In this document: positions 1-64,000 of the stretch, piece after piece | How positions within the stretch are numbered: position 1 is the stretch's first letter | Layout: each line of letters opens with the position of its first letter | Assembly: GCA_006226595.1 (NCBI GenBank) | Contig: SBGP01000079.1 | Span: forward strand, 1 to 64,000 | Direction: 5' to 3' | Origin: Deltaproteobacteria bacterium | GTDB lineage: Bacteria; Myxococcota_A; UBA796; GCA-2862545 | Length of the DNA: 64,000 nucleotides | The notes under the pieces: model-generated | What the model was told of the DNA's origin: nothing | Databases searched by the model: none | The model's input: the letters and a program-made list of their open reading frames with translations, nothing else | Program-made: the position numbers and the translations under genes

Positions 1-575
1 GCCTCGTCCACGGCCGCGATCAGGGCATCGCGGCCGTTGTCGTTCTTGATCACGTGCGTCGCGACCGCTTCCTTCTCGGCGAGCGGAAGCTGGGCGGCAA
101 GGGTCTGACGCGCCTGGGCTTCGTCCACACCGTCCCGGACCATCACTCGCTGGACCTGGGTCTCCGGGTCGCAGCTCACGACGAGCAGTACCGGGTACAT
201 CCGGTAGCTGCCTGTCTCGACCATGAGAGCGGCCTCGACCACGGCATCGGCGTGGCCGGCGGCCTCGAGCTCGGCGAGCCGCTCGCGCATGCGCACGAAG
301 ATCGCTGGGTGGGTGATCGCGTTGAGGGCAGCGCGGTCGTCGGCGTTCGCCATGATGCGCTCGCGCAGCACGGCGCGGTCGAGGGTCCCGTCGGCCTGCA
401 GCACGCCGTCACCGAATCGCTCGGCAATCGCGGCGAGAGCGGGCTCGCCGGGGGCGACGATCTCGCGGGCGACCTGGTCCGCGTCGACGACGGGGAGACC
501 GTAGCGCTCGGCGAGCAGGCTCGCGACGGTGGACTTGCCGGTGGCGATGCCGCCCGTGAGGCCGATGACCCTCAT
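1..575 (-). CDS. coaE: Dephospho-CoA kinase (C-terminus cut by window edge)
   Basis: Catalyses the last step of coenzyme A synthesis, phosphorylating the ribose 3'-OH of dephospho-CoA with ATP in the cytoplasm. The N-terminus reads [16 protein letters not shown], a P-loop (GGIATGKS, residues about 8-15), followed by the family's VDADQVARE segment and, further on, VVSCDPETQ and LAEKEAVATHVIKNDNG near the cut end. About 191 codons are visible of a usual ~200, so only the extreme C-terminus is missing. The ATG at 575 overlaps the stop of the upstream sigma-54 activator as ATGA, which points to translational coupling in one minus-strand transcript. The identification is secure; linkage to the regulator is positional only. 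Confidence 0.93.
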   Translation of the reverse strand, partial: MRVIGLTGGIATGKSTVASLLAERYGLPVVDADQVAREIVAPGEPALAAIAERFGDGVLQADGTLDRAVLRERIMANADDRAALNAITHPAIFVRMRERLAELEAAGHADAVVEAALMVETGSYRMYPVLLVVSCDPETQVQRVMVRDGVDEAQARQTLAAQLPLAEKEAVATHVIKNDNGRDALIAAVDE

Positions 576-2347
576 CCCTCGAGCTTCTCGACGTACCGGA
601 AGATGGTCCGGGCATCGACCCCGAGGTCACGGGCCGTCTGGGCCTTGTTCCAGTTGTTCAGGTCGAGCACGCTCTTGATGTAGTCGAGCTTGAAGTCTTC
701 CTGGGCCTCGGCGAGGGGACGCACGGAGCGCTTCACGCCGGCATCGAGCCCGAGATCCTCGGGATTGAGCAGGGCGCGGTCGGTCATGATCAGCGCCTTC
801 TTCACGCGGCTCTCGAGCTCGCGGACGTTGCCGGGCCAGTAGTAGCCCTTGAGCGCGAGCAGGCCCTGGTTCGTGAACCCGCGGGCGGACGCCTGGTACT
901 GCTCGCGGTAGCGGTTCAGGAAGTAGTGCGCGAGCAGCTCGATGTCCTCACCACGCTCACGGAGCGGGGGCAGCTGGACCTCCATCTCGTTGAGCCGGTA
1001 CAGCAGGTCCTCGCGGAACATGCCCTCGGAGATGAGCTCCTTGAGGTCCTTGTTCGTCGCGGCGACCACGCGCACGTTGATGGGGCGCGGCTGGAGCTCG
1101 CCGACCCGCTCGATCACCCGCTCCTGAAGCACGCGAAGCAGCTTCACCTGCAGGTTCATCGGCATCTCACCGATCTCGTCGAGGAACAGCGTGCCGCCGT
1201 CGGCCGCCTCGACCTTGCCGATCTTGTCGGAGACCGCGCCGGTGAACGCGCCCTTCTTGTGCCCGAAGAGCTCGCTCTCGAGCAGGTTCTCGGGGATGGC
1301 ACCGCAGTTGATGGCGACGAAGGCGCCGCTCTTTCGTCCCGAGAGGTTGTGCAGCTCGCGCGCGACGAGCTCCTTGCCGGTGCCGGTCTCACCGAGCACG
1401 AGCACGGAGAGGTCGGTCGGGGCGACCCGCCGCAGGATCTTGAACATCGCCTTCATCGGCGCGCAGTTGCCGAGAATCGAGCCCTGGGAGGACTTGCGCA
1501 GCCGCTCGCGCAGGTTGCGGTTGTCGAGGCGCAGCTGGTTGACGAGCAGGGCGTGGTGCACGACGAGGGCGGCCTGGGCCGCGTAGATCTTGAGCACCGC
1601 CAGGTCCGCTTCGGTGAACAGGTCGGTGATCGAGTCGTTGCCGAGGTAGATCACGCCGAGCAGGTCATTGCGGTAGATCATCGGCACGCACATCACGCTC
1701 GACAGGCGCAGGTCGACGACCGACTGAGCCCGCCCGAAGCGCGCGTCGTGCATGGCGTCCGACAGGATCAGGCCCTGACGCGTCTCGGTGACCTGCTTGA
1801 CGATGCTGTCCGAGACCCGGGTGAGATCGAGCTGCTCGTCGTCCACGTTGTGCGAGGCGGCGAGGTGGCGCTCGCCGTCGCGGAAGACGATGAGGAAGCC
1901 CTTCTCGGAGCGGGTGAGCTCGACGATGCCCTGGAGCAGGTCGGTGAACAGGCGCTCGGGCGTGGTGTCGCGCATGAGGTCGGCGGAGAGCTCGACCAGT
2001 CGCTGGATGCGCTCGAGCGACAGGCCATCGCCATCGGCCTCGTCGGCGGGCGCCGGCTCACCCTCGAGGTACGACACCTGCCAGGCGCCGATGAGGATGC
2101 TGTCGCCGTAGTTGAGCTCGACACTCCGCGTGCGGCGGCCGTTGACGTAGAGCTCGGCGGAGCGGTCCGCGAGGGAGATGGTGTGCTTGTTGCCCTTGCG
2201 CACGATGGTCGCGTGGCTCTGCGACACCATCCCGTCCTCGAGGGTCAGGTCGTTGCCGCGCGCGCGTCCCACCGTGGTGAGCGGCTTGTTCAGCACGTAG
2301 GACGCGCTGTTCTTCGTGATCGTGTGCTCGCACTTCAGCCAGGACAT
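572..2347 (-). CDS. Sigma-54-dependent activator, FHA-GAF-AAA+-Fis
   Basis: A 591-residue bacterial enhancer-binding protein that opens sigma-54 promoters. An FHA phosphothreonine-binding domain spans residues about 20-95 ([13 protein letters not shown]), then a GAF sensor about 110-265. The AAA+ domain has Walker A GETGTGKE (309-316), the sigma-54-contacting GAFTGA loop (356-361) and Walker B ([12 protein letters not shown], about 374-385). A Fis-type helix-turn-helix ([20 protein letters not shown]) ends the protein. All residues needed for ATP hydrolysis and sigma-54 contact are present. Replacing a receiver by FHA-GAF suggests input from Ser/Thr kinases plus a small ligand, as known for myxobacterial activators; a kinase is encoded at 7244-9076. 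coaE overlaps its stop. Targets cannot be read from the sequence. Confidence 0.95.
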
Positions 2348-2417
2348 GCAGGCTCCCGGCGCCCGTCATAACACCTGGGAGGGCCGCTTCGACGCGGGCT
2401 GGGCGAGGGGAACGGAC

Positions 2418-3353
2418 GTGGACGCCATCGAGGCCAGCTGGGAGCGCAGAGAGCCCCATCATCAGCTGTCTCTCGACGAGGTCCGCACGGTGCTGCCCTC
2501 GGCCACCGGCCTCGAACTGCTCGGCCGTGGCAAGGCGAACACCAACTACCGGGTGGCGCGCGGCGAGCACGAGCCGGTGGTGCTGCGGCTCTACCAGCGG
2601 GATGCGCGTGCAAGGGCGGTCGAGGCACGCGTGCTCGGGCTGGTGGACGTGCCGCGTCCACAGATGCTCGGCACCGGCGCGGTCGGCGGCTTGCCGTACG
2701 CGATCACGCGGTTCTGCGAGGGGCTTCATCCCGAAGCGGTGCTGACGCAGGTGAGACCGGAACGCGTCGGTCGGCTGTGCGGCCTCGCACTGGCGGAGAT
2801 CGGCAAGGTGCGCTTCGATGCGCACGGCCTGCTGGATGCCGAGGGCTACACGCGCACCTTCGACTCGATCACCGCGAGCTTCGACGATCTGGTCCGCTGG
2901 TCGGTCGAACGCGGCCGTGCGGGGCGCCGACTCTCCGCCGAACAGCGCGCTGGGCTGCTCGCCGTCGTGGCGAGCTCGGCGTCGATCTTCGCGGGACTCG
3001 ACGCACAGCCACGGCTGGTCCACGGCGACTTCAAGTTCGCGAACCTGCTCGTGCTCGGCGACGGGTCCGCAATGGGCGGCGTGCTCGACTGGGAGTTCGC
3101 GTGCGCGTTCACGCCGCTCCTCGACCTCGCCATCTTCACCCGTCACGCGGCGCGGTTTCCGGATGGCCTGCTCGAGGGCTTCGAGGGCGGCTACCTCGAC
3201 GGTGGCGGCGTCTTGCCCGCCGAGTGGCGTCGGCTCGCGCGGGTGCTCGACCTCATGAACCTCGTTGGCTTCCTCAATGCCGGAAAGGGCCGGCCACGGC
3301 TCGAAGCCGCGGTCCTGCCGCTCATCGACGAGGCGATCCGAAGCGCCCGGTGA
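2418..3353 (+). CDS. APH-fold phosphotransferase (aminoglycoside/choline kinase-like)
   Basis: A 311-residue cytosolic kinase-like protein of the aminoglycoside/choline/homoserine phosphotransferase fold, expected to phosphorylate a small hydroxylated substrate with ATP. The Brenner-type catalytic motif LVHGDFKFANLLVL and the Mg-binding GGVLDWEFA motif are both intact, and GRGKANTNYRV is the nucleotide-loop region near the start. The GTG at 2418 is chosen because GAGGGGA lies 6-7 bases before it; an in-frame ATG at 2346 would overlap the start of the divergent sigma-54 activator and has no clear ribosome site. The last 32 bases overlap the convergent gene at 3322. The substrate is unknown; a resistance role is not indicated by context. 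Confidence 0.85.
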   Translation: MDAIEASWERREPHHQLSLDEVRTVLPSATGLELLGRGKANTNYRVARGEHEPVVLRLYQRDARARAVEARVLGLVDVPRPQMLGTGAVGGLPYAITRFCEGLHPEAVLTQVRPERVGRLCGLALAEIGKVRFDAHGLLDAEGYTRTFDSITASFDDLVRWSVERGRAGRRLSAEQRAGLLAVVASSASIFAGLDAQPRLVHGDFKFANLLVLGDGSAMGGVLDWEFACAFTPLLDLAIFTRHAARFPDGLLEGFEGGYLDGGGVLPAEWRRLARVLDLMNLVGFLNAGKGRPRLEAAVLPLIDEAIRSAR

Positions 3354-4323
3354 GCCGCAGCTCGGCTCCGTTGGCGGTGGGCCCGGCGACGATGCGGAAG
3401 TGGCCCGCCCGCTCCCAGCTGCGGCGGCCATCTGCCACCGACACGACCCACAGCGCGTAGAACAGCGCGGTGGACGGCCACTGCACGGCGTTGCGCCAGC
3501 GCCGCACGTAGGGGGCGACCTCGTCGTCGTCGAGCCAGCTCGGGTGGTTGCGGCGGTTGACGACGAGCAGGTGCGCGAAGGTGCCGATGGACGCGCCGGC
3601 AGCGACGCCCTGGCCGAGTGCCAGCGCGATGCCTCGTCCGCGGAAGCCCTGTCCGAGCTGGGGAGCGCCGAACGGCGCGTAGCCCCACCACGGGTACGGA
3701 ACCGGCTCGGTCGGCGGCGGCGGCGGGGGCTTGTTGGCCTCGATCTCGGCGAGGACCTCGGCGCGCGCAGCCTCGAACCAGCTCACGACCTCGGGAGGAT
3801 GGAGCGCCGGCAGGATCGGGTAGTCCGGGTACTCGAACAACAGCCACCGGAACGTCTGCCACGCGCCTTCCTGGTCCTTGAGCAGGAGCAGTAGCTCACC
3901 CAGGTAGATGCCGACGTCGCCGCGGGTCTGCTTGGCAACGATCTCGCCGCTGTCGATGCGCTGCTGCAGGCTGCGGAGCACGCGCAGGGCCTCGTCGTGC
4001 CCACCGTCGAAGTAGGCCTCCTTCGCGCGCTCGAGCTCGGTGGCGATCGGCGGTGGAGGGAGCTCCTCGACCGACGGCTCTTCGGCGGAGATCTCGTCCG
4101 TGGGCGTGCCTTCGACGGGTAGGGGCTCCGAGGTGTTCGCGGGTCCGGGCTCGGCCGGAGCGTCACTCGTCGGCGCTTCGGCGGGCACGGGCTCGGCGGT
4201 TGCCTCGGTGTCCGGTGCTTCCTGGGCCCACGCGGGAACGGCCAGCGCGAGCGCGCCAAGGCACACGAGCCGACACAGGGCCGGCGACGTCGCGAGAAGG
4301 TGGGGGGGGAAGCATCCGCGCAT
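3322..4323 (-). CDS. Exported TPR-like protein with proline-rich linker
   Basis: A 333-residue protein not assigned to a named family. Starting at ATG 4323 gives a signal peptide (LCRLVCLGALALAVPAWA then QEAP), whereas the longer in-frame ORF from 4404 would bury it. After the signal comes a Pro/Ala/Glu/Thr-rich linker (about residues 35-95), then a helical TPR-like block (ELERAKEAYFDGGHDEALR, LLLLLKDQEGAWQTFRWLL), a PPPPPPTEPVPYPWWGY linker, and a C-terminal part with two hydrophobic segments (GIALALGQGVAAGASIGTFA and WPSTALFYALWVVSVADG). This layout suggests an envelope protein with TPR-like repeats attached to the membrane. Its 3' end overlaps the convergent kinase by 32 bases. Function is unknown. 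Confidence 0.7.
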   Translation of the reverse strand: MRGCFPPHLLATSPALCRLVCLGALALAVPAWAQEAPDTEATAEPVPAEAPTSDAPAEPGPANTSEPLPVEGTPTDEISAEEPSVEELPPPPIATELERAKEAYFDGGHDEALRVLRSLQQRIDSGEIVAKQTRGDVGIYLGELLLLLKDQEGAWQTFRWLLFEYPDYPILPALHPPEVVSWFEAARAEVLAEIEANKPPPPPPTEPVPYPWWGYAPFGAPQLGQGFRGRGIALALGQGVAAGASIGTFAHLLVVNRRNHPSWLDDDEVAPYVRRWRNAVQWPSTALFYALWVVSVADGRRSWERAGHFRIVAGPTANGAELRLTGRFGSPRR

Positions 4324-4394
4324 CGCAGTGACGGTAGTGCTCTGGGTGGGCGATGACAACTGTTTCACATGAGTTGCCGGCGCGCACCCGCGGG

Positions 4395-4453
4395 CAATTC
4401 GCAAATCGAACGGCTCGCCTCCGGTGAACCGGAACGAGGGGTTTCGCGAATTG
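4395..4453. repeat. Inverted repeat upstream of the triple-HTH gene
   Basis: CAATTCGC at 4395-4402 and its exact complement GCGAATTG at 4446-4453 flank a second perfect palindrome, TCCGGTGAACCGGA, at 4420-4433. The outer arms sit in a locally AT-richer stretch ending 60 bases before the start codon of the helix-turn-helix protein. This could be an operator, perhaps for autoregulation, or one extended hairpin. Seen directly; the role is inferred. Confidence 0.4.
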
Positions 4454-4467
4454 GCGCTTTACATGCC
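4452..4467 (+). promoter_or_regulatory. Possible sigma-54-type promoter for the triple-HTH gene
   Basis: TTGGCGCTTTACATGC has GG (4453-4454) and GC (4465-4466) exactly 10 bases apart, the -24/-12 spacing of sigma-54 promoters, but the -12 part is ATGC rather than TTGC. It abuts the right arm of the inverted repeat. Weak evidence. Confidence 0.22.
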
Positions 4468-4512
4468 GCACGATGACGCCTATACCCGAAAAGTTATCGG
4501 AGACTGTTCGCC

Positions 4513-5259
4513 ATGCGCCGACTCGAAACCCATGACTGGTGGCCGGAGCTCCTGGCCCTCAAGGACGAGCGTTCCCTCCGGGAGCTCGCCGAGCAGTTCG
4601 GCGTCACGCCGGGTGCGATTACCGCAGCACTGCGGCGCCAGGGCATCTCACGTGCCGCCGCCCCTCCCGGGCCTCGCAAGAGCAGGAAGGGGGGCAAGAA
4701 GGCCGAGAAGGAGTCCACCACGCGAGGAGCGGGCGCGAAGCTCGAACCTCACAAGGAGCTGCTCGGCACTGTGCCGGATGACGTCGTCGCCGAAAAGGCC
4801 GGGGTTTCCCGGCGAACGGTCGCAAACTACCGTGCAAAGCTCGGCATCGCGGGCTACCGCGGCCCGCGCCGCCGGAAGAAGCGCACGTCTGCCATCGACG
4901 AGTTTGCGCACTTGCTCGGAACGCAACCTGACGCCGCGATTGCCGAACTGGCAGGGGTGAGTGGGAACGCCGTCCGTGCGTACCGCGTTCGCCGCGGCAT
5001 CCCGTCCTGGCGCTCGGGCGGTCGTGAAGAGGAGCCGGAGGTCGCGACGGAGGCGGCGCCGACAGCCGCGGTGCCCGCGTCGAAGCCCGTACGCTCGGTC
5101 CCGACGGCGACCGGCCAGCAGTTCGCATGGAAGGTTCGCTTCGCGGACGGTCGCGAGGCCGTGGTCGTGAGCGACAGTCTCAGTGGGGCTGCGGGGCGCG
5201 CGGAGGCCGCGGGCGAAGTTCGCTCGCTGGAGCGGGTCGGCGAGATCCTCGGGGCCTGA
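4513..5259 (+). CDS. Protein with three tandem helix-turn-helix repeats
   Basis: A 248-residue protein with three copies of a ~35-residue unit at about 9-46, 80-113 and 130-163. Units two and three share the pattern LLGTxPDxxxAExAGVSxxxVxxYRxxxGI; unit one is a looser copy (LRELAEQFGVTPGAITAALR). Each unit looks like a helix-turn-helix resembling resolvase or MerR-type DNA-contacting helices. Very basic linkers (KSRKGGKKAEK, PRRRKKR) separate them, and a short alpha/beta domain (about 203-247, FAWKVRFADGREAVVVS) ends the protein. No catalytic or ligand-binding domain is visible. A DNA-binding, perhaps nucleoid-associated or regulatory, role is inferred. The ATG follows GGAGA at a long spacing. 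An inverted repeat lies upstream. Confidence 0.8.
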   Translation: MRRLETHDWWPELLALKDERSLRELAEQFGVTPGAITAALRRQGISRAAAPPGPRKSRKGGKKAEKESTTRGAGAKLEPHKELLGTVPDDVVAEKAGVSRRTVANYRAKLGIAGYRGPRRRKKRTSAIDEFAHLLGTQPDAAIAELAGVSGNAVRAYRVRRGIPSWRSGGREEEPEVATEAAPTAAVPASKPVRSVPTATGQQFAWKVRFADGREAVVVSDSLSGAAGRAEAAGEVRSLERVGEILGA

Positions 5260-5268
5260 TCCCCGCGC

Positions 5269-6798
5269 TTACTCGTAGCCGCTCAGGTCGACCTGCAGCT
5301 CGTAGTGGCCGCTGGCGTCGGTGAGCGTCTGCCCGAGGGCCTCTCCGGTCTCGGAGAAGACCTGGACGACGGCGAAGCTCAGCGCCTCGTCGCGGCCCGC
5401 GTCGAGCCAGGTGAGGTCACCCTGGATGGAGCGGCCCTCCACTGCCACGAGCTGTTCCTCGCTCTCGAGCGTGCCGAGGGCAAAGCGATGGCGCGTCGCC
5501 GCGAGGTCCGAGCGGTCGCCCGGAGGGGTGAGCAGCACGTCGAGGTCCGCCACCGGCACGTCCATCGCGTAGCTGCCGTCATCACCGGTGATCGCGGTGA
5601 CGAAGCGCTTGTCGAAGCCCGCTTCCGCCGCTCGTACCGTCGCACCGGCGAGCGGATTGCCCGCGGGGTCCAGAGCGATGCCGGTGAGGCTACGGTAGGC
5701 GGGGAGCTCGACGGAGCCGAGGTCGACCGCCGAGGTGATGTCGATCACGCCGAGGTTCACCGCGGAGACCGTGGACTCGACCGGCGGAAGCAGCTCGACG
5801 GTGTAGGCACCGCTGACGAGGCGTGCATCGAAGTTGCCGGCGCTGTCCGTCGGGATCTCGACGGTCACCGAGGCGTCGCTGCCGGTGTAGCCCGACAGGT
5901 TCTGGGCCGTCAGCCGCACGCGCGAGCCGCCGACACCGCTGCCCGTGGAGCGGATGAGGCGGCCGCTGATCCCGATGAGCTCGAGCGAGCCGTAGGAGAC
6001 GGACAGCTCCGTACCGTTCTCGTCGAGGGTGAACGGGGCGGTGGCGATGACCGGGTCACGGCCGTTGTCGCGTCCGAGCGCGACGACGTGGTACTCGCCC
6101 GGCGCGGCGTGCAGCGTGTAGCGGCCCGAGGAATCGGTGTACGTGGAGGGGCCCTGGATGTCCGAGGTCTCCGAGCGCAGCGCGACCTCGACGCCGACCA
6201 GCGGCGCGCCAGACTCGCCAAAGACCTGGCCCCACACGGGGTGGCCCGCGCCGATGTCGAGGTCGAACACCTGGTCGGCCGCCGCCTCGAAGCCTGGCTC
6301 CACGTACAGGGGGTAGGCCGGGTCGTCCGGCACCACGGCCAGCGTGTACACGCTCGGGGCAGCGAGCGCGAAGAACGCGCCGTCCTCGCTGGTTCGCGAC
6401 GAGGTCCCCATCACGGGGCTGTCGGAGAGCAGGCGCACCGTGCCACTCACCACGTCGGTCACGGCGGGGGTCGAGATCAGCGGCGCATAAGGTGTCGCCG
6501 CATCCCCGATGACCACGCCCTCGGTGACGACGGAGGGCAGGAGCTGGGCGGCCAGCTCGTCACGCATGTTCACCCAGAAGGAGTGCGGAGCGAGCAGGGC
6601 GGGGTCGCCCTGGCGCGTGGTCAGGTCCGCCGGCGGGAGGACGTCCACCCTCAGGGTGACTGCCTGGAGCCCGGCGTCGGTGTCGTCCTCGGCGAAGGGC
6701 CCGCTATCGCCGAAGTCGGCGTCCGTACCCTCCATGAGGCCGTTCTCGGCACAGCCGGTGGCGAAGACGAGCGCTGCGAGGACGAGGGGGCGCATCAT
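5269..6798 (-). CDS. Lipoprotein with carboxypeptidase-regulatory-like (Ig-type) domains
   Basis: A 509-residue lipoprotein starting MMRPLVLAALVFATGC, where Cys16 is the lipidation site; the acidic residues just after the Cys (ENGLMEGTDADFGDSG) form a flexible tether. The body has at least three beta-sandwich repeats of the carboxypeptidase regulatory-like type, each with a GxVxDxxGxPLxGxxVxL opening and a TDxxGxYxL core (for example TYTDSSGRYTLHAAPGEY, TGDDGSYAMDVP, TDASGHYELQVDLSGYE). Such domains bind surfaces or sugars or serve as structural modules. The ATG at 6798 overlaps the stop of the upstream small lipoprotein, placing it third in a kinase-lipoprotein-lipoprotein operon. Longer upstream ORF sequence is out of context and was discarded. 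Confidence 0.85.
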   Translation of the reverse strand: MMRPLVLAALVFATGCAENGLMEGTDADFGDSGPFAEDDTDAGLQAVTLRVDVLPPADLTTRQGDPALLAPHSFWVNMRDELAAQLLPSVVTEGVVIGDAATPYAPLISTPAVTDVVSGTVRLLSDSPVMGTSSRTSEDGAFFALAAPSVYTLAVVPDDPAYPLYVEPGFEAAADQVFDLDIGAGHPVWGQVFGESGAPLVGVEVALRSETSDIQGPSTYTDSSGRYTLHAAPGEYHVVALGRDNGRDPVIATAPFTLDENGTELSVSYGSLELIGISGRLIRSTGSGVGGSRVRLTAQNLSGYTGSDASVTVEIPTDSAGNFDARLVSGAYTVELLPPVESTVSAVNLGVIDITSAVDLGSVELPAYRSLTGIALDPAGNPLAGATVRAAEAGFDKRFVTAITGDDGSYAMDVPVADLDVLLTPPGDRSDLAATRHRFALGTLESEEQLVAVEGRSIQGDLTWLDAGRDEALSFAVVQVFSETGEALGQTLTDASGHYELQVDLSGYE

Positions 6799-7214
6799 GG
6801 GACCTCCACCTGCCACAGGATCTCGATGTCGTCCGCGAACGTGCCGTCGCTGACGATGCACCGCACCTCGGCGCCGTCCAGGAAGGGGTCCTGATCGAGG
6901 GTCGCCGAGGACACGAAGGCATCGTCGCTCGCCGTCGTGGTCACGTTCGTCGCCGGACTGTCGTCGACGAACCACAGGAAGCTGAGGTGGTCGCCGTCCT
7001 CGTCGCGCGCCACGACCCATACCGGCACGGAGGGCCGATCGAGGATCAGCGGCTGCACCAGGTGATGGTCGCGCGGCGTATCGATGGTCGGTGGACGGTT
7101 CATCGCTTCCCAGGCCGGTGCGGGGTAGAAGCAGCCGGCACAAAGGACACTGCACAACGCGTGCCATCCGGCGCGAAACCGCTTGGTACGGGCCTCACGA
7201 GGTCGGCCAGGCAT
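6795..7214 (-). CDS. Small lipoprotein downstream of the Ser/Thr kinase
   Basis: A 139-residue protein of unknown family. From ATG 7214 the N-terminus is basic, then has a short hydrophobic stretch ending in the lipobox LCAGC, followed by FYPAPAWEAMNRPPTID. The C-terminal ~90 residues look like one Ig/PKD-like beta domain (VWVVARDEDGDHLSFLWFVD, VRCIVSDGTFADDIEILW), a pattern common in surface proteins of this group. It lies 29 bases after the kinase stop and overlaps the next lipoprotein by ATGA, so the three genes are probably co-transcribed. The start is inferred from the lipobox; function unknown. Confidence 0.68.
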   Translation of the reverse strand: MPGRPREARTKRFRAGWHALCSVLCAGCFYPAPAWEAMNRPPTIDTPRDHHLVQPLILDRPSVPVWVVARDEDGDHLSFLWFVDDSPATNVTTTASDDAFVSSATLDQDPFLDGAEVRCIVSDGTFADDIEILWQVEVP

Positions 7215-7243
7215 CGTGGTGGGCGAAAAGTCGGACACGCGTG

Positions 7244-9076
7244 TCAGGGGGTCGGGGTGAACGTCAGCTGGGACGGTCCCATCAGCAGGTTCGAGAGTAC
7301 CTGGGTATGGCGGCCACCCGCACCGCAGTCGACCAGCACGCGATGCTCGTGCGTCAGGTCCGGAACCTCGATCGACCACCCGAGGGCGCCGAGCTTGCCC
7401 AGCATGCGACCGTCGAGGATGACGTCACACTCCGGCGGGTAGTCCGTGGGAACCCGCATTGGCAGAGCGTCCAGCGGCTCGAGGCTCACCCGTTGCTCGA
7501 AGGCTTCGCCGGAGACGAGGGTCACGTCGAGCACGGCGTCCTTGTGGAGCGGGTGCTTGAGCACGAACTGATGGGCTCCGGGGGGGAGCGTCAGCGGATC
7601 GACGTGCCGGGTGTTGCCGATCATGCGCCCGTCCTCCCAGATCTCGGCTGGGAAGCGCCCGGTGCGGATCTGGACCTGGACGGGCGTGTCGACCGTGTCG
7701 ATCTGCACGGCGGCGGTAGGCGCCGGACGCACGACGCGAGGGGGACGGGACTCGACCTTCTCGCGGATGGGCGTAGGCGTGGGCTCCGGGACCGTGCCCT
7801 CGACGCTGGGCTCGACCGGCGGTGGCAGCGCGATGGAGGGCAGCGGCTCCACCGGCGGCGCGAGGATGGCCTCGACCTCGGGCTCCGGGGGCAGGGGAAC
7901 CACCGGTGTGTTGCGCGCCTCGTCGCGCCAGCGGGCCGCGCCGACCACGGCGCTCGCGAGCAAGAGGGCGCCGGCGACGAGGCCCAGCCAGGCGAGGGGG
8001 CGGAGCTTGGGGCGCTCGGTCTCGGGGTCCACGGCGTGCAGGCCCTGGACGAGCTCGAGCACCTGCTCGTTGTCCTCGTCGATGGCGAGCAAGCGGTTGA
8101 ACAGTCGCAGCGCGGCGAGGTGGTCGCCGTCGTCGAGGTACTGCCGACCGCGCTCGAGCAGCACGCGCTTGAGGTGGTGATCCAGGCGCGCGGTGTACGC
8201 GGCGGTGTCGGCGATGTACCGGTCGAGACCCCACTGCGGATCGTCGGGGTCGACGGCGGTCTCGGCCAGGCTCGCCTCGAGGGCCTCGCGCACGGCATGA
8301 GCGGTGGGGAACCGCTCGACGCGGTCGACCATGAGCAGGCGCTCGATGATGTCCGCGAGCGATGCGGATACCGATGGCGCGAGCTCCGCGACACCAGGGC
8401 GTTGACCCTCGATGATGTTCTTGAGGATCAGGCTCGGGTTGCTGCCCGTGAAGGGGAGCAACCCCGTGACCAGGAAGAAGAGCAGCGTGCCGAGCGAGAA
8501 CAGATCCGAGCGCTGATCGAGCTCGTCCTCGCGCGCCTGCTCGGGCGACATGAACGCCGGGGAGCCGACGAGCGCGCCCGTCATCGTCACCTGACTCTCG
8601 TCGAGGAAGCGGGCGATGCCGAAGTCCATCAGCTTCACCGTGCCCTCGCTCCGCACCATCACGTTGTCGGGCTTCAGATCTCGGTGGAGCACGCCGTGGT
8701 CATGTGCGTAGCCGAGGGCCTGAGCGAGGTGGACGCCGATGATCGCGGCGACCTCGGACGGCATGGTGCCCACGTCCTCCATGAGGTCGGTGAGCGTCTG
8801 TCCGTCGACGTACTCGGTGACGATGTAGCACTCGTGGCTCTCGTTGCCGGAGTAGTCGAAGATCTCGAGGATGTTGTCGTGGCGAAGGTGTTCGATGGCG
8901 CGCGCCTCACGTGCGAACCGCTTCCGGTTGCGCGTCGACGACGACAGGTGGGGGTGCAGGACCTTGATCGCCACTGGGCGATCCAACGTCGAGTGCCGCC
9001 CCAGGTAGACGGTGGCCATGCCACCTTCGCCTACCTTCTGGAGCACCTCGTACTTGTCCAGAACCGTACCGATCAC
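7244..9076 (-). CDS. Membrane-anchored Ser/Thr protein kinase (Hanks type)
   Basis: A 610-residue kinase with all the usual catalytic elements: Gly-rich loop GEGGMA (16-21), ATP-binding Lys38 in VAIKVL, catalytic loop HRDLKPDN (131-138, Asp133), DFG (151-153) and the SPE version of APE (177-179). A juxtamembrane helical region follows (about 285-350), then one transmembrane helix (about 361-382), a Pro/Glu-rich linker and an extracytoplasmic beta-rich domain with PEGA-like repeats (FPAEIWEDGRMIGN, PPECDVILDGRMLGKLGAL). It therefore probably senses the envelope and phosphorylates cytosolic targets. The start is GTG, with GGAG seven bases upstream. A good sigma-70-like promoter lies at 9148-9176, and two lipoprotein genes follow in the same operon. 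Confidence 0.96.
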   Translation of the reverse strand: MIGTVLDKYEVLQKVGEGGMATVYLGRHSTLDRPVAIKVLHPHLSSSTRNRKRFAREARAIEHLRHDNILEIFDYSGNESHECYIVTEYVDGQTLTDLMEDVGTMPSEVAAIIGVHLAQALGYAHDHGVLHRDLKPDNVMVRSEGTVKLMDFGIARFLDESQVTMTGALVGSPAFMSPEQAREDELDQRSDLFSLGTLLFFLVTGLLPFTGSNPSLILKNIIEGQRPGVAELAPSVSASLADIIERLLMVDRVERFPTAHAVREALEASLAETAVDPDDPQWGLDRYIADTAAYTARLDHHLKRVLLERGRQYLDDGDHLAALRLFNRLLAIDEDNEQVLELVQGLHAVDPETERPKLRPLAWLGLVAGALLLASAVVGAARWRDEARNTPVVPLPPEPEVEAILAPPVEPLPSIALPPPVEPSVEGTVPEPTPTPIREKVESRPPRVVRPAPTAAVQIDTVDTPVQVQIRTGRFPAEIWEDGRMIGNTRHVDPLTLPPGAHQFVLKHPLHKDAVLDVTLVSGEAFEQRVSLEPLDALPMRVPTDYPPECDVILDGRMLGKLGALGWSIEVPDLTHEHRVLVDCGAGGRHTQVLSNLLMGPSQLTFTPTP

Positions 9077-9147
9077 ACCGCACTCCGCCCGTAGCCAGCC
9101 CGCGTCGCGGGCCGGAAGGGGTCTGTTCGATGCGTCCCTCCGCCGCG

Positions 9148-9176
9148 AGTATAGGCACGCGGAGAGCCACCGTCAG
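9148..9176 (-). promoter_or_regulatory. Sigma-70-type promoter for the kinase-lipoprotein operon
   Basis: On the minus strand, CTGACG (9171-9176) and TATACT (9148-9153) are separated by exactly 17 bases, matching four and five of six consensus positions. It lies about 70 bases upstream of the kinase start codon, between it and the ppsR stop. This is the best consensus-like promoter in the window. Confidence 0.45.
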
Positions 9177-9212
9177 CCCCAACGAGGCTGATGGCACGAG
9201 GAGAGCGGGCGC

Positions 9213-10064
9213 TCACAGCTGGCTGACCTCGCCCAGAGGCACGGCGTGTCCGCGGTCCTGGAAGATCCGGAGGATGGTGGCCGCCGTCTCTTCGACAGCC
9301 TTGTTGGTGACGTTGATCACCGGCCACTCCGGATTGCCCGCGTACAGGTCGTCCGCGTACTCGATCTCGGCGAGGATGTAGTCGCGGTCGCCGTAGTTGG
9401 TCTGCGGTCCCATGCCGAGCGCCTCGAGCCGGGAGAGGCGGATCTCCTGGAGGATGTCGGGGTCGATGGTCAGCGCGAACACCCGGTCCTGGTCGACGTG
9501 GAAGAGCTCGTTCGGCGGCGGACGGTCGAGCACGATCGGCACGTTCGCGACCTTGAAGCCCTTGTGAGCGAGGAAGGTCGACAGCGGCGTCTTCGAGGTG
9601 CGCGACACGCCGACGAGGATGATGTCGGCCTGGTTGAGCATGCGCGGGAGCTTTCCGTCGTCCAGCTTGACCGTGAACTCGACCGCCTCGATCCGCCGGA
9701 AGTAGCTGTCGTCGGTGGTGTGGAGCGTGCCGGGCACGCCGACGGACTCCTGATCGAGGAAGCCCTCGAGCTCGTGGATCAGGTGCCCGAGGAGGTCGAG
9801 GTGGCGCACGCCCATGTCCGCGGCGAGTCGCTCGGCGGCGATGCGCATGTCGCGGGTGACGAGGGTGGTGACGACCAGGGCCTTCACGCGTCGCGCCTTG
9901 CGAAACAGACCGGTGAGTTCTTCGGTCTGGGTGACGTGGGGGAAGACCTTGAGGTGAACGAGATGACCCTTGAACTGCCGGAATGCCGCGCGCACGACCT
10001 TCTCGCCGGTGATGCCGGTACCGTCCGAGAGAATGAACACGGGCTGGGGCTTGGGAACGCTCAT
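9213..10064 (-). CDS. ppsR: Pyruvate, water dikinase / phosphate dikinase regulatory protein
   Basis: A 283-residue bifunctional ADP-dependent kinase / Pi-dependent phosphorylase of the DUF299 family, which switches PEP synthase or pyruvate phosphate dikinase off and on by modifying a Thr next to the catalytic His. The start FILSDGTGITGEKVVRAAF and the P-loop-like GVSRTSKTPLSTFLAHKG, followed by KVANVPIV, are the family signatures; length matches E. coli PpsR (277). No dikinase gene is in the window, so its target is elsewhere. The gene stands alone between the kinase operon and a divergent SCP2 gene. Whether it acts on PpsA or PpdK cannot be told from the sequence. Confidence 0.93.
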   Translation of the reverse strand: MSVPKPQPVFILSDGTGITGEKVVRAAFRQFKGHLVHLKVFPHVTQTEELTGLFRKARRVKALVVTTLVTRDMRIAAERLAADMGVRHLDLLGHLIHELEGFLDQESVGVPGTLHTTDDSYFRRIEAVEFTVKLDDGKLPRMLNQADIILVGVSRTSKTPLSTFLAHKGFKVANVPIVLDRPPPNELFHVDQDRVFALTIDPDILQEIRLSRLEALGMGPQTNYGDRDYILAEIEYADDLYAGNPEWPVINVTNKAVEETAATILRIFQDRGHAVPLGEVSQL

Positions 10065-10151
10065 GGGGGTGGGCTAACTCGGCAGTCGCTCGGCGCGAAG
10101 TGAGGAATGACGCGGCTCGTGCGCGTCAATGGCGTTTGGATGGAGGTCGCG

Positions 10152-10180
10152 TTGCTTCCGTCACAGGCTGGCATTAGACT
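10152..10180 (+). promoter_or_regulatory. Possible sigma-70 promoter for the SCP2 gene
   Basis: TTGCTT (10152-10157) and TAGACT (10175-10180) are separated by 17 bases. The -10 element ends only 16 bases before the start codon, so the leader would be very short, just covering the AGAGGAGG ribosome site. Moderate to weak evidence. Confidence 0.33.
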
Positions 10181-10196
10181 GCATAGAGGAGGCTGA

Positions 10197-10544
10197 ATGC
10201 CCGCTCAGCCGAAGAAGTTCTTCGACTCTGTCGCGCTGACCATGGGTGGTCCGCTCCTAAGCGCGCTTCCCGAGTGCACCGCCGTGGTCTTCGACCTCCG
10301 CGGCGACGGCGGAGGTGTGTGGACCGTCGCTCGCAACGGCGACGATCTCGACGTGCGCGAGGGCCAGATCAATGGGCCCGACTGCTTCGTCGTGTGCAGC
10401 GTCGAGGACTTCAGCCTGCTCGCGACGGGCGAGCTCTCGCCGCTGCTCGCGCTCCAGGATGGGCGCCTCACCGTCGAAGGGGACGTCGGCATCGTGCTCG
10501 CGCTCCGCGACGTGGTCGCCGAACAGCTGCGCCAGGCGTCCTGA
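10197..10544 (+). CDS. SCP2 sterol-transfer-domain protein
   Basis: A 115-residue single-domain protein. The pattern TAVVFDLRGDGGGVWTVA, then a segment of alternating acidic and hydrophobic residues with CSVEDFSLLATGELSPLLAL, and finally GRLTVEGDVGIVLALRDVV matches SCP2-type lipid-binding domains, in which LxxGxLxPxxAxxxGxLxxxGD is diagnostic. Such domains hold acyl chains or sterols in a hydrophobic tunnel; the natural ligand here is unknown. AGAGGAGG precedes the ATG by five bases. The stop overlaps the start of a 47-residue membrane peptide (TGATG), so the two are probably made together. Confidence 0.75.
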   Translation: MPAQPKKFFDSVALTMGGPLLSALPECTAVVFDLRGDGGGVWTVARNGDDLDVREGQINGPDCFVVCSVEDFSLLATGELSPLLALQDGRLTVEGDVGIVLALRDVVAEQLRQAS

Positions 10545-10687
10545 TGCTCTTCGCGACCGAGTTCGTGTTCACGTGGAAAGAGGCCGTGGCGACGTCGATC
10601 GCGTTCGTGATCATCGGCGGCGTGACCCTCTACCGCTTCGTGATCCGGCCCAAGCTCAAGGGCCAGACCGAGCCCCCGCGCGACTGA
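10544..10687 (+). CDS. 47-residue single-pass membrane protein
   Basis: A short ORF whose ATG overlaps the TGA of the SCP2 gene by one base. The product has one predicted transmembrane helix (about residues 13-32, EAVATSIAFVIIGGVTLYRF) and a short basic tail (VIRPKLKGQTEPPRD). The tight coupling and clean hydropathy favour a real gene. It might anchor or assist the SCP2 protein at a membrane, but nothing in the sequence shows this. No family recognised. Confidence 0.6.
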   Translation: MLFATEFVFTWKEAVATSIAFVIIGGVTLYRFVIRPKLKGQTEPPRD

Positions 10688-10774
10688 GTCGACGCAAAGC
10701 GCCACCGCACCAAGGCGAGGCGCGGTTCTCACCCGCCGTCATTCGGCGATGCACGCCGACGCTCGCCAGGTGGG

Positions 10775-10802
10775 TTGCCCCTGGCGTCGCCATGACTAGG
10801 GT
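10775..10802 (+). promoter_or_regulatory. Possible promoter for lon
   Basis: TTGCCC (10775-10780) and TAGGGT (10797-10802) are 16 bases apart, 84 bases before the lon start codon. The layout resembles the TTGCCC/TAGGTC pair before transketolase. No heat-shock-type inverted repeat was seen. Weak evidence. Confidence 0.28.
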
Positions 10803-10886
10803 AGGTGGTCCACGACAAGGCATCGCCGCGGACGGCGGTGTCCCTTCCCCTCGCGACCTCCGGGTCGCCGCCCCAGAGGATGCTCG

Positions 10887-13301
<2,415 letters not shown>

Positions 13302-13333
13302 TCCACGCGACAGTGCCTTCGGGCATCGTCAAC

Positions 13334-13361
13334 AGAGCCCCGCACCTCGGTGTGGGGCTCT
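13334..13361 (+). terminator. Hairpin terminator after lon
   Basis: AGAGCCCCGCAC (13334-13345) pairs with GTGTGGGGCTCT (13350-13361) through 12 base pairs, one of them G-U, around the loop CTCG, starting 32 bases after the lon stop. Only two T residues follow, so it is a strong stem with a poor U-tract. It separates lon from the carboxylase operon. Confidence 0.6.
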
Positions 13362-13509
13362 TCCGCTGAGGGGTATGCCCCATGCAAACCCAGGTCCTGC
13401 AGGTCTGCCGGGGTCCGACGCGGCACTGCGCCGTAGGGAACCAGACAAAGGTTCGCTGACAGTCGCCAATGAAGCTCGATCCCACGCGGAATCGGGTTAA
13501 CCGCCGGCC

Positions 13510-15027
13510 ATGAATCTCCGACCTTTCAAGCGTGTCCTGGTGGCGAACCGCGGCGAGATCGCGGTTCGTGTGATTCGTGCCTGTCACGAGCGCGGTCTGG
13601 AAGCGGTCGCGGTGTACTCGGAGGCCGACGCCTCCGCGCTGCACGTGCGTCTCGCCGACCAGGCCTTCCTCGTCGGTCCGGCACCCAGCTCAGAGAGCTA
13701 CCTGCGCGTCGAGACCATCCTCGACGTGGCGCGTCGCTCGGGGGCGGATGCCATCCATCCCGGCTACGGCTTCCTCTCCGAGAACGCGGGCTTCGCACAG
13801 GCCGTGATCGACGCAGGGCTGGTGTGGATTGGGCCGCCGCCGTCCGCCATCACCTCGATGGGCAGCAAGACCGGCGCGCGCCAGGTCATGTCGGCCGCGG
13901 GCGTGCCCGTCGTGCCTGGCACCCTCGAGGCGCTCTCCGACGCCGAGGAGGCCAAGCGCATCGCGCGCGAGATCGGCTTCCCGGTGATGCTCAAGGCCAG
14001 TGCGGGTGGCGGCGGCAAGGGCATGCGACGGGTCGACTCCGAGTCCGAGCTCGCCTCGGCGCTCGCCCAGGCCGCGTCCGAGGCCGCCAAGTCCTTCGGC
14101 GACGACGCGGTGTACATCGAGAAGCTCGTCGTCGAGCCTCGCCACGTCGAGATCCAGGTGCTCGCCGACGGTCACGGCACCTGCGTGCACCTGTTCGAGC
14201 GCGACTGCTCCGTGCAGCGCCGGCACCAGAAGGTCATCGAGGAGGCGCCGTGCCCGGTGCTCGATCCCGAGACCCGCGAAGCGATGGCGGCTGCCGCCGT
14301 CCGCGCAGCGCAGGCCGTGGACTACGTCGGCGCGGGTACCTGTGAGTTCCTGCTCGGGGCGGACGGCAGCTTCTACTTCCTCGAGATGAACACCCGGCTT
14401 CAGGTCGAGCACCCGATCACCGAGTACATCACCGGGGTCGACCTCGTGCACGCCCAGCTCCGCGTGGCCGCTGGCGAGAAGCTGTGGTTCGCGCAGGAGG
14501 ACCTGAAGATCACCGGCCATGCCATCGAGTGCCGGATCTACGCCGAGGACGTGACCGCGAACTTCCGCCCGTCTCCCGGCCCGCTACTCGGCTACCGCGA
14601 GCCTGCCGGTCCGCACGTCCGCTGCGACAGTGGCGTCGTCGAGGGCATGGAAGTGCCCATCCACTACGACCCGATGGTCGCGAAGATGGTGGTGTGGGGC
14701 GAGGACCGCAAGGCCGCGTGTGACCGCGCTCGCCGCGCCCTGTCGCACTACCACCTGGTCGGCATCCCGACGTCGATTCCGTTCTTCCTCGCGATTCTCG
14801 AGGACGAGGACTTCCTCGCCGGGCGCTACGACACGGGCTTCATCACGCCCGAGTGGCTCGAAGCGAACGTCGGCACCGCCGCCTTCGACGAGGATGCCGC
14901 GATTGCCGCGGCGATTGCGACCTTCGAAGCCGAGGCGGGCGCGCAGCCGACCTCCGCGAACGAGGGCTCGCCGAGCGCATGGAAGTGGGGCGCCCGTTGG
15001 GCCCAGCGCAACCGGGGGATGGGATGA
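13510..15027 (+). CDS. accC: Biotin carboxylase subunit of an acyl-CoA carboxylase
   Basis: A 505-residue ATP-grasp enzyme that carboxylates biotin on the carrier protein using bicarbonate and ATP. Diagnostic segments are VLVANRGEIAVRVIRAC at the start, HPGYGFLSENA, the Gly-rich nucleotide loop AGGGGKGMR, FERDCSVQRRHQKVIEEAP, and FLEMNTRLQVEHPITE with the metal-binding Glu and bicarbonate-contacting Arg. Length is somewhat above the usual ~450 because of a C-terminal Ala/Glu-rich extension. It overlaps the carrier gene by ATGA. Next to a methylmalonyl-CoA mutase it is more likely part of a propionyl- (or broad acyl-) CoA carboxylase than of the fatty-acid acetyl-CoA enzyme; the symbol denotes the family. 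No carboxyltransferase gene is in the window. Confidence 0.93.
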   Translation: MNLRPFKRVLVANRGEIAVRVIRACHERGLEAVAVYSEADASALHVRLADQAFLVGPAPSSESYLRVETILDVARRSGADAIHPGYGFLSENAGFAQAVIDAGLVWIGPPPSAITSMGSKTGARQVMSAAGVPVVPGTLEALSDAEEAKRIAREIGFPVMLKASAGGGGKGMRRVDSESELASALAQAASEAAKSFGDDAVYIEKLVVEPRHVEIQVLADGHGTCVHLFERDCSVQRRHQKVIEEAPCPVLDPETREAMAAAAVRAAQAVDYVGAGTCEFLLGADGSFYFLEMNTRLQVEHPITEYITGVDLVHAQLRVAAGEKLWFAQEDLKITGHAIECRIYAEDVTANFRPSPGPLLGYREPAGPHVRCDSGVVEGMEVPIHYDPMVAKMVVWGEDRKAACDRARRALSHYHLVGIPTSIPFFLAILEDEDFLAGRYDTGFITPEWLEANVGTAAFDEDAAIAAAIATFEAEAGAQPTSANEGSPSAWKWGARWAQRNRGMG

Positions 15028-15524
15028 AGTACGACGTGACCCTGGCCGGAGAGACCCGGAGCATCGACGTGAGCCGTCACCCCGAGGGTGGCTGGTGGGT
15101 GTCGGTCGAGGGCGGCTCGAAGCGCCACATCACCGGCGGTGCGCTGGGAGCCGGCGAGTTCCAGATCCGTGAGGGCGACAAGGTGCGCACCCTGGGCCTG
15201 GCGCGCACGTCCCGCGGCGTGCAGATGCAGCTGGCTGGCCACGGTGTGCTCGCCGAGGTCGTGGACCCGCGCAAGGCCGCGCTGTCCCTCGCGGGCGGCA
15301 AGGATGCTGGCGCTGTGTCCACGGCGATGCCCGGCGTCATCGTCCGCCTCGTCGCCGAGGTCGGCCAGGCGGTGAACGAGGGCGACCCCGTCATCGTCGT
15401 CGAGGCGATGAAGATGGAGAACGAGCTGCGGTCCCCGAAGACCGGCGTGATCGAGGCCGTTCACGTTGCGCCCGGACAGGCCGTCGAGGCCGGCGCGCTG
15501 CTGGTCACGGTGGGGGACGCATGA
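15024..15524 (+). CDS. Biotin carboxyl carrier protein of the acyl-CoA carboxylase
   Basis: A 166-residue protein carrying the biotin that shuttles CO2 between carboxylase and carboxyltransferase. The biotinylation motif [17 protein letters not shown] lies in a lipoyl/biotinyl barrel (about residues 95-165), with Lys of AMKM as the biotin site. The N-terminal ~85 residues form a beta-rich part ([19 protein letters not shown]) typical of propionyl-CoA carboxylase-type stand-alone carriers rather than the Ala/Pro-rich linker of AccB. The ATG at 15024 overlaps the biotin carboxylase stop and is preceded by GGGGGATGGG; its own stop overlaps the mutase start, so three proteins are translationally coupled. 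Confidence 0.92.
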
Positions 15525-17167
15525 CCGGCGAGGACCTCAAGCGCTGGCGGGAGACCGCCCGTGCGCGGGCCACGGCGCGCTTCCCCGAGCGGGACCGGCT
15601 GGTTCGCAGTGACGGCACGCCCATCGGCGACCTGTACAACCACGTCGAGCATGCGGTCGACCCTTCGCGCATCGGTATCCCCGGCGAGTACCCGTTCACG
15701 CGCGGCGTTCAGCCGACCATGTACCGGGCCAGTCACTGGACCATGCGTCAGTACGCGGGCTTCGGAACGGCGGCCGAGTCGAACGCGCGCTACCGCTACC
15801 TGCTGGAGCAGGGCACGACGGGCCTCTCTGTCGCCTTCGATCTGCCCACCCAGATGGGCTACGACAGCGATGACGAGATGGCCATGGGCGAGGTCGGCAA
15901 GGTCGGCGTCGCCATCGACTCGATCGAGGACATGCACGTCCTCTTCGACGGCATCCCGCTCGACAAGGTCTCCACGTCGATGACGATCAATGCGACGGCG
16001 TCCACGCTGCTCGCGCTGTACGTCTCGGTGGCCGAAGAGCGCGGCATCTCCGCCGACAAGCTCCGCGGGACCATCCAGAACGACGTGCTCAAGGAGTACA
16101 TCGCGCGGGGCACGTACATCTACCCGCCGCGCGCGTCGATGCGCATCATCACCGACATCTTCGGCTGGTGCCGCGAGGAGGTTCCTCGCTGGAACACGAT
16201 CTCGATCAGCGGGTACCACATCCGCGAGGCCGGCAGCACCGCCGCCCAGGAGATTGCGTTCACCCTCGCCGATGGCATCGCCTACGTCGACGCGGCGGTC
16301 GCGTCGGGCTTGCACGTCGACGACTTCGCCCCGCGGCTGTCCTTCTTCTTCAACGCCCACAACAACCTCCTCGAGGAGGTCGCCAAGTTCCGGGCGGCGC
16401 GTCGCCTGTGGGCCACGCTGATGAAGGAGCGCTTCGGCGCGAAGAGCGAGAAGAGCATGAAGATGCGCTTCCACACTCAGACCGGCGGCTCGACGCTCAC
16501 CGCGCAGCAGATCGACAACAACGTCGTGCGCGTCACGCTTCAGGCGCTCGCCGCGGTGCTCGGCGGCACGCAGTCGCTGCACACCAACGGCCGCGACGAG
16601 GCGCTCGCGCTGCCCACGGCCGAGAGTGCGCGCCTGGCCCTGCGCACGCAGCAGGTGATTGCCTACGAGAGCGGCGTGGCCGACTTCGTCGACCCGCTCG
16701 GCGGCAGCTGGGCGATCGAAGCGCTCACCGACGAGCTCGAGCAGCAGGCGAGGGCACTGATCGCCGAGATCGACGAGCTCGGCGGCATGGTCTCCGCCAT
16801 CGAGCAGGGCTTCCCGCAGCGGGAGATCCAGTCCGCCGCGTACCAGGCCCAGCTCGACATCGACAGCGGGGCGGCCACGGTGGTCGGCGTGAACAAGTTC
16901 CAGGAGAACGAGGACATCAGCCCCGATGTGCTCTCGGTGGACCCCGCGCTCGAGACCGCCCAGGTCGAGCGTGTCCGCGCGGTCCGGGCCAAGCGGAACA
17001 AGCAGGATGCGAAGGACGCGATCGACGCGATCCAACAGGCTGCCGCGGGCACCGACAACCTGCTGCCGCGCATTCGCACCGCCGTGAAGGCCCGCTGCAC
17101 GCTCGGCGAGGTCGCGCACGCCCTGCGCGAGGTCTACGGCGAGTACCAGGAGACGCCGATCCTCTAG
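15521..17167 (+). CDS. Methylmalonyl-CoA mutase large (catalytic barrel) subunit
   Basis: A 548-residue acyl-CoA mutase barrel that, with a B12-binding partner, interconverts methylmalonyl-CoA and succinyl-CoA. It contains [12 protein letters not shown] (73-83), [17 protein letters not shown] (101-117), and [20 protein letters not shown], where Gln186 and Arg196 align with the substrate-contacting Gln197/Arg207 of the Propionibacterium enzyme; isobutyryl-CoA mutases carry Gln at the Arg position. Thus a methylmalonyl-type substrate is favoured. The protein stops after the barrel and lacks the C-terminal cobalamin domain (no DxHxxG), so it needs a separate small subunit, which is not in the window. 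ATGA overlap with the biotin carrier gene suggests a propionyl-CoA to succinyl-CoA module. Confidence 0.93.
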
Positions 17168-17329
17168 GGGACGCAGTCGCTCCGGGTCAGAGTCGGTAGG
17201 ACCCACGACAGGTCGCGGGGGGCCGATGTCCCTTCGCTGGCGACGACGACCCGCAGGGCGTGGCTCGCCGCCCGATCCGACCACTCCGTGCCGCTGGAGG
17301 CCCGCCGCTCGCGGCCAGCCGAGGTGCGG

Positions 17330-18226
17330 TCAGGCCGGGATGTTCCGATAGCGCTCGGGAAGCTCGGGAACCTCCCATGCCGGGCGGGGCCCCGCCACGC
17401 GCAGGTTGAAGTCCGGGTACAGCAGTACCGTGCTGCCGTCCTCGATCTCCTCCCACACGTTCTCGCTGGTCGCGATGCGCTCACTGGCCACGAGCATGTG
17501 GTTCACCGGCACGCCGACGGGACGCTGGCGCTCCATGCACACCTTGACCGCGGGGCACGCGTCGAACTCGCTGCAGTGCACCTTCTGGGTGGACAGGTGC
17601 AGGGGCATGCCGGCGCGATGCGCGAGGAAGGTGCTGCCGTTCGTGAGCAGCACGTTGACGATGGGGCGCTCGAGCCCCCGGGCCACCGCTTCGTCGTCGA
17701 GCGCCCACAGCGCGTGACGCACGATCTGCAGCACGGTGTCCGGGTCGACCAGGCCACGGCCCGAGCGATCCACACCGTTGTCGGCCAGTGCCGAGAGCAG
17801 GAAGTAGAACAGGCACTCGCTGTCGGTGTCGCCGAGGATCAGGGGCGCGAAGCCCTCGTCGATCTGCTCGAGCATCCACGCGCGCAGGCCCTCCTCCATG
17901 CCGAACACGGTGCCGTTGTGAGCGAACAGCCAGCGACCGTAGTGGAAGGGGTGGGCGTTGAGGTGATCGACGACGCCGACGGTCGCCTTGCGCACGTGCA
18001 CGACCATCGTGTTCGACGACAGCCTCCGGCTCGCCTGCTGGAAGCGCGTACACTCGGCGGCCGCGTTCCCGGTCTTCATCACGCAGACCTCTTCACCGGC
18101 GAACCAGCCGATGCCCCATCCGTGGGGATGCTTCTGCGCCTGAATCGCGACCGCGTTCTCAGCCTCGAGCAACGAGCGATGCGCTCGCGAGGGGACTGCG
18201 CTTCGGAAGCCGAAGAGCCTGCACAC
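17330..18226 (-). CDS. Class II glutamine amidotransferase-like protein
   Basis: A 298-residue Ntn-hydrolase of the YafJ/GATase_4 type, a fold that releases ammonia from glutamine or cleaves related amides. The GTG at 18226 is chosen because it puts Cys at position 2 (MCRLFGFRS); after Met removal this Cys is the N-terminal nucleophile, and GGAGG sits five bases upstream. A GTG at 18238 would spoil this and overlap the ribosome site. Other family motifs are HPHGWGIGWF, VVHVRKATVG, NAHPFHYGRWLFAHNGTV and LGDTDSECLFYFLL. No synthase partner is adjacent, so it may act alone as in the YafJ/DUG3 group. Substrate unknown. Confidence 0.88.
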   Translation of the reverse strand: MCRLFGFRSAVPSRAHRSLLEAENAVAIQAQKHPHGWGIGWFAGEEVCVMKTGNAAAECTRFQQASRRLSSNTMVVHVRKATVGVVDHLNAHPFHYGRWLFAHNGTVFGMEEGLRAWMLEQIDEGFAPLILGDTDSECLFYFLLSALADNGVDRSGRGLVDPDTVLQIVRHALWALDDEAVARGLERPIVNVLLTNGSTFLAHRAGMPLHLSTQKVHCSEFDACPAVKVCMERQRPVGVPVNHMLVASERIATSENVWEEIEDGSTVLLYPDFNLRVAGPRPAWEVPELPERYRNIPA

Positions 18227-18244
18227 GTGTGCCTCCACGCCAGC

Positions 18245-18273
18245 AGTCTAGCTGGTCCTCCGACTGTACCCAA
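18245..18273 (-). promoter_or_regulatory. Possible promoter for the class II amidotransferase
   Basis: TTGGGT (18268-18273) and TAGACT (18245-18250) on the minus strand are 17 bases apart, and the same -10 hexamer occurs before the SCP2 gene. The -10 lies inside the small palindrome CCAGCTAGACTGCTGG, which could be an operator. Moderate to weak evidence. Confidence 0.35.
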
Positions 18274-18291
18274 GCACGGACGCCGTGGGCG

Positions 18292-20394
18292 TCAGAAGCT
18301 CAGCTCCACGCCGACGTGCACGCTGCGGCCCTCACCCTCGTAGTCCCGCGGATAACGGGCCGTTCCGTCGCCATTCACGCGGTTCACGTCGTCGCGGTAC
18401 ACGCCCGTACCCCACTCGGCGTCCGTGAGGTTGCGGGCGCCGGCGGTGATCTCGAGTTGGCCGTCCTTGCCGAGCTCGCGCGCGCGCACCTCGAGGTGCA
18501 TCAGCCCGAACGCGGGCCCATCCTCGACGCCCGCATCAGGGGACCACTCCGCGCGGGGGCGGTTGCCATAGACCTCGCCGAGCACCGTCGCCGAGAGCTG
18601 CTCGGTGAGCAGGACGGTGGCGCGCCCCTTGGCCATGTGCGGCGGGAACTCGTACTGCTGCTGTCCAGCGTACAGACCGCTGCCGTCCTCGTACTGCGCG
18701 AGGGTCAGGGCGTAGGACGCGGACAGGTCGAGGCGCTCGACCTCTACGCCCACCGAGACCTCACCACCGGCGACGTTGAGCGCGTTCTCGTTGTTCGAGT
18801 ACACGTCCGAGTCCTTGTCGATCTCGTTGCGCAACTGCGAGGCGAAGGCGTCGAGCCGGAACGAGAGCGGCTCGGTGGGCTGCAGGCTCAGCTCGAGCTC
18901 GAGGGTGTCGATGCGCTCGGGCGAGAGGTTCGGGTTGCCCGATGCGAACGGCCGGTCGCCCTCGGGGAGGACTACGAACAGCTCACGGGCGTTCGCGGCA
19001 CGAAAGGCGTTTCCGTACAGCAGCTTCGCGGTGACCTGGCTGCTCGGCACATAGAGCAGCGCCGCGCGAGGCGAGACCTGCAGCGGCGTCGCCACCCAGG
19101 TGTCGGTGTCGGTACGCAGGGGCTGGTGCACGCGTACGCCGCCAACGACCTCGAGCTCGGGAAGGGCGGTCCACGTGTACTGAGCGAAGGCCGCCGGTGT
19201 GAGGATGCGCGAGCCGCGGTTGGCTCGGAACGCATCCACGCGGGGCTGGGTCGAGCCGTCCTCGTAGTAGAGGTCGGCGAGCTGGAGCACGGAGATCGAC
19301 TCGATGCCCAGGCCGGCGACGATGCGGTGGTCGAGCCCCGGACGCGCCGCCAGGTCCACGCCGCCGCCAACCCGGCGGGTCCGCTTCTCGGTCTCGACGG
19401 TGGTGACGTCCCACGAGATCTCGTTGGTCGTCGTGTCGAGCGTCCAGCTGTCCGCCCCGAAGAAGTAGGCGCCGGGATTGTCGTGCAGCTGGCTGAACGC
19501 GTAGGGCGTGAGGCTCACGTCGCGGGAGAGCTTGGCCTCGTAGCGCAGGTCGATGGCCGTGTTGTGGTACCAGAGCCCGAAGTCGTCGAGGTCCTTCGCC
19601 ATCGCGTCGAAGGGGTCGTCGACCTCGCTCGGCAGGAACACGTGGCGGTGGTCGGTGTGGAACAGCTGGGCGCTGAGGCCGCCGACTGCGAGCTTGGCCC
19701 CGACGTTGATCGTGCGCTTCGGGTCGTAGCCGCTGATGTCGTTGCGGCCACGCGGCGTGTCGCCGAGGCCGTCGCCGAGGCCATCCGCCAGACGCGCGTA
19801 CGCGGCGATGGAGACGTCTTGCTGTCCGAGGCGCTCGCGACCCGCCGCCGACACCGTCAGGTCGGTCCGGAAGTTGCCACCGAGGGTCCACCGCGCGCGC
19901 ACACCGTCGAGCTGCGAGGCGTCGAAGGTGCGAATCGAGACGATGCCCGCGAACGCGTTCGTGCCGTAGGTGACGGAGCCCGGGCCCTTCACGACCTCGA
20001 TCTGCGCGATGGAGTGAATCGGCAGGTATTCGTCGAGGAAGGCGTGGTTGTACACGCCGTCGTACAGGGGCATGCCGTCGACGAGGAGCAGCACCTTGTT
20101 GTTGTCGGCGCTGACGATGCCGCGCACCGCGGCCAGATCACGTCCTTCCAGCGAGTCCCACACGTAGACGCCCGGGAGGGTGCGCAGGACCTCGGACACC
20201 GTGCGATAGCCACCGGTGCGGATGTCGTCGGCGGTGACCACGGTGACGATGCCCGGCGCCTTGGCCAGGGTCTGCTCGTAGCGCGAGGCGACGGAGACGA
20301 GCTTCTCGTCGAGGGCGAACAGCTCGCTCTCGTCCGGTTCCTCGAAAGGATTGACCGGCGCGGCGAGGGCGAGACCGAGGAGGAGGGACAGCAT
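18292..20394 (-). CDS. TonB-dependent outer-membrane receptor
   Basis: A 700-residue receptor expected to import a scarce ligand across the outer membrane with TonB energy. A short signal peptide (MLSLLLGLALA) is followed by the plug domain: PGIVTVVTADDIRTGGYRT, LRTLPGVYVW, NNKVLLLVDGMPLYDGV and IEVVKGPGSVTYGTNAFAGI are typical plug strands. A ~540-residue beta-barrel follows, ending in YEGEGRSVHVGVELSF with the terminal Phe used for barrel assembly. Length is in the family range (650-750). The plug resembles colicin I/vitamin B12-type receptors, but the substrate is not readable. It lies downstream of the FKBP gene (6 bases), same strand, likely one operon. Confidence 0.93.
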   Translation of the reverse strand: MLSLLLGLALAAPVNPFEEPDESELFALDEKLVSVASRYEQTLAKAPGIVTVVTADDIRTGGYRTVSEVLRTLPGVYVWDSLEGRDLAAVRGIVSADNNKVLLLVDGMPLYDGVYNHAFLDEYLPIHSIAQIEVVKGPGSVTYGTNAFAGIVSIRTFDASQLDGVRARWTLGGNFRTDLTVSAAGRERLGQQDVSIAAYARLADGLGDGLGDTPRGRNDISGYDPKRTINVGAKLAVGGLSAQLFHTDHRHVFLPSEVDDPFDAMAKDLDDFGLWYHNTAIDLRYEAKLSRDVSLTPYAFSQLHDNPGAYFFGADSWTLDTTTNEISWDVTTVETEKRTRRVGGGVDLAARPGLDHRIVAGLGIESISVLQLADLYYEDGSTQPRVDAFRANRGSRILTPAAFAQYTWTALPELEVVGGVRVHQPLRTDTDTWVATPLQVSPRAALLYVPSSQVTAKLLYGNAFRAANARELFVVLPEGDRPFASGNPNLSPERIDTLELELSLQPTEPLSFRLDAFASQLRNEIDKDSDVYSNNENALNVAGGEVSVGVEVERLDLSASYALTLAQYEDGSGLYAGQQQYEFPPHMAKGRATVLLTEQLSATVLGEVYGNRPRAEWSPDAGVEDGPAFGLMHLEVRARELGKDGQLEITAGARNLTDAEWGTGVYRDDVNRVNGDGTARYPRDYEGEGRSVHVGVELSF

Positions 20395-20400
20395 CGGCCG

Positions 20401-21303
20401 TCACCTTACCTCGATCAGCTCCACCTCGAACAACAGGGTGGCGTCCGCCCCGATGACCGGCGGGAAACCGCGGGAACCGTAGGCCAGGGAAGGGGGGATG
20501 CGCAGGAGGCGCTTCTCACCGGTGCGCATGCCCTCGATGCCCTGGTCCCATCCCTGGATCACGGCGCGTCGTCCGAGCGTGAACTCGATCGGACCGACCC
20601 CGTGCAGCGAGCTGTCGAACAGGGTGCCGTCCTCGAGCCAGCCGCTGTACTCCACGCGCACCGTGTCCCCGGACTTCGCGAGGGTGCCGGGGCCGTCGGC
20701 AAGCACGGCGACCTCGAGGCCACCATCGCGGGTCTCCCAGTTCTCAGCGGATGGCGGGTCGCCCGGCGCCGGGCGCACGGGGCCGACGGCGACGAGCTCG
20801 ACCTCGAACAGCAGGGTCGCGTTCGGCGGGATGCGGGGCGGTCGACCCATCGGGCCGTAGTGCAGCTCGGGTGGAACGCGCAGCAGGCGCTTGCCGCCGG
20901 CCTTCATGGACGCAATGCCCTCGTCCCAGCCCTTGACCACGTTTCCCGCGCCGATCACGAACTGGAGCGGTTCGGCCTTCTTGTAGCTGGAGTCGAACAC
21001 GCGGCCGCTCTCGAGCCAGCCGGTGTACTCGACCGACACGACCGAGCGCTCTTGGGGAGAGGTGCCGTCGCCGACCTGCAGGTCCACCCAGCCGAGACCC
21101 GTCTCGGAGACAGTCCAGTCTTCCACCGGGGGCATGCCGGACGGGCGCGTCGGGATCTGCCGCTTCGTCGGCGGTGGCGCGACCGTGGGCGCGGGCATGC
21201 GGGCGCCCGGCTCCGGCGGCGTGGGCGCTGCTGGCCAGGTGAGCACGGCGCCGAGGGCGAGGACGACCGCCAACCCCGCGGCGGCCAGGGGGGCGCGATT
21301 CAC
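20401..21303 (-). CDS. Tandem FKBP-type peptidyl-prolyl isomerase, membrane-anchored
   Basis: A 300-residue envelope protein with two FKBP domains that catalyse cis-trans isomerisation of prolyl bonds. From GTG 21303 (with GGAGA five bases upstream) the N-terminus is an uncleaved anchor or signal (LAAAGLAVVLALGAVLTWP), then a Pro-rich linker. Domain one is at about 70-175 (VEYTGWLESGRVFDSSY, GNVVKGWDEGIASMKAG, GKRLLRVPPELHYG), domain two at about 195-300 (VEYSGWLEDGTLFDSSL, VIQGWDQGIEGMRTGEKRLL, IPPSLAYGSRG). The conserved FD, VI/VV, W and Y pocket residues are in both. A TTG at 21315 would overlap the upstream stop. It probably folds outer-membrane or periplasmic proteins. Confidence 0.92.
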   Translation of the reverse strand: MNRAPLAAAGLAVVLALGAVLTWPAAPTPPEPGARMPAPTVAPPPTKRQIPTRPSGMPPVEDWTVSETGLGWVDLQVGDGTSPQERSVVSVEYTGWLESGRVFDSSYKKAEPLQFVIGAGNVVKGWDEGIASMKAGGKRLLRVPPELHYGPMGRPPRIPPNATLLFEVELVAVGPVRPAPGDPPSAENWETRDGGLEVAVLADGPGTLAKSGDTVRVEYSGWLEDGTLFDSSLHGVGPIEFTLGRRAVIQGWDQGIEGMRTGEKRLLRIPPSLAYGSRGFPPVIGADATLLFEVELIEVR

Positions 21304-21304
21304 G

Positions 21305-21946
21305 TCAGTCTCCAAACAGGACCGCGGCGACGAGGCCGCTGCACCCGGTCGCCAAGGTCACGAAGCCCGCAAACAGCGTGCCGAGGATGCCGACGATCAC
21401 CCGCGGATTGCGCAGCGCGCCGCTTCGGTACCGGTAGTACAGGTGGTAGAGGTCCCGAAACGGCCCCGCATTGCGGAGCATCCGCGACATGGCCTGGCGC
21501 TGCATCTCGGAGGCGACGCCGGACGCGAGTCCGCCACCGACCGCGCCGCCAAGTGCCGCACCACCCATGCCTGCCATGGGTCCGCTCGCGATCGGGCCGG
21601 CGGCCCGCGGCACGTCGTCCTGCCACTGGAGCTCGAAGCTCGGGCCGGTGGGGCCACCGACGATCACGCGATCGCCCTGGCTCGCCGTGACCGGTGCCTC
21701 GACCGGCCACAGATGGGTCTGTCCTCGCTGGACGAGGAACAACTGCAAGCCCTGCTGGACCGGCTGGACCGTGAACCGCCCACCCCCCATCGACGTGATG
21801 GAGGCGTGGACCGGCGCCAGGCCCGGCATCGGCGAGAGCACGAGCTGACAGTGGCTGCTGTCGGTTCCGAGCTGCACGATCCCGGCGGGGAACGGTCCGA
21901 ATCGCGTTCCACCCTGCTGGGGCGAGAGCTGGAGATAGGTCGGCAT
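21305..21946 (-). CDS. FHA-like protein with C-terminal membrane segment
   Basis: A 213-residue protein. Starting at ATG 21946 (MPTYLQLSPQQGG) gives an N-terminal domain that looks like a divergent FHA fold: GIVQLGTDSSHCQLVLSP, then VHASITSMGGGRFTVQPV, then GDRVIVGGPTGPSFELQW, echoing the GR-x-S-x-H-x-N-G scheme but with key positions altered. A Gly/Ala-rich region (AGMGGAALGGAVGGGLASGV) and a C-terminal hydrophobic helix (VIVGILGTLFAGFVTLATGC) follow, suggesting membrane attachment. One base separates its stop from the FKBP start codon. The ligand-binding ability of the FHA-like part is uncertain. Confidence 0.65.
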   Translation of the reverse strand: MPTYLQLSPQQGGTRFGPFPAGIVQLGTDSSHCQLVLSPMPGLAPVHASITSMGGGRFTVQPVQQGLQLFLVQRGQTHLWPVEAPVTASQGDRVIVGGPTGPSFELQWQDDVPRAAGPIASGPMAGMGGAALGGAVGGGLASGVASEMQRQAMSRMLRNAGPFRDLYHLYYRYRSGALRNPRVIVGILGTLFAGFVTLATGCSGLVAAVLFGD

Positions 21947-22121
21947 GCCGACTGGACGACCTCGAAGAGAGAACGGGACCGCGCCAGGCAGTCCTGCCCG
22001 AGCTTGCGCACCCGTCCGTTGTTGGAACACGGAAGGCGTCCACAAGCAAACACGGCCGCTGCATCGAGCAGCGACCGCCGCAGTCATCCCACGCGCGCCT
22101 CGGCGAGGAGGCGCCGCACCA

Positions 22122-22262
22122 CTACCGCTTCTTGGCGGAGCCCTGGCGCGCCTTGAAGCGGGGGTTGGTCTTGTTGATCACGTAGACCCGGCCCCGACGG
22201 CGCACGATCTGGCAGTCCTTGTGACGCTTCTTGAGGCTCTTGAGAGAGTTGCGGACCTTCAT
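22122..22262 (-). CDS. rpmJ: 50S ribosomal protein L36, zinc-independent (type B) form
   Basis: A 46-residue ribosomal protein that is the smallest of the large subunit. The sequence starts [20 protein letters not shown], continues [20 protein letters not shown] and ends GSAKKR, matching the YkgO-type L36 of E. coli in length and pattern. Only one Cys (17) is present, and the Cys3-His zinc ribbon of classical L36 is missing, so this is the C-minus, zinc-free paralogue. In bacteria with both forms the C-minus copy is Zur-controlled; in many others it is the only one. No Zur-like palindrome was recognised; a plain promoter-like pair lies at 22332-22360. Confidence 0.93.
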
Positions 22263-22331
22263 GGGAATCTCCGGAGCTCCGTGCGGGCGCGATGGCGCGG
22301 CCGGTTCGGAGCGATGATGCGGGAACGGCGG

Positions 22332-22360
22332 CTCTTAGTCCGGTGTCCCAGGGCAGGCAA
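22332..22360 (-). promoter_or_regulatory. Possible promoter for L36
   Basis: On the minus strand TTGCCT (22355-22360) and TAAGAG (22332-22337) are separated by 17 bases, about 70 bases before the L36 start codon. It fits the TTG/TA-type pattern seen before several other genes here. Confidence 0.33.
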
Positions 22361-22453
22361 GCCTCCTCGGCAAGGAATGGCCCTCCCGCACCCGGGTTGG
22401 GGAGGTGGATAGCGCGCGCTGCGGGCGATAGCCCACGTGTCGCTGGAGGACCC

Positions 22454-22960
22454 ATGGCCCTGCTCACGCTGCTGCTCGCGCTCGCAACCCCTGCGCACGC
22501 CGGCGAGCTGCTCACCGAAGTCACCGCCTACCTCAACGGTGCCGACATCGCGTGGCAGGGCGTGCCCGGCCGGTCCGAGCTGGTCCAGACCGCGATTCCC
22601 GGCCCGAGTGGACAGGGCTACCTCGTGCTGGTCCACGAGCTCGAGGAGCAGAACCAGCTGCTGCTGTACGCCGTCCACGAGAAGAAGGTTCCGGAGCATC
22701 GCCGCCCGGCGGTGGCCGAGTTCATCACGCGGGCCAACTACGGGCTGCCCATCGGCAACTTCGAGATGGACTTCGACGACGGCGAGTTCCGGTTCAAGAC
22801 CTCCGTGGACATGGAGGGCGGCAAGCTCACCGCGAAGATGGCCGAGAACCTGCTGGTCCTCAACCTCCGCTCGATGGACCGCTACGCAGCGGGCGCCATG
22901 AAGGTCGCGTTCGACAACGCGAAGCCTGCCGCGGCGATCGCGGCGATCGAGGGCCAGTAG
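22454..22960 (+). CDS. YbjN-domain protein with signal peptide
   Basis: A 168-residue protein starting at ATG 22454, six bases after GGAGGA. The first 16 residues (MALLTLLLALATPAHA) form a signal peptide. The rest resembles the YbjN family, a chaperone-like fold related to type III secretion chaperones: LLVHELEEQNQ-like strand (YLVLVHELEEQNQLLLYAV), EFITRANYGLPIGNFEMDF, and DMEGGKLTAKMAENLLVLN. Most YbjN proteins are cytosolic, so an exported version is unusual. It is divergent from L36 and convergent with the amylase-like gene (six-base gap). Function unknown. Confidence 0.7.
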   Translation: MALLTLLLALATPAHAGELLTEVTAYLNGADIAWQGVPGRSELVQTAIPGPSGQGYLVLVHELEEQNQLLLYAVHEKKVPEHRRPAVAEFITRANYGLPIGNFEMDFDDGEFRFKTSVDMEGGKLTAKMAENLLVLNLRSMDRYAAGAMKVAFDNAKPAAAIAAIEGQ

Positions 22961-22966
22961 CCTCGA

Positions 22967-25168
22967 TCACGGCGCGAGGAAGACCGCGTACTCCCACGGG
23001 TCGAGCGTGATCGACGCGTTGCCGCCGGTCACCGTGAACGAGCGGCTGCCGGCCACGCCATCGGTGAACGACCTTCCGTCGATGCCCAGGTCACCGGGGA
23101 TCGGCACGCTCTCGGTCCGCGTGCTGCCGCCCATGCGAAGGGCGACGATGGCGACCTCGCCGTTGCCCGCATCGCGCGCGTACACGTAGAGGTCGTCGTC
23201 GACCCAGAGCTCCCGACGCTCGCCCCGCTGGAGCGCGCGGCTCTGAACGCGGAGCTTCGACAGCACCCGCAGGCGGTCGAGCAGGGTCTGCTGGGCCATC
23301 GAGCGCGTACCCCATGGCATCAGGCGGCGGTTGTCGGGATCTCCGGCGCCGGCGAGGCCGATCTCGTCCCCGTAGTAGAGCAGGGGGGGGCCCGGCTGCG
23401 TGACGGTGAATGCCCACGACACGCTCATCTTGTTCACGATGTCCCACTCCTCGGTGGTCATCGCGGTGGTCGAACCTTCGCCGAGCACGTCCCGGCAGCC
23501 CTCGAACAACGCCCAGCTGGGACAGCCGCCGATGGCGGTGGCGTAGCGCTCGATGTCGTGGTTGCCCATGAACGGAGACATGCGGTGCACATCGGCGCCG
23601 TAGGCGCTGTCCCCGGCTCGGACCTCGTCGGCGAGGGTGCGGAACCCGCCGCCACCGCCAATGGCGCCGCGAATGGCGTAGTACAGCGGGAAGTCGAACT
23701 GGCCGTCCAGCTCGTAGGGAGCGACGTAGTCCATGATCAGGCCCTGGCTGCCGCGGCCGGTGAAGGTCTCACCCACCAGGTAGATCTCCGCGCCGCCAGG
23801 GGTCTCGACGCGATCGCGCAGCGTCATCGACAGCGTGCGCATCGCCACGTGGTCCATGTGCTTCGCCGCGTCGACGCGGAAGCCGTCGATGTCGAAGGTG
23901 TGCATCCACCACCACGCATCCTCGATGGACGCGTCGACCACGTCCTGCTGGCGGTAGTCGAGGTCCGGCAGGTAGTCGGTGAACCAGCAGCCGATGGGGT
24001 TGCTGTCCCAGTTGCACGCGCCGGCATCCGTGGTGCACACACAGGGCGACGCCGTGAACCACTCGGGGTGGTCGTCGATCCAGGTGTGCTGCTCGTGCAC
24101 GTGGTTCATGACGGTGTCGAGGACGACGCGCATGCCGCGCTCGTGGGCGGCGTCGACGAAGGCCGCGAGCGCTTGCTCGCCGCTGGTGTCCATCGTGCCC
24201 CAGCGGGGCTCGACCGTGCGCCCATCGATGGGCCAGTAGCCGTGGTAGCCCGTGTACAGCGTGCCATCGGCCCCGTAGAAGCTCTGATCCGGATTGTCGT
24301 ACACCGGGGAGAGCCAGATGGTGCGCACGCCGAGCTCGTCGAACCAGCCCTCTTCCATCGCTTCGAGCGCGCCGACCAGATCGCCGCCCATGTAGTCGGT
24401 CCCGCGGATGGCCCCGGGAATGGTCGGCCACGGGTCCGGCGTCTCGGCGCTCCGGAAGCGGTCGGTGAACACGAAGTAGAGGACACCGTCCTCCCAGTCG
24501 AACGGCTCGGGCTCGACCCAGAGCGGCAGGTAGGCGACCCCGGGCTCGGCGGGTTCGCCCTCGGTGTCGGCGACCTCGAGGATCACCGAGTGCTTGCCCT
24601 CGGAGAGGCCGGTCACGGCGATATCGATGCGACCCGTCTCGGCGTCGAATGCGATGTCCACCGGCTCGCCGCCCACGGTCGCAAGCACGGAGTCCAGGTC
24701 GAGGCCTGCGCCCGTTGCGCCGCGGGTGAACTGGAACGAGGCCGTCAGCGAGCCATCGGCGGTCGCCGAACCCTCGATGGGCTCGAGCAGGGGACGGTCG
24801 CAGTCGCCGACGCGGAGCGCCCGGTTCTCGGTGCCGTCGTCCCAGGTGGAGGGCACGTCCGGAGGAAGCGTCTCCCAGTTGCCGTCGATGATGAACTTGT
24901 GGCCGTAGGTGCCTGGAACGAGCGGGCCGAGCGAGCGCTCCCACACGCCGCCGCCACTGTCCGTCATCGCCTGGGGCGTCCAGTCGTTGAACCGCCCGGC
25001 GATCTCGACCGTCGACGCATTCGGAAAGCTTGCCGTGACGGCTACATCGCAGCCGCGCTGCGGTCCCACGGCGAGCGTGTCTCCGGTGTCTTCGACCGGG
25101 TCGTCCTTTGCCGGACAGCCGGCGAGGAGGACGAGGGCGAGGAGGTGACCCGGACGACGAACGTGCAT
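22967..25168 (-). CDS. Alpha-amylase-family (GH13) lipoprotein with starch-binding domain
   Basis: A 733-residue surface or periplasmic glucan hydrolase. From ATG 25168 the lipobox LLAGC is followed by an acidic tether. A CBM48/AMPK-type glycogen-binding domain is at about 45-125 (VEIAGRFNDWTPQAM, GTYGHKFIIDGNW), then an Ig-like domain, then the GH13 barrel: YFVFTDRFRSAE, VVLDTVMNHVHEQH, nucleophile Asp in GFRVDAAKHMDH, acid/base Glu in IYLVGETF, and the third acid in SPFMGNHDIERY. All three catalytic carboxylates are present. A C-terminal beta domain follows. Extra Cys pairs (SPCVCTT, GACNW, GCW) fit an exported enzyme. It is divergent from the Thr-Asp-repeat protein. Exact linkage specificity is not readable. 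Confidence 0.92.
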   Translation of the reverse strand: MHVRRPGHLLALVLLAGCPAKDDPVEDTGDTLAVGPQRGCDVAVTASFPNASTVEIAGRFNDWTPQAMTDSGGGVWERSLGPLVPGTYGHKFIIDGNWETLPPDVPSTWDDGTENRALRVGDCDRPLLEPIEGSATADGSLTASFQFTRGATGAGLDLDSVLATVGGEPVDIAFDAETGRIDIAVTGLSEGKHSVILEVADTEGEPAEPGVAYLPLWVEPEPFDWEDGVLYFVFTDRFRSAETPDPWPTIPGAIRGTDYMGGDLVGALEAMEEGWFDELGVRTIWLSPVYDNPDQSFYGADGTLYTGYHGYWPIDGRTVEPRWGTMDTSGEQALAAFVDAAHERGMRVVLDTVMNHVHEQHTWIDDHPEWFTASPCVCTTDAGACNWDSNPIGCWFTDYLPDLDYRQQDVVDASIEDAWWWMHTFDIDGFRVDAAKHMDHVAMRTLSMTLRDRVETPGGAEIYLVGETFTGRGSQGLIMDYVAPYELDGQFDFPLYYAIRGAIGGGGGFRTLADEVRAGDSAYGADVHRMSPFMGNHDIERYATAIGGCPSWALFEGCRDVLGEGSTTAMTTEEWDIVNKMSVSWAFTVTQPGPPLLYYGDEIGLAGAGDPDNRRLMPWGTRSMAQQTLLDRLRVLSKLRVQSRALQRGERRELWVDDDLYVYARDAGNGEVAIVALRMGGSTRTESVPIPGDLGIDGRSFTDGVAGSRSFTVTGGNASITLDPWEYAVFLAP

Positions 25169-25191
25169 GCGAGGCTCCGCGGGGCGCAATC

Positions 25192-25248
25192 CCGGCGCAA
25201 AGGTGAGGAATCGTGTCGTCAGAGGGTAACGCCTTTGCGTTGCGCCGG
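25192..25248. repeat. Overlapping, mutually exclusive inverted repeats between divergent genes
   Basis: CCGGCGCAA (25192-25200) is the exact complement of TTGCGCCGG (25240-25248). Inside, CGCAAAGG (25196-25203) is complementary to CCTTTGCG (25232-25239), and AACGC/GCGTT (25228-25232, 25237-25241) can form a small hairpin around CTTT. The pairings compete, so the region could act as an operator or switch between the divergent amylase and repeat-protein genes. Seen directly; function inferred. Confidence 0.4.
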
Positions 25249-25364
25249 TGTCTGCGATGGATGCAGCCGAACACTGCGCAGTTCGCGCTTGTGCCCGCCG
25301 GCTGGCGTGCTAACGTGGGTGTCGAGCCGTTCGTCGAGGCGAACGGAGGACTTCTGGAGACGCA

Positions 25365-26771
25365 ATGACCCGCACCACTGCGCTGCTCGCGATGCTGTTC
25401 GCGGCCAGCCCCGCGCTGGCTCAGGACACCCTGACCGTTCACTCGGACACGAACGGGGATCCGATCTACCTGCTCGAGGCGGACTACACGAACGCCACGA
25501 CGAGCGACCTGTACTACTACGGCTATGGCTCGCCGAGCATCGTGCACGACGGCACGCAGTACGTGATGTACTTCGAGACCGAGATGCACTCCGACTACTA
25601 CTCGGGGCTCACCGAGGACTTCTCGGCCTGTCCCTACGTGTGGGGTGTCGGTCGTGCCGTGTCGTCGGACGGCCTGAGCTGGACCGTCGACAACAACCTC
25701 GTGGTGATGCCAACGGGCGGGACTGCGTACGACGCCTGTGTCGTCGCGCACCCCGAGGTCGTCCACGACGGCACCACTTGGCACATGTGGTTCAAGGCCG
25801 AGACCTCCGGGACGACGACCTACACGGGCGTCGGCTACGCGACCAGCACCGACGGCGTCAGCTGGACCCGGAACACCGAGCCGGTGATTCCGATCACCTC
25901 GACCTTCGGCTACCCCAAGGTGACCAGCATCAATGGTACCTGGGACATGCTCGTCTCCGTGGGCAACCCGGTCGAGTGGTACCAGGCCGACAGCCCGGCG
26001 GGCCCGTGGACGAACCTCAAGGACCCGAGCGGCAACCCGGCCTTCGAGGCGGGCGCCAGCCAGGAGTGGATGCAGGACGCGGTGTACTGCCCTGCGACCG
26101 TCTGCGAAGAGGACGAGACCGCCTACCCGTTCACGATGTGGTTCGGCGGCCGGAACCTGTCCGTCACCCCTCGCGTGATGGGTTTCGGCAAGGCGACCAT
26201 GCCCGAGCCGTGGGACCAGTTCCTGTCCCCCGACAACCCGTTCTACACCTCCGAGATCAACAACACGACGCGCCTCGACTGGCGTGCGTGGGATGTCCTG
26301 CGCGTGGGTAGCGAGTACGTCGTCTACTACGCGCTCCGCATGGACAACACGGTCTCGCCGGTTCGTCGCCGGATCGGTCTGGCGTACACCACGACCGACA
26401 CGAACTGGACCGTGGGCGACATCAGCGACAACATCTGCACGCGCGTCGAGACCGATACCGACACGGACACCGATACCGACACGGACACCGATACCGACAC
26501 GGACTCCGACACCGACGCGGACACCGACTCCGATACGGATACCGATGCCGACTCCGACACGGACACCGACTCCGACACGGATACGGACACCGATGCCGAT
26601 ACGGACACCGATGCCGATACGGACACCGATACCGACACGGACACCGACTCGGGCCCGGGCACGGACGACACGACCACCGGCGGCGGTTGCTGCGGCAACA
26701 ACGACAACGGCGCCGCGGGCTTCCTCGCGCTGATTCCGTTCGCGTTCGCCCTCCGCCGTCGTCGGGAGTAA
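25365..26771 (+). CDS. Secreted propeller protein with Thr-Asp repeat and MYXO-CTERM-like tail
   Basis: A 468-residue exported protein. Signal peptide MTRTTALLAMLFAASPALA. Residues about 30-355 look like a five-bladed beta-propeller of the GH32/43/DUF377 type, with repeated blade motifs (SPSIVHDGTQYVMYFE, HPEVVHDGTTWHMWFKA, PFTMWFGGRN, YVVYYALRMD). I do not see a clear catalytic triad. Residues about 363-429 are almost pure Thr-Asp with some Ala and Ser. The tail GGGCCGNNDN, hydrophobic AAGFLALIPFAFAL and RRRRE resembles MYXO-CTERM sorting signals (Cys-containing motif, transmembrane helix, Arg cluster), predicting processing and surface anchoring. CTGGAG lies four bases before the start. Divergent from the amylase-like lipoprotein, perhaps a shared glucan task. 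Confidence 0.85.
   Translation: MTRTTALLAMLFAASPALAQDTLTVHSDTNGDPIYLLEADYTNATTSDLYYYGYGSPSIVHDGTQYVMYFETEMHSDYYSGLTEDFSACPYVWGVGRAVSSDGLSWTVDNNLVVMPTGGTAYDACVVAHPEVVHDGTTWHMWFKAETSGTTTYTGVGYATSTDGVSWTRNTEPVIPITSTFGYPKVTSINGTWDMLVSVGNPVEWYQADSPAGPWTNLKDPSGNPAFEAGASQEWMQDAVYCPATVCEEDETAYPFTMWFGGRNLSVTPRVMGFGKATMPEPWDQFLSPDNPFYTSEINNTTRLDWRAWDVLRVGSEYVVYYALRMDNTVSPVRRRIGLAYTTTDTNWTVGDISDNICTRVETDTDTDTDTDTDTDTDTDSDTDADTDSDTDTDADSDTDTDSDTDTDTDADTDTDADTDTDTDTDTDSGPGTDDTTTGGGCCGNNDNGAAGFLALIPFAFALRRRRE
26451..26650 (+). repeat. Hexanucleotide-like repeat coding for (Thr-Asp)n
   Basis: About 33 units of a degenerate 6-mer (ACCGAT / ACGGAC / TCCGAC / GCCGAT) run in frame and encode Thr-Asp, Ser-Asp and Ala-Asp dipeptides. 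Larger blocks such as GATACCGACACGGACACC recur exactly, a sign of slippage or unequal crossing-over. It forms the extended acidic stalk between the propeller and the anchoring tail. Confidence 0.95.
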
Positions 26772-26785
26772 TCCTGCGACTGCTG

Positions 26786-27706
26786 GTGACCGGGGGGCTC
26801 AAGCCCTCCGGATCTTCCCGTGAACTCCTGCGCGCCGCGCTCACTCTCCTCGAAACGTCGGGGAAGGTGGCGCGGCGTCGCTGGTTGGGCGACCCGGAAC
26901 GAGAGCCGCCGTCCAGTCATCGTGAGACCACGGTGCCGGCGATGGTGGGCGGTCGTTTGCTGGTGCCCACGCGGGCGGCCGTCTACGAAGTCGACCCCAC
27001 GGACCTGAGCGCTCGGCTGTGGTCTCACGAAGGCCCGATGTCCGACCTCCACAGCGTGGCGCCTCGGGCCGCCGGCGGCGCCTGGGTCACCAGCACCGGT
27101 ATCGACGCCGTCCTCGGAGTCGACGAGCACGGCGCGGTGGTCGAACGCTGGGATCTCGGCACACGTCGCGTCGACGGCGACGTCCGCGGGCGGGCCTACC
27201 GCGACCTCAAGCCGCACGAGGTGCACCCGAACCTCGCAGCGGAGTGGGGGGACACACTGTGGGTGACCTGCTTCGAGGAGCAGCGCGCCCGCAGCCGGGA
27301 TGGCCGCGAGATCGCCTTCCCGGAGGGTCCCCCTCACGATGGCCACGTGCGCGAGGGGCTCGTGTGGTTCACGACCGTGACGGGGCACGTCATCGCCGTC
27401 GACCCGGCGGATGGCCGCCGCGTGGAGCACTACGACCTCAACGAGATGGCGGGTGTGGCCAATCCTCTGGGGTGGTGTCGAGGCGTCGAGGTTCTCGGTG
27501 ACCTGGTCTACGTCGGCATGACCCAGCTGCGGGCCAGTGCTCACCGCGAAGTGGCGCGGCGCCTGCTTCGGGGAGCGGAAGGGGTGCCGTTGCCCTCGCG
27601 GATCGTGGTGTTCTCACGCGCGAACCGAGAGATCGTCCGCGAGATCGCGTACGGCAATCGGGCGGGCGGCACGATTCACGCCATCCTCGCTATTCGCGAC
27701 GAATGA
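26786..27706 (+). CDS. Propeller-like hypothetical protein
   Basis: A ~306-residue protein not assigned to a known family. Repeated strand patterns such as GGRLLVPTRAAVYEVDP, SVAPRAAGGAWVTSTGIDAV, GDTLWVTCFEEQ, GLVWFTTVTGHVIAVDP and VEVLGDLVYVGMTQ suggest a beta-propeller of the SMP-30/PQQ-repeat sort. There is no signal peptide, so it is probably cytosolic. The start is uncertain: GTG 26786 is the first plausible one after the stop of the repeat protein, but no good ribosome site precedes it. The last 17 bases overlap the convergent COG0523 gene. It might be co-transcribed with the preceding secreted protein (15-base gap). Confidence 0.62.
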   Translation: MTGGLKPSGSSRELLRAALTLLETSGKVARRRWLGDPEREPPSSHRETTVPAMVGGRLLVPTRAAVYEVDPTDLSARLWSHEGPMSDLHSVAPRAAGGAWVTSTGIDAVLGVDEHGAVVERWDLGTRRVDGDVRGRAYRDLKPHEVHPNLAAEWGDTLWVTCFEEQRARSRDGREIAFPEGPPHDGHVREGLVWFTTVTGHVIAVDPADGRRVEHYDLNEMAGVANPLGWCRGVEVLGDLVYVGMTQLRASAHREVARRLLRGAEGVPLPSRIVVFSRANREIVREIAYGNRAGGTIHAILAIRDE

Positions 27707-28574
27707 TCACCACGCGACCGACCAGATCCTCCGGGATCGGGGTCTTGGGAGTCGTGATCTCGATGCGACGCCCCACGCCCTGCACGACCTGAACCCCAGC
27801 CGCGGTGCGCACGAAGCCCTTGGCCCGCACCGCCTGCTGCTCGGCTACCTTGGCGAGCACGGCATCGGGGTCCACGACGCCGGGAAACGACAGCTCCTCG
27901 GTGTTGAAGTGCTCGTGGCTATGGGCGCCGATGGTGGCCGACGCGTCCCGCCGACGCTTGCGCAGCTCCTCGGGGTCGGGTGGGAACAGCGCACTCGCCT
28001 CGAGCCGTCCGTAGGTGGCCTCCAGAACGGGCTGACCCGCTGTGAGCTCGTCGAGGCGCGCAGCGCAGTCCGATGCCGTGGACTCGTCGACGAGGTCCCG
28101 CTTGTTGAGGACGACCAGGTCGGCGGCCTCGAGCTGCGTGAGGCTGGTCTCGTCGAGTTCCTCGGTCTCGGCGAGGCGCTCCGCGTCCACGACCACGGCG
28201 ACGACCTCGTCGCTGATCAGCTCGGAGAGCGGCGGGCGCCAGAACTGGATCACGATCTCGCCGGGCAGGGCGACACCGCTCGTCTCGAGGACCAACCGGT
28301 CGGGCTTCACCTGGGTGAGCAGGGCTTCGAGGGTCTCGGACAGCGCGTCGGAGAGGCGGCAGCACACGCAACCACCATCCAGCTCGACGAAGCCTTCTTC
28401 GCCTGCGTCCATGAGCGCACGGTCGATGCCGGTGTCACCGAACTCGTTCGACACGATGGCCAGCCGCACGCCCTCGGCCTGCGCCTGCTCGAGCAGGTGC
28501 TGCACGAGCGTGGTCTTTCCGGCGCCGAGGAAGCCGGAGACGATCAGGGCGGGAATGGGCGTGGGCTGGGTCAC
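27690..28574 (-). CDS. COG0523 (CobW/ZNG1-type) metal-chaperone GTPase
   Basis: A 294-residue P-loop GTPase of the G3E family, which inserts metals (Zn, Co, Fe) into target proteins. Walker A is GFLGAGKTT (14-22); the metal-binding CxCC signature is GGCVCCRL (Cys69, Cys71, Cys72); the switch region is VLETSGVALP and the guanine-specificity motif LNKRDLVD. A short His-containing linker (HSHEHF) joins the CobW C-terminal domain. All GTP and metal ligands are intact. It is four bases downstream of the sulfotransferase gene, likely one transcript. The metal and client are unknown; B12 enzymes and zinc-dependent MetH in the window are conceivable but unproven clients. Confidence 0.9.
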   Translation of the reverse strand: MTQPTPIPALIVSGFLGAGKTTLVQHLLEQAQAEGVRLAIVSNEFGDTGIDRALMDAGEEGFVELDGGCVCCRLSDALSETLEALLTQVKPDRLVLETSGVALPGEIVIQFWRPPLSELISDEVVAVVVDAERLAETEELDETSLTQLEAADLVVLNKRDLVDESTASDCAARLDELTAGQPVLEATYGRLEASALFPPDPEELRKRRRDASATIGAHSHEHFNTEELSFPGVVDPDAVLAKVAEQQAVRAKGFVRTAAGVQVVQGVGRRIEITTPKTPIPEDLVGRVVIIRRE

Positions 28575-28578
28575 GGGG

Positions 28579-29601
28579 TCACTCGCGGAGCAGGACGTCG
28601 CAGTAGAAGCGCACCTTCTTCAAGGTCCGGCCGAGGGCGTTGTCGTGGATGTTTCGCCGGAGCACGAGCAGTGCGCGTCGCTCGACGGCGTAGCGGTCCC
28701 ACTTCTTGGCCTGGCTCTGGGCCTTGTGGGCAGCCTCGGCGCTGACGTCCTCGAGCGGGGTGAACAGCGCGTCACGTGGCGTTCCGAAGCGCTCGAGGTC
28801 CGCGTCGTCGAGACGCTGGACCATCGCGGTGAGCTGGGCGATGCGCTCGTCGTTGCCGGCCACGTTGCGGGCCCACTTGTGAACCGACGCCGTGGTCGGC
28901 CGCTTGTGCTTCGAGACGCCGATGGGGTCGCCGAGGCCTTCACCCTCGACCTCCTTGTCGCCGTACTCGATCAGGTCGTCGGTGTACGGGATGTCCGCCG
29001 CCGCGCAGATCGCTCGCAGGTGCTTCTCGGGGTCGGCGACGAGGTCCTCGTACTGCACGTGGTGGAAGCGCTCCGGCGGATCGGCGAGGAACTCGGCGAT
29101 GGCGGGGACGTAGCGCTGGACCACCGGGTTGAAGGCCTCGGCCGCCGGCCAGTCGTCGTCGAAGAAGGACTTCGCGTACGAGCTGAAGATGGCGAAGGGA
29201 TGCCGGGTGAGCACGACGAACACCGCGTTCGGGTACAGCTTCTTGAGGAAGGGCAGGACGAGCGCGTAGGCCGGGGTCTTGTCCAGGAAGTAGCGGCGGC
29301 CGGTGGGCTCGAGCATGCGGCCGTACAGGGTGTCGCTGTAGGCCCGCAGCGCGTCGAGGTAGTCCTCCTCGCCGTTCGGGAGGTCGGCGACGAAGTTGCG
29401 CACGCCCTGATGCGACTGGAACGGGTCGAAGGCCGCCTTCTCCGGGTACGCGTAGTACCCGAGGTGGGCGAGGGGCGTCATCAGGTGAGGCTCGGGACGC
29501 GTGTAGATGTCCGGATGCATGTTCAGCATCCGCATGAGCAGCGTCGTCCCCGAGCGAGGCGCGCCGATCACGAAGAAGAGTCGGTCGGACATGTCGGGCA
29601 T
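28579..29601 (-). CDS. PAPS-dependent sulfotransferase family protein
   Basis: A 340-residue sulfotransferase. The 5'-phosphosulfate-binding loop VIGAPRSGTTLLMRML (about residues 10-25) and the 3'-phosphate motif VVLTRHPFAIFSSYAKS are both present, so it should bind PAPS and move a sulfate to a hydroxyl or amine acceptor. ATG 29601 is chosen because GGAG lies five bases upstream (GGAGAACGCATG); the longer ORF to 29769 runs into the divergent methyltransferase. The C-terminus is basic and helical. It is divergent from a SAM methyltransferase gene (44 bases apart) and upstream of the COG0523 GTPase. The acceptor could be a glycan, lipid or peptide; not readable. Confidence 0.88.
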   Translation of the reverse strand: MPDMSDRLFFVIGAPRSGTTLLMRMLNMHPDIYTRPEPHLMTPLAHLGYYAYPEKAAFDPFQSHQGVRNFVADLPNGEEDYLDALRAYSDTLYGRMLEPTGRRYFLDKTPAYALVLPFLKKLYPNAVFVVLTRHPFAIFSSYAKSFFDDDWPAAEAFNPVVQRYVPAIAEFLADPPERFHHVQYEDLVADPEKHLRAICAAADIPYTDDLIEYGDKEVEGEGLGDPIGVSKHKRPTTASVHKWARNVAGNDERIAQLTAMVQRLDDADLERFGTPRDALFTPLEDVSAEAAHKAQSQAKKWDRYAVERRALLVLRRNIHDNALGRTLKKVRFYCDVLLRE

Positions 29602-29645
29602 GCGTTCTCCGGCCTTCGGTGGTAACCGTCCCGTAGGATGCGCGC

Positions 29646-30368
29646 ATGAGTGAGCTCTACACGTCCGGAGCCTACGCCGATGCCAACCCGGACTGGCACG
29701 ACGGCGGCGCCCCCCACAAGGCCGAGGCCCTCGCACGAATGCTGCTCGCGCACGCCGTGCACCCCGCAAAGGTCGTCGACGTGGGCTGCGGCGCGGGCCT
29801 GGTGCTTCGCTGTCTCCACGACATCCTGCGTCCGATGGGCTGGGCGACCACCCGGTGGGAGGGGTGGGACATCGCGCCAGAGGCGATTCGGCGGGCGTCG
29901 GCGCGTGCGGCCGAGCGCCTGGGCTTCTTCGAGGGGGACTGGCTCAACACGAGCGACACGGCCGATCTCGTGCTCTGCATCGACGTGTTCGAGCATCTGC
30001 ACGAGCCGGAGGCCTTTCTGAAGGAGCTGTGCACGAAGACCACGGGCCACGCACTGTTTCGCGTACCGCTCGACGCGAGCTTGCTCAACCAGCTCCGTCC
30101 GGGGCACCTCGACGCGCTCGAGCGACAGTACGGACACCTGCACCACTACCATCGCCACGCCGCGCTCGCGCTTCTCGAGGAGGCGGGGTTTCGGGTGATC
30201 GACACCGCGTATCACCGCGTGCCGCCGCAGATCACCCGGCGTCGCGGGCGCCTGTCGGACGGGCTGCGCAAGCGCCTGTTCGCGCGGTGGCCGGACCGCA
30301 CCGTTCGCGTGCTCGGGGGCTATTCGCTGGTCGTGCTCTGCGAGCCGGCTCACACCTCGAAAGCGTAG
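29646..30368 (+). CDS. Class I SAM-dependent methyltransferase
   Basis: A 240-residue methyltransferase. Motif I is VVDVGCGAGLVLRCL (about residues 43-57); WEGWDIAPEAIRRA is the acidic ribose-binding strand; LVLCIDVFEHLHEPEAFL is motif IV/V in the UbiG/Methyltransf_11-23 style. The C-terminal lobe (HYHRHAALALLEEAGFRVI, followed by a basic stretch) resembles glycan- or lipid-modifying enzymes. Its last 19 bases overlap the convergent alkyltransferase-like gene. The divergent sulfotransferase may act on the same product, but this is inference from position only. Confidence 0.87.
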   Translation: MSELYTSGAYADANPDWHDGGAPHKAEALARMLLAHAVHPAKVVDVGCGAGLVLRCLHDILRPMGWATTRWEGWDIAPEAIRRASARAAERLGFFEGDWLNTSDTADLVLCIDVFEHLHEPEAFLKELCTKTTGHALFRVPLDASLLNQLRPGHLDALERQYGHLHHYHRHAALALLEEAGFRVIDTAYHRVPPQITRRRGRLSDGLRKRLFARWPDRTVRVLGGYSLVVLCEPAHTSKA

Positions 30369-30694
30369 CGGTAGCGCTTCAGATCGACCTTGCCGTTGGC
30401 GTCGAACGTCACGCCCTCGGCCTCGAGCAACTCCTGCTGCTCGGTGGGACGGAGCAGGTCCCCGCGGTGCGAGATCATGCCCTTGGCGTTGATCACGCGA
30501 TGCCAGGGCACATCGCTGTCCTCGGGCCGCACGCGGAGTCCGGCGAGCGCGAACCCCACCTGGCGGGCCGCGCGGACAGAGCCCAGCGCCGCCGCGACCT
30601 GGCCGTAGGTCACGACCTTGCCGTGGGGTACCTCTCGGACCTTGTCGTACACGCGCCCCCAGAAGCCCGGGGTCACCGCGCGAGGCTCGTCCAT
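30350..30694 (-). CDS. Alkyltransferase-like protein (ATL), Trp in place of catalytic Cys
   Basis: A 114-residue protein of the O6-alkylguanine-DNA alkyltransferase fold. The helix-turn-helix segment GKVVTYGQVAAALGS with its base-flipping Tyr30 and the Arg finger region (RAARQVGFAL) are intact, but the active-site PCHR is PWHR (residues 63-66, TGG codon), so it cannot take up the alkyl group. ATL proteins with Trp here bind alkylated guanine, bend the DNA and hand the lesion to nucleotide excision repair (UvrA). ATG 30694 is preceded by GGAGGG at four bases; an upstream ATG at 30715 has no site. It overlaps the methyltransferase 3' end by 19 bases. Confidence 0.9.
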   Translation of the reverse strand: MDEPRAVTPGFWGRVYDKVREVPHGKVVTYGQVAAALGSVRAARQVGFALAGLRVRPEDSDVPWHRVINAKGMISHRGDLLRPTEQQELLEAEGVTFDANGKVDLKRYRYAFEV

Positions 30695-30730
30695 GCGTCC
30701 CTCCGTGTGGCTCATGATAGAGGGGGCGGC

Positions 30731-31753
30731 ATGCAGCGCTTCCTTCCGTTCCTGCTTCTCTCCGCGTGCTTCCTCTTCGAGCCCACCGAGACCGGCTCCA
30801 CGGCCATGGTCGGACGGGTGCTCGGTCCGCGTGGCACGCCGCTCAAGGACGTCCAGGTGACGTCTCTCGAGGCGCGCGACGACACCGATGCCGGCGGCGA
30901 GTTCGCGGTGGCCTGGAAGTCGCCCAACCTCCACGTGGGCTTCATGTGGGAGGGAGCGCGCTATCACCGGCAGTACCAGCCCGAGGACGAGGGCAAGCGG
31001 GTCGACATCCGCCTGCCCGAGGTTCGCAACGCGGCCCTGGAGTGTGCATTGGCCGAGCCCTGCGACCTGGCGCTGACGTGGGATCTGGGCGGCGGGCTGC
31101 GTGCCGAGGCCGATACCCGGTGCGGCAAGCCGGCCGCTCCCGTGCTCGGCATCCCCAAGGGGGCGCCGACCGCGGTGTGCAAGGTGCCGGGCGGCGAAGG
31201 GCGGGCGGTGGCGATCGACGACCATGGCGACTCGATGATCGTGCGCGCGCCGGCGCGGCTCGTGCGGGTGCGCGTCGAAGGCGCGGACTGCCGCATCGCT
31301 CTGCGCGGCAAGTCTCCCAAGCCGGGGAACGTGCTCGAGGCCGAGCTCGCGGGCAGCGCGACGGCGACGGCGCGATGTGCGGCCGGGGTCGCGATTCCGG
31401 CGGTTCTCGGGGCGTCGGACACTGAGATCACGCTGCAGGTGCAGGCCGGCGCGGCGTGGCTCGTGCCACTCGAAGGGACCACAGCCCTGCGCCTGGTCGG
31501 CGAGCAGGGGGCGCTCGCGGGCGTGGCCGCGGTGCTCGAGATCGAGGGCGGCAAGGCCCTGCTCCCGGTGGGCCTTCCGACCGGTACCTACCGGCTCGTC
31601 GCGGGTGACCTCGGACTGCTGCAGGCACCGCCGCCGGCGAGCGCGGGGGCGGCGGTGTGGGCGAAGACCGGGGATGGCTGGGTGGCGAGCCTCGCGCTCG
31701 AGGCGCCGCTCGCAGCCGGCGAGCTGCCGATGGTGGCGTCTACGGAGCGATGA
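30731..31753 (+). CDS. Lipoprotein of unknown function
   Basis: A 340-residue lipoprotein starting MQRFLPFLLLSAC with Cys13 as the lipid site, preceded by AGAGGGGG. The first domain looks like a carboxypeptidase-regulatory/Ig fold (MVGRVLGPRGTPLKDVQVTS, DDTDAGGEFAVAW). The remainder is beta-rich with four to six Cys residues likely disulfide-bonded (ALECALAEPCDLAL, ADTRCGKP, VCKVPG, GADCRIAL). No enzymatic motif seen. The last 14 bases overlap the convergent oxygenase gene. Similar domain choice to the lipoprotein at 5269-6798, but no clear sequence relation. Confidence 0.78.
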   Translation: MQRFLPFLLLSACFLFEPTETGSTAMVGRVLGPRGTPLKDVQVTSLEARDDTDAGGEFAVAWKSPNLHVGFMWEGARYHRQYQPEDEGKRVDIRLPEVRNAALECALAEPCDLALTWDLGGGLRAEADTRCGKPAAPVLGIPKGAPTAVCKVPGGEGRAVAIDDHGDSMIVRAPARLVRVRVEGADCRIALRGKSPKPGNVLEAELAGSATATARCAAGVAIPAVLGASDTEITLQVQAGAAWLVPLEGTTALRLVGEQGALAGVAAVLEIEGGKALLPVGLPTGTYRLVAGDLGLLQAPPPASAGAAVWAKTGDGWVASLALEAPLAAGELPMVASTER

Positions 31754-32480
31754 AGTGCGTGATCAGGCTGCGACGCGTCCTCCCGGATCCCGCAGTCGGT
31801 GCCATCGAGCCGTGGACGGTGCGCCGCGTCCACCACAGGCCGTCGCCGGTCGGTAGGGTCGCGAGCACGGGCTGACGGTCGGTCAGGTGAGCGGCCAGGC
31901 GCTCCTGGAACCGGGCGAGCAGCTCGTGGGCGGGCTCGTTCCGGACGAAGCGCCGCTCGAACAACTCGCGTCCCTGGCGGTCGAGCTCGGGGTCGACGAG
32001 TGCGTGGGTCCCGGGCCAGGCGAGGAAGGGCCCCGCCTCGGCAACGATGGGCTCGAGAGCGACGAGTACGGCGACCATGCGACCGTCGGCATGTCCGGGG
32101 TGGTCGTCTCGGTGTGGAACCGACCCGGGGCTGCTGTCGAAGAAGGCGGCCTGGTACAGCTCGGCCCCGTCTCCAAGCAGACGACGCGCAGCCGCGTTCA
32201 GTCTCGAGGTCTCGAGGACCGCCTGGCACGCTGCGGCGAATTCGGGCCAGCGGGTGAGATCCTGCGGGTTGAGCAGGGGATTGAGCACAAAACCGTCGGC
32301 GGAGCGCTGATGGGGCTCGAACTGCCCGGTATGCTGCCGGCGAAGCGATGCGTCCGTGTCGCACGGCCCGGAAAGCCAGGCGTCCACCACCGCCTCGCAC
32401 AATGCGGGCTCGACGAGGCCGGGAGTGTACGCGCACCCAGCGTCGGTCATCGCGGTCGCGAGCGCGTCGAGTCCGTTCAT
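31740..32480 (-). CDS. PhyH-type 2-oxoglutarate/Fe(II) dioxygenase-like protein
   Basis: A 246-residue protein resembling phytanoyl-CoA dioxygenase-like oxygenases. The iron-binding facial triad candidates are HRDDHPGH (His-x-Asp) in the middle and TVHGS near the C-terminus (distal His), with an Arg nine to twelve residues later (GRTRRSLITHF) that would hold 2-oxoglutarate. VAVLVALEPIVAEAGPFLAWPGTHAL is the usual core strand pattern of the cupin barrel, where a Gly-Thr-H precedes. It stands alone and is divergent from the primase-like gene. Substrate unknown; family call is by motif order, not full alignment. Confidence 0.72.
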   Translation of the reverse strand: MNGLDALATAMTDAGCAYTPGLVEPALCEAVVDAWLSGPCDTDASLRRQHTGQFEPHQRSADGFVLNPLLNPQDLTRWPEFAAACQAVLETSRLNAAARRLLGDGAELYQAAFFDSSPGSVPHRDDHPGHADGRMVAVLVALEPIVAEAGPFLAWPGTHALVDPELDRQGRELFERRFVRNEPAHELLARFQERLAAHLTDRQPVLATLPTGDGLWWTRRTVHGSMAPTAGSGRTRRSLITHFIAP

Positions 32481-32531
32481 GTTCCGAAGCTACTTGGCGC
32501 GCGTCTTGCACGCCAGCGGGCAGGAGGCAGC

Positions 32532-34136
32532 GTGTCCCATCCCATCCACATGACCCTGTTCCCAGCGCCCGCCCGATGGACGGCGCATGGCGAGCGGCGC
32601 CACCTGACCGGTGCGCAGCTGGTCGCGTACCTCGACAAGCCCGAGCTGTGGCCGTCGTCTACGTCGGTTCACGAGTCCGAGGGACTGCTGCCTGGGTGGA
32701 GCTTCGCGAAGTTCGTCGACGACGCCCGAGTCACCGGACGCGACGAGGCCGTGGCGGCTCACGAGAGCCGGCGTCGGGTCGAGGAGGTGTATGGCCTCGT
32801 GCTCGACTACCTCGACGAACCGGGCGTCGACGGGCCCCGCCTGCAGGAGTGGTGGAAGGGTACGTGGTTCGCGGCCTACTCCACGGCGTTTCACGAGGTG
32901 GCTCACGGCGAGCGGCCTCCCGGTCCGCGGTGGCGGGTGCTGGTGCCCCTGACCCGCGCGGTGAGCGTGGACGAGGCCGAGCGTCTGGTCGCCTGGGCCC
33001 GCCATCCGCGGCGCGGCGCCGGCATGATTGCCGAGATCAGCGCCGACCCCGGTCGCGTCGCCGCCCTGCCGGCGATTGGCCCTGGTGGCTTTCACAGCAC
33101 GTGGGGAGGCGGCCCGCTCCTCGATCCGAGCAAGGCCCTCGAGGAGCTCGCGGGGTGGCAGGTCGACGACGTCGAGCGCGCCGCGCGCGAGGAGCTCGCC
33201 GGGTGCCTGCTCGACGAGGCCGTCGCGAGCTTTCTGCACCTGCACCTGCAGGGCACTCCTCGCTTCGACTGGTCCGGGACACAGGCCGACAGCGAGGCGG
33301 CGAGCGGCGATCTCGGTCGGGTCGTGACCGCCCGCCCGCTGGCGGGACTCGCCCCGCTGGGACCCCTGTGGCCCGGTCGTCTCGCCTTGCTCGTGGGCGC
33401 GGCCGGTTCCGGGCGCACCTCGCTGGCGCTCCAGGTGGCGGGAGCCGTCGCCGCGACCGGCAGCCCCGTGCTCTACGTGTCGCTGGACACGGGCGCGGAC
33501 GAGCTGGTCGCCCGGCTGATCGCCGGTCGTGCGGCGAGCGAGGTCGCCCATCGGGACGTGCTCCTCGCCCGATGGCCCGAAGACATGCTGAGCGAGGCGG
33601 GACGCAGCCTGGTCGACGATCTGCGGCCGCTGCACCTGTGGGCTCCGACCCATGCCGAGCGGACGGAAGAGGCGCTCGTGCAGCGCGTGCGTAGCCTCGC
33701 CAGGGCCTTCCACGGCGCCCCGCCACTCGTCGTCCTCGATAGTGTCGACGACTGGGAGGGGCAGAGCGGAGGTGACGCGCTCGGTGAGCTGTTCGGCGCC
33801 CTCCGAGACATCGCCCGTCCGGGGTGCCTGTCCTCCGACTGGGCCGGGGCGGGCGTGCTCGCCGTGGCTGGCGTCGGGGCTCGCCTGCGGCCTGCGTTCG
33901 CCAGTCCCGAGGCGCTCGGTCGAGCCCTCGACGACGACATTCCGCTGGAGGTGGGGCCGATGCGCGAGGCCGCGCTGGTCCTCGCCCTCGCGACCCGGGC
34001 CTCCCCGGAGCGGGGAGAGTGGGCCAGCCTCCTCGCATCTGCGAAGAACCGGCACGGCCGAGACCTCGCGGTCGACCTGCGCTTCGACCCACGGCGCGGG
34101 GTGTTCTCCGAGGCGGAGGCGCAGCCCAACGCGTGA
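32532..34136 (+). CDS. Primase-like domain fused to a RecA-fold ATPase
   Basis: A 534-residue protein. The start is GTG 32532, four bases after AGGAGG. The N-terminal half (about 75-200) has the pattern of archaeo-eukaryotic-type primases of plasmids and phages: an acidic strand VYGLVLDYLDE (86-96), then AAYSTAFHEV (114-123), then GPRWRVLVPLTRAVSVDEAERLVAW (131-155; Arg133), equivalent to the usual DxD, STxSH and PRxRxxxPL blocks. The C-terminal half is a RecA/DnaB-like ATPase: Walker A LVGAAGSGRTS (287-297), LYVSLDTGADEL, Walker B PPLVVLDSVDD (397-407). This order resembles primase-helicase replication proteins of mobile elements, yet no phage or plasmid gene is nearby. The LDYLDE spacing is not the canonical DxD, so catalytic competence is uncertain. 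Confidence 0.65.
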   Translation: MSHPIHMTLFPAPARWTAHGERRHLTGAQLVAYLDKPELWPSSTSVHESEGLLPGWSFAKFVDDARVTGRDEAVAAHESRRRVEEVYGLVLDYLDEPGVDGPRLQEWWKGTWFAAYSTAFHEVAHGERPPGPRWRVLVPLTRAVSVDEAERLVAWARHPRRGAGMIAEISADPGRVAALPAIGPGGFHSTWGGGPLLDPSKALEELAGWQVDDVERAAREELAGCLLDEAVASFLHLHLQGTPRFDWSGTQADSEAASGDLGRVVTARPLAGLAPLGPLWPGRLALLVGAAGSGRTSLALQVAGAVAATGSPVLYVSLDTGADELVARLIAGRAASEVAHRDVLLARWPEDMLSEAGRSLVDDLRPLHLWAPTHAERTEEALVQRVRSLARAFHGAPPLVVLDSVDDWEGQSGGDALGELFGALRDIARPGCLSSDWAGAGVLAVAGVGARLRPAFASPEALGRALDDDIPLEVGPMREAALVLALATRASPERGEWASLLASAKNRHGRDLAVDLRFDPRRGVFSEAEAQPNA

Positions 34137-34189
34137 CAAACGGGCCTCGTAGCGGACAGGTCGGTTATGCGAGCCGGTCCGGAGGCCGC

Positions 34190-37100
34190 TTGTCCCGATT
34201 CCTCGACACCCTCGACTCCCGCGTGCTCATCCTCGACGGCGCGATGGGCACCAGTCTGCAGAACTACGATCTGCCCCTGTCCGACTACAACGGACTCGAG
34301 AACTGTTCCGAGATCCTGTGCATCACCCGCCCCGACGTCGTGATGGCGATCCACGAGTCCTACCTGGAGGTCGGCTGCGACGCGGTCGAGACCAACAGCT
34401 TCGGAGGGACCCGCCTCGTGCTCGCCGAGTTCGGCCTCGAGGACCAGGCCTATGAGCTGAACAAGCTGGCCGCCGAGCTCGCTCGCCAGTCCTGCGACAA
34501 GTACGCGACTCCCGAGCGTCCGCGGTTCGTCGTTGGCTCGATGGGCCCCGGCACCAAGCTCCCGTCGCTGCTTCACGTGCACTGGGACGAGCTGTTCGCC
34601 GCCTACGCCGAGCAGGCCAGGGGACTGCTCGATGGCGGCGCCGACGTGCTCCTCGTCGAGACCTGCCAGGACATCCTCCAGACTCGTTGTGCGCTGGCCG
34701 CGATCGAGAGCGTGCAGGCCGAGCGACCGGACGCGGACCGCGTCGCGGTCATGGCCCAGGTGACGATGGAGACCACGGGCACGATGCTGGTCGGCACCGA
34801 GATCGGTGCCGCGCTCGCCGTGCTCGATCGGCTGCCGTGCGACGTGATCGGCCTCAACTGTGCGACAGGCCCCCAGGAGATGGCGGGCCACATCGCGTAC
34901 CTCGCGCGGCACTGCAAGAAGCGCGTGTCCGTGCTCCCGAACGCTGGCCTGCCCCAGCTCATCGACGGCCACACCCACTACCCGCTCACGCCGGACGAGC
35001 TCGCCAACTGGCACGAGCGCTTCGTCTCCGAGGACGGTGTGCAGGTGATCGGCGGCTGCTGTGGCACCACTCCCGCGCACCTCAAGGCCGTGTGCGACCG
35101 CCTGTGGGGCAAGACCCCGGCCGTTCGCGAGCCCGAGCTCGAGGCTCAGGTCACGTCCCTGTACAGCCCCGTGGCCCTCCACCAGGACGCGGATGTGTTC
35201 GCCATCGGCGAGCGCACCAACGCCAACGGCTCGCGTCGCTTCAAGCGCCTGCTCGACGAGGAGAACTGGGACGGCATCGTGCGCATGGGCAAGAACCAGG
35301 CGAAGCACGGCAGCCACGCCATCGACGTATGTACCGCCTACGTCGGCCGCGACGAGGTCGCCGACATGTCCGAGGTCCTCAAGCGCTTCAACACGGACGT
35401 GCCCGCGCCGATCGTGCTCGACTCGACCGAGCTCAACGTCCTCGAGGAGGGCCTGAAGCTCGTTGGCGGGCGCGCGATCATCAACTCGATCAACCTCGAG
35501 GACGGCGAAGAGCGACTCGACAAGGTGTGTCGTCTCGCGCGCATCCACGGCTCCGCCGTCATCGCGCTGACCATCGACGAAGAAGGCATGGCGAAGACCG
35601 CCGAGCGCAAGCTCGAGGTCGCCAAGCGCCTCTACGATCTGGCCGTCAATCGCCACGGCCTGCACCCGGCGGACATCCTCTTCGATCCGCTCACGTTCAC
35701 GATCTGCACTGGCAACGAGGACGACCGCAAGCTCGGTGTCGAGACGCTGGATGGCATCCGCCTCATCCGCGAGCACCTGCCAGAGTGCGGCATCCTCCTC
35801 GGTCTGTCGAACATCAGCTTCGGCGTGAACCCCGCGGCCCGGCACGTGCTCAACTCGGTGTACCTGCACCACGCGCGGGAGGCGGGCCTGTCCGCGGCCA
35901 TCCTCCACATGACGAAGATCATGCCGCTGTTCAAGGTCGACGACCGCGAGCGCGAGGTGTGTGAGGACCTGATCTTCGACCGCCGCCGCGAGGGCTACGA
36001 CCCGCTCCAGGAGATGCTCGCGCTGTTTGCCGACGCGAAGACCGCGAAGAAGGAGCGGCCGAAGCCGAAGACGGTCGAGGAGCGGCTCAAGGCCCGAATC
36101 ATCGACGGAGACCGCGTCGACATCGAGGTCGACCTCGCCGAGGCGATGAAGACCTACGAGCCGCTGCACATCATCAACGAGCTGCTCCTCGACGGCATGC
36201 GCGTCGTCGGCGAGCTGTTCGGCGCGGGCCAGATGCAGCTGCCGTTCGTGCTCCAGTCCGCCGAGACGATGAAGGCCGCCGTGGCCTGGCTCGAGCCACA
36301 CATGGAGAAGATCGACGGGCAGGAGAAGGGGAGCATCGTGCTCGCCACCGTGCGCGGCGACGTCCACGACATCGGCAAGAACCTCGTCGACATCATCCTC
36401 TCGAACAACGGCTACAAGGTCCACAACATCGGCATCAAGCAGCCGCTGGACCAGATCCTCAAGGTGTGGCGCGAGACCGGTGCGGACGCCATCGGCATGA
36501 GCGGGCTGCTCGTGAAGAGCACCGTGATCATGAAGGAGAACCTGGAGGACATGCGCCGTCAGGGGCTCGATGTGCCGGTCGTCCTCGGAGGCGCCGCGCT
36601 GACCAAGCGCTTTGTCGAGGCGGACTGCTCCGAGGCCTACGGCTTCGACGTCACCTACGCCAAGGACGCGTTCTCCGGCCTGTACTTCATGGACCAGATG
36701 GCCAAGCGCAAGGCCTCCGGTGAGGCGATGGTCACGCCGTACGCCGCGGCGACCGAAGGCACGCCTGCCGCGGTCGAGGCAGGTGGCGCCGAGCCCGACG
36801 CCGGTGCCGATCTGCCCGAGCTGTCCGCGGAAGAAGCGAAGGGGCGCGTCACGGGTGCCGCCGGGCGCCCGCTCCCGGAGACGCCCTTCGACGGTCGCAG
36901 CGTCGAGGCGGTCGAGCCGCCCAAGGCACCGTTCTACGGCTCTCGCGTGGTGGAGAAGGTCGCGGTCGACGCGCTGGTGCCCTTCATCAACGAGAACGTG
37001 CTCTACAAGTTCCAGTGGGGCTTCGCCCGCAAGGGCCTGTCCACCGACGAGTGGAAGGAGCAGCTCGCGACGGTGGCGCGGCCGATCTTCCACGACCTCG

Positions 37101-37711
37101 TGAAGACCTGCATCGAGGAGGACATCCTCCGTCCCCAGGCGGTGTACGGCTACTTCCCGTGCAACTCCGACGGCGACGAGGTGGTGGTCTACCACCCCGA
37201 GCAGCACGACGAAGTCGTCGCGCGCCTGCCGTTCCCGCGTATGGACAAGGCGCCCAACAGCTGTATCGCCGACTACTTCCAGCCCATCGGCAGCGGCGTG
37301 AAGGACGTCATCGGGTTCACGTGTGTGACCATGGGCGAGCATGCGAGCGAGGTCACGAACCAGTGGTTCGAGGCGCACCGCTACCGCGACTACCTCTACC
37401 TGCACGGCCTCTCGGTCGAGATGACCGAGGCGCTCGCCGAGTTCATCCACCGCCAGATGCGCGCCGAGATGGGCATCAGCGGCGACGATGCCCGCGAGAT
37501 CAAGGACCTCTTCCACGTGAAGTACCGCGGCTGCCGCTACAGCTTCGGCTACCCCGCCTGCCCGGAGATGGCGCCGCAGCGTGATCTTCTGCGTCTGCTC
37601 GGTGCCGAGCGCATCGGCGTGAACATGGACGAGGACGACCAGCTCCACCCGGAACAGTCGACCTCGGCCCTCGTCGTGCACCACCCGGCCGCGCGCTACT
37701 TCAAGGTGTGA
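34190..37711 (+). CDS. metH: Cobalamin-dependent methionine synthase, full length
   Basis: A 1173-residue MetH that moves a methyl group from methyl-tetrahydrofolate through cobalamin to homocysteine. All four modules are present in order: homocysteine-binding barrel with zinc Cys (IGLNCATGP, VIGGCCGTTP), pterin-binding barrel (FAIGERTNANGSRRFKRLL), cap and B12 domains with the axial His726 in DVHDIGKN, and the SAM-dependent reactivation domain (ending RYSFGYPACPE, HPEQSTSALVVHHP). A Pro/Ala/Glu-rich linker (about 845-900) joins B12 and activation domains. The start is TTG 34190, with GGAGG four bases upstream; ATGs nearby are out of frame. No cobalamin or SAM riboswitch fits in the 53 bases upstream, so it may be read from the primase-like gene's transcript. 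Confidence 0.97.
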   Translation: MSRFLDTLDSRVLILDGAMGTSLQNYDLPLSDYNGLENCSEILCITRPDVVMAIHESYLEVGCDAVETNSFGGTRLVLAEFGLEDQAYELNKLAAELARQSCDKYATPERPRFVVGSMGPGTKLPSLLHVHWDELFAAYAEQARGLLDGGADVLLVETCQDILQTRCALAAIESVQAERPDADRVAVMAQVTMETTGTMLVGTEIGAALAVLDRLPCDVIGLNCATGPQEMAGHIAYLARHCKKRVSVLPNAGLPQLIDGHTHYPLTPDELANWHERFVSEDGVQVIGGCCGTTPAHLKAVCDRLWGKTPAVREPELEAQVTSLYSPVALHQDADVFAIGERTNANGSRRFKRLLDEENWDGIVRMGKNQAKHGSHAIDVCTAYVGRDEVADMSEVLKRFNTDVPAPIVLDSTELNVLEEGLKLVGGRAIINSINLEDGEERLDKVCRLARIHGSAVIALTIDEEGMAKTAERKLEVAKRLYDLAVNRHGLHPADILFDPLTFTICTGNEDDRKLGVETLDGIRLIREHLPECGILLGLSNISFGVNPAARHVLNSVYLHHAREAGLSAAILHMTKIMPLFKVDDREREVCEDLIFDRRREGYDPLQEMLALFADAKTAKKERPKPKTVEERLKARIIDGDRVDIEVDLAEAMKTYEPLHIINELLLDGMRVVGELFGAGQMQLPFVLQSAETMKAAVAWLEPHMEKIDGQEKGSIVLATVRGDVHDIGKNLVDIILSNNGYKVHNIGIKQPLDQILKVWRETGADAIGMSGLLVKSTVIMKENLEDMRRQGLDVPVVLGGAALTKRFVEADCSEAYGFDVTYAKDAFSGLYFMDQMAKRKASGEAMVTPYAAATEGTPAAVEAGGAEPDAGADLPELSAEEAKGRVTGAAGRPLPETPFDGRSVEAVEPPKAPFYGSRVVEKVAVDALVPFINENVLYKFQWGFARKGLSTDEWKEQLATVARPIFHDLVKTCIEEDILRPQAVYGYFPCNSDGDEVVVYHPEQHDEVVARLPFPRMDKAPNSCIADYFQPIGSGVKDVIGFTCVTMGEHASEVTNQWFEAHRYRDYLYLHGLSVEMTEALAEFIHRQMRAEMGISGDDAREIKDLFHVKYRGCRYSFGYPACPEMAPQRDLLRLLGAERIGVNMDEDDQLHPEQSTSALVVHHPAARYFKV

Positions 37712-37781
37712 TTTCCCACACACGTTCGCGCCGCCTCGCACAGGCGCGTGGGCGTTCGGGGCCGATTCGGCGCTCCAGAGC

Positions 37782-37797
37782 TGGCATCCCTCTTGCA
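37782..37797 (+). promoter_or_regulatory. Sigma-54-type promoter before the ferritin-like gene
   Basis: TGGCATCCCTCTTGCA contains GG (37783-37784) and GC (37795-37796) with exactly 10 bases between, and matches the TGGCA-N6-TTGCA form of -24/-12 promoters well. Transcription would begin near 37808, immediately before the AGGAGG ribosome site at 37809-37814. A sigma-54 activator is encoded at 572-2347. Confidence 0.55.
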
Positions 37798-37818
37798 CCT
37801 GTCAGTGCAGGAGGTCTC

Positions 37819-38370
37819 ATGGGACATCGCCGTATTCTGAAGTACTGCCTCACCGAGCTCGATCGGGTGGCCCGCGCCAACCAGCTGTTCGAGGCTAGCC
37901 TCGAGCGCATGCGAGCCGCCGCCACCGCGCCGCTGCTCAAGACCACCCTGGGCGAGCAGCTCGCGGTGAACACGCAGATCGGGCTCGCGCTCAATCGCAT
38001 CCACCAGGAGCTCGGACACGACCTGTGGCCCATGGACGACGCCGGTGCCGCGGGTATCGCGGCCGAGGCGGACCAGGCGGCGACCCTGCGCGACCCGGCG
38101 GTCCGCGACGTGGCGATGGCACAGGCCGCTGTGCGCATGGACCACTGGGAAATCGCGACCTACAGCGGTCTCGGCGCGTTCCTGCGACAGGTCTACCAGC
38201 ACGAGGCCGCCGACATCGTCGACGAGATCCTCGCCAAGCTCGGCCAGGCGGACCGCCACATCGAGGCGCTGCGTCCGTCGCTGACCGACCTCGCGCACGA
38301 CGATGAGCGGCACGGCCACGCGACGCGTTCCCCCGAGGAGCGCTACACGAAGTCCGAGCTCATTCGCTAG
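37819..38370 (+). CDS. DUF892 (YciE-like) ferritin-fold protein
   Basis: A 183-residue all-helical protein resembling the DUF892/YciE family of ferritin-like stress proteins. The second half, MAQAAVRMDHWEIATYSGLG and VYQHEAADIVDEILAKLGQA, matches the EHYEIAxYGTL / EAAxLLxxTLxEE pattern that supplies metal-coordinating Glu/His; the first half is more divergent, so intact di-iron binding is not certain. ATG 37819 follows AGGAGG. A sigma-54-like promoter lies just upstream, suggesting induction under starvation or stress. Its TAG overlaps the stop of the convergent GMC oxidoreductase within a shared CTAG. Confidence 0.7.
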   Translation: MGHRRILKYCLTELDRVARANQLFEASLERMRAAATAPLLKTTLGEQLAVNTQIGLALNRIHQELGHDLWPMDDAGAAGIAAEADQAATLRDPAVRDVAMAQAAVRMDHWEIATYSGLGAFLRQVYQHEAADIVDEILAKLGQADRHIEALRPSLTDLAHDDERHGHATRSPEERYTKSELIR

Positions 38371-39869
38371 GCCTCGGAGCGCACAGCCCGCAGCGCGAGC
38401 ATTCGGCTCACCCCGAGGATGCTCGTCTGCGGGTTTACCCCGGTATTCGTCGGGAACACGCTGCTGTCGACGACGGACAGGCCACGCACGTGATGGTGGC
38501 GGCCCGCGAGATCGACCACGCCGCTCGCCGGGTCGCTGTGCATGCGGCAGCTGCCGAACAGGTGCGTCATGACCCCGGTGTACGCGCGGGGGTCACGCGG
38601 GCCTTCGGACTCGAGCGCGGCCAGGCGGCGGGGATCGCGAACCACCGGATCGAAGCCGGACACACCCGGCCGCACGTACTCCGCACCGGCGGCGAGCATC
38701 ATCTCGCCGAGCACGCGCAGGCCCCGGCGAGCCATCGCGAGGTCGGTATCGCTCAGGTCGTAGCGCACGGGACTCCCGAGCCAGCTCGGGCGAACCCGCC
38801 CCTCGGCGCCAGCCTTCACGGCAACGGCCCAGCTCGCGAGGTGGGGCAGGTCTTCGTCGACCGCGCGGCGAAGCCCCGTGCCGATCGCGCCGATGCGCGC
38901 CGCGATCATGCCCGCATCGAGACCTAGCGCCTCGAACTTGAGGCCCTCGCCGCGCAGTCCTGTCACCTCGTGCCCCTGGGTGCTGCCTTCCCACGCGCGC
39001 ACCTCGTCCGGGAAGCGACCGAGCATCGAGAAGCCGGGGTGGGCGCGGAAGTGTTCACCGACCGGGCCCTGCCGCACCCCGGAGCGCCACAGGAGCAGGG
39101 GGCTGTGTACGGCACTCGCCGCGACGACCACATGGGCAGCACGGACCGTGAATGCCGCGCCCCCAGCCGTGGTGCCTCGAACGCCCACCACGCGGCCTGC
39201 CTCGACGTCGATGCGATCCACGCGCATGCCGGCGGCGAGGCGGGCTCCCGCGCTCACGGCCCGAGGCAGGTAGCTCACGTCCATGGACTGCTTGGCGCCG
39301 CTCGGGCATCCGAGCAGACATCGGCCGCTGCCGGCACACTGCTTCACGTTCCGGCGGATCGGTCGGTGGTCCAGCCCGAGGGCTTCGGCACCGGCGGCCA
39401 TCAGACGGTCGTTGCGTCCCTGCACCTCGGCGGGCGTCGGCGCGATGCCGAGGTCGGCCTCGATCTGCTCTGTCGTGGCGACGAGCTCGTCCCACGGGAG
39501 GTACTCGGAGAGCGCCGGATCGGCAGCGGCCCAGCGCTGCCACACATCCTCGGGCAGGCGCCAGCTGATCGCGCCGTTGATGACCGAGGTCCCGCCCACC
39601 GCGCGCCCCTGGACCACCGGCAACGGTGCACGGCCCCGGGTGACGCTCGCGCCGAGGTCGCGGTAGAGCTGCCGCATCGCCCCGAAGCTGTCGGCATGGA
39701 ACGCCGTCCGCGGCACCAGGGGGCCCTCCTCGAGGACGAGCACGTCTGCCCCGGCTTCGGCGAGGGTCCGCGCGTACATGGCGCCGGCCGGGCCGCTCCC
39801 GATCACGACGATCTCGGCCTCGGCCTGCCAGGTACTGAGAACCTCGGCGCCATCGACGGTCAGTCGCAT
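38367..39869 (-). CDS. GMC-family FAD-dependent oxidoreductase
   Basis: A 500-residue flavoenzyme oxidising an alcohol group of a sugar, sterol or similar substrate. FAD-binding Rossmann motif VVIGSGPAGAMYARTLAEAG (about 21-40) with VLVLEEG; substrate-entry segment GRAVGGTSVINGAISWRLP; Cys-containing KQCAGSGRCLLGCPSGAKQS as in membrane-associated GMC enzymes; and C-terminal HLFGSCRMHSDP plus VVDSSVFPTNTGVNPQTSI holding the catalytic His and Asn. No signal peptide is seen. Its ATG overlaps the upstream partner gene by ten bases, implying translational coupling. Substrate unknown. Confidence 0.9.
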   Translation of the reverse strand: MRLTVDGAEVLSTWQAEAEIVVIGSGPAGAMYARTLAEAGADVLVLEEGPLVPRTAFHADSFGAMRQLYRDLGASVTRGRAPLPVVQGRAVGGTSVINGAISWRLPEDVWQRWAAADPALSEYLPWDELVATTEQIEADLGIAPTPAEVQGRNDRLMAAGAEALGLDHRPIRRNVKQCAGSGRCLLGCPSGAKQSMDVSYLPRAVSAGARLAAGMRVDRIDVEAGRVVGVRGTTAGGAAFTVRAAHVVVAASAVHSPLLLWRSGVRQGPVGEHFRAHPGFSMLGRFPDEVRAWEGSTQGHEVTGLRGEGLKFEALGLDAGMIAARIGAIGTGLRRAVDEDLPHLASWAVAVKAGAEGRVRPSWLGSPVRYDLSDTDLAMARRGLRVLGEMMLAAGAEYVRPGVSGFDPVVRDPRRLAALESEGPRDPRAYTGVMTHLFGSCRMHSDPASGVVDLAGRHHHVRGLSVVDSSVFPTNTGVNPQTSILGVSRMLALRAVRSEA

Positions 39870-40285
39870 GGCGACTCCCACGCGCCGAAGCAAGCGAGCA
39901 GCTGCACGACCGTGGCGCATTGCCTGAGCAGGTAGAAACGCGAACGACGTGCCTCGGCCAGCGACGCGTCGAGGTCCGCGTCCGAGAGCAGGGGACCCGG
40001 CAGACGCCGAGGGCCGGTCCACAGCGGTGACAGCGCGAGGAGCAGGGCTGCGCCCACGAACCCGAGGCGCAGCAGGGGCGGAGACGCGTCGCGCAGTCGT
40101 GTGCGAAACCCTGGCTGCAGCGCACCGCCAGGCAAGGCGGCGGCGAGCAGGCGGTCTGTCCAGCGGGCGCGGGAGGAAATGGTGGACTCCGGTCGCGCGA
40201 ATGCGCGCTTCTCGTCGGCTTCTTCGGGCCCGCCCTTGGCGAAAGCCCATGCGTGTCGTACAGTAATGGAAGGGGGACGATACAT
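39860..40285 (-). CDS. Small partner of the GMC oxidoreductase with one membrane helix
   Basis: A 141-residue protein overlapping the GMC gene start by ten bases. It has a basic N-terminus, one transmembrane helix (LLRLGFVGAALLLALSPLW, about 82-100) and a C-terminal helical part ending RFYLLRQCATVVQLLACFGAW, which recalls the small, subunit-3-like partners found beside bacterial GMC dehydrogenases. It may anchor or stabilise the flavoprotein. Start choice is weak: the only in-frame ATG (40285) has no good ribosome site and shares the tetranucleotide CATG with the divergent start at 40284; a TTG start inside is possible. Confidence 0.6.
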   Translation of the reverse strand: MYRPPSITVRHAWAFAKGGPEEADEKRAFARPESTISSRARWTDRLLAAALPGGALQPGFRTRLRDASPPLLRLGFVGAALLLALSPLWTGPRRLPGPLLSDADLDASLAEARRSRFYLLRQCATVVQLLACFGAWESPCD

Positions 40286-40403
40286 GGATCGGCTCATCGA
40301 GAAGTTGCGCGAGTGGGCAGCGGCACTGGACCGGCTGCTCAACCCGGCTCCCGAGCCCGTTCCCGTCCCGGTGCCCGTCCGCGATCGTCGCCCGCGGGAG
40401 TAG
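40284..40403 (+). CDS. 39-residue helix-plus-PV-repeat peptide
   Basis: A short ORF with a strong ribosome site (AGGGGGA, eight bases before ATG). The product is an amphipathic helix (MDRLIEKLREWAAALDRLL) followed by a Pro-Val repeat (NPAPEPVPVPVPV) and a basic end (RDRRPRE). Nothing like it is recognised. It sits just upstream of the hydrolase-like gene and divergent from the GMC partner gene, with overlapping start codons. The ribosome site argues for translation; function unknown. Confidence 0.5.
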   Translation: MDRLIEKLREWAAALDRLLNPAPEPVPVPVPVRDRRPRE

Positions 40404-40441
40404 TTCCCCTGACCGATCCGTTCTCGATCGCCCTTGCGGCG

Positions 40442-41488
40442 ATGACTGTCGGCGTGGGTGCGGCCGCCGCATGGCTGGCGGTTCCCCGGCCCCCGGCGCT
40501 CGACGGCGAGCGGCTGTTCAAGCTGTCCCTCGCGACCCTGTTCCTCGGCGAGGTCGAGGCGGCCGGCGGCGATGCCGAGGCCTGGGAAGCGGCTTGTGGC
40601 AGGTGGGTGCCGTACCACCCGGCGGGACGCGAACCCGAGGACAAGGTTCAGCGGCCTGGGACCTACAAGCCTCCCGGAGAGGCGCAACCCGGTGAGCTCG
40701 CGCTGCTCGAGCAGCTCGCCAAGCGCACGGACGTGGCGTCGCGACTGGCGTACCTGTACCGCGAGGCAGAGGCCGGGCTCGAGGCGCGCATGGCAGACCC
40801 CGCGGAGCTCGGGGCCGACTGGGACCTCTCCCGCTGGCTGGGACCGGAGCTCACCTGGGAGAAGCTGGCGGCGTGGCGAGCGGAGGACACCCGTGCGGGC
40901 GACGCCCTCCGGCGGCAGCTGGACGTGCACTGGCTGTGTACGCCAGGGCCGTTGGCCGATGCGCTGGCGTCGGCGGTCGGCGCTGCGGCCGTGGATGCTT
41001 CGGCCGTGCTGTCGTGGATCGAAGCGCACGCCCCGGATCGCGATCAGCGCGTCGTCCTCGTCGGATGCGGCGAGGATGGGCTGGCGCAGCTCGAGCTGCT
41101 GCGCACGGAACCGGGGCTTCGTGACCGCGTGCTCGCGGTGGTCGCCGTCGGCGTCCCGATCTGGGGTCGCGAAGACGGGGAGGGGACACTGTCCCCGGGG
41201 GCTCGGCGCGACTGGATGGACGCGAACTTCCGTCACGAGGTGCTCGACACCGAGGCGAACCGCCTGACGCCGTACTGTGCGATGCAGTGGCTGGACCTCG
41301 ACGCCGGCGAGGTCGGCGCGCATGGCGTGAGCCTGGGCCAGGCGCGCTTCGGCCCTCCGCGTGGCCATCAGGATGCGCTCCGCATCGAGTCCGTGGACCT
41401 GGGACCGGTGGTCGTCGGCATCGACCACGGCGTACTCGCGCGGGCGCTCGTCGCGACGGTCGCGGTGCTGGTGCTCTCGAAGCGGTAG
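40442..41488 (+). CDS. Membrane-anchored alpha/beta-hydrolase-like protein lacking the Ser nucleophile
   Basis: A 348-residue protein with an N-terminal hydrophobic helix (MTVGVGAAAAWLAVP) and a hydrophobic C-terminus (VLARALVATVAVLVLSKR). In the middle, QRVVLVGCGEDGLAQLELL followed by VLAVVAVGVPIWG matches the nucleophile-elbow strand-turn-helix and the next strand of lipase-like hydrolases (LVGHSxGGLxA ... VVTxGTPxxG), but Ser is Gly. A late SVDLGPVVVGIDHGVL could carry the His. It is thus probably a pseudo-enzyme or a very divergent hydrolase. The start is uncertain: ATG 40442 has no ribosome site, and a CTG at 40408, four bases after the upstream small ORF, could be used. Confidence 0.6.
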   Translation: MTVGVGAAAAWLAVPRPPALDGERLFKLSLATLFLGEVEAAGGDAEAWEAACGRWVPYHPAGREPEDKVQRPGTYKPPGEAQPGELALLEQLAKRTDVASRLAYLYREAEAGLEARMADPAELGADWDLSRWLGPELTWEKLAAWRAEDTRAGDALRRQLDVHWLCTPGPLADALASAVGAAAVDASAVLSWIEAHAPDRDQRVVLVGCGEDGLAQLELLRTEPGLRDRVLAVVAVGVPIWGREDGEGTLSPGARRDWMDANFRHEVLDTEANRLTPYCAMQWLDLDAGEVGAHGVSLGQARFGPPRGHQDALRIESVDLGPVVVGIDHGVLARALVATVAVLVLSKR

Positions 41489-41536
41489 CTCCAGCGGCCT
41501 GCGAGCGCTAAATGGGGCGTTCATCCGGAGGCCTTC

Positions 41537-42442
41537 ATGCCCATGCATCCGCTCCACCGCACCGAGCTTCTCGTTGGCCGCGAGGGCTTTGCCCGCCTCG
41601 CGGACGCCCGCGTGTGCGTGATCGGCGTCGGAGGCGTCGGCTCGTACGCTGCCGAGGCCCTCGTGCGAAGCGGCGTCGGCCACGTGACCATGGTCGACTT
41701 CGACCTCGTGTGCGTGACCAACGTGAACCGGCAGCTGCACGCGACTCGCAAGGTGGTCGGCAAGCCGAAGGTCGACCTGATGGCCGAGCGCGCGCTCGCG
41801 ATCAACCCCAAGGCCGACATCCGCGCGCTGCGCACCTTCTACAACGCGCAGAACCACGACCAGATCCTCGGCGAGGAGCGCTACGACTGGGTCCTCGACT
41901 GCATCGACAACATGACCGCCAAGGTCCACCTGCTGTCGCGCTGCGTCGAGGACGGCCAGCCCGTCATGTCCGCCATGGGAGCTGGCGGACGCCTCGACCC
42001 TACGCAGGTCCGCGTCAGCGACATCTCCGAGACCAAGATGGACCCCTTCGCCCGCATCGTGCGCGATCTGCTGCGCCAGAAGGGCATCACCGAGGGCATT
42101 CCCGTCGTGTGGTCCGAGGAGGCGCCGAACGATCTCGATCCGTTCGCGCAGGCCGAGTTCCAGTGCATCTGCAGCAACCGCGGCGAGAACGCGCTGCACC
42201 AGTGCGAGAAGCGCCTGCAGATCCAGGGCTCGGTGAGCTGGATGCCGTCCATCTTCGGCCTGACCATGGCCGGCGTCGTCGCCAACGACCTCATCGGCCG
42301 CGAGGTCCGCAGCGACCTGAGCAAGAAGATCGTCCGCATGAAGCCGGCGAGCGGCAAGCTCTCCCGCGAGCGCAAGCAGGCGCTGATGGCCGAGGCAGGT
42401 GTGTCGCGCGGAGATGACGACACGCCCTCTGCGAACGCGTGA
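41537..42442 (+). CDS. tcdA: tRNA threonylcarbamoyladenosine dehydratase (E1-like)
   Basis: A 301-residue ThiF/MoeB/E1-fold ATPase. TcdA cyclises the t6A base at position 37 of ANN-reading tRNAs into the hydantoin form using ATP and CsdA-CsdE-derived chemistry. Evidence: the opening HRTELLVGREGFARLADARV, nucleotide loop VIGVGGVGSYAAEALVRSG, VDFDLVCVTNVNRQLHA, VLDCIDNMTAK and GAGGRLDPTQVRVSDISET, all typical of TcdA rather than MoeB or ThiF; no ThiS/MoaD partner is nearby. It is longer than E. coli TcdA (268) by a basic C-terminal tail. CGGAGG precedes the ATG. Its TGA overlaps the next start. Confidence 0.88.
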   Translation: MPMHPLHRTELLVGREGFARLADARVCVIGVGGVGSYAAEALVRSGVGHVTMVDFDLVCVTNVNRQLHATRKVVGKPKVDLMAERALAINPKADIRALRTFYNAQNHDQILGEERYDWVLDCIDNMTAKVHLLSRCVEDGQPVMSAMGAGGRLDPTQVRVSDISETKMDPFARIVRDLLRQKGITEGIPVVWSEEAPNDLDPFAQAEFQCICSNRGENALHQCEKRLQIQGSVSWMPSIFGLTMAGVVANDLIGREVRSDLSKKIVRMKPASGKLSRERKQALMAEAGVSRGDDDTPSANA

Positions 42443-43419
42443 TGCAGCGTCGCGCCGACTGGCTGCGCGTCGATATCGGCGACGACCACGCCCACCTTCC
42501 GGTGATCGACATCGACTCCGGGGTGCCGGGGCCGAGTGCGGTCGTCACCGCCAACGTCCACGGTGACGAGTCCAGCGGCGTCGTCGCGGTGCACGCGCTC
42601 GACCGCTGGCTTCAGGACAGCCTGGTTCGCGGTCGGGTGCGTCTGTACCCCTCGCTCAACCCTCGCGCGCTGGCCCTGAACACCCGACGCGTCCCGCACG
42701 ACGGCGCCGACCTCAACCGGTGTTTTCCCGGGCGCACGGGCGGCACGGCCTCGGAGCGGCTCGCGGCCGCGGTGTGGGCGTCGATCGGCGAGGTCACGCC
42801 CGACGTGCTCATCGACCTGCACACGGACTCGGCGGGCTCGATCCCGTACACCATCGTCGACCGTGCCGTGTCGCTCTCTGGGCGGGCCCGCACCCGGCTG
42901 GACACCGAGCTCCTCAAGCTCGCCCAGGACAGCGGCCTCACCGTGCTGCTCGAGTACCCCGACGACCTGTACCAGCGCTTCGCGCTCGATCGCTCCCTGG
43001 CCGGAGCGGTGGTCAACCGTCTGCACAAGCCCGCGGTCACCATCGAGGCGGGGCCCCGAGGAGTGGTCGACTGGGATGCCGTGAGCATCATGCGCCGCGC
43101 GGTTCACGGGGTCCTGGCCAGGGTGGGCCTGGTCGACGGGACGGCGCAGCCCGATGCCTCGCGGGTGACCTGCCCGAGCGGCACCTGGCGTCGCGGCACG
43201 ACCGCGCGCACCCGACGCGCCGGCGTGTTCGTGCCTTCGCTTCGGCCCGGAGACCGCTTCCGGCCAGGTGTCGTGCTCGGCGTGGTGCGTGATCTCGTCG
43301 GCGACCCGCTGGACGAGGTGCGTGCGCAGAGTAACGGCGTGGTCGTGAGCTGGGTGGACTCCCCGTGGGTGGAGTCTGGCCAGGTCGTCGGCACCATCGG
43401 CATCGCGGAGGAAGGGTGA
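42442..43419 (+). CDS. Succinylglutamate desuccinylase/aspartoacylase-family zinc hydrolase
   Basis: A 325-residue M14-like zinc carboxypeptidase fold that hydrolyses an acyl-amino-acid or similar amide. Zinc ligands are in TANVHGDESSG (His-x-x-Glu) and IDLHTDSAGS (distal His), with the substrate-binding Arg/Asn segment LNPRALALNTRRVPHDGADLN. A C-terminal beta domain (PGVVLGVVRDLVGDPLDEVR, VVGTIG) is typical of the AstE/AspA superfamily. The ATG overlaps the tcdA stop as TGATG; a GTG three bases earlier is possible. Its own end overlaps rlmI as GTGA. Exact substrate unknown. Confidence 0.87.
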   Translation: MQRRADWLRVDIGDDHAHLPVIDIDSGVPGPSAVVTANVHGDESSGVVAVHALDRWLQDSLVRGRVRLYPSLNPRALALNTRRVPHDGADLNRCFPGRTGGTASERLAAAVWASIGEVTPDVLIDLHTDSAGSIPYTIVDRAVSLSGRARTRLDTELLKLAQDSGLTVLLEYPDDLYQRFALDRSLAGAVVNRLHKPAVTIEAGPRGVVDWDAVSIMRRAVHGVLARVGLVDGTAQPDASRVTCPSGTWRRGTTARTRRAGVFVPSLRPGDRFRPGVVLGVVRDLVGDPLDEVRAQSNGVVVSWVDSPWVESGQVVGTIGIAEEG

Positions 43420-44600
43420 GCGGACGTCTCGTCGTCAACGGCTACAGCGAGCGCTGGCTGCAGCAGGGCTTCCCGTGGGTCTACCCCAAGGAGGTCGTGG
43501 GCAAGCGCCCCCGCATCGGCCAGGTCCTGCAGATCGTGGGGCCGAAGAAGCAGGTGCTCGGCGTCGGCGTCGGGGATGCCGGCTTCCTCGCCGCCCGCGT
43601 GTACCGCCACGACGACGGTCCGCTCGACCGAGCGTGGCTCTGGGAGCGGCTCGACCGCGCCGCGGAGCTCCGCGACATCGTCGTCGACCCCGAGACCACC
43701 GGTTTTCGCCTCGTGCACGGCGAGAACGACGGGCTGCCTGGCCTTCGAGTCGACATGTGGGGGCACTACGCCGTCATCATCCTCGACTCCCCAGCGGTGG
43801 CCTTCCTCCTCGACGACCTGGTGGCCTGGCTCGAAGCACGGCGCGAGCCGCGGGGGGTGTACCTCTGCTACCGGCCGGACCCGCGCGACACCCGCAACGT
43901 CGAGAGCTTCTCGCCCAGCCCCGGTCTCATCGCCGGACATGCTCCGACGAGTGCGGTGCGCGTGACCGAGCGAGGCATGGCGATGCGCGTGCTCCCCGAC
44001 GACGGCCCCGACGTCGGCATGTACGCCGACATGCGCGAAGTCCGCGCGTGGATGGAGCCTCACTGGGGTGGCCGCAGCGTGCTCAACACCTTCTCGTACA
44101 CCGCGGCGTTCTCGGTGGCGGCAGCCCTCGGCGGCGCCTCCGAGATCGTGACCGTCGACCTCTCCGAGAAGTACCTCGACCGCGCCGAGGAGAACTTCGT
44201 CGCCAACGAGATCGACCCGTCGATGCACGAGTTCCTGGCCATGGACACGTTCAAGGCCCTGGACCGCTTCCGTCGGCAGGGCCGCGAGTTCGACTGCATC
44301 GTGCTCGACCCGCCGAGCTTCTCCCACTCGGACGCCGGCACGTGGTCGGCGGCCAAGGACTACCCGCGTCTGGTCGCGTCTGCCCTGCGCGTGCTCGCCC
44401 CCGGCGGCTGGCTGATCGCCGCCTCCAACAACGGCAGTGTGTCGCCCAAGGAGTTCACCGGGTGGATCCTGTCGGGGCTCAAGCGGGTCGATCGCGACGC
44501 ACAGCTGCTGAAGTCGCTGGGGCAGGGCCCCGACTTCCCCGCGCTCGCGTCCTTTCCCGAGGGTCGCTACCTCAAGGTCCAGATCTGGCGCGTCCTGTGA
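43416..44600 (+). CDS. rlmI: 23S rRNA methyltransferase of the RlmI type
   Basis: A 394-residue SAM-dependent RNA methyltransferase, length as for RlmI (396), which makes m5C1962 in 23S rRNA. An N-terminal PUA-like RNA-binding domain (FPWVYPKEVV, GVGVGDAGFLAARVYR) precedes an EEHEE-type middle part and the Rossmann domain: VLNTFSYTAAFSVAAALGGA, VTVDLSEKYLDRAEENF and the catalytic-loop motif CIVLDPPSFSHS. In m5C enzymes of this group the catalytic Cys is in a nearby loop. The GTG at 43416 has GGAGGAAG upstream and overlaps the previous stop. The family (COG1092) also contains enzymes of unknown site. Confidence 0.85.
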   Translation: MSGRLVVNGYSERWLQQGFPWVYPKEVVGKRPRIGQVLQIVGPKKQVLGVGVGDAGFLAARVYRHDDGPLDRAWLWERLDRAAELRDIVVDPETTGFRLVHGENDGLPGLRVDMWGHYAVIILDSPAVAFLLDDLVAWLEARREPRGVYLCYRPDPRDTRNVESFSPSPGLIAGHAPTSAVRVTERGMAMRVLPDDGPDVGMYADMREVRAWMEPHWGGRSVLNTFSYTAAFSVAAALGGASEIVTVDLSEKYLDRAEENFVANEIDPSMHEFLAMDTFKALDRFRRQGREFDCIVLDPPSFSHSDAGTWSAAKDYPRLVASALRVLAPGGWLIAASNNGSVSPKEFTGWILSGLKRVDRDAQLLKSLGQGPDFPALASFPEGRYLKVQIWRVL

Positions 44601-45319
44601 GCGTCGCGCTGCCGGCGCTGACCGAGGCGACGCTCCTGCGGCGCTACAAGCGCTTCCTCGCGGACATTCGCCTCGACGATGGCACCGAGATCACCGCGCA
44701 TTGCCCGAACCCCGGCCGGATGACCGCGTGCTGGGCGCCGGGTGCACGTTGCCGCGTGTCGCACAGCGACGATCCGCGTCGCAAGCTCGCCTACACCCTC
44801 GAGCAGGTGCGCATGGACGACGGCTGGGTGCTCGTCCACACCGGACGTCCCAACGCGGTGGTCGCCGATGCGCTCGCGCGGCATGCCATCCCGGAGATCC
44901 GCGCCGAGCGCGTCACCCCGGAACAGCGCGCCGTGGATGGCGGCAGTCGCTTCGACTTCCGCGTGGAAGAGCAGGGGAGCGATCGCATCACCTGGGTCGA
45001 GGTGAAGAACCTCACCCTGGTCGACGGGGACGGCGTGGGGCGGTTTCCCGACGCGGTCACCGCCAGGGGCGCCAAGCACGCCCTCGAGCTCGCCGAGCGC
45101 GCCGAGGCCGGGGATCGCGCCGTGCTCCTGTTTCACGTCGGCCGACCCGGCCCGACCGTGGTGGCCCCTGCTGACGACGTCGACCCGAACTACGGACGCG
45201 CCATCCGCGAGGCGGTCGCCCGCGGCGTCGAGGTCCTCGCGTACCGCGGCCACGTCGGCGCCACCGAGCTCTCCCTCGGCGAGCGCCTGGTCGTCGATCT
45301 CACCAGCCCAGGGCGGTGA
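44597..45319 (+). CDS. sfsA: SfsA family nuclease / sugar-fermentation stimulation protein
   Basis: A 240-residue SfsA protein: an N-terminal OB-fold domain and a C-terminal restriction-endonuclease-like domain. Family segments are LLRRYKRFLADIRLDDG, TAHCPNPGRMTAC, VHTGRPNAVVADAL, EVKNLTLVDGDGVGRFPDAV (Glu-x-Lys catalytic core) and HALELAERAEAGDRAVLLF, ending with VDPNYGRAIREA. SfsA was first linked to maltose gene expression in E. coli and has nuclease-like structure; the physiological role is unsettled. GTG 44597 overlaps the rlmI stop (GTGA). The 3' end overlaps the convergent pdxJ by 20 bases. Confidence 0.92.
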   Translation: MSVALPALTEATLLRRYKRFLADIRLDDGTEITAHCPNPGRMTACWAPGARCRVSHSDDPRRKLAYTLEQVRMDDGWVLVHTGRPNAVVADALARHAIPEIRAERVTPEQRAVDGGSRFDFRVEEQGSDRITWVEVKNLTLVDGDGVGRFPDAVTARGAKHALELAERAEAGDRAVLLFHVGRPGPTVVAPADDVDPNYGRAIREAVARGVEVLAYRGHVGATELSLGERLVVDLTSPGR

Positions 45320-46037
45320 GCAGCTCCCGAATGCTCGTCGCGGTGCCGACCTCGAGGGCACGCACGATCTGAGCGTGGCCGATGCTCACCTCGAGCAGGC
45401 CGGGAACCTGCGCGATGCCCGGCAGGTTGTCGCTGTCGAGATCGTGGCCCGCATTGAGGCCGAGGCCGTGCCGGACCGCCTCCGCTGCGGTGTCTGCGAA
45501 GCGCGCCGTCTCGACAGCCTGGTGCTCCGTGCCCCACGCCCATGCGTACGGGCCGGTGTACAGCTCGATGCGGTCGAAGCCAACTTCGGCCATGCCCGCG
45601 ACCAGGGAGGGGTCGCAGTCGAGGAAGCCGCTGGAGCGAATGCCCGCCGCACGCAGCGCCTCGAGGGTCGGGGCGAGGTCCTCGGCGTCCTGCTCGGGAA
45701 GCCAGCCGTGGTCCGAGGTGACCTCGCCCGGGGTCACCGGTACCAGGGTGCACTGCGCCGGCCGCTGCTCGAGGACGAGCGCGATGAGCTCGGGGTGGTT
45801 CTCGCACTCCACGTTGAGCTCGATGCCCGGGTGGTGGCGGCGCAGGTGCTCGGCGACCACCGGCACGTCGCCGAGGCGGATGTGACGCTCGTCGCGACGT
45901 GGGTGCACCGTGATGCCGTGGGCGCCGCTCGCGAGGCAGAGATCGATGGCCCACAACAGGTTCGGCACGTCTCGACCCCGCGAGTTGCGGAGCAGTGCGT
46001 ATTTGTTGACATTGACGGATAGGAGCGGGCGCTGCAT
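45300..46037 (-). CDS. pdxJ: Pyridoxine 5'-phosphate synthase
   Basis: A 245-residue TIM-barrel enzyme condensing deoxyxylulose 5-phosphate with 1-amino-acetone 3-phosphate to pyridoxine 5'-phosphate. Motifs: [16 protein letters not shown] at the start, [53 protein letters not shown] and [30 protein letters not shown] at the end. Catalytic Glu, His and Arg segments are intact and the length (~240) is normal. ATG 46037 has GGAGG four bases upstream. Its stop overlaps sfsA. It is the DXP-dependent pathway, so PdxA would be expected elsewhere. Confidence 0.97.
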
Positions 46038-46186
46038 CCGGCCTCCAGGCCGCCTCGGGTAACCCGCTGGCGCGCCTTCAGCGGGAGCCGCAACAGGTTG
46101 CGGGGCGTGACACTCGACGTCGCCTCTCACCCGCGGTAGCCTTGCCCGCGTCGCCCCAGGGATCGGGGCGCTCCGCCGGAGCACGT

Positions 46187-47716
46187 TTGAGCACCGTCAC
46201 ACGCACCGTCGTCTTCACGGACCTCGCGAACTACACCGCCAAGGTCAGCCGTTCCGATCGGGAGGGCCTGCGCCGCATCCTCGAGGAGCACGAGGCGCTG
46301 GTCACACCCATCGTCGAGCGTCGTGGTGGCCGCGTGGTCAAGAACCTCGGCGACTCGTTCATGTGCCTGTTCACCTCGGCGACCGACGGCCTACGCGCCG
46401 CGCTCGACGTCCAGCACCTGGTCAGTGAGCAGGGTGGGATCTCGATTCGCCTGGCCATGACAACTGGTGACGTCGAGGAGATCTCGGGCGACGCCTTTGG
46501 CGAGTCCGTGAACCTCGCGGCACGCATCCTCTCGAAGACCCCCGCCGGCGAGATCTGGTTCGGCCTCGGCACCAAGGTGTGCATGAACGAGGCCGAGATC
46601 CCGTGGGAAGAGGTCGGTCGCTTCGCACTCAAGGGCATTCCCGGCGAGCAGCAGGCGTTCCGCGCCGTTCCCAAGCACCGCTGCTGGCTTCCCGAGCGCG
46701 TGGCCTCCGCGGCCAAGGTGGGCAACCTCGTGCGCCTCAAGCGCGGAGCGCGTCCGCCGCTCCTCCCGCCGGATCCGGTCATCCTCCTCGAGGGATTTGC
46801 CCCGGGTTCGCCGGCGCTCGAGCAGGCGATCGACACGCTCCCCGTGCTCGACCCGGCGTCCCTGTGGCTCGCGACCTACAACATCGCCCCCAGCGACCGT
46901 CAGGCGTGGACGGGGTCCGGACGTGGCCTGGTCATCGGCGAGCCCGACAGCATCGAGTACGCCATCCAGGAGACGCTCAAGGCCGTGACCCGGTCGAGCG
47001 GTTCGGACACCATCGTGCTCGACGTCGGCACGCAGGCGGACCTCGAGCTGGTCATCTGTGGCCTGGCGCTTCCCGCCGTGCCGCTCTCCGACGTGGTGAG
47101 CAGCTACAGCTACGACCTCCTCCCCGATCGCCGGTGGGTCAACCGGAGTGACCGCAGCATCGTGCGCGTGGAGGTCTCCGCCGAGGGGGCGCGCCTGCAG
47201 GCGCTGTCCCCGGGTGTCTCCGCGGCAGGCCGCGGCCTGTCTCCCGGAGAGTCGATCCTGCTCCGCGACCGGATGTCCGTGTCCACGCCGTCGGGCTCGA
47301 TCGAGTTCCGCGATGCGGGTCAGACCTACGCGGGCCTGCTGCTCGCCGACACCGAGATGCGCCTCGGCGTGACCGCGGGTCAGACCGCCGAGCTCGGTCG
47401 TGAGCCGAACCACCCGGGGCTCGCATTCCCGGATCGTCGCGGCCAGGACAACATCCGCTGGTGCTCTGGTGCACGCGCCGCCCGTGCTCGTGCTGGAGGC
47501 TTCACGCTCGACCGCGCCCTGGCGGGTCGCCGTCAAGCCGCCGTGCAGATGGTCGGCGGCGGCGTTCAGGTCTCGCCGCTCCATCCGCGCTGCCCGACCT
47601 ACGTGCTGCGCCAGAACGCGCCGCAGCTCGAGCGCGCCGATACGCTGGTGCACGTCGACGTCGACGACATGATCGTCGCCGGCACGACGGTCGTCGGCCT
47701 TCGTCATCCGCAATAG
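46187..47716 (+). CDS. Class III adenylate cyclase with FHA-like C-terminus
   Basis: A 509-residue protein. The catalytic domain (about 5-165) has every expected residue: metal-binding Asp12 (FTDLANY) and Asp56 (NLGDSF), adenine-selecting Lys52 and Asp102 (GDAFGESVN), and transition-state Asn109 and Arg113 (VNLAARI). So it should make cAMP as a homodimer. A linker region follows, then a C-terminal FHA-like beta domain (TAELGREPNHPGLAF ... GGVQVSPLHPRCPTYVLR), which may read phospho-Thr signals from Ser/Thr kinases. No membrane helix. The start TTG 46187 follows GGAG at six bases; the longer TTG at 46142 has none. The next gene is eight bases away. Confidence 0.88.
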   Translation: MSTVTRTVVFTDLANYTAKVSRSDREGLRRILEEHEALVTPIVERRGGRVVKNLGDSFMCLFTSATDGLRAALDVQHLVSEQGGISIRLAMTTGDVEEISGDAFGESVNLAARILSKTPAGEIWFGLGTKVCMNEAEIPWEEVGRFALKGIPGEQQAFRAVPKHRCWLPERVASAAKVGNLVRLKRGARPPLLPPDPVILLEGFAPGSPALEQAIDTLPVLDPASLWLATYNIAPSDRQAWTGSGRGLVIGEPDSIEYAIQETLKAVTRSSGSDTIVLDVGTQADLELVICGLALPAVPLSDVVSSYSYDLLPDRRWVNRSDRSIVRVEVSAEGARLQALSPGVSAAGRGLSPGESILLRDRMSVSTPSGSIEFRDAGQTYAGLLLADTEMRLGVTAGQTAELGREPNHPGLAFPDRRGQDNIRWCSGARAARARAGGFTLDRALAGRRQAAVQMVGGGVQVSPLHPRCPTYVLRQNAPQLERADTLVHVDVDDMIVAGTTVVGLRHPQ

Positions 47717-47723
47717 CCGACCG

Positions 47724-48269
47724 ATGGACTCGCGCTTCGACGCGCTGCTCCTCGACGTCCGTACGGACCCGACGCGTGCGGACTACTCCGCGCTTCGGAT
47801 CGCGTGGACCGAGTGCAGTCGCTACCAGCCGTACGGGCGGGACTCCGAGGGGCTCGAAGAGCTGCACATGCGGGTCGCGTCCAAGCGCTTCGAAGAGGCC
47901 GTGCGCCTCGCCAAGCGCCTGCTCGAGGCGGAGCCGCTGTCGGTCTCACTGCACCTGCTGTACGCCCAGGCCCTCGACGGACTCGGCGACGACTGGGACG
48001 CAGGTGACCACCGCGCCATCGCCCACGGGCTGTGCAAGGCCATCCTGCGCAGTGGAGATGGTCGGTCCGCGGCCACCGCGCTCGTGGTCGTCGAGCCGTG
48101 GGAGATCAAGCTCGCCCTCGACCTGCTGGGCCTGGCGTCGATGCGCTCGGAGCAGCGGCAGGAGGCCGACCGCTGGTACGACTGCGTGCTCGCCATCGGC
48201 AAGGACGGCGAGCGCGAGGTGTGGTTCGACGTCACGCACATGCAGAACTGGCTCGCCCAGACCGGCTGA
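47724..48269 (+). CDS. DUF4919-like helical protein next to the cyclase
   Basis: A 181-residue mostly helical protein. The segment DYSALRIAWTECSRYQPYG is the opening typical of DUF4919 proteins, whose function is unknown. TPR-like helices follow (FEEAVRLAKRLLEAEPLSVS, LLYAQALDGLGD), and the end RQEADRWYDCVLAIGKDG and WFDVTHMQNWLAQ completes the fold. It begins eight bases after the adenylate cyclase, so the two are probably co-expressed. No signal peptide. Its TGA directly abuts the convergent glutathione transferase stop (TGATCA). Confidence 0.68.
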   Translation: MDSRFDALLLDVRTDPTRADYSALRIAWTECSRYQPYGRDSEGLEELHMRVASKRFEEAVRLAKRLLEAEPLSVSLHLLYAQALDGLGDDWDAGDHRAIAHGLCKAILRSGDGRSAATALVVVEPWEIKLALDLLGLASMRSEQRQEADRWYDCVLAIGKDGEREVWFDVTHMQNWLAQTG

Positions 48270-48920
48270 TCACGCGGCGAGGGGACTCGCGCGTCGGGCC
48301 AGGCCGGCCTGGACGTCTGCCTCCCACGACTCCGGCACCGACCGCTGCACGCTCGGACGGGCGAGCACGCGCGCCATCCACCCTCGCACATGGGGGCGGT
48401 CGCCGACGATCTCGAGGCCCAGCGTCTCGAAGTAGGCGAGGCGGTACAGGGCGGGCGCAAAGCCGACGTCTGCAAGTCCGAAGGCCTCGCCATCCCCGGA
48501 GAGGTAGGCGCGGCCCTCGAGCTCCTGCTCCAGGCGATCGAGCCGGCTCTCGAGCTTGCGGAGCGCCTCGGGATGCTTGGCGCTGTCCGAGAACTCCAGC
48601 GTCCCGACGGGACCGAACACCTCGTCACTCGCGTAGGTGAACCACGCGCGATCCCGGGCACGAAGCGCCGGGTCAGCGGGCGTCAGTCGGTTCCCCGGCA
48701 GCGTCTCGTCCAGGTACTCGACGATGACCTGCGACTCGAAGAGGACCTCGCCGTCGTCGAGCACGAGGATGGGCACCTTGCCCCGCGGCGACAGCTCCAG
48801 GAACCAGTCCGGCTTGTCGCGGAGGTCGATGAACTCGACCTCGTAATCGGCGCCGCGCTCTTCGAGAGCGAGCACCGCACGCTGGACATAGGGGCAGATG
48901 GTGAACGAAACGAGCTTCAC
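48270..48920 (-). CDS. Glutathione S-transferase family protein
   Basis: A 216-residue two-domain glutathione transferase. The thioredoxin-like N-terminal domain starts MKLVSFTICPYVQRAVLALE with a CPY active site (Cys9), GKVPILVLDDGEVLFESQVI (cis-Pro plus the Glu-Ser glutathione-binding pair), and the helical C-terminal domain ends with LADVGFAPALYRLAYF and WMARVLARPSVQRSVPE. Cys-type enzymes (omega, beta-etherase or dehydroascorbate reductase classes) reduce mixed disulfides or cleave ethers. GTG 48920 is chosen from GGAGG four bases upstream. It lies alone between DUF4919 and thiC. Substrate unknown. Confidence 0.92.
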   Translation of the reverse strand: MKLVSFTICPYVQRAVLALEERGADYEVEFIDLRDKPDWFLELSPRGKVPILVLDDGEVLFESQVIVEYLDETLPGNRLTPADPALRARDRAWFTYASDEVFGPVGTLEFSDSAKHPEALRKLESRLDRLEQELEGRAYLSGDGEAFGLADVGFAPALYRLAYFETLGLEIVGDRPHVRGWMARVLARPSVQRSVPESWEADVQAGLARRASPLAA

Positions 48921-49005
48921 GAGTCCTCCGAGTTCGTTGCCACAATTGCGGTAACGATGGGTGGTCTCGCGAAGCTCGCTCGCGTTTCTGCAACAGTGTG
49001 TGCGC

Positions 49006-50697
<1,692 letters not shown>

Positions 50698-50812
50698 ATC
50701 GTCTGTAACGTGCGGGGGCCTCGGGTTGGTGCAAAGGAGCCGACATCGAAAGTTTCTTCGAATGACCGCCTCGCTCGTTCGTCTGTTTCGCCCACATCCC
50801 GAGGAGACCCCC

Positions 50813-51715
50813 ATGCGCCACCTCCATCTCGCCCTGCTCATCGCCATGCTTCCCGCCTGCACGTTCTCGTGGGAGGAAGGGTGGATGACCGAGGACTGGC
50901 AGTCCTGGGGCGATGGCTCGCTGCATGCGGCGACCCGCGGCATCGAGCTGTCGGACGATGGCAGCTACGGTGTGGCGGGCATGAACGGCACCACGTGCCA
51001 CGTCGACCCGCAGGGCTGGATTGGGGAGGACTACGACTACGACGGTGAGACCGAGCGGGTCGTGGACCAGAAGGACGACAAGTTCCTGGTCGTCACCGAC
51101 GACGCGGTCCACGTCCTCGACCCGGACAACCACTGGATGGACGACGGCAGCGAGACCACGGTCGTCCCCGGTGCGCTCGATGGTTGCTTCGACGAGCACG
51201 GTGACACGGTGGTCATCGCCGACAATGACGAGGGCTGCACGCTCCACACGCCGGACGCGACCATCGCGGTCGACGACGTGGTCTGCGACGGCACGACGGA
51301 CATCGACGTGGTTGGCGACATGGCGCTCGTCGAGACCGACCGCGGCTCCTGGATCGTCGACCTGCACTCCGGCGACGTGAGCCCGCTCGACACCGGCGAC
51401 CTCGTCGCGGTCACCGAGGGCGTGGCGATCACCGGCACCACCGGCGAGCCGGGCGTGCAGATCAACCCGCTCGACGGCTCCGACGCGCAGGCCGTGCCGA
51501 CGAGTGGACGGGTGGTCGCCATCGCGCGCCAGGCCGATGGCTTCGCGGTCATCGAGGCCATCGACGGCGGCCAGCGCCTGGTGAGCTACGGCATCGACGG
51601 CACGGAGCTCGGGCTGACCGAGCTCGACGATGCCTACAGCGGGCTCACGATCTCCGGAGATGGCAACCACGCCGCGCTGATCACCGGCACCCGCGTGGAC
51701 TTCCTCGCGCTGTGA
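50813..51715 (+). CDS. Acidic lipoprotein, propeller-like
   Basis: A 300-residue lipoprotein: LHLALLIAMLPAC is the signal with Cys16 as the lipid site; GAGGAG precedes ATG 50813. The mature part is strongly acidic and built of repeated short beta strands (GIELSDDGSYGVAGM, KFLVVTDDAVHVLD, DTVVIADNDEGCTLH, DMALVETDRGSWIVDL, LVAVTEGVAITG, GLTISGDGNHAALITG), a pattern fitting a beta-propeller of about six blades. Two or three Cys pairs may be disulfides. No catalytic motif. It is divergent from thiC and followed by a short hairpin. Function unknown. Confidence 0.75.
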   Translation: MRHLHLALLIAMLPACTFSWEEGWMTEDWQSWGDGSLHAATRGIELSDDGSYGVAGMNGTTCHVDPQGWIGEDYDYDGETERVVDQKDDKFLVVTDDAVHVLDPDNHWMDDGSETTVVPGALDGCFDEHGDTVVIADNDEGCTLHTPDATIAVDDVVCDGTTDIDVVGDMALVETDRGSWIVDLHSGDVSPLDTGDLVAVTEGVAITGTTGEPGVQINPLDGSDAQAVPTSGRVVAIARQADGFAVIEAIDGGQRLVSYGIDGTELGLTELDDAYSGLTISGDGNHAALITGTRVDFLAL

Positions 51716-51724
51716 TCTCCGCGC

Positions 51725-51741
51725 CCCTTCTTCGTGAAGGG
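51725..51741 (+). terminator. Short hairpin after the acidic lipoprotein
   Basis: CCCTTC (51725-51730) and GAAGGG (51736-51741) form a perfect six-pair stem with loop TTCGT ten bases after the stop codon. No T-run follows, so termination is uncertain; it may instead lie in the leader of the sigma factor gene. Confidence 0.35.
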
Positions 51742-51781
51742 TCTCGCCGCCGGCTACACAGAGAGGGCCTGGAGCCGTTGC

Positions 51782-52375
51782 ATGCCACGCCCTTCACCTG
51801 CCACCCTCGAAGCCCTGCGCGCCGGCGAGCCGTGGGCGCTCGAGCAGTTCTACGCCGAGCACGCCCGCCAGGTGCTCGGATGGGCGATTCGTCTCGGCGG
51901 CCCGCGCCTGGACCCCGAGGACATCGCCCAGGACGTGTTCGCGATCGCGTTCCGGCGCATCCACGGCTTTCGCGCGGACTCACAGCCATCGACCTGGCTC
52001 TACGGCATCACCCGCAACGTGATCGCCAACGCCCGGCGCCGCGCGGCCATTCGCCGCTGGGTGGGCCTCGACGACGTCCCGGAGCTCGAGGAGCGCTACG
52101 AGGCCGGGCCTGACGCGCTGGTCGATGCACGGCGGCGGCGTCGGGTCGTGCAGGAGGCCCTCGATACGCTCGCGCCGCGCTACCGCGAGGTCGTGGTCCT
52201 CTGCGACCTCGAGGGACGAAGCGCGCCCGAAGCGGGAGAGCTGCTGCAGATCCCGGCCGGCACGGTCTACTCGCGCCTGCACTACGCGCGGAAGGCGCTC
52301 GCCAACGCACTCGATGAGCAGGGCCTCGGTCGCGACGAGCTGATCGGCGCGCTCGCTGCTGGGGGTGGGCGATGA
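51782..52375 (+). CDS. ECF-type RNA polymerase sigma factor
   Basis: A 197-residue sigma-70 family protein with only regions 2 and 4. Region 2: LEQFYAEHARQVLGWAIR, DIAQDVFAIAFRRIHGFR and STWLYGITRNVIANARRR (core binding and -10 recognition). Region 4: LAPRYREVVVLCDLEGRS followed by the helix-turn-helix EAGELLQIPAGTVYSRLHYA. ATG 51782 is chosen over an upstream ATG at 51734 because it matches the normal ECF start and has GGAG before it. The last four bases overlap the anti-sigma-like gene (ATGA), so the pair is co-translated. Its regulon cannot be told; no obvious self-promoter was found. Confidence 0.93.
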   Translation: MPRPSPATLEALRAGEPWALEQFYAEHARQVLGWAIRLGGPRLDPEDIAQDVFAIAFRRIHGFRADSQPSTWLYGITRNVIANARRRAAIRRWVGLDDVPELEERYEAGPDALVDARRRRRVVQEALDTLAPRYREVVVLCDLEGRSAPEAGELLQIPAGTVYSRLHYARKALANALDEQGLGRDELIGALAAGGGR

Positions 52376-53658
52376 GCGACGACTGGAAGCGTCGCGCCGC
52401 CGAGCTCGGCGAAGCCACCGAGCCCACCGAGGCCGAGGTCCAGCGCGTGGACGCCCGCCTCGATGCCGACGTGCGGCAGGCCATGCGCATCGTCACCGAG
52501 CCCACCGAAGCCGAGATCGCGCGCGTCGGCGCCCGACTGCGCGACGCGAGAGCCCCGCGGGCCCTGCCGTGGGCCTCGAGCCTTGCCCTCACCGCAGCCG
52601 CGGCGGCGATGGCTGGGGTCGGGTGGAGCGCGCGCTTCGGGCCGGTGGACCTGCCGGTCGGGGAGGTGGCGACGATCCAGGCCCCGGTGTCCGTCGGACT
52701 CGCGACGGTGATCGAGGGGCAGGGGAGCGCTCGGGTGCTCCAGGCCAATCGCGCGTCGACGGTGGTCGAGGTCGTCGACGGTGAGCTGACCTTCGAGGTC
52801 GACCCGCGGGCGTGGTACCGCTCGGTCTCCGTGCGCAGCGGGGACGTCGAAGTGCGCGTGCGCGGCACCCGTTTCTCGGTGAGCGACGCGCGTAGCGTGC
52901 GTGTCGAGCACGGCCACGTCGAGGTGTTCCGCGGCGGGCGCCAGGTCGCGGACCTCGAGGACGGACAGGCATGGTCGCCGCCGGCGCCGCCCCCGGTCGT
53001 GGTGCGAAAGCCCCCGCCGCCGAAGATGGAGCCCCCGGGATGGCGCCCGCACACGCGGCCCAAGCCTCCGGTGCAGGCGGTGCTGAGTCCCGTGGTGTCG
53101 CGTCCCGAGCCCGTGCCGGTGGTGGCCACTGCACCGCGGACGCCTCCGCCGCCGAAGCCCAGCGCCGCCGTGGCGTTTCAGACGGTGCTCTCGCGCGCCG
53201 AGGCCGGCCGTGACGCCGGCATCCTCGCCGCGGACTGGAGCATCTTCCTCGGCAGCTATCCGGACGCGCCGTCCGCGCTGCGCACCGAGGCTCGCGCGCG
53301 TCGCCTCGAGGCGTGGCTCGAGACGCTGCCCCCGGAGGACGCGGTCGCGCGGGTAGCCGAGTTCCTCGCCGAGGAACCGACGCACCCGCGGCGGCACGAG
53401 CTCGCGTACGCCCAGGCCACGCTGCTGCGCGGTGACCTGCGCGACTGCCAGAGCGCGCTGGAGCCCTACGCACTCGCGGCGAGCGGCGGAGGCGATCTCG
53501 GTGCCCGCGCCCACGTGTTCGCGGCGGTGTGCGAGCTTCACCTCGGCCGGCCCGAGGCTGCGGCCGACGAGCTCGGCAAGGCCCGCGCCATCGGCGTTCC
53601 CGAGGACGTGGAGCGCTACGCCACCCGCGTGGAGCGCAAGCTGGAGCGTCCCCGGTGA
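52372..53658 (+). CDS. FecR-domain membrane protein, likely partner of the ECF sigma factor
   Basis: A 428-residue single-pass protein. A ~65-residue cytosolic N-terminus with repeated TEPTEAEVQRVxARL units may bind the sigma factor; one helix (about 67-87, ASSLALTAAAAAMAGVGW) crosses the membrane. A FecR domain follows (about 95-200: VEVVDGELTFEVDP, VSVRSGDVEVRVRGTRFSV, VRVEHGHVEVFRGGRQVADL), then a Pro-rich stretch (PPAPPPVVVRKPPPPK) and C-terminal TPR-like helices (AEAGRDAGILAADWSIFL, DCQSALEPYALA). This build is a common anti-sigma/sensor type in deltaproteobacteria. The ATG overlaps the sigma gene stop. The signal sensed is unknown. Confidence 0.85.
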   Translation: MSDDWKRRAAELGEATEPTEAEVQRVDARLDADVRQAMRIVTEPTEAEIARVGARLRDARAPRALPWASSLALTAAAAAMAGVGWSARFGPVDLPVGEVATIQAPVSVGLATVIEGQGSARVLQANRASTVVEVVDGELTFEVDPRAWYRSVSVRSGDVEVRVRGTRFSVSDARSVRVEHGHVEVFRGGRQVADLEDGQAWSPPAPPPVVVRKPPPPKMEPPGWRPHTRPKPPVQAVLSPVVSRPEPVPVVATAPRTPPPPKPSAAVAFQTVLSRAEAGRDAGILAADWSIFLGSYPDAPSALRTEARARRLEAWLETLPPEDAVARVAEFLAEEPTHPRRHELAYAQATLLRGDLRDCQSALEPYALAASGGGDLGARAHVFAAVCELHLGRPEAAADELGKARAIGVPEDVERYATRVERKLERPR

Positions 53659-53676
53659 CGACCCGGCGACGTCCCT

Positions 53677-53705
53677 TTGCCCGGGGCTCTGCGCCGACAT
53701 AGGTC
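53677..53705 (+). promoter_or_regulatory. Possible promoter for transketolase
   Basis: TTGCCC (53677-53682) and TAGGTC (53700-53705) are 17 bases apart, 22 bases before the tkt start codon. The same TTGCCC/TAGG layout occurs before lon. Weak to moderate evidence. Confidence 0.33.
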
Positions 53706-53727
53706 CGCCCGCCTCTCGGGAGGCATC

Positions 53728-55674
53728 ATGGCGAACGAACTGCTCTGTGCGAACACGATCCGCGGCCTCGCGATGGACGCGGTCCAGGCGGCGAACTCCG
53801 GTCACCCGGGCATGCCCATGGGCATGGCGGATGCGGCCACGGTGCTGTGGCAGCGCTTCCTCAAGCACGACCCCGCCGATCCGCAGTGGCCGGACCGCGA
53901 CCGCTTCGTGCTCTCCGCCGGTCACGGCTCGATGCTGATCTACGCCCTGCTGCACCTCTCCGGCTACGACCTGTCCCTCGAGGACATCAAGGCCTTCCGC
54001 CAGTGGGGCAGCAAGACCCCCGGACACCCCGAGTACGGCCACACCCCGGGCGTCGAGACCACCACCGGCCCGCTCGGACAGGGCCTCGCGATGGGTGTCG
54101 GCATGGCGCTCACCGAGCGCTACCTCCGCGAGACCTTCGGCGCGGACCTCGTCGACCACTGGACCTACGGCATCGTCAGCGACGGCGACCTGATGGAGGG
54201 CGTCGCCAGCGAGGCGGCGTCGCTCGCCGGTCACCTCGGACTCGGCCGCATCGTCTACCTGTACGACGACAACGAGATCAGCATCGAGGGCAACACCGCG
54301 ATCACGTTCACCGAGGACCGGGCCAAGCGCTTCGAGGCCTACGGCTGGCACGTGCAGACCGTCGACGGCCACGACTTCGAGGCCGTTGCCGCCGCCATCG
54401 AGGCCGCGCGCATCGAAGACGGCAAGCCGTCCCTCATCTGCTGCCGCACGATCATCGGCAAGGGCAGCGCGATCCAGGGCTCCGAGAAGACCCACGGCGC
54501 GCCGCTTGGCGAAGAGGACATCCGCGGGACCAAGGAGCGCCTCGGCATGGATCCCGACGCGCACTTCGCCGTGCCCGCCGGCGTGCCCGAGGCCTTCCAG
54601 GACCACGATGGCGCGAACCAGCGCGCGGCGTGGCAGGCGCGCCTCGATGCGCATCCCCGCAAGAACGAGCTGCTCGCCTGGCTCGATGGCACCATCGACC
54701 TCGACAGCGTCGAGTGGCCGAGCTTCGAGGCCGGGACCAAGATCGCCACCCGCAAGGCCTCGGCGGCCGCGCTGAAGGCCGTGGCCCAGGCCTGTCCCTG
54801 GCTGCTCGGCGGCTCCGCGGACCTCGGAGGCAGCAACGGCACCGAGATCAAGCTCGGCGACGTGACCCGCGAGCAGTTCGCCGGCGGGCGCACCCTGCGC
54901 TTCGGCGTGCGTGAGCACGGTATGGCCGCCATCGCCAACGGCATGACCCTGCACAAGGGTCTGCGTCCGTACGTGGCCACGTTCCTCGTGTTCCACGACT
55001 ACCACCGCCCCAGCGTGCGCCTGTCCTCGCTGATGAACCAGCCGGTGGTCTACATCTACACGCACGACAGCATCTTCCTCGGTGAGGATGGCCCGACCCA
55101 CCAGCCGATCGAGACGATGCTCGCCATCCGTGCGATTCCGGGCATGGAGGCCTGGCGTCCGGCGGACGGCACCGAGACCGTCGAGTCCTGGAAGGCCTGT
55201 CTCGGTCGCACCGATGGTCCGACCGCGATCGTGCTCACTCGCCAGGGCCTGCCGGTCCTCGACCGGAGCAGCCTCGGTGCGGCCTCGGGCGTGCACAAGG
55301 GCGGCTACGTGCTGCGCGACGCAGCGGATGCCTCGGTCGTGCTCGTCGCCACCGGCTCGGAGGTGCCCCTCGCCCTGTCGGCCGCCGATCAGCTCGCCGA
55401 GAGCGGGATTGCCGCGCGCGTCGTGTCGATGCCGTGCGTCGAGCGCTTCCTCGCGCAGGATGTCGCCTACAAGCGCAGCGTGCTTCCCGCGGGCGTGCCC
55501 GTGGTCAGCATCGAGGCGGGCGCGACGCTCGGCTGGGAGCGCATCGTCGGCCTCGACGGGCTGTCCATCGGCATCGACACCTTCGGAGCTTCGGCGCCGA
55601 TCGAGGTGCTCGCCGAGAAGTTCGGCCTCACCGCGCCCCAGGTGGCGGACAAGGTCCGCGCGCACCTCGGCTGA
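53728..55674 (+). CDS. tkt: Transketolase
   Basis: A 648-residue TPP-dependent enzyme moving two-carbon units between sugar phosphates in the pentose phosphate pathway. Motifs: [19 protein letters not shown] (catalytic His), [20 protein letters not shown], the TPP/Mg motif [20 protein letters not shown] through [29 protein letters not shown] with the proton-relay Glu-His, [18 protein letters not shown], and [17 protein letters not shown] in the C-terminal domain. Length is normal (~660). GGGAGG precedes ATG 53728. It is monocistronic by context. Confidence 0.97.
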
Positions 55675-55778
55675 GCCCGCACGGGTCTCGTCGCGGCACA
55701 CCCACGCCACCGGCACGAACGTCCACTCCGAACGGAGGGGGCGCAGGTCTGGGGTGGGGCCCCACGAGCCAACGCGGT

Positions 55779-56138
55779 CTAGCGGCGGTAGGCCGCCCAC
55801 ATGGCGTCCATGCGGAGCACCTGCTCGTCGCTGAAGCCGTCATTCGGCCGCTGGCGCGGCGCGCGACGTCTTTCGTTGAGCCAGACATGCGGGCCAGACA
55901 GGCAAGAGCTTCGACTCGGGCCCCGGCGTTCTGCGTGTCCGCGAACATCTGCCAGGCCTGGTCGAGCGCGGCGACGTCGCCTCTGACCTTGGCACGCAGT
56001 CAGTATCCCAGCGACGATGTGCTCGACCGGCATGGTTCCGGCGAAGTCGGCACGTGCGTCTGCGAACCGAGCCGCGCTCGCCGCGCTGCACGCTCGGAGC
56101 CTAGCCAGCCGACGCCGTTCTGGATCCGCGTCGTGCAA
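55779..56138 (-). pseudogene. Decayed ORF between transketolase and the PBP gene
   Basis: The 587 bases from 55675 to 56261 hold no intact gene. On the minus strand protein-like pieces occur in alternating frames: RFADARADFAGTMPVEHIVA (about 56000-56070), then in another frame AKVRGDVAALDQAWQMFADT and QNAGARVEALACLARMSGS (about 55880-55999), then back in the first frame NDGFSDEQVLRMDAMWAAYRR before a TAG at 55779. Joined by two frameshifts these would make a small helical protein. No family is recognised. A palindrome GTGGGGCCCCAC lies nearby at 55754-55765. Sequencing error is an alternative to decay. Confidence 0.35.
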
Positions 56139-56261
56139 GGCCGAGGCAAGGTCTTGAAGCCGAGATCAGCGCGTCGTTGCGCGGATCGTAGGGGCATGGC
56201 ACAATGACGCACCCTCCGGTGGTGCGTCCGCACCTCCACCCCTCCCTCCCCGACATCCGCC

Positions 56262-58811
56262 ATGGCCCCCCCGAAGAAGCGCTCCGGCGCCAGCTCCGCA
56301 TCGACCAGCGGAGCGAAGAAGCCCCGTTCCACCAAGAGCAGCAGCTCCTCCGCCTCGGGTAGCAAGCGCCCGCGCCGCTCGAACTCGACGTCCGACTCGG
56401 ATGCGAGCAAGCAGACGACGATGCGCATGACCAAGACGAAGAGCGCTCCGAAGCGCCCGCGCAAGAAGCCTGCGACCAAGGCCGCGTCGGGTCCACCTCG
56501 GCCCCCGATGACCTGGCGACGCTGGCTGATGTGGGAGGCCGTGACCTGGGGGACCGGAGCCGCGATCGGGCTCGGCATCGCCGGCAGTGTGCTGTGGAGC
56601 CGCGCCAAGGACGACGTCGAGGCCTACCTCGCGGACCCGCCGCGCACATGGCCGGGTGTGATCTACTCGGCGCCCATGCGCATCGAGTCGGGGCAGGCGA
56701 TGACGGCGCGCGAGCTCGCCGGCGACCTGCTCGCCGCGGGCTACGAGAAGGTCGACGCCGTGGACGGCACGGGCCAGTTCTCGCTGTCGGGCGGCGATGT
56801 GCGGGTGTGGAGCGCTGGGCTCACCGTGCCCGGCTCGAAGATCGCGGGGGGCAAGACCAGGGTCCTCGTGCGCGACGGGCTGGTGGTGCAGACCGAGCCC
56901 GCAGACGGTGTGGTCCTTCATCCCACCGTACTCGCCACGGTCGGCGACCGTGAGGGACGGCGCACGGAGGTCGACCTCGACCACCTGTCCCCGTTCATGG
57001 AGCCGGCCCTCCTCTCCATCGAGGACAGCCGCTTCCGCGACCACATGGGGGTCGACCCGGTGGGCATCGCGCGCGCGGTGGCCAGCAACCTGATTGCCGG
57101 ACGCAAGAGCCAGGGCGGGTCCACGCTCACCCAGCAGCTCGCCAAGAACCTGTTCCTGTCCGCCGAGAAGAAGTACCAGCGCAAAGTGCGCGAGGCCTTC
57201 TTCGCTGCGGCCCTCGAGCACACCCTGTCGAAGGACGAGATCCTCGAGCTGTACCTCGGGGAGGTCTACCTGGGTCAGGTCGGCGGCGTGCCCATCCACG
57301 GGGTCGAGCAGGCCGCGCGGGCGTACTTCGGGGTGAGCGCCGAGCGCCTGAGCCTTGCCGAGGCCGCGACCCTCGCCGGCATCATCTCGGCGCCGAACGC
57401 GTACTCGCCGGTCCGCCACCCGGACAAGGCGCAGGAGCGGCGCGAGATCGTGCTCGCGCGCATGGTGACGACCGGCGCCATCACCGAGGCCCAGGCCGAT
57501 GCCGCCAAGGCGGAGACCGTGATCATCGACGGCCAGCTGCCCGGGGCCGTGCGTCGCGCACCGTGGGCCGTGGACGTGGCCATCGACGAGGCCGAAGATG
57601 CCGTGGGCGCCGGTGCGCTCGCGAACTCCGGCTACGTGGTCCACACCACCATCCAGCCGGCACTGCAGCGCGCCGCCGAGCAGGCCGTGTTCCTCGGCAT
57701 GCACGAGCTGGACACCGAGCATCCGGAAGCCGCGGGTGCACAGGCCGCGCTCGTCGCCGTGCGCCTGTCCGACGGCGCGGTCGTGGCGATGGTCGGCGGC
57801 CGCGACTACGGCGCCTCCCCGTACAACCGGGCGGTGAACGCGTGGCGCAACCCCGGGTCCACGGTAAAGCCACTCACGCTGCTCAAGGCGTTCGACGACG
57901 ACCCTTCGCTGACACCGGTCGACCCGATCACCGACGAGGCGATCACGCGAAAGGTCGACGGCAAGGTGTGGACGCCGAGCAACTACGACGGCCGCTTCCT
58001 TGGCGAGATCACGATTCGCGAGGCGATCGAGAAGAGCCGCAACATCCCCGCGGTCAAGCTCGCGGAGACCGTGGGCGCGGGAGAGCTCCAGGCCTTCTAC
58101 CGGGAGGTCGGTCTGTCGCGGGCGACGAACCTGCCGAGCGCCGCGCTCGGAGGCTTCTCGGCGACCCCGCTCGAGATGGCGGGGGCGTACACCGTGTTCG
58201 GCGGCGGCACGGCCTACGCGCCGTGGCTCGTGGCCGGCATCGAAGACGGCAACGGCGACCGTGTGCTCAAGCTCGAAGGCAAGGGGAGTGACGTCGCCAG
58301 CCAGCGGGCCGCGGCCCTCGCCGTCGGCGTGCTCGAGGGCGTGGTCCAGCGCGGCACCGGTCGAGGTGCGGCGCGCTATGGCGTCGAGGAAGGCGTCGCC
58401 GGCAAGACGGGCACGACCAGCGGGTACCGCGACGCGTGGTTCGTCGGGCTCACCCCCGAGCTCGCCGTCGCCGTGTGGGTCGGGCACGACAAGGGCAAGA
58501 GCCTGGAGCTCGGCGGCGGCAGCGCTGCGCTGCCCACCTTCGCGCGCTTCGCAGTCTCCTCGGGAACCGCGCATGGCGACTTCCCGGTTCCGGACGGCAT
58601 CAAGCTCGTGTCCATGTGTGTGGAGAGCCACAAGCAGGCGCTGCCTGCGTGCGAGGACACCTACGACGAGCGCTTTGCCCGCGGGCACGTGGCCAAGGGC
58701 AGCTGTGACATCCACGGTGTGCCGCTCATCAGTGGGATCGGGCACGGCCTCCGCAAGATCTTCGGACACCGCGAAGAGGACGACGCCGAGGTCGCCGACG
58801 CCGAGCGCTAG
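56262..58811 (+). CDS. Bifunctional class A penicillin-binding protein (PBP1b-like, UB2H domain)
   Basis: An 849-residue peptidoglycan synthase with both glycosyltransferase and DD-transpeptidase domains. A ~90-residue Ser/Lys/Arg-rich cytosolic tail is followed by one membrane helix (about 93-113) and a UB2H domain as in E. coli PBP1b (IYSAPMRIESGQAMTARELA, about 134-193). Glycosyltransferase: catalytic Glu254 in SIEDSRFRDHMG and GGSTLTQQLAKNLFLS. Transpeptidase: nucleophile Ser533 in NPGSTVKP, SRN (592-594) and GVAGKTGTTSG. The C-terminal end has four Cys (VSMCVES, PACED, GSCDIHG). UB2H is where LpoB docks in E. coli, so an outer-membrane activator may exist. The stop shares CTAG with the convergent gene. 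Confidence 0.94.
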   Translation: MAPPKKRSGASSASTSGAKKPRSTKSSSSSASGSKRPRRSNSTSDSDASKQTTMRMTKTKSAPKRPRKKPATKAASGPPRPPMTWRRWLMWEAVTWGTGAAIGLGIAGSVLWSRAKDDVEAYLADPPRTWPGVIYSAPMRIESGQAMTARELAGDLLAAGYEKVDAVDGTGQFSLSGGDVRVWSAGLTVPGSKIAGGKTRVLVRDGLVVQTEPADGVVLHPTVLATVGDREGRRTEVDLDHLSPFMEPALLSIEDSRFRDHMGVDPVGIARAVASNLIAGRKSQGGSTLTQQLAKNLFLSAEKKYQRKVREAFFAAALEHTLSKDEILELYLGEVYLGQVGGVPIHGVEQAARAYFGVSAERLSLAEAATLAGIISAPNAYSPVRHPDKAQERREIVLARMVTTGAITEAQADAAKAETVIIDGQLPGAVRRAPWAVDVAIDEAEDAVGAGALANSGYVVHTTIQPALQRAAEQAVFLGMHELDTEHPEAAGAQAALVAVRLSDGAVVAMVGGRDYGASPYNRAVNAWRNPGSTVKPLTLLKAFDDDPSLTPVDPITDEAITRKVDGKVWTPSNYDGRFLGEITIREAIEKSRNIPAVKLAETVGAGELQAFYREVGLSRATNLPSAALGGFSATPLEMAGAYTVFGGGTAYAPWLVAGIEDGNGDRVLKLEGKGSDVASQRAAALAVGVLEGVVQRGTGRGAARYGVEEGVAGKTGTTSGYRDAWFVGLTPELAVAVWVGHDKGKSLELGGGSAALPTFARFAVSSGTAHGDFPVPDGIKLVSMCVESHKQALPACEDTYDERFARGHVAKGSCDIHGVPLISGIGHGLRKIFGHREEDDAEVADAER

Positions 58812-61135
58812 TCCTCGGCGAGGGCGAGCAGGTCCGCGTGCACCTCGGAGCACAGGACCTCGGGGATCTCGTCCAGGCGCAGCCGCTGGTCGCCCGCACG
58901 GACCTCGCAGGCGCCGATCGTGACCTCCTCCTCGCCAATGGGGTGGCGCAGGTCCTCGACCTCGAGGCGCACGGTGAGCGCGACCTCCCGGTACTCGCGG
59001 GTGAACCCGGGCACGTAGCCGCCGTCCGAGGAGGGCTCCAGCTCGAAGCCGAGGCGCTCTGCGCGACGCCGCAGCCACTGGCCGGGGCGGCGCTCCCCGA
59101 CGAGCTCGGTGAACGCCGTGGCCGTGGCCTGCTCGGCATCCGGACGCCACACGGGCCGACCGAACTGCGCGAAGGGCTGGAGGATCTCGTAGTCGCCGAG
59201 ATGCGCCGCCCACGCGCGCGCGACGTCGGGGGGCAGCAACAGAGCGTGCGCCAGGCGAACGGGCTCGTCCGGTTCCAGGCTGACCTCGTCGTCCTCCACA
59301 TCGGTCAGCGACAGGTCTTCGGTGGGCCGGAAGCTACGTCCAGCCGCGTCCATCCACACGAGGCGCTGGCAGATCTGCGCCATCACCGGATGGGCGAGAA
59401 GCACCTCGAACAGCTCCGGGGTCCAGGTGCGCTGCGTGACCATCGCGGCTTGCAGGCGCGCAGTCTGGGCCTTGATGAACTCCTTGACCTGCTTCTTCGC
59501 CGCACCGAGCGCCTTCTTGGCCTCCTTCACCGATGCGGCCTCCTCGCCCACGCGTGCTGCGGGCAGGCTCTTTACGGGACGTCCATCGCCGTCGAGGACC
59601 GCCACGGTCAGATCCGGCTGCACGGCGAGCACGAAGCGTCGCGTCTCCTGATCCGCGGCGTCGCGGTAGGTCAGTGTGCGTCGGCCGTCCTCGTCGAGGG
59701 CGCAGTCGGGAAGCGTTCGGTCCGCGAGCTCGGCAGCGCTCCAGCCGCGGCGAGCGGCGAGCGCGTCGACCTCGGCCTGAGCGTGCTTCTTGATGCCTCG
59801 CGTGCGAAAGCGGGTCGCGACCGCGAGCAGCGCCTGGGTGGCGCGGGGGTGCTCGACGTGCGCCCACAGCGTGAGCACGGCCTTCGACTGTGCCGGGCGC
59901 CAGCCGTAGTAGGTGTCGAGGTAGCGCCGTCCGGGCTCGACGAGCCGGTCGTCACCAAGCGCGGCGGCGAGTGCGAGCATGCCGCGGTTGGCCGTCCCGT
60001 GGTCGTCGGGCTTGGCGATCTGCCCCCAGCGGTCGACGGCCTCCTCGTCGCGGGCCCGCCAGTGCTCGAACAGCGCGAGGGCCGTGGCGGCAGCGCTCTC
60101 GCGATCCAGGCCGCGGGTGATCACCTGAAGCACGGGCGTCGGGTCGGCCTTCTTGCGTTTGTGGGCTGCCTTCAGCCAGTCGGTGAGCAACGAGCGAGGG
60201 ACCTCGGTGCCGTCCGGCCAGCGCGGAAGGGGCAGGGTGTTCAGCTCGCGCTCGGCATAGCCGGGCGGCAGCGTGCCTCGAGAGGCCGCTTTCGCCATCC
60301 GGGCGACCAGCTCCTCGCGTGTGAACACGTCGGAGGCCGAGAGACCGAGCTCGCGCAGGGCCGAGAGCTGCGCGACGAGGGTGGCCTCGGTGCGCTCCTT
60401 TCGGGCAGCGGCGAGCAGCGCGTCTCGCGCTTCGTACACGCGAGCCTGACCCACCCATTCCGCGGCCGCCGCCCGCCGAGGGGCCGCGCCTCCCTTGAGC
60501 TTGCTCGTCAACCAGGTCGCATGGCCTTGCAGGGGCTCGGCCAGCGGCTGTGCTGCGAGACGAACCTCGCGATCCGCGGTCAGCGCGGCCATGCGCAGCG
60601 CCTCGGTGAGCAGGTCGCGCGGCAGGTCGACGTCCATCACGGTGCGCACGGCGAGCACCCGGACCTCGGTGCCGAAGTTCCGCCGCCCCGAGACGAGGTC
60701 CACGAGCAAGGCCTGTGGGTCGTCGACGGCGCTCAGCAGCTCGCGCATACTCGAGGCAGGCACGCCCCAGCGCAGGCTCCGACCGAGCCGCCGCAGCGCA
60801 GCTTCGAGCACGTAGCGGGGCTCGACGCCTCCGCGGGCGGCTGCGTCCAGGAGCTCCGCGAAGCGCAAGCGGCCCCACTGGTACACGGTGACGCCGAGGT
60901 TCAGGGCCGCAGACTCACCGTGCGCGAGCAGTGCGAGGCGGAACTCGACGTACGGCGGGAGCGCGGGCTGGCCCATGAACGGCGCGGTGCTCCCGAGCCA
61001 CCACAGGTGGTGCCAGGCCCGCGGAACCGTGGTCCAGGGGGCCTCGTCGGTCAGAGCGTGGACGAGTGCGTCGTCCACCGAACCCTCGGCGCCCAGGCGT
61101 TGCAGCCTCGCGCGCAGGTGGTCTGCCGTCGTCAT
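58808..61135 (-). CDS. DUF4132-domain protein with HEAT-like repeats
   Basis: A 775-residue cytosolic protein. The first ~450 residues are helical and HEAT-like (EVRLAAQPLAEPLQGHATWL, RATQALLAVATRFRTRG). The C-terminal part fits DUF4132, the family of E. coli YehI/MolR: QRTWTPELFEVLLAHPVMA, ICQRLVWMDAAGRSFRPTED, VRLAHALLLPPDVARAWAAH and DYEILQPFAQFGRPVW. The N-terminal WGR domain often fused to it is absent. Function of DUF4132 proteins is not established. It is 19 bases downstream of the M15-like peptidase gene and probably co-transcribed; its stop shares CTAG with the PBP gene. Confidence 0.8.
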   Translation of the reverse strand: MTTADHLRARLQRLGAEGSVDDALVHALTDEAPWTTVPRAWHHLWWLGSTAPFMGQPALPPYVEFRLALLAHGESAALNLGVTVYQWGRLRFAELLDAAARGGVEPRYVLEAALRRLGRSLRWGVPASSMRELLSAVDDPQALLVDLVSGRRNFGTEVRVLAVRTVMDVDLPRDLLTEALRMAALTADREVRLAAQPLAEPLQGHATWLTSKLKGGAAPRRAAAAEWVGQARVYEARDALLAAARKERTEATLVAQLSALRELGLSASDVFTREELVARMAKAASRGTLPPGYAERELNTLPLPRWPDGTEVPRSLLTDWLKAAHKRKKADPTPVLQVITRGLDRESAAATALALFEHWRARDEEAVDRWGQIAKPDDHGTANRGMLALAAALGDDRLVEPGRRYLDTYYGWRPAQSKAVLTLWAHVEHPRATQALLAVATRFRTRGIKKHAQAEVDALAARRGWSAAELADRTLPDCALDEDGRRTLTYRDAADQETRRFVLAVQPDLTVAVLDGDGRPVKSLPAARVGEEAASVKEAKKALGAAKKQVKEFIKAQTARLQAAMVTQRTWTPELFEVLLAHPVMAQICQRLVWMDAAGRSFRPTEDLSLTDVEDDEVSLEPDEPVRLAHALLLPPDVARAWAAHLGDYEILQPFAQFGRPVWRPDAEQATATAFTELVGERRPGQWLRRRAERLGFELEPSSDGGYVPGFTREYREVALTVRLEVEDLRHPIGEEEVTIGACEVRAGDQRLRLDEIPEVLCSEVHADLLALAED

Positions 61136-61154
61136 CGCGTCCCCCGTCCGCCGC

Positions 61155-62267
61155 TCACCGTCGTGCGTCGCCCCAGTGAGGGTAGTCGCTGGTCAGCTTG
61201 TCGATGCCGAAGTGCTTCTCGATCCAGGTGATCACCTCGGGAGTGAGCGACAGATCGCGGGCCTGCTCGGGGTCGGAGAGGTCCCAGGTGTGGGTCTCTC
61301 CATCCGGCGCGGAGAGGGTGAGCTCCCGGGGAAGGCGCAGCGCGACCAGGTCCGCGGCCTGGCCGCCATAGTGGTTCGAGAACTGCGCACCCTTCCTGGT
61401 CGCGTACACCACGTCGTAGGACTCGGCCATGGCGCGCGCCGCTTCGACGGTGGCCCGCCAGCCATCCGGGTGACGCCAGACGATGGGTACGTCGAGTTCC
61501 CACTCCTCCTGCACCGCGTCGAGCATGGCCGCGATGCGCTCGACGTCGGCCTCGCTCTTGGCCCGGGACAGCTCGAAGGCACCCCACATCAGGTAGCCAC
61601 GCTCGCGGTAGCGCACCGTGGACGTCACGTAGACCTCGACGTCCTGGGCACGGAGCTGTGCGACGAGCAGCTGCAGGCGGTCGGCGAAGGAGGCATTCTC
61701 GGCCGCGAGCGCAGTCCAGTGCGCGGGCTCGTCGGGCGGATTCGTGTACAGCGCGGTCCACCGTGGGTCGGGTCCGGCCCCGGGCGGTGGCGGCTCCAGT
61801 CCTTCCTGGGGAACGGGCTGGTCGACATGCAGCGTCGGCTTGTTCGCCCAGCGGCGCGGACGGCCCTTCTTGAACACGTCGTCGGGATGCAGGAAGGCCC
61901 CCGCGCTGCGCAAACGCCCGGCGGAGATCCAGAACGGCTCTCCGCGTCGGCCCGCGTCACCGGCGGCGAGCACATCGTCGAGCAGGAGCAGGAAGTCCGG
62001 CAGGTCCACCGGCTGGCCGAGCTGCTCGCGCACCACCCGGAGGAACGGCTCGTCGGGTGCGGTGTCCGCCAGCGCGATCAGCCGCGGGCCATCGATGTCC
62101 TCTCCGGCGATGGACAGGGTCCACGTACCGAGCTTCTCGCCGGCCTCGCGCAGGGCGGCACGAGCATCTTCGGTCTGGGTCAGTACGTCGAGCTCGGTGT
62201 CGACGTCGATAGGTGCGAGGGGCTCGGGATCGCCGGCGAGCGCTAGCGCGAACAGGAGGGAGAACAT
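61155..62267 (-). CDS. Exported M15-like (LAS) metallopeptidase-type protein
   Basis: A 370-residue protein with a short signal peptide (MFSLLFALALAG). The first ~190 residues are helical with a Pro-rich linker (PQEGLEPPPPGAGPDP) and have no known domain. The C-terminal half resembles D-Ala-D-Ala carboxypeptidase/endolysin folds of the LAS group: VYVTSTVRYRERGYLMWGAF, QFSNHYGGQAADLVAL, where SNHYxGxAxDL matches the SxHxxGxAxD zinc site, and KLTSDYPHWGDARR supplies the final His. So a zinc-dependent murein hydrolase role is likely. It is followed closely by the DUF4132 gene. Confidence 0.72.
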   Translation of the reverse strand: MFSLLFALALAGDPEPLAPIDVDTELDVLTQTEDARAALREAGEKLGTWTLSIAGEDIDGPRLIALADTAPDEPFLRVVREQLGQPVDLPDFLLLLDDVLAAGDAGRRGEPFWISAGRLRSAGAFLHPDDVFKKGRPRRWANKPTLHVDQPVPQEGLEPPPPGAGPDPRWTALYTNPPDEPAHWTALAAENASFADRLQLLVAQLRAQDVEVYVTSTVRYRERGYLMWGAFELSRAKSEADVERIAAMLDAVQEEWELDVPIVWRHPDGWRATVEAARAMAESYDVVYATRKGAQFSNHYGGQAADLVALRLPRELTLSAPDGETHTWDLSDPEQARDLSLTPEVITWIEKHFGIDKLTSDYPHWGDARR

Positions 62268-62332
62268 CGGAGGGCCGGGGAGGGAGGGAGGCAGAGCATA
62301 CCCTCAACCCGCACGCGGGCCGGGCTGGTCCC

Positions 62333-62893
62333 TCAGGGAGCCGGGCGGAGCATCGCGATGACCGCGTCCGCCGCGTGATCGACGTTCACGTCCAGCCCCA
62401 GCTGGCGCACCGCCACCGTGCCGAACACGGCGGCGACGAGGAGCTCGGCGATGGCGCGTGGGTCGAGGTCCTCGCGTACTTCGCCCTCGGCCACCGTCCG
62501 CAGCAGCTCGATGGCCGCCATCACCGCGGCGACGGTGCGGGCGCGGACCTTGGTCGAGCGGGCACACCCGTCGAGGAGCACGGCGAGCCGCGCATCGTCG
62601 CCCACCGACCCGATCGAGCGCACGAACTGACGGATCGACCGCTCCAGATCGCCGCTGCCGGGCGAGGTCCGCACGATGATCGCGGTGTAGTCGGCGAGAA
62701 TGGACTCCGCGACCGCCGCGAGGAAGTCCTCGCGGTCCTCGAAGTGCACGTAGAAAGCGCCGCGGGTGAACCCGGCCCGCTTGCAGATCTTGTCGAGGCT
62801 CGGCGCGTCGAAGCCTTGCTCGTTGACCAGCGCACGGCCGGCATCGATGAGGGCCTGGCGCGTGCGGGCCTTGGTCTCGGCACGCGTCGTCAT
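62333..62893 (-). CDS. TetR-family transcriptional regulator
   Basis: A 186-residue repressor-type protein. The N-terminal helix-turn-helix is standard: RQALIDAGRALVNEQGFDAP, then SLDKICKRAGFTRGAFYVHF (recognition helix), then EDREDFLAAVAESI. The ligand-binding C-terminal domain is variable; it has one Cys (DGCARS). Its ATG overlaps the stop of the OmpA lipoprotein gene by one base (TGATG), an uncommon arrangement for a regulator and a hint that it controls this transcript. Ligand and operator are unknown; no clear palindrome was recognised next to the gene. Confidence 0.93.
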   Translation of the reverse strand: MTTRAETKARTRQALIDAGRALVNEQGFDAPSLDKICKRAGFTRGAFYVHFEDREDFLAAVAESILADYTAIIVRTSPGSGDLERSIRQFVRSIGSVGDDARLAVLLDGCARSTKVRARTVAAVMAAIELLRTVAEGEVREDLDPRAIAELLVAAVFGTVAVRQLGLDVNVDHAADAVIAMLRPAP

Positions 62894-63699
62894 CAGATCT
62901 CGTTGCCGCCCGCCAGCGACTCGAGCTCGTCGTAGCCCGGCAGATCGGAGAGGTCGGGCACCACCACGATCTCGATGCGGCGGTTGTTCCGCTTGCCGTC
63001 GGGCGTGCGGTTCGTGTCGACGGGCTGGAACTCCGAGTACGACGCGATGCTCACGCGCTCGGGCCCGAGGCCTCCGCGCTCGAGCACCTTGACCACGGCA
63101 ATCGCGCGAGCAGCGCCGAGGTGCCAGTTGCTCGGAAAACGCTCGGTCGCGATGGGCACGTCGTCGGTGTGGCCAGCGACCTGGTACTCGCGGCCCTCGA
63201 TCGAGGCGAGCACCTCGGCGACCTCGAGCAGCGCCGCCTTGCCGTCCTTGGAGACGGTGGCCGAGCCGGCGCCGAACAGGATGTCGGTCGCGAGCTCCAC
63301 GACCATGCGGCCGTCGACGATCTTCACGCGCAGGGTGCCGGCGTCGATCAGTGCCTGGAAGCGGGCCACGAGGTCGCGGTAGGACTCGAGCGCCGCGTCG
63401 GCACGGGCCTTGCGCATCTCGGCCTCGGCGAGCGCCTGCTTCATCGCCTCGATGTCCTCGGCGAGGGCGCCGGCCTCGGCAATCTTCGCAGCGAGCTTGC
63501 GGTTGGTCTCTTCGAGGGCGGCCTGGGACGCCTCGACCTGGCTCTGGAGACGGCGCAGGCTCTCGTCCTGGTCGGCGACGACGCCTTGCAGCTCTTCGAG
63601 CTCGGCCTCGAGCCGAGCCTTGTCGTCGAGCGCCTCGGTGTAGCGGCCCTTGGGCACGCAGGCGCAGAGGAGGAGAGCGGTGAAGACGGCCTTGTTCAT
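62893..63699 (-). CDS. OmpA-family lipoprotein with coiled coil
   Basis: A 268-residue outer-membrane lipoprotein. From ATG 63699: MNKAVFTALLLCAC, lipobox LLCAC with Cys12 or Cys14 as the lipid site. A coiled coil spans about 25-125 (ARLEAELEELQGVVADQDES, LAEDIEAMKQALAEAEMRKA). The C-terminal OmpA domain (about 140-250) binds peptidoglycan: ILFGAGSATVSKDGKAALLE, YQVAGHTDDVPI, SNWHLGAARAIAVVKVLE and TPDGKRNNRRIEIVVVP, with the conserved Asp and Arg. The order resembles MotB/OmpA-like tethers that link the outer membrane to the wall. It lies between an M18 peptidase and tetR, 13 bases after the former. Confidence 0.92.
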   Translation of the reverse strand: MNKAVFTALLLCACVPKGRYTEALDDKARLEAELEELQGVVADQDESLRRLQSQVEASQAALEETNRKLAAKIAEAGALAEDIEAMKQALAEAEMRKARADAALESYRDLVARFQALIDAGTLRVKIVDGRMVVELATDILFGAGSATVSKDGKAALLEVAEVLASIEGREYQVAGHTDDVPIATERFPSNWHLGAARAIAVVKVLERGGLGPERVSIASYSEFQPVDTNRTPDGKRNNRRIEIVVVPDLSDLPGYDELESLAGGNEI

Positions 63700-63712
63700 G
63701 GAGTGCACGCTA

Positions 63713-64000
63713 CTACGCCGGACCGTGTCCCTGCAGGTACGCGCGCAGGATGTCCACCATCGGCTGGTGGTCCGCGGTCCCGCACATCTCGCGCGCCGAG
63801 TGCATCGAGAGCATCGGGTTGCCGACGTCGACCGTGCGAACGCCCAGGTTCGACGCGACGATGGGACCCACCGTACTGCCGCATCCCAGGTCGGCGCGGT
63901 TCACGAACCACTGCACGGGCGCGCCCACTTCCTCGGCGAGCGCGAGGATCAGCGCCGAGGAGTCGGCCTCGGTGCCGTAGCGCCAGTTCGCGTTGCGCTT
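63713..64000 (-). CDS. M18-family aminopeptidase, C-terminal part only
   Basis: About 95 C-terminal residues are seen; the rest lies beyond the window. The text reads RADLGCGSTVGPIVASNLGV, then RTVDVGNPMLSMHSAREMCG, the strongly conserved end of aspartyl/M18 aminopeptidases, in which the His of MHSxREM binds the second zinc. M18 enzymes are large dodecameric cytosolic peptidases removing acidic or other N-terminal residues. Thirteen bases separate its stop from the OmpA lipoprotein start, so they may share a transcript. Confidence 0.92.
   Translation of the reverse strand, partial: KRNANWRYGTEADSSALILALAEEVGAPVQWFVNRADLGCGSTVGPIVASNLGVRTVDVGNPMLSMHSAREMCGTADHQPMVDILRAYLQGHGPA

Follow-up and report, generated by a model that had tools for sequence, protein, structure and literature searches.

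A chromosomal primase-helicase fusion gene with replaced motor residues in uncultured Myxococcota-like bacteria

Introduction

AEPs of the PrimPol-PV1 supergroup that are fused to RepA/DnaB-type helicases sit in integrated elements (PMC5862659). The stretch of DNA analysed here (64,000 nucleotides, hereafter the window) contains a gene for a protein of similar architecture, and the question is what such a protein does on a chromosome: whether it still replicates DNA, is a leftover of an old element, or has been put to another use by its host.

Results

The gene and its surroundings

The open reading frame that a first-pass annotation had singled out on the forward strand was confirmed. It is a convincing gene, more than chance, since relatives with full-length open frames are found in seven genomes and both halves of the protein yield confident AF2 folds. 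The signals that define it are the following.

32522..32527, + strand: ribosome-binding site AGGAGG, 4 nt 5' of the GTG (direct reading)
32532..34136, + strand: coding sequence of the AEP/DnaB-like fusion protein, 534 aa, GTG start (ORF reading and orthologues)

The motifs quoted at first reading are all there (LDYLDE, residues 91-96; STAFH, 117-121; PRWRVLVPL, 132-140), and the neighbour-like codon use is reflected in the codon-position composition, with a GC3 of 0.86 as compared to 0.84-0.94 in the neighbouring genes.

The gene is flanked by ordinary chromosomal and metabolic genes, with Pfam matches to CobW, sulfotransferase, Ogt, PhyH, MetH, DUF892 and GMC oxidoreductase. Moreover, 25 genes of the window, the target included, are collinear with the corresponding region of a sister species (G001), and no mobile-element genes were found in the collinear region around the target. 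The earlier remark that integrase, capsid and partition genes are missing from its vicinity holds, and both the flanks and the collinearity speak against its being part of a plasmid, prophage or integrative element; a recent prophage or ICE is ruled out by the collinearity with G001.

The adjacency to metH, on which the annotation had also remarked, is real in the window genome but not general within the genus: in G001 the target is followed by a PhyH homologue and then a DUF892 homologue, metH is missing from the collinear place, and a search of that genome at E 1e-50 gave no MetH match at all. As the metH genes of other relatives lie on other contigs, synteny with metH was rejected as a functional clue and the link is incidental. 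The window metH itself (34190-37711) shares just 35-38% identity with the metH matches of related genomes; it was possibly acquired, or is possibly a distinct MetH type.

Outside the genus the neighbours of the target gene are mostly not shared. The family gene of G010 adjoins a trio encoding small DksA-like, SDR-like and FAD-oxidase-like proteins (named by eye), homologues of which lie about 7 kb from the target gene in G001. Assignment to a defence system was considered and rejected, the PADLOC matches being weak and limited to the P-loop region (mad8, E 0.0012; BrxF, E 0.029).

Domain architecture

The full-length AF2 model was built from 8 sequences and has a mean pLDDT of 80.7. A structure search with this model was filled by matches to the DnaB half, and the N-terminal half (residues 1-242) was therefore folded separately, with a pLDDT of 86.9. 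Three regions can be distinguished.

32532..33197, + strand: AEP-fold domain, about residues 1-222 (AF2 pLDDT 86.9; Z 9.1 to 6zp9)
33249..33338, + strand: low-confidence linker, about residues 240-269 (pLDDT below 50 for residues 243-269)
33336..34133, + strand: DnaB/SF4-type RecA-fold domain, residues 269-534 (Pfam DnaB_C and AAA_25; Z 21.9)

The best structural match of the N-terminal half is the S-2L PrimPol (6ZP9, Z 9.1 over 145 residues, 15% identity), and the top rows of the search belong to one superfamily, the AEPs. Further AEP matches include RepB' (Z 7.5), Prim-PolC (6.6), CAPP (6.3) and the LigD polymerase (5.5); values below 8 can reflect common arrangements, but here the single superfamily of the top rows and the sequence motifs agree on an AEP. 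It was structure that settled the fold, since Pfam reported no AEP family for this half and PHROGs gave weak matches only (phrog_256, phrog_9765). The N-terminal half is thus predicted to have the AEP (RRM-like) fold that had been proposed from motifs.

The C-terminal half is the only part recognised by Pfam, with AAA_25 and DnaB_C above cut-off (28.8 bits for DnaB_C, against a cut-off of 27), and in the AF2 model residues 269-534 match E. coli DnaB with a Z of 21.9 over 240 residues. Predicted folds, Pfam and the structure search together bear out the fusion of an AEP-type domain to a RecA/DnaB-type ATPase.

Residues of the helicase half

Nine family members were aligned with 19 DnaB-type relatives, comprising chromosomal DnaBs (the host's own among them) and mobile-element-type DnaB-like proteins. 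The equivalences of active-site residues in both halves of the target were drawn from sequence alignment and from motif definitions in the literature.

33396..33422, + strand: Walker A position GAAGSGRTS, residues 289-297, with R295 in place of Lys (alignment)
33486..33488, + strand: D319, where DnaB has its catalytic Glu (alignment)
33726..33749, + strand: Walker B LVVLDSVD, residues 399-406, D403 invariant (alignment)
34044..34058, + strand: KNRHG, residues 505-509, the Lys/Arg-finger hairpin of DnaB (alignment; finger according to PMC8421360)

The comparison revealed a consistent replacement of motor residues. DnaB/SF4 helicases carry GK[ST] in Walker A; the target reads GSGRT, and position 295 is Arg in 9/9 family members versus Lys in 19/19 relatives. 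The catalytic Glu at position 319, present in all 19 relatives, occurs in none of the nine (D, D, D, G, R, R, T, S, S), and the same is true of the conserved Arg after the sensor strand (SQLNR, position 450; 19/19 versus 0/9). Glu473-Ser474, conserved in DnaB, is mostly lost as well. The P-loop pattern as such has almost wholly disappeared from the G046 copy (L024) and partly from the G010 copy (L023).

Other features have been kept. The Walker B Asp (D403) is invariant (9/9), as are R328, A299, A303 and A307, and the finger hairpin retains R507 in eight and K505 in seven of the nine. Three positions past the Walker B Asp, residue 406 is always acidic in the main clade (D or E, seven of seven) and Gln in the two paralogues; in the DnaB-type relatives it is Gln in 18/19. 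The first-pass annotation had described both Walker motifs as intact, which is correct for Walker B and incorrect for Walker A: all orthologues have lost the Walker A Lys, and likewise the catalytic Glu, but not the Walker B Asp.

The effect of such replacements is known from other RecA-fold proteins. RecA K72R still binds ATP but hardly hydrolyses it, and for RecA E96D altered hydrolysis was reported with ATP binding kept (PMC5240526); RAD51 K133R also binds ATP and is defective in hydrolysis (PMC3155514). In the target, R295 corresponds to the P-loop Lys-to-Arg change of K72R and K133R, and D319 to the Glu-to-Asp change of E96D, so that ATP binding without translocation would be expected; the retained finger hairpin may still allow rings or filaments to form.

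Residues of the primase half

The AEP motifs could be located as follows.

32796..32819, + strand: AEP motif I LVLDYLDE, residues 89-96, D92 kept and L94 in place of the second Asp (motif definition of PMC5862659)
32877..32897, + strand: AEP motif II YSTAFHE, residues 116-122, with sxH as A119-F120-H121 (alignment)
32925..32951, + strand: PRWRVLVPL strand, residues 132-140, also present in intact AEP relatives from genomes of the same class
33045..33056, + strand: motif III Asp D172 and motif IV Arg R175 (sequence alignment)

Motif II (sxH), the acidic residue of motif III (hD/E) and the Arg of motif IV are thus present in the target. Motif I of the AEP superfamily (hhhDhD/E) is incomplete: the target reads D-Y-L-D, with Leu at the second acidic position, in agreement with the earlier observation that LDYLDE deviates from the canonical DxD, which is found in all AEP relatives read for comparison. 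In the main clade the motif reads DYL, DYL, EYL, EYV, EYI, DYD and EYD, so that five of the seven members have L, V or I instead of the second Asp, and the adjoining position (D95) is Asp in all seven. Both paralogues have DYD, yet they lack the motif II His. As for motif III, its Asp occurs in the target, in G001 and G015 and, judged by eye, in the paralogues, but not family-wide; R175 of motif IV is kept in 6/7 main-clade members. In fact, no family member clearly retains motifs I, II and III together, the nearest being L024 (E-Y-D, the His, and Glu in motif III). Considering that PolpTN2 is inactive when both Asp of motif I are changed to Leu (PMC5862659), and that one of these two is Leu here, the primase of the target has probably lost its activity, though D95 calls for some caution.

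Two AEP-like proteins were noted besides the family. One, at L073:9417-10571 (+) on G000:C9, is a stand-alone protein with a C-terminal SHOCT domain and intact-looking motifs (MDHDD, TTWSH); it lies near era/rnc/mnmA-like genes (named by eye). Its counterpart in G001 is 70% identical, and less similar copies occur in further genomes of the class. The other, at L029:7807-10383 (G043:C152), lies in a prophage-like locus and has an AEP-like N-terminal domain (LDYDND), related to the AEP half of the target, fused to a VapE-like helicase.

Distribution, inheritance and selection

The family comprises nine members in seven genomes (G000, the window genome, and G001, G003, G010, G013, G015 and G046), the G046 member being more divergent than the others. 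These are open frames of about 490-550 codons, 26-57% identical to the target, with invariant non-catalytic residues throughout. All relatives come from draft MAGs, with gene calls outside the window made by a simple codon-usage script, and every named record among them is a metagenome assembly under 'Proteobacteria', 'Deltaproteobacteria' or 'Myxococcota'. An alignment-based scan of the genome contigs recovered seven loci, where a single-protein query had given no match.

All finds of the family come from a single order-level group of uncultured, Myxococcota-like bacteria. Within the taxonomic family, 6 of 21 genomes carry the gene, several of the others being incomplete. Among 379 genomes drawn from the phylum, those outside the order gave partial matches to the helicase half only; a search of IMG/VR gave no match to the family, and tblastn against phages and plasmids returned partial matches without a full-length relative.

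A second paralogue, 27% identical to the target, is present in both G000 and G001 (L026:9148-10614 on G000:C18; L027:9226-10698 on G001:C33). These paralogues have the P-loop Arg and D-x-D and are without the catalytic Glu and the motif II His; in both genomes a row of trypsin-like protease genes (by eye) adjoins them. The family gene of G003 (L020, G003:C56, 9067-10731) adjoins a large polyketide-synthase-like gene, a homologue of which is found on G000:C18, about 17 kb away from the paralogue. The G003 copy is also about 6 kb from era/rnc/mnmA-like genes.

The family tree supports the pairs G000+G001 and G003+G015, the same pairs as the trees of Lon and DnaB; the deeper branching order is unresolved in all three alike. 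The data fit vertical inheritance with losses; some horizontal movement may have occurred, given the patchy distribution and the mostly unshared neighbours outside the genus.

The dN/dS ratios, which are rough as dS is near saturation, are about 0.30 for the target between window and G001 (57% identity; neighbouring genes 0.07-0.46), about 0.17 for the paralogue pair (dN 0.186, dS 1.085), about 0.40 for G003-G015 and about 0.47 for window-G003. Considering the open frames, the ratio of about 0.30 versus the sister species and the collinear surroundings free of mobile-element genes, the target gene is under purifying selection and is not decaying.

Comparison with known systems

The AEP-RepA/DnaB fusions of the PrimPol-PV1 supergroup (PMC5862659) show the same order of domains as the target, AEP followed by a RecA-type helicase, and share with it the motif II His and the motif IV Arg. 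Unlike those element proteins, the target does not lie in an element, its motif I is incomplete, and it is without the Walker A Lys and the catalytic Glu. The S-2L PrimPol (6ZP9) likewise has an acidic residue adjoining the second Asp of motif I (PMC8065100), but it retains E85-x-D87 and D146, whereas the second position of the target is L94.

With DnaB/SF4 helicases such as E. coli DnaB and G40P the target has in common the fold (Z about 21), the Walker B Asp, the Arg-finger hairpin and the structural residues R328, A299 and A303. It differs from DnaB in its P-loop Arg and in the missing catalytic Glu and post-sensor-strand Arg, and its AEP domain replaces the DnaB N-terminal domain. The same overall architecture is seen in L025 (G047), a fusion of Prim-Pol (PF09250) and DnaB_C whose helicase half is 37% identical to that of the target over residues 281-462; this protein keeps GRGKSS and SLEM, and its AEP belongs to a different, Pfam-recognised family.

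RecA-fold paralogues that serve as scaffolds after loss of catalysis are known in the RAD51 paralogues and in SulA/ImuA. Like the target these retain the RecA fold, with hydrolysis dispensable or lost; they lie outside the SF4/DnaB branch and have no AEP domain, so that they provide a working analogy and not a family to which the target belongs. Literature searches retrieved no paper on primase-DnaB pseudoenzymes and, by title, nothing relevant on chromosomal AEP-helicase proteins of Myxococcota.

Discussion

The reading that we favour, at slightly better than even confidence, is that a mobile-element primase-helicase was domesticated as a DNA scaffold that probably binds ATP and does not hydrolyse it. 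The ancestor of the order-level lineage would have captured the replication protein of a mobile element, an AEP primase joined to a DnaB-type helicase, which would since have been inherited mostly vertically as a chromosomal host gene. The helicase half, having lost the P-loop Lys, the catalytic Glu and the post-sensor-strand Arg and kept the P-loop glycines, the Walker B Asp and the finger hairpin, should still bind ATP and possibly form rings or filaments, without hydrolysis or translocation. The AEP half would contribute its fold and the nucleotide-binding His and Arg, with a metal site that appears broken or shifted. With the motor residues of the helicase replaced throughout the known copies and the primase site changed in the majority of them, a scaffold is probably a better description than an enzyme: a nucleotide-gated one on single-stranded or primer-template DNA, most likely for DNA maintenance. 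Of the two origins suggested by the first-pass annotation, a domesticated protein is the probable one, considering that no mobile element surrounds the gene; the other, a remnant of an old element, may be right about the origin and disagrees with purifying selection as to the current state.

A decaying remnant without current function was indeed already disfavoured by the dN/dS values, and we consider it very unlikely. The catalytic motifs have degraded slightly differently between members, as the P-loops of L024 and L023 illustrate, but all nine frames are open, the ratios for the pairs tested lie between 0.17 and 0.47, and non-catalytic residues, as well as the replacement Arg itself, are invariant at 26-57% identity. 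The invariance of R295 is not what random loss would leave, and together with the acidic residue at 406 and D95, each in 7/7 of the main clade, it allows for active sites that have been remodelled and not disarmed. It is accordingly conceivable, if unlikely, that the protein is still an active enzyme, serving the replication of a cryptic element or of its host, and works with a P-loop Arg and relocated acidic residues (D406, D95), the more so as the second Asp is also displaced, next to a conserved Asp, in the S-2L PrimPol (PMC8065100). Such activity has to be reconciled with the loss of further positions conserved in DnaB (Arg450 in all nine, Gln406 in the main clade, Glu473-Ser474 in most), with an AEP motif III that is not conserved, and with the absence of an element around the gene. 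That the DnaB-derived site works in a specifically remodelled form, the P-loop Arg being paired with the acidic 406 and the AEP metal Asp moved from i+2 to i+3 (D95), seems decidedly unlikely; if true, it would mean an SF4 catalytic centre of a new kind, in a primase-helicase owned by the host.

Extremely doubtful, in our view, is the combination of a disarmed helicase with an AEP half that continues to make or extend primers in gap-filling or repriming, the ATPase fold acting as an ATP-gated clamp. The target does keep D92, D95, H121, D172 and R175, and L023 retains D-x-D, but Leu at both motif I Asp kills PolpTN2 (PMC5862659), L, V or I takes the second Asp in most of the main clade, and motifs I-III are clearly kept together in no member. 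An inactive subunit could also be turned against mobile elements, by joining or blocking the helicase rings of related plasmids or prophages or by covering their origins, and so poison replication. Genomes of the same order do encode intact DnaB-like relatives, with both Lys and Glu in place (L028, L025, L030); the locus of at least one of these, L028, resembles an element, with ParA-type and recombinase-like genes by eye, and the target is patchy in its distribution and fast-evolving. Nevertheless, such a role appears rather unlikely: no defence-island context was seen, the PADLOC matches are weak and fall over the P-loop region, and the likeness to intact helicases is confined to the ATPase half.

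Under domestication as a scaffold, the reading preferred here, the host lineage appears to have kept a primase-helicase fusion after the consistent replacement of its motor residues. The family thereby offers nine natural proteins with which to ask what a DnaB-type fold does without hydrolysis, and whether hosts re-use the replication proteins of their parasites, be it for maintenance or for interference.
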